Source of the DNA: a virus
DNA: 24,887 bases
IMG/VR virus record: IMGVR_UViG_3300031658_000112
Coordinates: 1-24,887 of that record
Strand: one strand, 5' to 3'
The notes beneath the pieces are model-generated. The model did not search any database and was not told the DNA's origin. It saw nothing but the letters and a program-made list of their open reading frames with translations. This document shows positions 1 to 24,887 of the stretch, in pieces. The translations under genes were made by a program, and so were the position numbers. How positions within the stretch are numbered: position 1 is the first letter of the stretch; each line of letters opens with the position of its first letter.

Positions 1-20
1 TTTATACAACTTTTTAGCAT

Positions 21-51
21 AAAAAAAGGGATGACGTTAACGCCACCCCTT
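21..51 (-). terminator. Rho-independent terminator after gene 32
   Basis: Read on the minus strand, an 11-bp stem (arms 41-51 and 26-36, with two G-U pairs) closes a TTAA loop and runs directly into a T-tract of seven. It lies about 20 nt past the gp32 stop codon. Together with the terminator at 1117-1151 it isolates gp32 as a single-gene transcription unit. Confidence 0.88.
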
Positions 52-72
52 AAAACTTAGACTGGATAGGAA

Positions 73-963
73 CTAGTCAGCGTTAGCTAACTTCTGAAAA
101 TAAGACATAGCGTCATCATCTCCAGCATCGTCTGCTGCATCAGCGGTTGCAGGTGCAACCGTCTTAGGAGCAACAGGTTCCGCTACTGTATCCAACGCGA
201 CCTCTTCTTTCACGGTGCGTGGTGCAGTCTCACCCAGAACTTCAAACAACTTGGTTTGGAGTTCGTCATAAGTTTTATAGTTTGCAGGATCATTATAATA
301 GTTGATATCATAAATCTGGTTCATCACTGCCTGAAGTTGAACCTCATCACCTTCTGCTAATGCAGTTGATGCTTTAAACTCTGACTTATCGTAGTTACGA
401 TAACCATCAAGTTGACGAATCTTCAGTTGAAAGTCTGCACCCGCCCAAAGATCAAATGGGTCGCAGGGAGTTTCGCCTGGAAATTGTGGTTGCATCAGGT
501 CTTGAATCTTATCAAAGATTTTCTTACCGAACTGATAAAGGAAAACTTTACCTTCATTGTGAGGTGCAGATGGGTCGCTAACAACTTGGATGTTAACAAC
601 GTAGTGCAACCTACGCTTTTGCTTACGGACTGTGGCGCGGTCATCTTCGTTACCAGAGTTCCACAACTTAGCGTTGTATTCACCTAGTGGGTCTGCTTGA
701 CCCAGTGAAGTCAGAGACCTCTCAATGTACCACTTACCAGTATCGCCTTTGAAACCGTGATCCCAATAACGAACCCAAGGCACATCGCCTTCTGCTGGTA
801 GGAATCGAATTACTGCGTAACCGTTTCCTGCTTTATCTACTGTAGGTTTCCAGATGTGGGAAGTATCTTCTTTCTCGAATTTACTACCACCTGCTGATTC
901 TTTTGCTGCCTCAACGAGTGCTGAGATGTCTGTTCGTCTTGATTTAAGTTTGGAAATATCCAT
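73..963 (-). CDS. 32: gp32-like single-stranded DNA-binding protein
   Basis: T4-type gp32 binds single-stranded DNA cooperatively during replication, recombination and repair. The 296-residue product has the family order: a basic N-terminus (KLKSRR, residues 5-10) like the LAST cooperativity motif, an OB-fold core with the hallmark stretch NEGKVFLYQFGKKIFDKI near residues 136-153, and an acidic tail (ADDAGDDDAMSYF) that in T4 recruits other replication proteins. T4 gp32 has a His/Cys3 zinc site. Here the matching segment (DHGFKGDTGKWYIERSLTSL) has no cysteine, so the zinc site is absent, as I recall for cyanophage relatives. The ATG at 963 has a good SD (AGAAGGG, 8 nt upstream). It is transcribed from the promoter at 1071-1098 through a structured leader and ends at the terminator at 21-51. 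Confidence 0.95.
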   Translation of the reverse strand: MDISKLKSRRTDISALVEAAKESAGGSKFEKEDTSHIWKPTVDKAGNGYAVIRFLPAEGDVPWVRYWDHGFKGDTGKWYIERSLTSLGQADPLGEYNAKLWNSGNEDDRATVRKQKRRLHYVVNIQVVSDPSAPHNEGKVFLYQFGKKIFDKIQDLMQPQFPGETPCDPFDLWAGADFQLKIRQLDGYRNYDKSEFKASTALAEGDEVQLQAVMNQIYDINYYNDPANYKTYDELQTKLFEVLGETAPRTVKEEVALDTVAEPVAPKTVAPATADAADDAGDDDAMSYFQKLANAD

Positions 964-998
964 TCTTTTTGCCCTTCTATTATTAACTGAAATATGTT

Positions 999-1049
999 TT
1001 ACTACACACGATTAGGATGTGGTTCCCTAATCGCTTACTACACCCGATT
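999..1049 (-). promoter_or_regulatory. Structured gp32 leader with direct repeats and hairpin
   Basis: Between promoter and gp32 start lies an imperfect 15-nt direct repeat (999-1013 and 1035-1049, 14 of 15 identical; minus-strand core GTGTAGTAA). An 8-bp inverted repeat (1009-1016 with 1026-1033) with a 9-nt loop lies between and partly inside the copies. AATCG of the upstream copy could also pair with CGATT of the hairpin, giving a competing 5-bp stem. An A/U-rich unpaired stretch follows, running into the SD. T4 gp32 represses its own translation by binding a pseudoknot-nucleated, unstructured leader. Equivalent function here is inference from position and architecture. Confidence 0.5.
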
Positions 1050-1070
1050 GATTCCTCAACCTTACATACT

Positions 1071-1098
1071 ATTATAAGCATTTGGACTGAGATGTCAA
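1071..1098 (-). promoter_or_regulatory. Sigma70-like promoter P1 for gp32
   Basis: On the minus strand: -35 TTGACA (1093-1098, perfect), 16-bp spacer, -10 TATAAT (1071-1076, perfect). The spacer TCTCAGTCCAAATGCT is largely shared with three other promoters at 3693, 8878 and 12169. It lies about 108 nt upstream of the gp32 start and just downstream of the terminator at 1117-1151. Confidence 0.88.
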
Positions 1099-1116
1099 GG
1101 GTTTCCTTCATCATAT

Positions 1117-1151
1117 AAAAAAGACTCACCTTTAAAATCCAAAGGCAAGTC
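1117..1151 (-). terminator. Rho-independent terminator after the 78-residue gene
   Basis: Minus strand: an 11-bp stem (1141-1151 with 1123-1133, two G-U pairs) closes a 7-nt loop and is followed by six T (1117-1122). It starts 12 nt past the stop of the gene at 1163-1399 and separates it from the gp32 promoter. Confidence 0.85.
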
Positions 1152-1162
1152 TGCAATACTAT

Positions 1163-1399
1163 CTATTTCTTACCATCAGACACGAACGTGTTTATGCTCT
1201 GTGCCATATCCCTAATCTCCGAAAAGGTTGGATATGATGTGGGTTCTGGATAATCAGGATTCTGTCCCGCTTCTACTTCAAAGGAGTACTGATTAATTGC
1301 ACTTTCTCTACCAGCATGGTATTGGTCAGTGAGTATATCCTTTGCTTGGTTGAAAATATCAAACCTAAGTTCGAACGGGGTTTTGTGTGATGTAGACAT
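1163..1399 (-). CDS. Small conserved phage protein, unknown function
   Basis: 78 residues, soluble, no signal peptide or membrane segment. The N-terminal half reads ELRFDIFNQAKDILTDQYH and looks helical; the middle is acidic and proline-rich (NPDYPEPTSYPTFSEI); a short helix ends it. The pattern resembles a small protein that recurs in marine T4-like phages, but no function is known to me. The ATG at 1399 has a strong SD (AAGGAG, 7 nt spacing). It is bounded by terminators on both sides (1117-1151 and 1428-1453). I see no clear promoter in the short gap after the porin gene, so it may depend on readthrough. Confidence 0.75.
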   Translation of the reverse strand: MSTSHKTPFELRFDIFNQAKDILTDQYHAGRESAINQYSFEVEAGQNPDYPEPTSYPTFSEIRDMAQSINTFVSDGKK

Positions 1400-1427
1400 A
1401 AATGTCTCCTTGTGTGTGTGTGATAAA

Positions 1428-1453
1428 CTTGCCCTTGAGTATTCAAAGGCAAG
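1428..1453 (-). terminator. Hairpin terminator after the porin gene
   Basis: A 26-nt near-perfect inverted repeat: 11 bp with one G-U pair, a 4-nt loop, then TTTATC on the minus strand. It begins 16 nt past the porin stop. The T-tract is short, so termination may be partial. An alternating TG tract (1411-1421) lies between the hairpin and the next SD. Confidence 0.7.
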
Positions 1454-1468
1454 GTGTTCGATAATATA

Positions 1469-2188
1469 TTAGAGATTGAGAGTAGCAGTAGCGACTACGG
1501 CATTTTCTGCCCAGTCAAGTCCACCAATATCATTCTTGCTCAAATCGGTTCCAACATAAGCAACTTCTACATCTAACTTTTCTAGCAAAGTTACAGTGCC
1601 AGATACTTGGAAGTTGAAATACTTATCATCGCCATTAGCGAAAGTAGCAGTATCTAAGAAAGTTTCACCAACTTGTGCGCCAAGAGTTACAAATCCAACT
1701 TTATGATTGTATCCAGCAAAAACATATGTTGCCTTTCCACTTTCACCATAACCATCGTCTGTCCAGTTAACGCCAACTTCAACGCCTTTCCAATCAGCAG
1801 CGGCATATACTTCACCGTAGTCATTGTTGTCGTTGCTACCATCATTAGGATAGGTGTAGTAGATGTAACCTACATCAACCGCAACATCGGATACTGAAAA
1901 TGTGTATCCAGCACTATAGTCAAGTTCAAGAGTTGCTTCATCGTTACCGACAGAATTAAAGTCGATTGAAGAACCCCAAACACCAGCATGAAAACCTGAT
2001 GTGTGATTAAGGTTGATAGAACCTTGCATTGCAACATCATCGTTAGATTGACTGATACCACGGAAACGATAGTCGGATGTAACGGCAAGAGAACCGTCTA
2101 GTGACAGGTCTTCAACGAAAGTATTGGCGATGGCATTGCCAGCGAATAATGAGGCAGCGACTGCTCCACAGATTAAAGTTTTGTTCAT
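1469..2188 (-). CDS. TorF/Gcw_chp-type putative outer-membrane porin
   Basis: 239 residues with a clear signal peptide: MNKT, a hydrophobic core at residues 5-17, and an A-I-A cleavage motif ending at residue 21. The mature start carries the hallmark of the TIGR02001/Gcw_chp (TorF-type) family: SLAVTSDYRFRGISQS, then a QGSINL strand and GFHAGVWGSSIDF. The rest alternates strand-like segments ending in aromatic or hydrophobic residues (DYSAGY, VDVGYIYYTY, GVEVGVNW, VEVAYVG), as expected for a small beta-barrel; the last strand ends ATLNL. It would be exported by Sec and inserted in the host outer membrane. Substrate is unknown. The SD is AAGGA, 6 nt from the ATG. It sits between gp33 and a small phage gene on the same strand, so it is phage-borne cargo. 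A role in nutrient entry or receptor masking is speculation. Confidence 0.87.
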   Translation of the reverse strand: MNKTLICGAVAASLFAGNAIANTFVEDLSLDGSLAVTSDYRFRGISQSNDDVAMQGSINLNHTSGFHAGVWGSSIDFNSVGNDEATLELDYSAGYTFSVSDVAVDVGYIYYTYPNDGSNDNNDYGEVYAAADWKGVEVGVNWTDDGYGESGKATYVFAGYNHKVGFVTLGAQVGETFLDTATFANGDDKYFNFQVSGTVTLLEKLDVEVAYVGTDLSKNDIGGLDWAENAVVATATLNL

Positions 2189-2229
2189 AATAATTCCTTA
2201 TAATATTAAATAATTAAAAATCCAGATTA

Positions 2230-2257
2230 ACTGGGCGTATTTTTACTTATGCCCAGT
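2230..2257 (-). promoter_or_regulatory. Hairpin in the porin leader
   Basis: A 7-bp GC-rich stem (2230-2236 with 2251-2257) with a 14-nt A-rich loop lies about 40 nt upstream of the porin start. There is no immediate T-tract, so it is not a standard terminator. It could be an mRNA-stabilising or regulatory leader element. Confidence 0.4.
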
Positions 2258-2280
2258 CTATTCCAAATTTTTGGTTTAAT

Positions 2281-2298
2281 GACGGTGATAATACCGTC
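2281..2298 (-). terminator. Weak hairpin after gp33
   Basis: A 6-bp perfect stem (2281-2286 with 2293-2298) with a 6-nt loop starts 5 nt past the gp33 stop. The next bases on the minus strand are ATTAAACC, so the T-tract is missing. It may be an attenuator or RNA-end stabiliser more than an efficient terminator. Confidence 0.35.
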
Positions 2299-2302
2299 AA
2301 AT

Positions 2303-2578
2303 TTATTCGTCAATTGGTAACTCATTTGACTTAGGGAAGTAGTTTAGGTTCATAGCTTCCACTTCTAATTTTTCTTTGATAATGACCGAAATATATTTTT
2401 TACAGTCTTCAACTTCTATGGAGTGTACCTCACATAAGTGGATGATAGCATCCATATGTGAGAGGTTGCCCTTACGAACTACACCTTCAATAAGTTTAGT
2501 GAATTTTGCCTTTGTCATAAACTCCACAGAGTCGAGAGGAAGAGCAGATTCATTCTTCACTAATATCTTCCCCTTCAT
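2303..2578 (-). CDS. 33: gp33-like late-transcription co-activator
   Basis: T4 gp33 bridges RNA polymerase and the sliding clamp to activate late promoters. This 91-residue protein follows the family's compact pattern: a helix FTKLIEGVVRKG, the segment SHMDAIIHLCEVHSIEVEDCKKYI, then IIKEKLEVEAMNL and a short acidic end. These align by eye with T4 gp33 segments around YLEATTAFLEENSI and IIEKIQSEAI. The called start at 2578 overlaps the upstream gene by 29 nt and has a weak SD. ATG 2515 (MTKAKFTKL) is a possible alternative, although its GGAG is only 3 nt away. The assignment is supported by exact late promoters elsewhere in the window (18870, 23495). Confidence 0.75.
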   Translation of the reverse strand: MKGKILVKNESALPLDSVEFMTKAKFTKLIEGVVRKGNLSHMDAIIHLCEVHSIEVEDCKKYISVIIKEKLEVEAMNLNYFPKSNELPIDE

Positions 2579-2786
2579 CGGGTTCTTGTTGACTCATATC
2601 CACCACTTCTACACTTTCGGTTTCTGTTTGAGGCGCATTACTTACCCGCACACTTTCCTTTATAGCATCAATCAATTGTGAAACTTCCCCGTAAGGTTTG
2701 GCAAGTAGATAATCAACAAGTGCGTTAAATACCGACTCCGGTATTACTGCTACTTTTTCCACACTTCTTTCTTCGTTATTGCTCAT
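2550..2786 (-). CDS. Small acidic conserved phage protein, unknown function
   Basis: 78 residues. The first half is a probable helical domain (AVIPESVFNALVDYLLAKPYGEVSQLIDAIKES). The second half is a disordered acidic tail (VEVVDMSQQEPDEGEDISEE). The pattern DYL..KPYGEVS.LIDAI looks like a family seen near replication and late-regulation genes of marine T4-like phages; function is not known to me. The SD is AAGGAG at 8 nt. Its 3' end overlaps the gp33 start by 29 nt, so the two are probably translationally coupled. Confidence 0.7.
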   Translation of the reverse strand: MSNNEERSVEKVAVIPESVFNALVDYLLAKPYGEVSQLIDAIKESVRVSNAPQTETESVEVVDMSQQEPDEGEDISEE

Positions 2787-2791
2787 TTAAA

Positions 2792-3364
2792 TTACTCCTT
2801 TATATTCATTTCTTTTGTCCACTCCATCCCAATATCAGGATAGAAAGTTCCAATGTCTCTTACGACATTTCCGTCTGCATCATATGCAAGTGCTAGACTT
2901 ACTGTGCCTGTTGTACTCTCCATCAGTTTTCCGTATCGGTGGTCTAACCAGATACCATCCTTGATGTAGATTTTAAGATTTTTAACATACGCTTCAGTGA
3001 CTTGAAACTCTTGCCTTTGCTTAGACTCTTTAGAATCCTTCTGCGACTTTAGACCAGAGAGAAGCTCTGTGTTGTATTTCAACCACTCTTTAACTTTGAC
3101 ATAACTCACTGGGTGTTCATCAGGAAGAGCAAGCACATCAGGATGCACACTGCTGTTCTTTGCTGGTGCGCGTTTTGACCTTGCCACTGCAAGACGTTCA
3201 CTCGCTGCTACTCTCTGCTCTGGTGTCATAGGTTTACGCTTTCGCTTTGTCACCTTGACAACATTTGAACCTAGTTCTTCGTGTAAAGCACGTTTCTTAG
3301 CATCACGTTTGTTAGCGCGTTTCTGTGCTGGTGTAAGTAGATGTTCCATCTCAAATTTGCTCAT
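2792..3364 (-). CDS. Conserved phage protein with basic N-terminus, unknown function
   Basis: 190 residues. Residues 10-75 are strongly basic (KRANKRDAKKR, TKRKRKPMTPEQRV, ARSKRAPAK) and could bind nucleic acid. A helical part follows (SYVKVKEWLKYNTELLSGLK) and then VTEAYVKNLKIYIKDGIWLDHRYG, a layout I recognise from an uncharacterised family of cyanophage-like genomes. It is not recognisably gp59, which might be expected near gp32/gp33. The ATG shares one base with the upstream stop (TAATG). It belongs to the operon from promoter P2 through gp33. Confidence 0.7.
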   Translation of the reverse strand: MSKFEMEHLLTPAQKRANKRDAKKRALHEELGSNVVKVTKRKRKPMTPEQRVAASERLAVARSKRAPAKNSSVHPDVLALPDEHPVSYVKVKEWLKYNTELLSGLKSQKDSKESKQRQEFQVTEAYVKNLKIYIKDGIWLDHRYGKLMESTTGTVSLALAYDADGNVVRDIGTFYPDIGMEWTKEMNIKE

Positions 3365-3645
3365 TATATTTCTTTTACCAGTCCGTTATACGATTCCATC
3401 GTGGACATTTTAAATGTCCTCCAACCAGACTGGTCTACATCCCAAACCAAAATATTGTCCTTTTCTTTAGGATCATTAGGTAAAGAGTGTTTCCGATGTT
3501 CTTCAGGTACTGCTCTGCTGACTAGAGTTGCGTTCATTTCTCTTATAGACCCGTCATTCTTTATAAAAGATAAATTTACGACTCCCTTATATAGATGTTT
3601 AAATATTGTTTTACGGGTTGGTCTGTGTCCTTCTTTCATTGGCAT
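3364..3645 (-). CDS. SH3-like beta-barrel phage protein (DUF2693-like)
   Basis: 93 residues. The pattern is that of the small SH3-fold family common in T4-like marine phages: KGVVNLSFIKNDGSIREMNATL, then the loop VPEEHRK, then ILVWDVDQSGWRTFKMSTM, i.e. short strands ending in a W-R-x-F strand. The family is usually annotated only by fold; nucleic-acid or protein binding is plausible but unproven. The ATG at 3645 follows a good SD (AAGGA). It is the first gene downstream of promoter P2. Confidence 0.75.
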   Translation of the reverse strand: MPMKEGHRPTRKTIFKHLYKGVVNLSFIKNDGSIREMNATLVSRAVPEEHRKHSLPNDPKEKDNILVWDVDQSGWRTFKMSTMESYNGLVKEI

Positions 3646-3692
3646 AACTATTTTCCTTAAACATCGGAGTGTTTCCCCGACTCACTTATACT

Positions 3693-3720
3693 ATTATAAG
3701 CATTCGGAATGAAAAGTCAA
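3693..3720 (-). promoter_or_regulatory. Sigma70-like promoter P2
   Basis: Minus strand: -35 TTGACT (3715-3720), 16-bp spacer TTTCATTCCGAATGCT, -10 TATAAT (3693-3698). The -35 overlaps the stop codon of the last gene of the glycan island (3717). It drives the SH3-like gene and the genes through gp33, possibly the porin. The leader has a short hairpin (CGGGG/CTCCG) about 30 nt upstream of the ATG. Confidence 0.87.
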
Positions 3721-4361
3721 GTCTTTTTCTTGGGGCAGGAAACCATCACTTTGACGTTTTTAGGAAGGTTTATTTTGCAATTAGGATGACTATGGTAAAG
3801 ATAAAAGGTTATCTTAGGGAACTCTTTAAAAATTCCATTCCATATCGGTCGCCAGTTATCAAGCAACTTGTAGTTGTTAGAAGGTTCCCTATCGCTTGAT
3901 AGAACAACGTCTGTATATGAACGCATATTAGTATCAAACAAAGAATCGAAACCATACATATGAATTTCGTCAGGTTGATGCCGAACAGCAGAATAGTGAG
4001 CGGCAAGATGACCGCAGTTAAAGTTAGTTGCTGCAAGATTGGGGTCGCCCAAGTCACAGTATGACGGAACGTGTGTGTAAAACTCGCGGATATGGTGTGC
4101 ATGTTTTATGTAGAATGAAGAGTGTGAGTCCATCCAAATTTTAGGTCTGTTTGCCAGAACCCATTGATACGTATCAAGGTTTACCGAACCCTCTGTAAGT
4201 GCTGCCATCATTTTAAAGTCGCCTATACATGCAGCATAAACATTCCTGACTTCAAACGGTGGAAGATTACAAACGATAAGTTTTCCTTCTCTATCCATGC
4301 GGATTGATTGAGGCATAAGTTGTGCGCTATCACCATTACCAAGGATGTGAATTTTTTTCAT
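3717..4361 (-). CDS. Putative Rossmann-type glycosyltransferase (GT29/MptE-like)
   Basis: 214 residues, soluble. It opens with a strand and glycine loop (KKIHILGNGDSAQL) resembling the GNGPS loop of sialyltransferase-like and MptE-like folds. A later stretch, GHLAAHYSAVRHQPDEIHMY followed by GFDS, matches the second conserved motif of those folds (small-residue helix, then strand and GFD). This makes it a candidate nucleotide-sugar-dependent enzyme, but the family call is by pattern only and catalysis is unproven. The start overlaps the upstream stop (ATGA). It is the last gene of the glycan island. Confidence 0.5.
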   Translation of the reverse strand: MKKIHILGNGDSAQLMPQSIRMDREGKLIVCNLPPFEVRNVYAACIGDFKMMAALTEGSVNLDTYQWVLANRPKIWMDSHSSFYIKHAHHIREFYTHVPSYCDLGDPNLAATNFNCGHLAAHYSAVRHQPDEIHMYGFDSLFDTNMRSYTDVVLSSDREPSNNYKLLDNWRPIWNGIFKEFPKITFYLYHSHPNCKINLPKNVKVMVSCPKKKT

Positions 4362-5008
4362 AAGTTTTTCATCTGCCTTCTAATCTCATCTTTGCCCTTT
4401 TCACCTGTCCAATGCATTATTACTGGATTGCTTGGAACGTTATTATCTATATGATCTATTCTAAGGACATTAAACCTATGAGGCGCATCTGCAATCATCA
4501 TCATCTTACGCATATAGTCACCCCCTATCATAGCATGCATCACTTCTTGGTCTCCACGATGTTCTTTCTTATCAGCGACAGACATCCACTGACGCAAGGT
4601 TGGTGGTCTCCCTTCAAAGGCAACGACTCCGGTATTATGCCAGTCACCATTTTCTGGTCTACGCTTACTCCAAGGGTGGTCCTTAACCATTGTCAGTTTA
4701 TTGTGGACAACGTAGTTGAATATCCCTACAGGGTCTGACATTACTTGGCAGTCTGTGTCCAACCAGCAGACTCTATTAAACTCTTGATGTGCTGCTTCTA
4801 ACATCGCCTCTATCTTTGAGAACCAACCGTTTGCTTTACAAGTAATAATGCGATGGGCAAAGGATGACACACTTGTAAGCATCTCCTCAGTCATACCAAA
4901 GTCGGCAATGATTAGTGGGACTTTGGTATACTTAGAATAGTTATTAATAAACCAAGGCAGTTGCCATTCAGTATTTTTATCACATCCTGTTAAGAAACAT
5001 TCGCTCAT
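4358..5008 (-). CDS. GT-A-fold glycosyltransferase (GT8-like)
   Basis: 216 residues. It begins FLTGCDKNTEWQLPWFINNY, typical of GT-A sugar transferases. The metal-binding DxD motif is clear in RVCWLDTDCQV around residue 94. Further family-like features are NTGVVAFEG (acceptor loop), HRGDQEVMHAMIGG, and a late HWTG segment. It should transfer a sugar from a nucleotide sugar; acceptor unknown. The start overlaps the upstream stop by ATGA and its own stop does the same with the next gene, so it is translated as part of a coupled chain. Confidence 0.8.
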   Translation of the reverse strand: MSECFLTGCDKNTEWQLPWFINNYSKYTKVPLIIADFGMTEEMLTSVSSFAHRIITCKANGWFSKIEAMLEAAHQEFNRVCWLDTDCQVMSDPVGIFNYVVHNKLTMVKDHPWSKRRPENGDWHNTGVVAFEGRPPTLRQWMSVADKKEHRGDQEVMHAMIGGDYMRKMMMIADAPHRFNVLRIDHIDNNVPSNPVIMHWTGEKGKDEIRRQMKNL

Positions 5009-5649
5009 AGTAGTCTGTAACTCTCTCCGTAGTTATGCTTCGCTCCGCAACCTTCCACTCTCTGTATGGTGCTGAAACTATCTCTTGCCTCAACTGGCCA
5101 TGGATAGTACTCTTCAATGAAGTCAAAGTTTCTATTAGATAAAAATATGTCTGTTGGTTGTGCATACTCTTTTGACTTTGCCAACAGTTTGACAGCAGCA
5201 TTTGGTTTCACGATGTATGCGTGTGCGCCTGGAAGATACTGCTTTGAGACCAGCGTATTAACACCCAAGGTCTTTGGAGTAATGAACTTGCCGTAACTGG
5301 GTGCGCCTAAAGATAGAACTCCCTTGAAGTTTAAAAACTCTGGGAGGAAATCTGTGAAGACTGCATCGTGTTCTAAGACAAGGACATCCTCGTTATTTTT
5401 TACAGACCAGTGCCAGAGTCTTTGATGCGACAGGAATGCTGAAAGACAGTTCTCAAAACGAGAATACTTTTCAACAAATCCTTTAGGGTCAATGCCCAGT
5501 TCTTTGGCAATAGTGAGCGGGGCGTGTTCCGGTGTAAAGGCAAATGATTTCTCTACCTTCACCCCATATTTCTCACCCGACTTGATACATCGCAATGCAC
5601 ATTTTTCAGACTCAATCATTCCTTCTATTGTTATGACAAATGCTTTCAT
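5005..5649 (-). CDS. GT25-family glycosyltransferase
   Basis: 214 residues. Family-25 (LOS/LPS galactosyltransferase-like) features: the opening strand KAFVITIEG, the acceptor helix CLSAFLSHQRLWHWSVKN, and the acidic motif VLVLEHDAVF (the family usually has LEDD). A later PGAHAYIVKPNAAVKLL matches the GAYLI..GA..LL segment, and QPTDIFLSN follows. It would transfer a hexose to a lipid-linked, protein or surface glycan. Translation is coupled to both neighbours by ATGA overlaps. It is a diverged paralogue of the next upstream gene (5646-6383). Confidence 0.8.
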   Translation of the reverse strand: MKAFVITIEGMIESEKCALRCIKSGEKYGVKVEKSFAFTPEHAPLTIAKELGIDPKGFVEKYSRFENCLSAFLSHQRLWHWSVKNNEDVLVLEHDAVFTDFLPEFLNFKGVLSLGAPSYGKFITPKTLGVNTLVSKQYLPGAHAYIVKPNAAVKLLAKSKEYAQPTDIFLSNRNFDFIEEYYPWPVEARDSFSTIQRVEGCGAKHNYGESYRLL

Positions 5650-6383
5650 AGTTTAGTAGTTGTTGATACTCCTGCCTGAACATTAGTGTAGTATGGATAG
5701 ACAACGCGCAACCAAGGGAATAACTGTCGGCACATTATTGCATCGTTTGGCCACATGCCCACTTCGAGAATTTTGTTAAGAAGTTCTTTAGCGGCATGAG
5801 GTCTTATTATATAGGCACTGTTTCCAGCGATGCCCATAGGAAGTGGAGGTTCACTATCGTCATCAATCTTTGGAACCTTATGTATTCCGTTAGAACCGGA
5901 AACCATAGAATGAAACTTATTCCCTTTGCGAGTGTTTCCGCGAGGGTCGTTGAGTCCAATGACTCCACACTGCTCATCAGCGTAATCGTCAGGATTAAAC
6001 TTACGAGTAAACTTTGCATCATGTTCAAGGACAACAATCGGTTCGTCAAGGTCTACACATTTCTTCCACAGACTGAAATGACTCAGGGCGCATGCCTTAA
6101 CTCTGTTTTGGTCAAGTGCGGGATACTGCTTTTGATGCAGACCTGTACGAAAGCAGACAGATGTTTCGCCATCTGTAGTTGGCCAAGACCATCGGACACT
6201 TTTACCAAAGACTTCAAACATAGCATCAATAATAGAAGTGCCACCTTGATCTCCTTTCGGAACAACTGCTTCGAATCGTTCTAGGGAGAGTTTGGTTGAT
6301 GTTGACCGAATACTTGCCTCCAGACTTTCAACCATTCTAACAGAGTCTGGGTTAGAAGACATTCTTATTACAAATCCCTTCAC
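5646..6383 (-). CDS. GT25-family glycosyltransferase (paralogue)
   Basis: Same signature as its downstream neighbour: KGFVIRM, VKACALSHFSLWKKC, IVVLEHDAKF, AGNSAYIIRPHAAKELL and WPNDAIM. I prefer the GTG start at 6383, giving a 245-residue protein beginning (M)KGFVIRM; it overlaps the upstream stop as GTGA and has an AGGA 8-9 nt upstream. The longer reading from 6416 would add 11 residues encoded inside the methyltransferase gene. The two tandem GT25 genes look like an old duplication and may add successive sugars. Confidence 0.8.
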   Translation of the reverse strand: MKGFVIRMSSNPDSVRMVESLEASIRSTSTKLSLERFEAVVPKGDQGGTSIIDAMFEVFGKSVRWSWPTTDGETSVCFRTGLHQKQYPALDQNRVKACALSHFSLWKKCVDLDEPIVVLEHDAKFTRKFNPDDYADEQCGVIGLNDPRGNTRKGNKFHSMVSGSNGIHKVPKIDDDSEPPLPMGIAGNSAYIIRPHAAKELLNKILEVGMWPNDAIMCRQLFPWLRVVYPYYTNVQAGVSTTTKL

Positions 6384-6907
6384 CTCTTTTGTCCTATGAA
6401 TACATGGTCTTTCCATCTTGCGGAACGCTCTTCCCAGTTTCCATTATCAATCCAGTCAGCGATGACTCGCAGTCCAGATTCTTCTGCGATTGCTTTAAAC
6501 GAATCGGGATAGTATCGCCAGCAGTCTATCACATCGTGAACCTTACCTGCTGATGGAGCAATCAAAATCATGTAGTGTCCTTTCTTCAGGACTCGCGTCA
6601 ACTCAGCAGCAGACCTAAAAGGATTTTTAATATGCTCAAATGTCTGACCAGATACAACAAGGTCTATCGAGTTATCAGGAAGGTCTATCTGATAAGGGTG
6701 TGACATAAGGTGCGTGACATTAGGTGCTGTCTCAATATCTGCAATGTAATAGTTCTTACAGATGTCGGAGAAGACTGTCTTGTATGAACGGTCACGGTCT
6801 ACTTTAATATCTCGTCCACCTAAGTCTAGGATGGTGAGGTCTGTTCCCAAGTTATGCTCGATCTTCGCTCTTGCGAGTTGCATGTTATGATATGATGATG
6901 GGTGCAT
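6380..6907 (-). CDS. Class I SAM-dependent methyltransferase (Methyltransf_11-like)
   Basis: 175 residues. Motif I is LTILDLGGRDI near residues 24-34. An acidic post-I region follows, then DLPDNSIDLVVSGQTFEHI (motif IV and post-IV region, typical of Methyltransf_11) and VLKKGHYMILIAPS. The substrate cannot be read from sequence; among glycosyltransferases, methylation of a sugar is the natural guess. The start shares one base with the upstream stop (TAATG), and it runs into the GT25 gene by a GTGA overlap. Confidence 0.82.
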   Translation of the reverse strand: MHPSSYHNMQLARAKIEHNLGTDLTILDLGGRDIKVDRDRSYKTVFSDICKNYYIADIETAPNVTHLMSHPYQIDLPDNSIDLVVSGQTFEHIKNPFRSAAELTRVLKKGHYMILIAPSAGKVHDVIDCWRYYPDSFKAIAEESGLRVIADWIDNGNWEERSARWKDHVFIGQKR

Positions 6908-7512
6908 TATGTCCTCTCAATACTAAATTGTGATGTTGAACCTTCTTGTCGAATGACGAGACTGTGGGTTGCTGCAAAATCATTCACTGCCTTCGTCACG
7001 CCCACCTTCCCATGCTTCTGGAATGGCCAAGCAAAATCGTCTCCAAGAATAAGTCCACCTTTTTTAACTACCTTCAAAGCGTTATTCAAGTCTCTTAGAC
7101 AACCTTCGAAGGAATGGTCACCGTCAATGTAAATCCAGTCTAGTTTTCCTTTAAAGGTTTCAAACCATTCGTCAGATGTTTGACGATGGATTTTAACTTG
7201 GGGTGATTTGGAGAATCTCTTCACAACTTGATTATAAGTCTTCTCATAGTATGCTTTAAAGTGTTCCTCTGTACTTCCACCAGTAAGTTTCGAATATCGC
7301 TCAAGGTAGTTTTCATAACTTCCATGCTCACCGATACTACTCTGGTATGGTTCTACCGACCAAGAATCAACGAGGTGTAATTCTTTAACCCCGCGCTTTA
7401 GAAACTCTGCGGATGTGTTTGCTTTCCAAACTCCAATCTCAGCACCAACTGTTCCTTTGCTCACAAGGTACATGATATCCTTCGAGTCTTTGTTAAAATC
7501 CGATCCCATCAT
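6907..7512 (-). CDS. Class I SAM-dependent methyltransferase (Methyltransf_24-like)
   Basis: About 201 residues from ATG 7512, which overlaps the sulfotransferase stop as ATGA and has GGAG 9 nt upstream. A longer reading would use TTG 7527. Motif I is GAEIGVWKANTSAEFLKRG; the next strand is ELHLVDSW; LDWIYIDGDHSFEG is the hallmark of this O-methyltransferase group; GGLILGDDFAW follows. That IDGDH..... GDD pattern is common in enzymes acting on sugar or small-molecule hydroxyls. It sits between the sulfotransferase and a second methyltransferase in a coupled chain. Confidence 0.82.
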   Translation of the reverse strand: MMGSDFNKDSKDIMYLVSKGTVGAEIGVWKANTSAEFLKRGVKELHLVDSWSVEPYQSSIGEHGSYENYLERYSKLTGGSTEEHFKAYYEKTYNQVVKRFSKSPQVKIHRQTSDEWFETFKGKLDWIYIDGDHSFEGCLRDLNNALKVVKKGGLILGDDFAWPFQKHGKVGVTKAVNDFAATHSLVIRQEGSTSQFSIERT

Positions 7513-8207
7513 TGTCTTTGTCTCCAATAATTTTTCTTTGCGCCAGAATCAAAATCATAACCGAACATATCAATGTCTGCCTTGTACCAATCTGCAACTA
7601 TCTGAATAGTCTTGTCTGTGTAAACATCCATGTATGACCCTTCATTTAATGCTGTCACATTCCTTGCGCGTGACATCTGTGAGACATTGAAATACGCACA
7701 TAGGTCTGCGTTCAAATTTTCAAATCGCATCATGTCGCACATAAGATTTCCGTTTATGTCTGAGACATGGTCAGCCGCTGGGAACCAACCACGAATCGCA
7801 CGATGCCACATGTAGTCTTTGCCACCCCAGATAAAACGCTCTTCTAAAAAGTGTTCAAAGGAATCTATGTTGTGCTTGCCAACGGGTTCTTTCTTCTCCA
7901 CTTCAATAACTTTCTTTGCAAAGAAGTATCGACTGACAACTCTGTCCCAAGGATTACGCGCAACTGCGAATGGGCGATAGAGACTTCGTGCAGGATAACT
8001 AATGTCCCTCCAACGCGCATGCTCATTTCCGTGATGATCCCCATTACGCTTCATGACTTCGTGAAGTCCTTGAGTGTATTTTTTAGAGATGTGATTGTCT
8101 GGTGATGCCACTATGAGGTAAGGTGCAAGTACAGGACTTTTTCGTATTGTCATCCCACAGCATTTTGGGATATGAATGAACAGTCTCTTTTGGTTTTCAA
8201 ATATCAT
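7509..8207 (-). CDS. Sulfotransferase (Sulfotransfer_2-like)
   Basis: 232 residues. PAPS-dependent sulfotransferases carry a 5'-phosphosulfate loop HIPKTGGTS and a 3'-phosphate motif RNPWDR. Here RLFIHIPKCCGMTIRKSP (residues 8-25) supplies the first loop with an unusual C-C-G-M, and FAVARNPWDRVVSRYFFAK the second. DMMRFENLNADL near the middle matches the family's RFENL segment, and a helical C-terminus follows. It would put sulfate on a carbohydrate. The start overlaps the homing-endonuclease 3' end by 11 nt; the stop overlaps the methyltransferase start. Confidence 0.85.
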   Translation of the reverse strand: MIFENQKRLFIHIPKCCGMTIRKSPVLAPYLIVASPDNHISKKYTQGLHEVMKRNGDHHGNEHARWRDISYPARSLYRPFAVARNPWDRVVSRYFFAKKVIEVEKKEPVGKHNIDSFEHFLEERFIWGGKDYMWHRAIRGWFPAADHVSDINGNLMCDMMRFENLNADLCAYFNVSQMSRARNVTALNEGSYMDVYTDKTIQIVADWYKADIDMFGYDFDSGAKKNYWRQRQ

Positions 8208-8871
8208 AATAGTCTTCTCTGGTTTTCAAGCGATAGTTGATGCAACCTCTGCTCACGGACATTGACTCTGCCGCGAACTTTACCGAGTCATAGACAACTC
8301 CTTCGCAAGATATTTTTCTGCCAAGAAGTTTTCTCCTTGCCAACTTGAACTCTTCTGTGTGTTGCTTCCCATAGAAGGGGTTGCGCTTTCCTGTTGGCGG
8401 GTTCTCTTTTAGATATGCTTTCCTTGACTCACTTATTTTCTTCTTCGTCCCTTCATTCCAGAAGAAGTTCCCACTTCTTTCTGTGGTAAAGTTGTGCGCT
8501 TGAAGGTTCTTGACGCAGTCATTCTCTATTGCCCACTCACTCAGTCTCTCGCGGTGCTGTGGAGTCCTTTGATAGTTTCCAGAGGCGACACCAGAACTTT
8601 GGTTTAGATAGTCTTCGCGGGAGCAGACCTTGAGTCGCCTCAACACTTTATGTTCCCAAAGTATTGCTTGACTTTTCATTCTAAACTTTTTGCGAACTTC
8701 CACGATGTCAGGTTCTCCCAACTCTGCGCGGAGTGCCGCGACAGGTGCTGAAGAAGTAAAATAAGTTTTCCAGAGGTCGGTCGGTTGGCATCCCTCGGCA
8801 TACTTGACACCGTAATAAGACTTGCCGACTTTCGTCCAGTGAAGGAAGTAAGTAAAAGGTTCTGTAAGCAT
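8197..8871 (-). CDS. GIY-YIG homing endonuclease with NUMOD3 domain
   Basis: About 224 residues from ATG 8871 (a GTG at 8886 would add 5). The nuclease domain shows Y13 (FTYFLHW), GKSYYGVKY, DLWKTYFTSS, E78 in AILWEHKVL and N95 in EDYLNQS (numbered from the GTG), the expected catalytic set of phage GIY-YIG enzymes. The C-terminal half has NUMOD3-type repeats (GKRNPFYGKQHTEEFKLARR) and a NUMOD1-like DNA-binding end (VYDSVKFAAESMSVSRGCIN). Such genes spread by cutting alleles that lack them. It is inserted in the glycan island between a methyltransferase and the sulfotransferase and has its own promoter, P3. Confidence 0.85.
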   Translation of the reverse strand: MLTEPFTYFLHWTKVGKSYYGVKYAEGCQPTDLWKTYFTSSAPVAALRAELGEPDIVEVRKKFRMKSQAILWEHKVLRRLKVCSREDYLNQSSGVASGNYQRTPQHRERLSEWAIENDCVKNLQAHNFTTERSGNFFWNEGTKKKISESRKAYLKENPPTGKRNPFYGKQHTEEFKLARRKLLGRKISCEGVVYDSVKFAAESMSVSRGCINYRLKTREDYYDI

Positions 8872-8877
8872 CACTCT

Positions 8878-8905
8878 ATTATCCACATCTGGAATGAGAA
8901 GTCAA
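8878..8905 (-). promoter_or_regulatory. Sigma70-like promoter P3 at the homing endonuclease
   Basis: Minus strand: -35 TTGACT (8900-8905), 16-bp spacer TCTCATTCCAGATGTG, -10 GATAAT (8878-8883). It is the same spacer family as P1, P2 and P4, with the weakest -10. The -10 covers the GTG codon at 8886-8884 in part, and ATG 8871 lies 6 nt past the -10. So the start of transcription may coincide with the A of that ATG. It should also feed the sulfotransferase and downstream genes. Confidence 0.8.
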
Positions 8906-8908
8906 CCA

Positions 8909-9484
8909 CTACTTTCTCTTCGCCTCATAGATTACACTGTCCCTAGACTTCTTCTGTTGCATTGCCTTGGTAGTTATTACTTCCAGACCTAACCCCTCAA
9001 GGAAGGCAACCATCTCGCCCCTATCGACTTGTAAGGGGTCTGTCGCGTCCGATACCGTGTGGTTTGCCTGATAGGTGTAGTCGATGTAGAGTCTGCCATT
9101 CTCTGACAGTTGATCTCTCCAAGTGATAATAGTTTCTTCTGGAGACATAGAGTGGTCAAAGGCATTGCTGTAAACGATATCCCAGTAACCTTCCCATTCA
9201 ACTTTACTATGGGTAAAGTCCCACTGGGTTGTTAGCGGAAAGGAACTTGCTGTGTCTGATATTTCTGTACCAAGAACTTCAGCATCAGGAAAGGACTCCA
9301 GAAACATTTTCTGCTCTGCACCATTGCGCGTCCCGTGACAGAGAACAGTTTTAGCATCACCCTTCATCTGTGCTATGGTCTTGACAACTTTGGCATCCAC
9401 ATAGACATTATCTATTTTTCTTTTATTGCCTTCTGTCTGTGCTTCAACGTAGTGGTCGTAGTCATTGTACTTAAATATTTTCAT
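8909..9484 (-). CDS. Class I SAM-dependent methyltransferase
   Basis: 191 residues. Motif I is TVLCHGTRNGAEQKMF near residues 46-61, a G-x-R-x-G-x-E variant found in some sugar and phage methyltransferases. The next strand is AEVLGTEIS with the acidic SAM-ribose residue. Then WDIVYSNAFDHS (motif IV) and LSENGRLYIDYTY. Substrate is unknown. The start overlaps the upstream glycosyltransferase stop (ATGA). The stop lies 3 nt before the -35 of promoter P3, so the homing-endonuclease insertion begins directly behind it. Confidence 0.78.
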   Translation of the reverse strand: MKIFKYNDYDHYVEAQTEGNKRKIDNVYVDAKVVKTIAQMKGDAKTVLCHGTRNGAEQKMFLESFPDAEVLGTEISDTASSFPLTTQWDFTHSKVEWEGYWDIVYSNAFDHSMSPEETIITWRDQLSENGRLYIDYTYQANHTVSDATDPLQVDRGEMVAFLEGLGLEVITTKAMQQKKSRDSVIYEAKRK

Positions 9485-10269
9485 TCGCCTATTTCCTTCA
9501 TTAGTGTTTTCACATCTTCGCCTTTGTTGGGAAGTTTGTCCTTTAGGAAAAAATGAATGAAATGTGCTTCAGATATTTTTTCGTCTTTAACGCCTTTGTA
9601 CAGCGCGTTGTATTTCCAATCTATGTCTTGCACTTTCATGCCAGACTTCTTGACCCACCAGTTTAATAGTGTCTGGTCTGTTGACCACTTCCAGTGACCA
9701 TCTCCGTCAATGAATCTTTTGAACTCAACTCGGTTTAGAAACTGGCGAGAGTCTTGACCTTTAAAAAACGGGACAATAGATTTGTTCATCACAATCATCC
9801 CCATATTATAAAACTTCGCGCCCCAACCATTCCACTCCCAATCGACATCTTTGAGAGACTGGTATTGCATATGAGAATAGTTGTGAATCTTTTTTGCATA
9901 TTCTGTTGTGATGGGCATATCTCTTTCAACGCATGCCCCAAAGGAACAGTCATCAGAAAGTTGGTCAAAGATATTTGGAGCATTCGGACGGATGTAAATG
10001 TCGGCATCGATGATTGCTATTTGATCATAGCGATCAAAGTAATCGAATGCTCTTTCCTTTTCATAGATAGGCAGAAACCCACCATGCTTAGTGTAGGATT
10101 CTTTACTACGATTGGTCGCGAAAATGTCTGGGCAAATACGCAACACTGGTTTGCGTAATACTATGTGGTCTATCTTATGAATTTTACAGTATGCTTTTAC
10201 AGATTCAATGCAGTGTTCATAAAGGGTAGACTGCTGACCAACAGCAACCTGAAATATCATTCGTTTCAT
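9481..10269 (-). CDS. GT-A-fold glycosyltransferase (GT8-like)
   Basis: 262 residues. It begins MIFQVAVGQQSTLYEHCIESV with the first strand of a GT-A domain. The metal-binding motif is QIAIIDADIYI (D-A-D) around residues 88-92. Then KFYNMGMIVMNKS (the donor/acceptor NxG segment), WSTDQTLLNWWVKK (the D-Q motif common in GT8/GT32-type enzymes) and HFIHFFLKDK near the end. Start ATG 10269 has an AGGA SD at 6 nt. It is the first gene of the glycan island, about 50 nt after the putative holin. Confidence 0.8.
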   Translation of the reverse strand: MKRMIFQVAVGQQSTLYEHCIESVKAYCKIHKIDHIVLRKPVLRICPDIFATNRSKESYTKHGGFLPIYEKERAFDYFDRYDQIAIIDADIYIRPNAPNIFDQLSDDCSFGACVERDMPITTEYAKKIHNYSHMQYQSLKDVDWEWNGWGAKFYNMGMIVMNKSIVPFFKGQDSRQFLNRVEFKRFIDGDGHWKWSTDQTLLNWWVKKSGMKVQDIDWKYNALYKGVKDEKISEAHFIHFFLKDKLPNKGEDVKTLMKEIGE

Positions 10270-10322
10270 TACGATTCCTAATCAATAATTTTCATCATCT
10301 CTATTATATATATCGCTACTAC

Positions 10323-10685
10323 TTACTCACCATCTCCGTGTGAGCGGGTGTACAGTCCAAACCATGCAGCACCTGCGCCTACAACTGTACTTATAAGCCC
10401 TGCTTGGGCAAGGTCTGGTTGTTCAAGTGACATAAACCACATTGTAGAATAGTACAGTAGCACCATGTAAACAGTAATGAATGCGCGAGGAAATAGTCTC
10501 CATGCGTCTATGGTTTTTGCTGCGTGTATCCACTTCTGCCAAGGGTTGACAGAGTGTTCGCTTTTTAGTTCACGGATTTCATCTTTGAGTTGCGAGTTTT
10601 CATGTAGGATTGCCATGAACCTATCAAGGTCAACCTCTACTTCGTTGCGGTCAAAGTCTCCGCGAAATTTCTCATCATTATTCAC
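10323..10685 (-). CDS. Putative holin (two membrane segments)
   Basis: 120 residues. The N-terminal 45 residues are charged and probably coiled-coil (RFMAILHENSQLKDEIRELK). Two membrane segments follow: FITVYMVLLYYSTMWFMSL (about 70-88) and AGLISTVVGAGAAWFGLY (about 96-113). A short charged tail ends it. No enzyme motif is visible. Its position directly after lysozyme (8-nt overlap, GTG start) makes a pore-forming holin or holin-like role the best guess. It does not resemble T4 holin t by eye, so this rests on topology and context. Confidence 0.6.
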   Translation of the reverse strand: MNNDEKFRGDFDRNEVEVDLDRFMAILHENSQLKDEIRELKSEHSVNPWQKWIHAAKTIDAWRLFPRAFITVYMVLLYYSTMWFMSLEQPDLAQAGLISTVVGAGAAWFGLYTRSHGDGE

Positions 10686-11136
10686 TGAAGTTTTCCATTC
10701 GTGTCATTAATCTTTCTGAACGATTGCCCACTTGTCCATACCACGCACTATCTCGTCCTTCTTTTGCTGCGGTAACCCAATCTTTATTTTGCATAGCAGC
10801 AGTCATCTTCTTAAACTTTCCGAGGCGAGTGCGTCCCATATTAAAACACATGTTAACAAGGATTTCTTGAATCTCATCAGGGAATCCGTCCCAATAGCAA
10901 CCGTATAGTTTTGAGCATTCGCTGATGTGCAAGTCAAGGTCGAACTCGAACACCTCATGAACTCGATCTTCGTCTATAGTAGTTCCTAATGCTGCTCTAT
11001 ATTCGGGGTCACTTGAAAGGACAAGATGCCCAACACCAAATGTAAGATACCCTAAAGAGTCTTCGTATGTCTTGTATACAACACCTTCGTCAATCTTTAG
11101 TTGTTCGTATACTGATTTTCTACTAGCAGGACTCAT
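10678..11136 (-). CDS. e: T4-type lysozyme (GH24 endolysin)
   Basis: 152 residues, close to T4 lysozyme (164). It hydrolyses the MurNAc-GlcNAc bond of peptidoglycan. The catalytic triad is intact at T4 spacing: E17 (LKIDEGVVYK), D26 (TYEDSLGY) and T32 (YLTFGVGH), matching T4 E11, D20, T26. The C-terminal part has NMCFNMGRTRLGKFKKM and SAWYGQVGNRSERL, matching T4 NMVFQMGETG and SRWYNQTPNRAKRV. There is no signal peptide, so a holin is needed for release. The SD is AAGGA at 8 nt; it follows PhoH after a 16-nt gap. Confidence 0.93.
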   Translation of the reverse strand: MSPASRKSVYEQLKIDEGVVYKTYEDSLGYLTFGVGHLVLSSDPEYRAALGTTIDEDRVHEVFEFDLDLHISECSKLYGCYWDGFPDEIQEILVNMCFNMGRTRLGKFKKMTAAMQNKDWVTAAKEGRDSAWYGQVGNRSERLMTRMENFSE

Positions 11137-11152
11137 TATACTATTCCTTTGC

Positions 11153-11875
11153 TTAATGCAACTTACTTTCTTGCATCATTTCTTTTGTCATGATGTAGTC
11201 ACGCACAAAGTCTGACCGAACAATGTCTTGCCAACCGAACTCTATGGTGCTAAAGTTTTTCATCACTTCCAATATTTTTAGAAACTCTTGGAGTCCGTTT
11301 TTATCTGCGTTCTTCACAAAGTCTGACTGATAGTAATCACCACAAAGGATGATGCGAGAGTCAACACCAAGTCTTGTGATTACCGAGTCAAGTTCGTGGA
11401 AGGTTAGGTTCTGCATCTCATCAACAACTATGATTGAGTTGTCAAAAGTCTGTCCACGAATAAAAGATGTAGAGTGAAAGTTTATTACTTCCTGTTCTAT
11501 CAATTGGTGGTATGCGCCCTTAAATGTAAACAGGTCTTCGCATAGAGAAATGTATGGAGTCACGAATGGAAGTAACTTTTCTTCTGCTGTGCCTGGAAGA
11601 AACCCCATCTCTCTTGTTGGAACAATAGAGCGAATAAGATGTATATTTTCCCAAGGCGTACCTTTATCAAGAACATCCTGTAAGGCAAGATACAAAGCAG
11701 TAAATGTTTTACCTGTTCCTGCACTGCCATTTAAAACTAAATGATCACCATCTGCCCACGATTCTCTGGCAATGGTTTGATTGTCTGTTAGAGCGTGTAT
11801 GACTTTAAGATCATCTATCCTAATCTTTTTTGGTGCGGAAGAGGTGACTTGTCTTTGTTTCTTTTGCTGACTCAT
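11153..11875 (-). CDS. phoH: PhoH-like P-loop ATPase
   Basis: 240 residues. Walker A is GSAGTGKT at residues 50-57; Walker B is IIVVDEMQN; PhoH-type segments ENIHLIRSIVPTREMGFLPG and ILCGDYYQSDF (sensor strand) are clear. PhoH-like proteins are common auxiliary genes of marine phages; their biochemical role is unsettled, with RNA unwinding or RNA turnover proposed for bacterial relatives. The name reflects the phosphate-starvation regulon in E. coli, but no phosphate-type control is visible here. The start overlaps the upstream stop (ATGA); transcription probably comes from promoter P4. Confidence 0.92.
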   Translation of the reverse strand: MSQQKKQRQVTSSAPKKIRIDDLKVIHALTDNQTIARESWADGDHLVLNGSAGTGKTFTALYLALQDVLDKGTPWENIHLIRSIVPTREMGFLPGTAEEKLLPFVTPYISLCEDLFTFKGAYHQLIEQEVINFHSTSFIRGQTFDNSIIVVDEMQNLTFHELDSVITRLGVDSRIILCGDYYQSDFVKNADKNGLQEFLKILEVMKNFSTIEFGWQDIVRSDFVRDYIMTKEMMQESKLH

Positions 11876-12105
11876 GTGTTGACCGTGTTTCCTCTGCCAG
11901 AACCTTTCTTAATTCTTTTAATTAAATCTTTATAATCACCAGAAGTCTTATTTAATATGCTTCCAGTATGTGTAACAATGGTGGCAGTAGACTTATGTAC
12001 TTGAATGAACCTACCACTATCAATCTTTTCTTGAAGAGAAGAATAAGAACATATTATTTCTGTATCTTCTCCAGTCTTTAAATCTCGTACTTCATAGGTA
12101 GGCAT
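11872..12105 (-). CDS. Small conserved phage protein, FmdB-like pattern without cysteines
   Basis: 77 residues. The N-terminus MPTYEVRDLKTGEDTEII resembles a small family in T4-like phages whose relatives look like FmdB zinc-ribbon proteins. Here only one cysteine exists (IICSYSS), so it cannot form a zinc ribbon. The C-terminus is basic (LIKRIKKGSGRG). Function unknown. The SD is AAGGA; it is the first gene after promoter P4 and is coupled to phoH by an ATGA overlap. Confidence 0.72.
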   Translation of the reverse strand: MPTYEVRDLKTGEDTEIICSYSSLQEKIDSGRFIQVHKSTATIVTHTGSILNKTSGDYKDLIKRIKKGSGRGNTVNT

Positions 12106-12168
12106 TATAAGTCCTTATTCATAGGTTGTCTTTTATATAGTATTAGTGGGGGGCAATGTACAATCTTT

Positions 12169-12196
12169 ATTATAAGCATTTAGAATGAGAAGTCAA
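12169..12196 (-). promoter_or_regulatory. Sigma70-like promoter P4 for the phoH operon
   Basis: Minus strand: -35 TTGACT (12191-12196), 16-bp spacer TCTCATTCTAAATGCT, -10 TATAAT (12169-12174). It matches P1-P3 through the spacer. It is 64 nt upstream of the 77-residue gene and lies just after the terminator hairpin at 12225-12247, a clean operon boundary. Confidence 0.88.
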
Positions 12197-12224
12197 GAAA
12201 AATATTATTTATTTTATATAACGA

Positions 12225-12247
12225 CACTCCACCATTACAGTGGAGTG
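12225..12247 (-). terminator. Hairpin terminator before promoter P4
   Basis: An 8-bp perfect stem (12225-12232 with 12240-12247) closes a 7-nt loop, TGTAATG on the minus strand, followed by an A/T-rich run with TTTTT some 25 nt on. The loop is identical to the terminator at 17722-17750. It ends the nrd/segE unit. No classical T-tract follows at once, so strength is uncertain. Confidence 0.6.
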
Positions 12248-12256
12248 CGAGATATA

Positions 12257-12268
12257 ATCACCTCCTTA
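12257..12268 (-). promoter_or_regulatory. Perfect 12-nt Shine-Dalgarno sequence without an ORF
   Basis: The minus strand reads TAAGGAGGTGAT, fully complementary to the usual 3' end of bacterial 16S rRNA (ATCACCTCCTTA). Its TAA is the stop of the 57-residue gene. Downstream there is only a possible 8-codon frame and then the terminator hairpin, so it does not serve a visible gene. Confidence 0.5.
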
Positions 12269-12439
12269 AATACTTTGACTAGAGTTTGCAAGATCAGAGA
12301 TGTAAGTATCAAGATACTCTCTCTTCCTCTCTACCTTAAATGCTAGTTGTGTCTTTCCTTTTTTGTTTAGTTTATGAATGTAGTGCGATAATTCTACACT
12401 ATCTTTTCTTAGACGTTCTAACTGGTGTGTTGTTACCAT
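12266..12439 (-). CDS. Small charged helical protein, unknown function
   Basis: 57 residues, found by reading the gap between larger genes. It begins MVTTHQLERLRKDSVELSHY, continues with a basic helix (KLNKKGKTQLAFKVERKREY) and ends with LDTYISDLANSSQSI. Heptad-like spacing of L, V, I and Y suggests a helical or coiled-coil protein. The SD GGAG lies 7 nt before the ATG, and the frame is clean up to a TAA that begins a perfect SD sequence. It lies 41 nt after the DUF6433-like gene on the same strand. I do not recognise a family. Confidence 0.65.
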   Translation of the reverse strand: MVTTHQLERLRKDSVELSHYIHKLNKKGKTQLAFKVERKREYLDTYISDLANSSQSI

Positions 12440-12480
12440 AGGCAAACTCCGTTAAAGGTTATTTAAGAAATCATAATATT

Positions 12481-12930
12481 TTACATAACAAGTCCAGGTA
12501 CTGCCTCCTCAATCAATGCTTTTTTAATCGCAGGGTGTGGACATTTCTTGGAAATCATATCTGTTAGTAAAAGTGCATCTTGTGGGTGAACCGACTCAAG
12601 CATACCGATGAACATAGACTCTCGTTTTACTGGAGTCAAATCTTCTCCACGACCACCAGTAATAAGGTATGCAAGTTTTGTATTTTGCCTTGCCCAAGTA
12701 GATGGTTGTGCGCCTTCGGGATTTGGAGTATATGGAGGTGCGCCTTTAGGAAGAAGGAATTGTATACGGTCATCAAACGTGCATCGTAGATAGTCACAAA
12801 ATGCAGACATCCTCGCGTAGTGCTTTATCATATCGATTCGTGTTTTTTTATTCTTCGCTGCCTGAATATCTTCAAGCATTTCGAACAACTCCACTCTGCG
12901 AGTTGCCCCTGTTTGTTTCTCAGTTATCAT
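12481..12930 (-). CDS. Conserved T4-like phage protein (DUF6433-like)
   Basis: 149 residues. Pattern of the family widespread in T4-like marine phages: a helical N-terminus (RVELFEMLEDIQAAKNKKTRIDM split by basic residues), then LRCTFDDRIQFLLPKGAPPYTPNPEG, a Gly/Pro-rich loop, and VKRESMFIGMLESVHPQDALLL, ending in a helix. Function is unknown to me; no enzyme motif is visible. The start has a good SD (GAGGT). It lies between the SegE-like gene and the 57-residue gene. Confidence 0.75.
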   Translation of the reverse strand: MITEKQTGATRRVELFEMLEDIQAAKNKKTRIDMIKHYARMSAFCDYLRCTFDDRIQFLLPKGAPPYTPNPEGAQPSTWARQNTKLAYLITGGRGEDLTPVKRESMFIGMLESVHPQDALLLTDMISKKCPHPAIKKALIEEAVPGLVM

Positions 12931-12945
12931 TGTCTTACCTCAATA

Positions 12946-13377
12946 TTATTTAGTCACGCAAGTTTTTAGGTGCTTGCGGTGTATCTTACAATTCAAAATG
13001 CCGTTATAATAATCATCTCTTATTAAAACATCCCTATCCAATTGTTCTTTAATCTCCATGTAAGATAAATCGCCTTTGGATTTTCCAAAATGAAGTATCT
13101 CTCTGTGGAAATGGTTCTCTGTGACACCCTCAGTTACCTTCTGCTTGATGGTCTCATTACTACCATAGTAAGTACGCCAGTCACTTTCCACGATTGACCT
13201 GACGCGCCTCTTGCGCTTCTGAGTGATGGGTAGAGTTTTTGGTTTATGAAAATATTTCTTACCGACATACTTCATTCCCGTATCTTTCTCAGTAATGACA
13301 TAGACAAAACCCTGATATTCCTTTGGTTCGTCTTCGTAGAGTGGGTCATAGACCTTACCCTTATAGTGCCATGTCAT
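12946..13377 (-). CDS. SegE-like GIY-YIG endonuclease
   Basis: 143 residues. GIY-YIG features: Y26 in GFVYVITEKDTG, then MKYVGKKYF (Y37-V-G39), WRTYYGSNE, the catalytic-type glutamate in LSYMEIKEQL, and N in YYNGILNCKI. A basic insert (QKRKRRVRS) lies between the strands. Small proteins with this layout (T4 SegE-like) are frequent in T4-like phages and may act as free-standing homing endonucleases or as DNA-processing nucleases. The ATG is 2 nt after the zinc-ribbon stop, in the nrd operon. Confidence 0.8.
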   Translation of the reverse strand: MTWHYKGKVYDPLYEDEPKEYQGFVYVITEKDTGMKYVGKKYFHKPKTLPITQKRKRRVRSIVESDWRTYYGSNETIKQKVTEGVTENHFHREILHFGKSKGDLSYMEIKEQLDRDVLIRDDYYNGILNCKIHRKHLKTCVTK

Positions 13378-13379
13378 TA

Positions 13380-13508
13380 TTACTTAGCCTCAACAGGACT
13401 TCCACACATTGGACAAAATGCTGGTTCTTCATTATTGGGTTCGCTTACTAAAACCTCAACTTCTGTTTCACAAACTTCGCACTCCACCTCATATACAGAT
13501 TTTACCAT
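13380..13508 (-). CDS. 42-residue zinc-ribbon protein
   Basis: A short frame between nrdB and the SegE-like gene. The protein begins MVKSVYEVECEVCETEVEVL and has two CxxC knuckles, C10-E-V-C13 and C32-P-M-C35, separated by an acidic loop; this is a minimal rubredoxin-like or zinc-ribbon fold. The ATG immediately follows the nrdB stop (TAAATG), and the next gene starts 2 nt after its own stop, so it is a coupled micro-gene and not a shadow. A role in nucleic-acid or protein binding is a guess. It might serve NrdB, but adjacency is the only evidence. Confidence 0.8.
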   Translation of the reverse strand: MVKSVYEVECEVCETEVEVLVSEPNNEEPAFCPMCGSPVEAK

Positions 13509-14492
13509 TTATGCTGCGCCCCAAACGTTCTTCCAGTCACCACTCAATGCTCCGCGAGCATAGTCAGTGCTTTTATTCTCAAAGAAGTTTGTGTGGATTG
13601 GTGCATTAATCATTTCTTCAACCCAGAGCAATGGGTTCTTCTTGACTTTAAAAATCCCCTTCATACCAAGACTAATCAATCGTCTGTCGGCAATGTAACG
13701 GATGTATTCTTTAACTTGCTCTGGTGTTAGGTCTTCCATAGGACCGATTGCAAATGCAAGGTCAATGAACTTGTCTTCAAGTGCTACCATCTTTTCTGCT
13801 ATGCTGTAGATAGACGATTTCAAATCATCGTTCCACAGTTCAATGTTTTCTTCAACGTATGTGCGGAAAAGTTTTATCATTGACTCCGCATGCATAGTCT
13901 CATCAACGATAGACCAAGTGACAATCTGTCCCATACTTTTCATCTTACCGTGTCGCGGGAAGTTCAGCAACATGATGAAGGAAGAGAACAACTGCATACC
14001 CTCAGTAAAAGCAGAGAACGCAGCAATGTTAGTCGCGATAGATTCCCTTGTTCCATTCTTGCTTGAGAGCTCTAAAAGATATTCGTGCTTCTCACGCATC
14101 GCTTCGTATTCAAGAAACTCGTTGTAAGTAGACTCAGGCATTCCAAGAGTCTCAATGAGGTGCGAGTATGCCGCAACGTGTAGTGCTTCCCTTGCAGCAA
14201 ATCCGCAAAGCATCATACGCACTTCGGGTTGCTTGAAGTATGGTAGGTAGTTGTCAACATACGCACCCGCAACATCAATGTCTCCTTGAGTAAAGAAACG
14301 AAAGATGTTAGTCAGGTATGCCTTCTCTTCGTTGGTCAGTTTCCTCTGCCAATCTTTGACATCCTCTGCCATAGAAAGTTCAGTGTGTAACCAGTGAGAC
14401 TGTTCGTGTTTGAGCCATGCGTCATAAGCCCACTGATGCGAGAAGGGTTTAAAGCAGTGTCGTTGATCTGTAAGTTTACTACTATTGGACAT
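13509..14492 (-). CDS. nrdB: Ribonucleotide reductase class I, beta subunit
   Basis: 327 residues from ATG 14492 (SD AAGGA, 7 nt), preferred over ATG 14525. It supplies the radical for deoxynucleotide synthesis. The ferritin-like di-metal ligands are visible: D44 (MAEDVKDW), E102 and H105 (REALHVAAYSH), E164 (FTEGMQLFSSF), E198 and H201 (VDETMHAES). The radical tyrosine Y109 is kept 4 residues after H105, as in classical class Ia enzymes, and not replaced as in class Ic. It is separated from nrdA by a GIY-YIG remnant and followed by a zinc-ribbon micro-gene. Confidence 0.94.
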   Translation of the reverse strand: MSNSSKLTDQRHCFKPFSHQWAYDAWLKHEQSHWLHTELSMAEDVKDWQRKLTNEEKAYLTNIFRFFTQGDIDVAGAYVDNYLPYFKQPEVRMMLCGFAAREALHVAAYSHLIETLGMPESTYNEFLEYEAMREKHEYLLELSSKNGTRESIATNIAAFSAFTEGMQLFSSFIMLLNFPRHGKMKSMGQIVTWSIVDETMHAESMIKLFRTYVEENIELWNDDLKSSIYSIAEKMVALEDKFIDLAFAIGPMEDLTPEQVKEYIRYIADRRLISLGMKGIFKVKKNPLLWVEEMINAPIHTNFFENKSTDYARGALSGDWKNVWGAA

Positions 14493-14502
14493 ATCGTTTT
14501 CC

Positions 14503-14655
14503 TTACCAGAGAGTATTGACATCATTACCGTGAGTCTTTAAATGAGACTTCCAATACTTTCCTGAACCTTTGTAATCTTCTAAATGAAGTCTTTCTGTCT
14601 TGCAGAAATATCGTAGACCAGTGGTCGCGTGTTCTTTAAGTAATAGTCGTATCAT
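14503..14655 (-). pseudogene. Truncated GIY-YIG homing endonuclease remnant
   Basis: About 50 residues from ATG 14655 (a reading from 14706 would overlap nrdA by 32 nt). The sequence TTGLRYFCKTERLHLEDYKG followed by SGKYWKSHLKTHGNDVNTLW matches the start of phage GIY-YIG endonucleases (K..TGL.YF.KT....Y.GSG..W..H...HG.DV.T). Those normally continue for 100-200 residues, but here a TAA follows at once and its bases form part of the nrdB SD. The catalytic Glu and the DNA-binding domain are missing, so it is probably inactive. Start choice is uncertain because no well-spaced SD is visible. Confidence 0.65.
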
Positions 14656-14674
14656 ACCTTTACTTAGGCTTAAC

Positions 14675-16477
14675 TTAACCCTCGCAAGCGAGGCAGGAAC
14701 CGTCATCTATTACAGCACCGAGGTCTATCTCTTTGATCACTTCGCGTTCGATACGCTTGGAGACTTTGTCTGCCTTGCCGAGTTTCTCTGAGCGACAGTA
14801 GTACATCGTCTTGACTCCACGCTTCCATGCGAGATAGTGTACCGTATGGATGTAGAGAATATTTGCATCTGGACGGAAGAATACATTGAGAGACTGCGCT
14901 TGGTCAACGTATGTTTGCCTGTCTGCTGCGTGTTCTATGATCCATCGCTGGTCAATCTCCATCGCAGTTTTGAAGACATCCTTTTCCTCCGGTTGCAACC
15001 AACGCAGATGTTGAACCGATCCGTCATTAGCAATGATGCTTGACCAAATCTCATCCGAGTCCAGTTTAGTTGCGCCAAGTTCAATCTTCTTATTGATCAA
15101 CTCAACGAGGTACTTGTTCTTGTTAAGAAATGCACCTGAGAGAGTGTCCTGCCTGTACGCATTGGCACGATAGGGTTCAATGCTTGGTGAGGTGTTGCCC
15201 ATGATGATGCTACTGGATGCGTTGGGTGCGATTGCCATTGTGTGACTAAATCGTCTGCCTGTCCCTTCCGCATCGGGTGCTTCGCCCCGCTCACTTCCCA
15301 GTTGTAAGTTCGCTTCATCTACCTTTGTTTTTATGTGAGAGAAAATTCGATTGTTCAACACCTTTGCCATTGCACATTCAAATGGCATAGACTTCTTCTG
15401 GAGGTATGCGTGAAACCCCAGTGCGCCAATGCCGATTGACCGCTCCCGTGTCGCAGAGAACCTTGCTCTTGCCACAGCATCAGGTGCGTTGTCAATGAAA
15501 AACTGTAAAACATTATCAAGCATCTCTGTCATGTCGCGGAGGAACATAGTGTTCTTACTCCACGCATCGTAATGCTCAAGGTTGACAGATGACAAACAGC
15601 ATACGGCAGTTCGTTCCTTGTTAGTAGGAAGAATAATTTCCGAACAAAGATTAGACTGGTGAATCCTTAGTCCCAAGTCTTTCTGAAACTGAGGCATCGC
15701 ACGATTGCTTGTGTCAATGAAGTGAAGATAGGGTTCGCCAGTTTCCATACGCAACTCAAGTATCTTCTGCCACAGTTCCTTTGCGGATACTGTCTCGCGT
15801 ATCTCTCCATTGTGAGGGTCAGTTAAATTCCAACCATCGTCTGCATCGCTGTCTTGCATGCACCGCTCAATCAGTTCCATAAAACGATCAGGGATATTGA
15901 TGCCGTGATGTAAGTTCAAGCAACGAACATTTTGGTCGCCTGTTGGTTTCCGCATCTCAAGAAACTGCATCATGTCTGGATGTGAAATATCTAAGTAAGC
16001 AGCGTAAGAACCCCTGCGAGTTTTACCCTGTCGGTATGCAAGACACGATGCGTCATATGTTTTTAGGTGTGGCATTACGCCAACTGACTTTTCGTCAGAA
16101 GCGCGAATACCGAAACCGATACCAACACCGCCACCAAGCATAGACAACCAGTTAGTCTCAGAAAGATTCTGGACTAGACCTTCTGCGGTATCGTCAATGT
16201 AGTTTAGGAAGCATGAGATTGGCATACCCTTCTGAACCCTGCCATAAGCGAGTATGGGGGTAGAGTAAGACAACCAGTGCTTAGAAGCATACTCGTAGAG
16301 TCTCTGTGCATGCTCTGGATTGGATGAGAATGTTTTGGACACATAGGCGAAACGCTGCTGGGGAGACTCTTCGTCATCCCGCATGTAACTTTCTTTGAGT
16401 CTCTGGATTCCTAGTTTGTCAAATAATGCATCTCGCGATAGGTCTATTTGAATACCCATATATTCTTGTCGTGCCAT
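14675..16477 (-). CDS. nrdA: Ribonucleotide reductase class I, alpha subunit
   Basis: 600 residues, shorter than E. coli NrdA (761). It reduces ribonucleoside diphosphates. Catalytic features are all present: the cysteine pair C89 (MPISCFLNY) and C293/C294 (AVCCLSSVNL), the N276-L-C278-S-E280 core (thiyl radical C278, E280), the phosphate loop SSSIIMGNTSPS, and radical-transfer tyrosines in TMYYCRS. The C-terminus ends SCLACEG, a CxxC redox pair. It begins almost at the catalytic domain (GIQIDLSRDALFDKLGIQRL), so the N-terminal ATP-cone that gives dATP inhibition is absent. The SD is weak; ATG 16459 (MGIQID) is an alternative start. Confidence 0.95.
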   Translation of the reverse strand: MARQEYMGIQIDLSRDALFDKLGIQRLKESYMRDDEESPQQRFAYVSKTFSSNPEHAQRLYEYASKHWLSYSTPILAYGRVQKGMPISCFLNYIDDTAEGLVQNLSETNWLSMLGGGVGIGFGIRASDEKSVGVMPHLKTYDASCLAYRQGKTRRGSYAAYLDISHPDMMQFLEMRKPTGDQNVRCLNLHHGINIPDRFMELIERCMQDSDADDGWNLTDPHNGEIRETVSAKELWQKILELRMETGEPYLHFIDTSNRAMPQFQKDLGLRIHQSNLCSEIILPTNKERTAVCCLSSVNLEHYDAWSKNTMFLRDMTEMLDNVLQFFIDNAPDAVARARFSATRERSIGIGALGFHAYLQKKSMPFECAMAKVLNNRIFSHIKTKVDEANLQLGSERGEAPDAEGTGRRFSHTMAIAPNASSSIIMGNTSPSIEPYRANAYRQDTLSGAFLNKNKYLVELINKKIELGATKLDSDEIWSSIIANDGSVQHLRWLQPEEKDVFKTAMEIDQRWIIEHAADRQTYVDQAQSLNVFFRPDANILYIHTVHYLAWKRGVKTMYYCRSEKLGKADKVSKRIEREVIKEIDLGAVIDDGSCLACEG

Positions 16478-16512
16478 TTCTCAGTTCGCCTGTGTAGAAT
16501 AATTAAAAAATA

Positions 16513-16716
16513 TTATAGTGCAGAATTATCTATACCACCTTTCCCCATACTTACTGTTCCCAGCCTTCGCTTCTTTCTTTTTCCCATCACTTCTATATAG
16601 TTGCGAGTAAGTACCTGAGTTTTACGATTCTTCATATTCATCGCAGTAGGGGGCAGAGCAACATTACTAGTACTGTTGGCAGCAATTTCTTCTCTTATAC
16701 TTTTGAAATCTTTCAC
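16513..16716 (-). CDS. Small basic phage protein, unknown function
   Basis: 67 residues. A short helix (KDFKSIREEIAANS), a proline patch, then a basic part (MNMKNRKTQVLTRNYIEVMG, KRKKRRLGTVSMGKGG). The GTG start overlaps the upstream stop (GTGA), so it is translationally coupled to the 194-residue gene. I recognise no family. Basic and small, it could be a DNA-binding or internal virion protein, but that is only a composition-based guess. It is the last gene before nrdA; no terminator or clear promoter lies in the 35-nt gap. Confidence 0.65.
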   Translation of the reverse strand: MKDFKSIREEIAANSTSNVALPPTAMNMKNRKTQVLTRNYIEVMGKRKKRRLGTVSMGKGGIDNSAL

Positions 16717-17297
16717 TTGTGCAGTTCTCCAGATGTAATGTATATCTTTTGGTTAGTTGGCATATGAGTGACTTCAAATATATCTAGTCCACAAATATTT
16801 TCTACAGGATAACATTGATTTTCAACTCTGACTCTGTCACCCTTTTTACAAATTTCTTCACATGTTGAATTCAACATCTTGCCGTCTTCATTCATACGAT
16901 AAACTCCAGGCGACATATTTCCTTCAGGTAGAATAAACCACTGACTACTTTCTGCTAGTATGTCTAGTCGGTCTATGCCACATGCTTCAATTATCCTATC
17001 AATACCCCTGTCTGTAAGTTCTAGTTTTTCTCTTATGAGTAATAGGGCAGCAACATAGGAACCAAACTTACTCTTACCGCCTGGTATTTTATTAACCAAT
17101 CTTTTTATACTAAAGACTAAACGATGAAATGTATTGTAAACACTCTTATCATCTGAACTGGAAGGTTTCTTAATTTTCTTTCCATTTTCATCAATGATAC
17201 CCGCTTTGAATGCACCAGTTTCTTCCCAAGGTGTGGTAAGTAGACGGAGGAATCTAAGTGTATAGAGTAGGTCTCCTGCGCGTGTTAGTATTCCCAT
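16713..17297 (-). CDS. Conserved phage protein, unknown function
   Basis: 194 residues. The N-terminal part (GDLLYTLRFLRLLTTPWEET, FKAGIIDENGKKIKKP, TFHRLVFSIKRLVNKIPGGK, YVAALLLIREKLEL) follows a pattern I have seen in uncharacterised proteins of many marine phages. The C-terminal part has a beta-rich segment with cysteines (STCEEICKKGDRVRVENQCY) and ITSGELHK at the end. No catalytic motif is visible. The start shares one base with the upstream stop (TAATG). It lies in the presumably late unit between the acidic protein and nrdA, so a virion role is possible but unproven. Confidence 0.7.
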   Translation of the reverse strand: MGILTRAGDLLYTLRFLRLLTTPWEETGAFKAGIIDENGKKIKKPSSSDDKSVYNTFHRLVFSIKRLVNKIPGGKSKFGSYVAALLLIREKLELTDRGIDRIIEACGIDRLDILAESSQWFILPEGNMSPGVYRMNEDGKMLNSTCEEICKKGDRVRVENQCYPVENICGLDIFEVTHMPTNQKIYITSGELHK

Positions 17298-17665
17298 TAG
17301 ATATTCCTAAGTTTTTCTATGACAGTTTGATCCATAGAAATGTGTGTATACTGATCTTCTCTTATTGCTTGTTTTAAAATAAGGAAAGGTTTTATGACAG
17401 GGAAACTATCTAATCCCATTTTAAACTCAAGCATACTTAAACAGGGTTTATGTCCAAAAACGTTAAGCAGAATGGTGATATGGTTTAAAACCAATCTTTC
17501 AGACAATTCCCCACCCTTGTTGTATCTATTCACTAAACGCTTTATATATTTAAAACGATGTAAGTCATCATAAAACTCTTCCGCATTAATGCAACGAGGA
17601 CTATGGTAATTTCTCGCAGCATATAATATAAAATTATCATCGTTTAAATTTTCAAATAGTTCCAT
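17297..17665 (-). CDS. Conserved phage protein (DUF7207-like)
   Basis: 122 residues. Matches a strongly conserved pattern in many marine T4-like and other phages: NFILYAARNYHSPRCINAEE, FYDDLHRFKYIKRLVNRY, GELSERLVLNHITILLNVFG, and a C-terminal helix (FPVIKPFLILKQAI). Function is unknown to me in spite of its conservation. The start has AAAGGA as SD. It follows the terminator at 17722-17750, so it needs its own promoter or readthrough; I see none with clear consensus in the 50-nt gap. Confidence 0.8.
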   Translation of the reverse strand: MELFENLNDDNFILYAARNYHSPRCINAEEFYDDLHRFKYIKRLVNRYNKGGELSERLVLNHITILLNVFGHKPCLSMLEFKMGLDSFPVIKPFLILKQAIREDQYTHISMDQTVIEKLRNI

Positions 17666-17721
17666 CAGTATTCCTTTGTCTTATTATTACTTATAAGGAA
17701 TAAATGGGGACTATAGACAAA

Positions 17722-17750
17722 GAAAGTGTGGTCATTACAACCACACTTTC
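17722..17750 (-). terminator. Strong hairpin terminator after the acidic protein
   Basis: An 11-bp perfect stem (17722-17732 with 17740-17750) closes a 7-nt loop, TGTAATG on the minus strand, followed by TTTGTC. It begins 21 nt past the stop at 17771 and ends the late unit driven by the promoter at 18870. The loop is the same as in the terminator at 12225-12247. Confidence 0.82.
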
Positions 17751-17770
17751 TCGTTTAACACAGCATAAAC

Positions 17771-18835
17771 CTATTTCTTAGGTTTCTTAGCATCACCATT
17801 ATTAAGGTTGTCGCCTCGTCTGCTAGGAGACTGACTCTTAACACCAGTAGGAAGAGCTGCTTTGTTGTCTTCCAAGTCTTCAAGGTCAGGGTTAGATTTC
17901 TTATGCATAGCAACAAAACCCTTTTCGCCTTCAGATGCAGTGTCATCATAAGGTTCTGATCTGCTTGCGCCTTGAGTTTGCTTGTTCGCTTCCATTACTG
18001 CGAGTGCTTCGCGCATACTAGATACTCTCCAGTCTGCTTCAGATGCAAAGTCTTCCTTACGCATACCCTTCATCTTTTCAGATGTGGGTTCACCATTGTC
18101 AGACTCTTCACGCATTCCTCTAGCTTTAGGAAGCGCACGACTTATGCCCTTGAAGCGATTGTCTTGTTTTCTTGCAGCTTTATCGAACTTAGCAAGTCCT
18201 TGCTTTGATCTCTTTGTCGCTAATACGTCATCCATTTTTTTGTCTTGGTTTTTTATATCTTGTCGTGCCTTATTCACATACCTACCCGCAAGACCTTTAC
18301 TAATTTCATCAACTTGCTCGCCATCTTCGTCTTTCTTATCGTCTTTCTTGATACCCTTGTTGGGTTTCTTATCGTCCTTGTATGCTTCTTCTTCATCCGC
18401 TACAGGGTCGTCACTCTCTTCCATCGCCTTCAGTTTCTCACCGATGACTTGCAACCACTCAGGCATTTCAGAAGACTCGTCCATATCGTCATCGTCTTCA
18501 TCATCGCTTTCTTTGTTCTTAGCGAATGGATTGACACCCTTCTTAGGTTTCTTGGATTTATTTTTGTCGTCTTCAGAATCATCTTCTTCAGAATCATCTT
18601 CTTCGTCCTCTTCTTTGACAGGTTTCTCTCCACCGTCAATCTCGTTGTCGATTGCCTTACGCTTCTTATGCAAGAACTCATCAGACGAATCAACATCACC
18701 ATCGTTATCGATGTCTTTGTCTTTTCGGTTTTTAAATTTCTTATCGTTTGCTGCATCATCGACAGGGTCGAGTGTCTTTTTCTCTTGGACTTCTTTCCAA
18801 GATTCCCATATTGATTTAATTGATTCTATGTCCAC
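17771..18835 (-). CDS. Highly acidic, low-complexity phage protein with EF-hand-like loop
   Basis: 354 residues from GTG 18835 (SD CGGAG, 8 nt). It is dominated by Asp, Glu and Lys. Residues 41-52 (DIDNDGDVDSSD) match a 12-residue EF-hand/dockerin loop, with acidic residues at positions 1, 3, 5, 7, 9 and 12, Gly at 6 and Val at 8. Residues 75-120 are nearly all acid/Lys. EQVDE at 173-177 repeats the motif of the 1301-residue protein, followed by ISKGLAGRYVNKARQD, a phrase I associate with internal or head-associated proteins of marine myophages. The C-terminus is hydrophilic. An internal virion or scaffold-like role is plausible; the evidence is composition, the late promoter and the shared motif. 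Confidence 0.75.
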   Translation of the reverse strand: MDIESIKSIWESWKEVQEKKTLDPVDDAANDKKFKNRKDKDIDNDGDVDSSDEFLHKKRKAIDNEIDGGEKPVKEEDEEDDSEEDDSEDDKNKSKKPKKGVNPFAKNKESDDEDDDDMDESSEMPEWLQVIGEKLKAMEESDDPVADEEEAYKDDKKPNKGIKKDDKKDEDGEQVDEISKGLAGRYVNKARQDIKNQDKKMDDVLATKRSKQGLAKFDKAARKQDNRFKGISRALPKARGMREESDNGEPTSEKMKGMRKEDFASEADWRVSSMREALAVMEANKQTQGASRSEPYDDTASEGEKGFVAMHKKSNPDLEDLEDNKAALPTGVKSQSPSRRGDNLNNGDAKKPKK

Positions 18836-18840
18836 AATAA

Positions 18841-19236
18841 TTACTCCGAGTTTTCTTCTGCATTTGTTTTATTTATATTATTATTCATCGCCACCTGACT
18901 TTCGTAGTAATCAATAATTGCTTGTTGCTGCTCTATGTAACGCCTTATCTCTGAAAGGTTTAGAGATAGGTTTTCATACCCTATTACTGATGTGGCAATA
19001 ACAGCAACCGCACCATTCTTCTTTTCATAATTGAAAAGAAATTCTTCTACATTATCAGATGTAATAACATACCATCTAACACCATTTAGTTGGATGGGTC
19101 GCGGATGGGCTCGTAAAGGAATCTCTTGTTTTTTTACAATCGTCCTTGTTACTATTTCAGGAGTTGCCGCGCAACCAATCAAACTACCTGCTAGTAATAG
19201 ACTCAATATAGTCAAATGTTTCTTTAGTCCCAGCAT
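18841..19236 (-). CDS. Outer-membrane spanin lipoprotein (o-spanin)
   Basis: 131 residues. The N-terminus KKHLTILSLLLAGSLIGCAA is a lipoprotein signal with lipobox S-L-I-G-C22, so C22 would be lipidated and the protein anchored in the inner leaflet of the outer membrane. The periplasmic part has a proline-containing linker (IPLRAHPRPIQLNG) and helical segments (LSEIRRYIEQQQAIIDYY). Its 5' end overlaps the i-spanin gene by 53 nt in another frame, the nested layout typical of spanin pairs. Spanins fuse inner and outer membranes at the end of lysis. Confidence 0.82.
   Translation of the reverse strand: MLGLKKHLTILSLLLAGSLIGCAATPEIVTRTIVKKQEIPLRAHPRPIQLNGVRWYVITSDNVEEFLFNYEKKNGAVAVIATSVIGYENLSLNLSEIRRYIEQQQAIIDYYESQVAMNNNINKTNAEENSE
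18870..18877 (-). promoter_or_regulatory. T4-type late promoter for the acidic protein
   Basis: The minus strand reads TATAAATA, an exact match to the T4 late -10 box, 34 nt upstream of the GTG at 18835. It lies inside the 3' end of the o-spanin gene. gp33, encoded at 2303-2578, acts at promoters of this class; a gp55-like sigma would also be required and is not in the window. Confidence 0.7.
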
Positions 19237-19564
19237 TTATTCTATTCTCTATAAGTCCAGGTTTCTTTAATGTTAAACGTGTCAGGTTATGCCTTTGGAG
19301 CATATCTGCCAATTCGTTTTTTCTTTCTTCTGACCTCTGAAGTTCCACTTCAAGTTCAGCAGATAAAACTTTAGTTTTGAGAAAGTCCTCTTGCATATCG
19401 TCAATTGCTTTTTTATTATCTTCAGCAGCAATCTGGAGAATAATGTTATTCTCCTCAAGTTGACTTATGATACTCTGGGTATTTTTATAGTACAAATACC
19501 CTCCAGTAGTTACCGCACCAAATCCAAGAACTAATACTAATATTAGTATTAAGGAAGACTGCAT
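19184..19564 (-). CDS. Inner-membrane spanin (i-spanin)
   Basis: 126 residues. One N-terminal membrane segment (SLILILVLVLGFGAVTTGGYLY, residues 3-24) with a short cytoplasmic start, then a long coiled coil (SIISQLEENNIILQIAAEDN through ELEVELQRSEERKNELADML). The end LTRLTLKKPGLIENRINAGT resembles the C-terminus of phage Rz-like proteins. It would sit in the inner membrane and reach across the periplasm to the o-spanin encoded in its 3' overlap. The ATG shares one base with the stop of the 1301-residue gene. Confidence 0.83.
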   Translation of the reverse strand: MQSSLILILVLVLGFGAVTTGGYLYYKNTQSIISQLEENNIILQIAAEDNKKAIDDMQEDFLKTKVLSAELEVELQRSEERKNELADMLQRHNLTRLTLKKPGLIENRINAGTKETFDYIESITSR

Positions 19565-22500
19565 TATTTTCCTTTCTGCTGCATGGAACGTAAAGTCTTC
19601 AAAAGAGTGATGCGATACTTGCGCTTCTGCTCTGGTTTGTCAAGTTTGTCATAGACATTAAGCAGTTTATCTATCTGTGGTTTCTTCAGTCGCACACCCT
19701 CCGCACCTTTGACTGGAGATACCCTGATATCAAACTCACCGTTTCCAAAGTTCGCAGAGTCTTGCGCCCTACGCAATTGCATTACGATATGGTCGTCTTC
19801 ACCTTTTGATGGGCGAACATATGTTGTAGTCTTTGGCAACAGGCGAGTCTTCTTATCTGTGCGCCCCGACTTGGTCATTCGCTTCGCCTTACGGTCTGCG
19901 ATCATTTCCTTTTCGCGTTGGGTCAACTCATCAACCTGTTCAACAGACTCATATGCCTTTCGGTATTCTGCTCTTTGTTTCTTCGGAGTATATAGTCTAG
20001 ACCGACCCTTCGACATATTATCTTTGGCAGTCTTGATAGCGAGTCGAGGTTTGTCGCCTAAGCGTATTAGAGTTTTTACATCCCTCTTAGTTTCGCGATC
20101 CATCTTCTCTTCAATACTTTCAAGCACCCATTCCAAAGGACGGTATGCCTTGCTTGTGCCAGTATTCTTTTTAGCAACCCATTTGTTATCAGGATACTTT
20201 GAACCGATGTGCGAGGAAGTCTTTGCCTTTTGGCCAACCTTTGTTGGTTTTGCTTTAGGTGGAGTTGCCTTGATGTCGTTCTCGTCAAACTGCTCAACAT
20301 CTTCCCTTACAAACTTAACAGGAACCTGAGTCATGCCTTGCTTACCCATATGCTGTGTTACATAGTGTTCACCGTCAGGCCACTTACCCTTAAAGTCTTT
20401 ATGAACTTTGGCATATTTCTTCTTAGTCATTTCGATTTCGCCATTCTTATTCAGTTTAGCGACAATCTCATCAATCTGTTCAACCTGTTCGAGTTGCGTT
20501 GGGTTGACTTTAGCAACCACCCAATCGGGGACATCGAATGCATAATTTTTTACATACTTAATAGCACCCTTGCTATCGCCCTTTTTCATCATAGCAGCAA
20601 CTTTCAGTATGTTAGCCTTTTCCTCTGGATCGATGCGTTTTTGTTTGTGGGCATAATCTTCAATTTCTTTGCCAATCTTTTTTGTCGATCCTTCATCAAT
20701 CTGTTCAACGTTCTCTTTGACGATGTGTCCAGGTTTGTAGGCAGAGGTCAACAGACGAATGAACTTTAGTTTCTGTGATTTGGTTTCAAATACAGGTTCT
20801 TCAATCTCACCAGCAGAACTTTCTTGTGTGAGGTAGTATGCTAACCCACGCTTCATGTTAACTTTGATGAGGGGCATGATGCCACCAGCAGTGGTTCCAC
20901 GACTTGTGTAACGGAAGATTTCTTCTCCCGCACCCAACCTGACACCCTTGGTGTATTTCTTATCGAAGGCATTCAGTTTAAAGATTACCATAGCAGTACG
21001 CGCACTTGTTCCAATAACGCCTACTTCTTTGTAACCTTCTTTGCGACCATATGATAACGCTTGGTCTTCACCAAAATCTGGTTTGTCAGTGTATTGAATC
21101 TCTATCGCCTTTTCCATCAAGGCATTGATGTTGTAAGTTTCAACGCGCATACCTTCTTTCAAAGACTTAGCATTTACTGCCATATCACCCTGTGCCATGC
21201 TGACACTCTTACCGTCCCGCTTGTAGAGGTATGACGCTTGTGCAACAGGATTTTTTACACTCTTCAGGGTAATCTTTTCGACCTTACCACCCTTCAGTTT
21301 GCTTTTGCGAGTTACGATAAATTCTTTACTACCGCTTCCACCCATAACAGAACTGAAATCAATAGTTACTTTCTGTTTGCTCTTCAGTCTATCAAACTGT
21401 TCTACGCTAATACCGCTTTCGGTAAGATGGTCAACAGATTCCTTCACGCCCTTATATTTCTTCTTTATCTGCGCCACTTGTTTCTTTGCAGCGGTTTTAC
21501 CAGAGATCCTCTCAATTTTTCCTATTGAACTTTGGTAGAATTTAGTATCATATGCACTGAGCGTTTTTGGGTTTCCCTTTGATTTCTTGAGGTAGCGGTT
21601 TATGTCTCTAACTGCATCATCAAGTATTTCTGGGTCTTTTTCTGCAAACGCTTGCGCCTTTCTATCTTTGTTTTGTTTATTGATACGGAGAATTGTGTCT
21701 CTTTTTGGCCAATACATCTTGCTACTCTCGTCAACCTGCTCGACATCTTCTTTAATGTCACGAACTACCTTTGCGTGATCTGCTACCAACTTTTGAAGTC
21801 GAATTACTTCTTTAGAATATACTTCTCTGCTCTCATCATCAGCATCTTTTATGGCAAGTTTAAGTCCTGCCTTTGCTTGCATCATTGAATCAACTGCTGC
21901 CTTGTGTGCAGTTCTCTTTGCTGCGTTAACGTGCTTTCTCATACGCTCACGACTTTTACCAACAGCACTTGGATATGCTTCTTCAACCTGCTCGATAGAT
22001 TCGGGAAGTTTCCTTGTCACCTTCTGGTGCTTACTCATAGCATCTTCTACGTCTTTCTTAAATTGGGACATAGAAACTTTGGACAGTTTTCCAGATTTAG
22101 TTTTCTTGCGTCCAGATAAACCTTGACGATCTCGCATTATGTCATGACCACTAACTTTATTGGCGCGCCCGAAATGAACTTTATCAGTCGCCTTTTTGCT
22201 GGAAACTTCAGCAGCAACTTTAGGACCAGCTATCTTCTTAATCACAGACATTGCTTTTTTATAATCATCATCAGTGTATTCATAGTTGCCAGGAGAAAAA
22301 TACATCTGCACAAGTTCTATCATACGCGCTAACAGTTCCTTGTTGTATGGCACAACTTTCTCATCAACCTGCTCGACAGATTCGTTCCGCTGATCTTTCA
22401 TTGCCGATTGAACCTTTGCTTTAACGCTCTTCCAAGCAGCAATGTAGTCCCTCGACTCTTCATTTGGCATTAACTCTTTTACTCTGGCATCAAATGCTTT

Positions 22501-23469
22501 ACGCGCTCCAGGTTTCATTGAAGTGCCACCACTCTTCCAACCATCACGATACAACTTTCCAAGTTCGTCATCTGACTGAGTGAGTTTGTGAACCTTGGCG
22601 ACTACCCTTTTCTGCTTACCAGTAAGGGCTCTCCAAGCATCTTTCACTATTTCTTTTCCTGCCTGTTGATACGTCTTACTGCCATCAATAAGTCCAGGCA
22701 TAAGCATGTTTATGGGTGGAACTGCTTCCAACAAGTCAATGTATGCTTCGTTGAACTCGACAGATTCAGCAAAGGTATCTGAGAACTTCAGTTTAACACC
22801 ATGCTTACGTTTAAGCATATCAGAAGCAGTTTGTGATATGAATTTAATCTTTGCCAGCGCAATGCCTTCAAGTTCTTTCGCGGTTCGCGCTTCCAGAAAC
22901 TTAGTTACCTTCTTCCAAGCAGCACCAGTGGGGTTAACAGTTTTCAAGGTTGCATACTGTTTCCTGAGTGTCTCTATTTGAGCATCGGATAAACCTTCGT
23001 CAATACTTTCCATTGTTCTCTTTCCTTTGGGTGCTGGGTGCATTTTATTTACAGCAGTTTTTGCTTGCGCTGCGCTTTTGTATGGACCCATCTCATGAGT
23101 CTTCTTACCGTCTGTAACTTTGACAAAGATAGGTGAGGACATTGATGTGCCTCGTCTAACTGTCTTAATATTTATATCACCACGAACATATGATGATATG
23201 AGTTTGTCTGTGCTTTCGCCAATAGATTCTTTCTTGCAATCAGGAACCAACTTACCACCTTTCTTCTTAGTGCCAGTTGCCTTGTATCCGTCCCAACAGG
23301 AATCGCTTCCAACATTGTCACGCGCCTTTTCCAAGTCACCTTCTTCTTTGTAGATGTCTTTCTTGTATTTAGAAACGCCCTTCTTAGAATCTTTCTTACG
23401 GTCACGTTCAACAGTCGCTTTGTTAAACGTCCGTAGATGCTTTGCTACGGGATTGCTCTTACCTTTCAT
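19564..23469 (-). CDS. Giant repeat-punctuated lysine-rich protein, possible internal head polyprotein
   Basis: 1301 residues, very rich in Lys, with no membrane segment. Blocks of 40-240 residues are separated by variants of ESVEQVDE: residues 154, 235, 363, 490, 574, 677, 919, 994, 1056, 1117 and 1174, plus a weaker ESIGEST at 81. Near the N-terminus, SCWDGYKATGTKKKGG and LVPDC form a C58/C78 motif seen in uncharacterised proteins of marine phages. Residues 690-765 look beta-rich; most other blocks look helical. Most motif copies end hydrophobic-x-E (VDE, IDE, VEE, FDE, LTE), close to the (L/I)-x-E site of the T4 prohead protease gp21. Head targeting and proteolytic maturation are inference; neither protease nor capsid gene is in the window. 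The SD is AAGGGGA and a late promoter lies at 23495. Confidence 0.75.
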   Translation of the reverse strand: MKGKSNPVAKHLRTFNKATVERDRKKDSKKGVSKYKKDIYKEEGDLEKARDNVGSDSCWDGYKATGTKKKGGKLVPDCKKESIGESTDKLISSYVRGDINIKTVRRGTSMSSPIFVKVTDGKKTHEMGPYKSAAQAKTAVNKMHPAPKGKRTMESIDEGLSDAQIETLRKQYATLKTVNPTGAAWKKVTKFLEARTAKELEGIALAKIKFISQTASDMLKRKHGVKLKFSDTFAESVEFNEAYIDLLEAVPPINMLMPGLIDGSKTYQQAGKEIVKDAWRALTGKQKRVVAKVHKLTQSDDELGKLYRDGWKSGGTSMKPGARKAFDARVKELMPNEESRDYIAAWKSVKAKVQSAMKDQRNESVEQVDEKVVPYNKELLARMIELVQMYFSPGNYEYTDDDYKKAMSVIKKIAGPKVAAEVSSKKATDKVHFGRANKVSGHDIMRDRQGLSGRKKTKSGKLSKVSMSQFKKDVEDAMSKHQKVTRKLPESIEQVEEAYPSAVGKSRERMRKHVNAAKRTAHKAAVDSMMQAKAGLKLAIKDADDESREVYSKEVIRLQKLVADHAKVVRDIKEDVEQVDESSKMYWPKRDTILRINKQNKDRKAQAFAEKDPEILDDAVRDINRYLKKSKGNPKTLSAYDTKFYQSSIGKIERISGKTAAKKQVAQIKKKYKGVKESVDHLTESGISVEQFDRLKSKQKVTIDFSSVMGGSGSKEFIVTRKSKLKGGKVEKITLKSVKNPVAQASYLYKRDGKSVSMAQGDMAVNAKSLKEGMRVETYNINALMEKAIEIQYTDKPDFGEDQALSYGRKEGYKEVGVIGTSARTAMVIFKLNAFDKKYTKGVRLGAGEEIFRYTSRGTTAGGIMPLIKVNMKRGLAYYLTQESSAGEIEEPVFETKSQKLKFIRLLTSAYKPGHIVKENVEQIDEGSTKKIGKEIEDYAHKQKRIDPEEKANILKVAAMMKKGDSKGAIKYVKNYAFDVPDWVVAKVNPTQLEQVEQIDEIVAKLNKNGEIEMTKKKYAKVHKDFKGKWPDGEHYVTQHMGKQGMTQVPVKFVREDVEQFDENDIKATPPKAKPTKVGQKAKTSSHIGSKYPDNKWVAKKNTGTSKAYRPLEWVLESIEEKMDRETKRDVKTLIRLGDKPRLAIKTAKDNMSKGRSRLYTPKKQRAEYRKAYESVEQVDELTQREKEMIADRKAKRMTKSGRTDKKTRLLPKTTTYVRPSKGEDDHIVMQLRRAQDSANFGNGEFDIRVSPVKGAEGVRLKKPQIDKLLNVYDKLDKPEQKRKYRITLLKTLRSMQQKGK

Positions 23470-23483
23470 TGATCTATTCCCCT

Positions 23484-23993
23484 TTAGTCAACTTTATTTA
23501 TACTATTATTAAAGTGCGACTTAAATGAGACAAGGGTTGTTCCTTCCACAGTATATAGGTCTCTATATGCCATCCTGTCTTTCGATCTTAGGTCTTTCAA
23601 CTCTTTGCCGAAAACCTTCAACATCTTTTGGTTCATTTGTTTTTCTTTTGTGTAAGCAGATGTCCAAGCAGACTTTGCTGCTTTCCATTTAGGATTACTT
23701 CTTATGTTATCGGGTGTCATACCCATAGAGTCTTTGTTCTTACTTGGATCATATCCTAATGACTTCTCTACTGCTTCCCACTTTGCTTTCAGTTTGTCAA
23801 CAGTTTTCTTATGAGCAGCAACTTGCTTTGCAGAGAGATAGAATACTTTGCCGTATTCTTTTTCTAAGTCAACTCCCTCATCAACTCCCATCACTTGACC
23901 AGGAGTTACTGACTTTGCCCAAGCAGTGGATGCGTCAGTTCCCCATTCCATTGTCTGTGGATTGTAAGTTTTCTTTTTACGATCTTTCTTCAT
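23484..23993 (-). CDS. Lysine-rich phage protein, unknown function
   Basis: 169 residues. A basic start (MKKDRKKKTYNPQTMEWGTD), a VMGVDEGVDLEKEYG segment with a VDE triplet like that of the adjacent repeat protein, then a largely helical body (AKQVAAHKKTVDKLKAKWEA, KWKAAKSAWTSAYTKEKQMN). The C-terminus ends FNNSINKVD and covers the late promoter at 23495. It starts 7 nt after the upstream stop. Composition like the 1301-residue protein suggests a related virion or scaffold-associated role, but I recognise no family. Confidence 0.68.
   Translation of the reverse strand: MKKDRKKKTYNPQTMEWGTDASTAWAKSVTPGQVMGVDEGVDLEKEYGKVFYLSAKQVAAHKKTVDKLKAKWEAVEKSLGYDPSKNKDSMGMTPDNIRSNPKWKAAKSAWTSAYTKEKQMNQKMLKVFGKELKDLRSKDRMAYRDLYTVEGTTLVSFKSHFNNSINKVD
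23495..23502 (-). promoter_or_regulatory. T4-type late promoter for the giant protein
   Basis: The minus strand reads TATAAATA, an exact T4 late -10 match, 25 nt upstream of the ATG at 23469; the leader contains the SD AAGGGGA. It lies within the 3' end of the 169-residue gene. Both clear late promoters continue with AAA (TATAAATAAA). Confidence 0.72.
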
Positions 23994-24000
23994 TTTATTC

Positions 24001-24315
24001 TCACCAAGGTGTACCTTGTGACAACGACCTTCTTATAGTTATTTCTCCAATTAAGAAGTCTTCCGTAGATTGCTTATCAAGAAGGGGGATACCATCAACG
24101 CGACTCGGTGCAAACAACCAACCCAACACTTCAGATTCTCTAACATCATCGTAAGGTATAAAACTACCCTGAGTTGGATTGAGGTTAACCCCACCATAAA
24201 TTGATTTAGTCATATCACCATCAACACAGGTGCATCGCCACTCTACATGTACTATAGAATCATTTTCTTCATTTTCGCTAGTTGTATTCGTGATATTCCA
24301 AGTAAATTCACTCAC
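24001..24315 (-). CDS. Conserved phage protein (DUF7936-like)
   Basis: 104 residues. Pattern: FTWNITNT at the start, a strand with VHVEWRCTCVDG, a glycine turn (YGGVNLNP), SFIPYDDVRESEVLGWLFA (hydrophobic helix, then W), and a C-terminal helix. It resembles a small family common in cyanophage-like genomes, usually next to structural genes; function unknown to me. The start is GTG 24315 with AAGGAAA about 9 nt upstream. A near-late-promoter sequence (TATAAAAT) lies upstream but is not an exact match. Confidence 0.68.
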   Translation of the reverse strand: MSEFTWNITNTTSENEENDSIVHVEWRCTCVDGDMTKSIYGGVNLNPTQGSFIPYDDVRESEVLGWLFAPSRVDGIPLLDKQSTEDFLIGEITIRRSLSQGTPW

Positions 24316-24406
24316 AGTTTATTTTCCTTTATACATTTTATATTATTAGTTAACCCATTCTATGGGAGTTTGGTTTGGGACTGTCCTAAACAGTTACTAC
24401 CCACCT

Positions 24407-24887
24407 TTATTGTGGATTAATATCATCGGCCAGATAAGTCATCCGATGCGTAGTTGTGCCACTACCAACATTTCCAGTGAGGGTAATATTTAACCCACCA
24501 ACATTTCCACTTTGAGAGACATTAGGTAAAAAATCTTGACCACTTACATTATCACCGATCACGCCATAAGGAGATGAAAGCAACGCGACAGGATAACCGT
24601 CACTGCCAAGTACTGTGGGTGTGATCGTCATTGCAAAGGATTGACAAAGCGGTATTCCCGCAGTACCTGCACCGCCAATAAAGGTCTCAATTAAAAGTGT
24701 GCCAGAGTATCTGACAGAAGAGTTTGCGACATAGGGTACAAAATGAGTAAATGTGACGTCAGTAGTGTTGTTAATAGTATCGCCAGTCACAACATTTTCG
24801 AAGTCAAATTGCCGAACAGGATTCCCATTAATAAGCAGTCCATTAGCATCAACCCTGATACGCTCCTGGCTACCAGAACCAATCCAT
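24407..24887 (-). CDS. Putative virion structural protein, C-terminal part (cut by window edge)
   Basis: The frame stays open through the right edge, so the start is outside the window; the 159 complete visible codons encode the C-terminal part. It starts WIGSGSQERIRVDANGLLIN, a phrase typical of phage fibre or structural proteins (G..ERIRV...G). It then alternates strand-like T/V/S-rich stretches with glycine turns (ETFIGGAGTAG, FAMTITPTVLGSDGYPVALL, GLNITLTGNVGSGTTTHRM), suggesting a beta-sandwich or fibre-like fold. The GTG at 24790 is internal and not the true start. Which virion part it belongs to is not clear. Confidence 0.6.
   Translation of the reverse strand, partial: WIGSGSQERIRVDANGLLINGNPVRQFDFENVVTGDTINNTTDVTFTHFVPYVANSSVRYSGTLLIETFIGGAGTAGIPLCQSFAMTITPTVLGSDGYPVALLSSPYGVIGDNVSGQDFLPNVSQSGNVGGLNITLTGNVGSGTTTHRMTYLADDINPQ

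Follow-up and report, generated by a model that had tools for sequence, protein, structure and literature searches.

A modular basic protein of a T4-like marine phage is probably a capsid-cargo polyprotein processed by a gp21-type protease

The window (the whole stretch of viral DNA analyzed, 24,887 nucleotides) encodes a protein of 1301 amino acids (147.0 kDa, pI 9.8), which is probably a capsid-cargo polyprotein of a T4-like marine phage processed by a gp21-type protease. The ORF, described in the initial annotation as blocks separated by E-S-V-E-Q-V-D-E-like motifs, is real and lies on the minus strand, as does the entire late cluster around it (Table 1). Each of the eleven motif positions given in that annotation (residues 154, 235, 363, 490, 574, 677, 919, 994, 1056, 1117, and 1174) proved correct. 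A strict motif pattern matched the protein six times and none of 2000 composition shuffles, and EQ[VIF] matched nine times compared with a shuffle mean of 0.5. The consensus of 52 sites, taken from this protein and its closest relatives, is E-[S/D/E]-[V/A]-E-[Q/H]-[V/I/L/F]-D-E, where the Glu at both ends is fixed by the pattern used. Two additional boundaries, ESIGE (residues 81–85) and NALME (residues 782–786), had been overlooked and were recognized by homology. The resulting 13 sites delimit 14 blocks of 58–140 amino acids (6.5–15.7 kDa), each with a computed pI of 8.1–10.4. By sequence match, P1 is Glu and P3 is Val, Ile, Leu or Phe at all 13 boundaries. As putative sites, these boundaries conform to the [LI]-x-E cleavage type of the T4 internal proteins (IPs), and the 14 predicted products are small and basic like mature T4 IPs.

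The blocks are unlike each other, as first noted, and have homologues in other phages. A folded repeat domain was rejected because the blocks are mutually unrelated and unequal in length. A Pfam search of the 1301-residue protein retrieved DUF7230 as the sole domain and neither an embedded peptidase nor a recognizable enzymatic domain. AlphaFold models (mean pLDDT 52.5 for block h and 38.7 for the whole homologue from contig L001) had low confidence in the linkers, as in most of the chain, and were too poor to be included in the evidence.

Table 1 Features of the polyprotein and its neighbors in the window
Feature	Residues	Position	Strand	Remarks
Modular basic polyprotein, proposed capsid-cargo polyprotein	1–1301	19564–23469 (including stop codon)	−	ORF, homologues
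Block 1	1–85	23215–23469	−	DUF7230 (PF23876) and CWDGYKATGTKKKGGK module (phrog_4359/9737); end ESIGE
Block b	86–158	22996–23214	−	End ESIDE
Block c	159–241	22747–22995	−	End ESVEFNE; behind QESTDVSE in L032
Block d	242–370	22360–22746	−	End ESVEQVDE (363–370); L002 copy within acidic neighbor gene
Block e	371–497	21979–22359	−	End ESIEQVEE; directly behind ESVEQVDE also in L002 and L111
Block f	498–581	21727–21978	−	End EDVEQVDE; common to L006
Block g	582–684	21418–21726	−	End ESVDHLTE; near-identical block in L005
Block h1	685–786	21112–21417	−	HLTE before, end NALME; GLSE, GLTE or QITE in other contexts
Block h2	787–926	20692–21111	−	LME before, end ENVEQIDE; gene behind N-terminal capsid-targeting sequence in other phages
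Block i	927–1001	20467–20691	−	End EQVEQIDE; two copies in L005
Block j	1002–1063	20281–20466	−	End EDVEQFDE; in L025 first block after N-terminal capsid-targeting sequence and ESVELDE
Block k	1064–1121	20107–20280	−	End ESIEE
Block l	1122–1181	19927–20106	−	End ESVEQVDE
Block m (C-terminal)	1182–1301	19567–19926	−	Homologues in marine phages, Melnitz-3 among them
Acidic 354-residue neighbor		17771–18835	−	DIDNDGDVDSSDEFL module common to S-SCSM1 ORF92 (annotated virion protein)
DGEQVDE motif and block n, within acidic protein		18116–18325	−	Block n sits in the polyprotein of L001 and L003
169-residue neighbor		23484–23993	−	Probable propeptide, end VMGVDE before GVDLEKEYGK

A tblastn search with the full protein against cultured phages gave no match; block-level searches and the gene neighborhood were needed. 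Close relatives were found on metagenomic viral contigs only, and bacterial assemblies, searched for the host, contained no relative. When the chains were divided at the motif and the resulting blocks compared across relatives, they fell into 23 families. The initial annotation had suggested looking among homologues for blocks gained, lost or shuffled between motifs, and this is indeed what the relatives display: they reorder, gain and lose blocks and swap them among adjacent genes, with the breaks at the motif. For example, block k precedes block l in the window and follows it in L001, L002, and L003, while block e follows d in the window and h2 in L002. Exchange between genes is seen for block d, which belongs to the polyprotein in the window and to the acidic gene in L002, and for block n, which sits in the acidic gene of the window and in the polyprotein of L001 and L003. 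Nearly all moved or reordered blocks start directly after the motif Glu. In this respect the protein resembles the polyvalent proteins, in which heterologous domains are likewise combined in a single late-gene product and recombined between phages.

The 70 amino acids that follow the targeting-type N-terminus of 196 ORFs were matched against the complete set of ORFs. These mature starts matched 124 internal places in other proteins, and the preceding residue was Glu in 66 of the 124 (background 6.7%), although not all of these places are independent because families share ancestry. Two families are decisive, at the sequence level, for the equivalence of internal sites and propeptide ends. Among 62 distinct junctions of block s, P1 is Glu in 57 and P1′ is Ala in 46, the latter resembling the Glu-Ala bond in T4, while positions P4–P12 are unconserved and the upstream sequence varies in length from 1 to 329 amino acids. 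Block h2 occurs in 22 contexts, and [LIV]-x-E directly precedes it in all 21 that have upstream sequence. It stands behind an N-terminal capsid-targeting sequence (CTS) in L147 (MKKFKSFIAE/AYQQF, the slash marking the junction), L154 (MKTIKELMTE/AYQQF), and L143, and behind an internal linker in L020, L025 (ESVELDE/AYQQF), L139, L141, L164 (RETLDE/AYQQF), and L127; the window junction is NALME/KAIEIQ. Similarly, block h1 is preceded by HLTE in the window, GLSE in L001 and L002, GLTE in L028, and QITE in L033. Across phages only [LIV]-x-E is kept at the junction, and the remaining linker and its DNA differ completely.

These comparisons bear on an alternative that we consider unlikely, namely that domains are swapped at the motif, which would be a flexible linker and a DNA recombination seam, and that the protein stays full length like beads on a string. 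The location of the block breaks at the motif and the acidity of all linkers would fit such a seam, as would the DNA identity of the motif (0.80 compared with 0.70 expected with random synonymous codons). Because synonymous drift alone would leave the motif DNA less alike than it is, part of the motif conservation may be due to spread of linker DNA. A pure recombination seam was nevertheless rejected: it contributes to this likeness, but it fails to explain why [LIV]-x-E alone survives in distant phages, and it is at odds with the junction residue also ending N-terminal propeptides and with the prevalence of Ala at P1′ of block s.

The initial annotation had read the motif as a processing site and/or a capsid-targeting tag. 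The first part is well supported by the motif-bounded shuffling and by blocks that sit behind N-terminal CTSs and share only [LIV]-x-E with the internal sites. The second part was not supported, as the aromatic residues found in the targeting sequence of T4 are missing from ESVEQVDE, and the motif was not recognized by a profile built from 81 N-terminal targeting sequences, in which the eight motif sites scored ranked only 23–151 of 1294. An alignment by eye with MKSFSQFSE, by which the motif would be a targeting sequence copied into the chain, was discarded because the profile test failed, and only the cleavage half of the reading was retained. In T4, residues 4 and 7 of the targeting sequence are needed for targeting, and residues 8 and 10 for processing, which an Asp at position 10 prevents; judged by its residues, the internal motif seems to keep the processing half only. 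The window polyprotein, which starts with MKGKSNPVAKHLRTF, also has no N-terminal CTS of the M-K-[ST]-[FY]-x-x-F-x-x-E type; one is present in the same-slot proteins of the relatives L019, L020, L021, L025, L027, and L032.

T4 gp21 cuts after L/I-x-E. The window, a fragment of 24.9 kb, contains neither of the genes for gp21 and gp23. All eight related genomes tested carry a gene for T4-type gp21 (Peptidase_S77), which also favors the processing-site reading, and gp23 was found in eight of nine. The N-terminal gp23 junctions of relatives, placed by homology, are FLTE, FLSE, FLAE, FLME, MLSE, and FMTE at the T4 gp23 cut position. P3 is mostly Val in the motif of this lineage, whereas T4 gp21 prefers Leu or Ile and the gp23 proteins of the relatives have Leu or Met.

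Two spanin-like genes and the gene of the acidic protein follow downstream of the polyprotein on the same strand, and the 169-residue protein is encoded upstream. The acidic protein contains a single copy of the motif, as initially reported, in the form DGEQVDE before ISKGLAGRY. The L002 counterpart of the 169-residue protein starts with MKKVTE, followed by SLDLEKEYGK. In longer relatives, the genes further upstream specify a cytidylyltransferase-like enzyme (PF01467; phrog_3041), then a basic protein, which contains block s, and a protein with DUF6267. N-termini like MINSFKNFLVE or MKSFKGFVTE, which resemble the propeptide of T4 internal proteins, occur in most of the cytidylyltransferases and, in several relatives, also in the DUF6267 proteins. 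Some cytidylyltransferases are fused to a small protein and keep the targeting-type linker internally, e.g., EMKSFKQSIEEA/DAKAAL in L079. The cytidylyltransferase/NMNAT-like enzyme of this cluster, with its own targeting-type N-terminus, has repeatedly been seen in cyanophage virions.

In cyanophage S-SCSM1, for which 45 proteins are reported to have been detected by mass spectrometry, five consecutive genes around NMNAT (ORF89–93) are annotated as virion proteins. ORF92 directly follows NMNAT and thus occupies the polyprotein slot, and it has the module DVDNDGK..SDKYLLNRRKAI in common with the acidic protein of the window. Its putative boundary is EEVELDE/RTRYAK, and a chain of the cultured Methylophilales phage Melnitz-3 (QZI94974) has the putative boundaries EIEIDE/MKMDD and EMDE/AKSST. 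Virions of S-CREM2 contain the cytidylyltransferase and the products of the next two ORFs. Both papers warn that non-structural virion proteins may be carry-over. The annotation of same-slot relatives as virion proteins after mass spectrometry agrees with the motif being a processing site.

It is quite unlikely that the protein is instead a gp21-cut component of the prohead core or scaffold like T4 gp22, gp67, and gp68, whose pieces would mostly be expelled rather than serve as cargo for the next cell. T4 core proteins are indeed cut into several fragments that mostly exit the head, and the acidic neighbor has modules in common with the polyprotein. However, the blocks are basic, fast-shuffling and non-collinear, unlike a conserved scaffold, and the same blocks carry internal-protein-like tags. 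Moreover, a separate gp22-like ORF exists between gp21 and gp23 in the related genome G001, and the virion annotation of the same-slot relatives also speaks against this reading. A non-virion intracellular late protein of unknown role, clustered incidentally with virion genes, is very improbable: the virion annotations come from genes of relatives and not from the window protein, and Pfam found DUF7230 alone, but the gene slot and neighbors are virion-associated in S-SCSM1 and S-CREM2 and homologues have a CTS.

For the favored capsid-cargo reading, we infer cleavage, packaging of the window protein, delivery, and cargo functions from the modularity, the motif-bounded shuffling, the positional equivalence of internal sites and propeptide ends, and the gp21 genes of relatives, all of which are read from sequence. 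Ancestrally, every small basic cargo protein would have had its own gene and its own N-terminal propeptide with [LIV]-x-E at the end. In-frame fusion would have joined these units, which would now be reshuffled as cassettes, and an [LIV]-x-E processing site would have been retained where they meet; in this lineage it would be E-S-V-E-Q-[VI]-D-E. During head maturation, a gp21-type prohead protease would cut after the final Glu of the motif and free about 14 basic proteins of 6.5–15.7 kDa inside the head, which would exit with the DNA at infection. Several observations count against this reading, namely the missing N-terminal CTS of the window protein, the lack of gp21 and gp23 on the window fragment, the failure of the internal motif to score as a CTS, Val at the usual P3, the likeness of the linker DNA, and the carry-over warning for virion proteomics. 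Somewhat less firmly, we favor a general cassette system, in which T4-like marine phages fuse and shuffle cargo modules among adjacent late genes, the head protease dices the chains in the prohead, and one gene loads a dozen or more proteins in equal numbers per virion.

The capsid-delivered proteins of T4 act as a first-response counter-defense, with IPI blocking GmrSD and IPIII being required on strain ECOR17. If the proposed reading is true, one gene could suffice to bring many proteins into the head, and the delivery would follow an equal-dose logic, because each chain contributes every module once. To our knowledge, little of the capsid cargo outside the T-even phages has been mapped. Provided that [LIV]-x-E is indeed the boundary, cutting the chains at the junctions would reveal from sequence which proteins T4-like marine phages inject. 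The reading also offers an evolutionary route, in which tagged genes fuse and the processing site turns into a linker.

We found no paper in the open literature, to which the search was confined, that describes a comparable chain for T4-like phages. The polyvalent proteins known from phages and plasmids (Iyer et al. 2017, PMC5512222), such as DdrB of P1, likewise combine several cargo domains per chain with proteolytic release and, for P1, packaging into the head, but as a rule they contain a peptidase of their own and known enzymatic domains, whereas neither was found in the window protein, which would be cut in trans by the head protease. In the phiKZ and SPN3US ejection proteins (PMC10052503), the head protease also cuts at several short motifs ending in Glu; however, each gene yields one mature protein and the repeated cuts fall within a discarded propeptide. 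T4 gp22, gp67, and gp68 have several gp21 sites per chain, as is putatively the case in the window, but serve as scaffold with mostly expelled pieces, in contrast to the basic, modular and shuffled blocks described here. T4 IPI, IPII, and IPIII carry capsid-targeting propeptides of 10–19 amino acids that are cut by gp21 (PMC9026906). The predicted window products resemble these proteins in being small and basic (about 8, 10, and 20 kDa in T4), in their putative L/I-x-E-type cut site, in their fast-changing repertoire, and in the occurrence of window-type blocks behind MK[ST]F..F..E propeptides in relatives. Unlike T4, with one N-terminal propeptide per gene, the window chain has no N-terminal CTS and comprises many units joined by internal linkers, and its novelty relative to the T4 internal proteins would lie in this chaining of many cargo units by processing-type linkers.

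The 169-residue protein encoded immediately upstream of the polyprotein gene is, judging from its sequence, likely a further processed cargo protein. Its long N-terminal part ends in VMGVDE, and in the counterpart from the related phage locus L002 MKKVTE alone precedes the same SLDLEKEYGK start. The acidic neighbour in locus L019 contains a near-perfect internal duplication of about 80 residues (ESVEDFVGSLDEEQLDELSKKLLTRYKKKADAQ...). In related loci (L063, L074, L076, L079, L080, L084-L087), the C-terminus of the cytidylyltransferase is fused with a small AxKKKAEKSGMP-type protein, and several such fusions retain as linker a targeting-type sequence. The small protein of L041 is separate and targeting-tagged.

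Genes for sugar and surface-modification type enzymes are grouped in the window. The phage-encoded putative porin has a signal-like N-terminus and matches its family far above the cut-off; an ORF of similar appearance directly follows gp23 in the related genome G001. Outer-membrane proteins are unusual content of lytic-type phage genomes.

Locations of the features in the window and in related phage loci
Feature	Location	Strand	Match
TorF family putative porin	window 1469-2188	-	TIGR02001, E 8e-39
Porin-like ORF	L012 12393-13100 (G001 72393-73100)		
Sugar/surface-modification group	window 3717-10269	-	
Nucleotide-sugar transferase	within group	-	PF03407
GT25	within group	-	
GT8-like	within group	-	
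Sulfotransferase	within group	-	PF03567
Methyltransferase-like ORFs (n = 2)	within group	-	
Homing-endonuclease-like ORF	window 8197-8886	-	I-TevI DNA-binding domain/NUMOD3
Homing-endonuclease-like ORF	window 12946-13377	-	SegE GIY-YIG
169-aa neighbour	window 23484-23993	-	
Acidic neighbour	L019 1597-3066		
DUF6267 protein	L002 910-2145		PF19782
DUF6267 protein	L005 4597-5823		PF19782

Some DUF6267 proteins have a targeting-type start (MKSFKGFVTE in L005), and on sequence grounds the protein is possibly a nucleic-acid enzyme carried in the virion. Those of L002 and L005 contain KWDGAPA, which recalls the KxDG motifs of nucleotidyltransferases/ligases.
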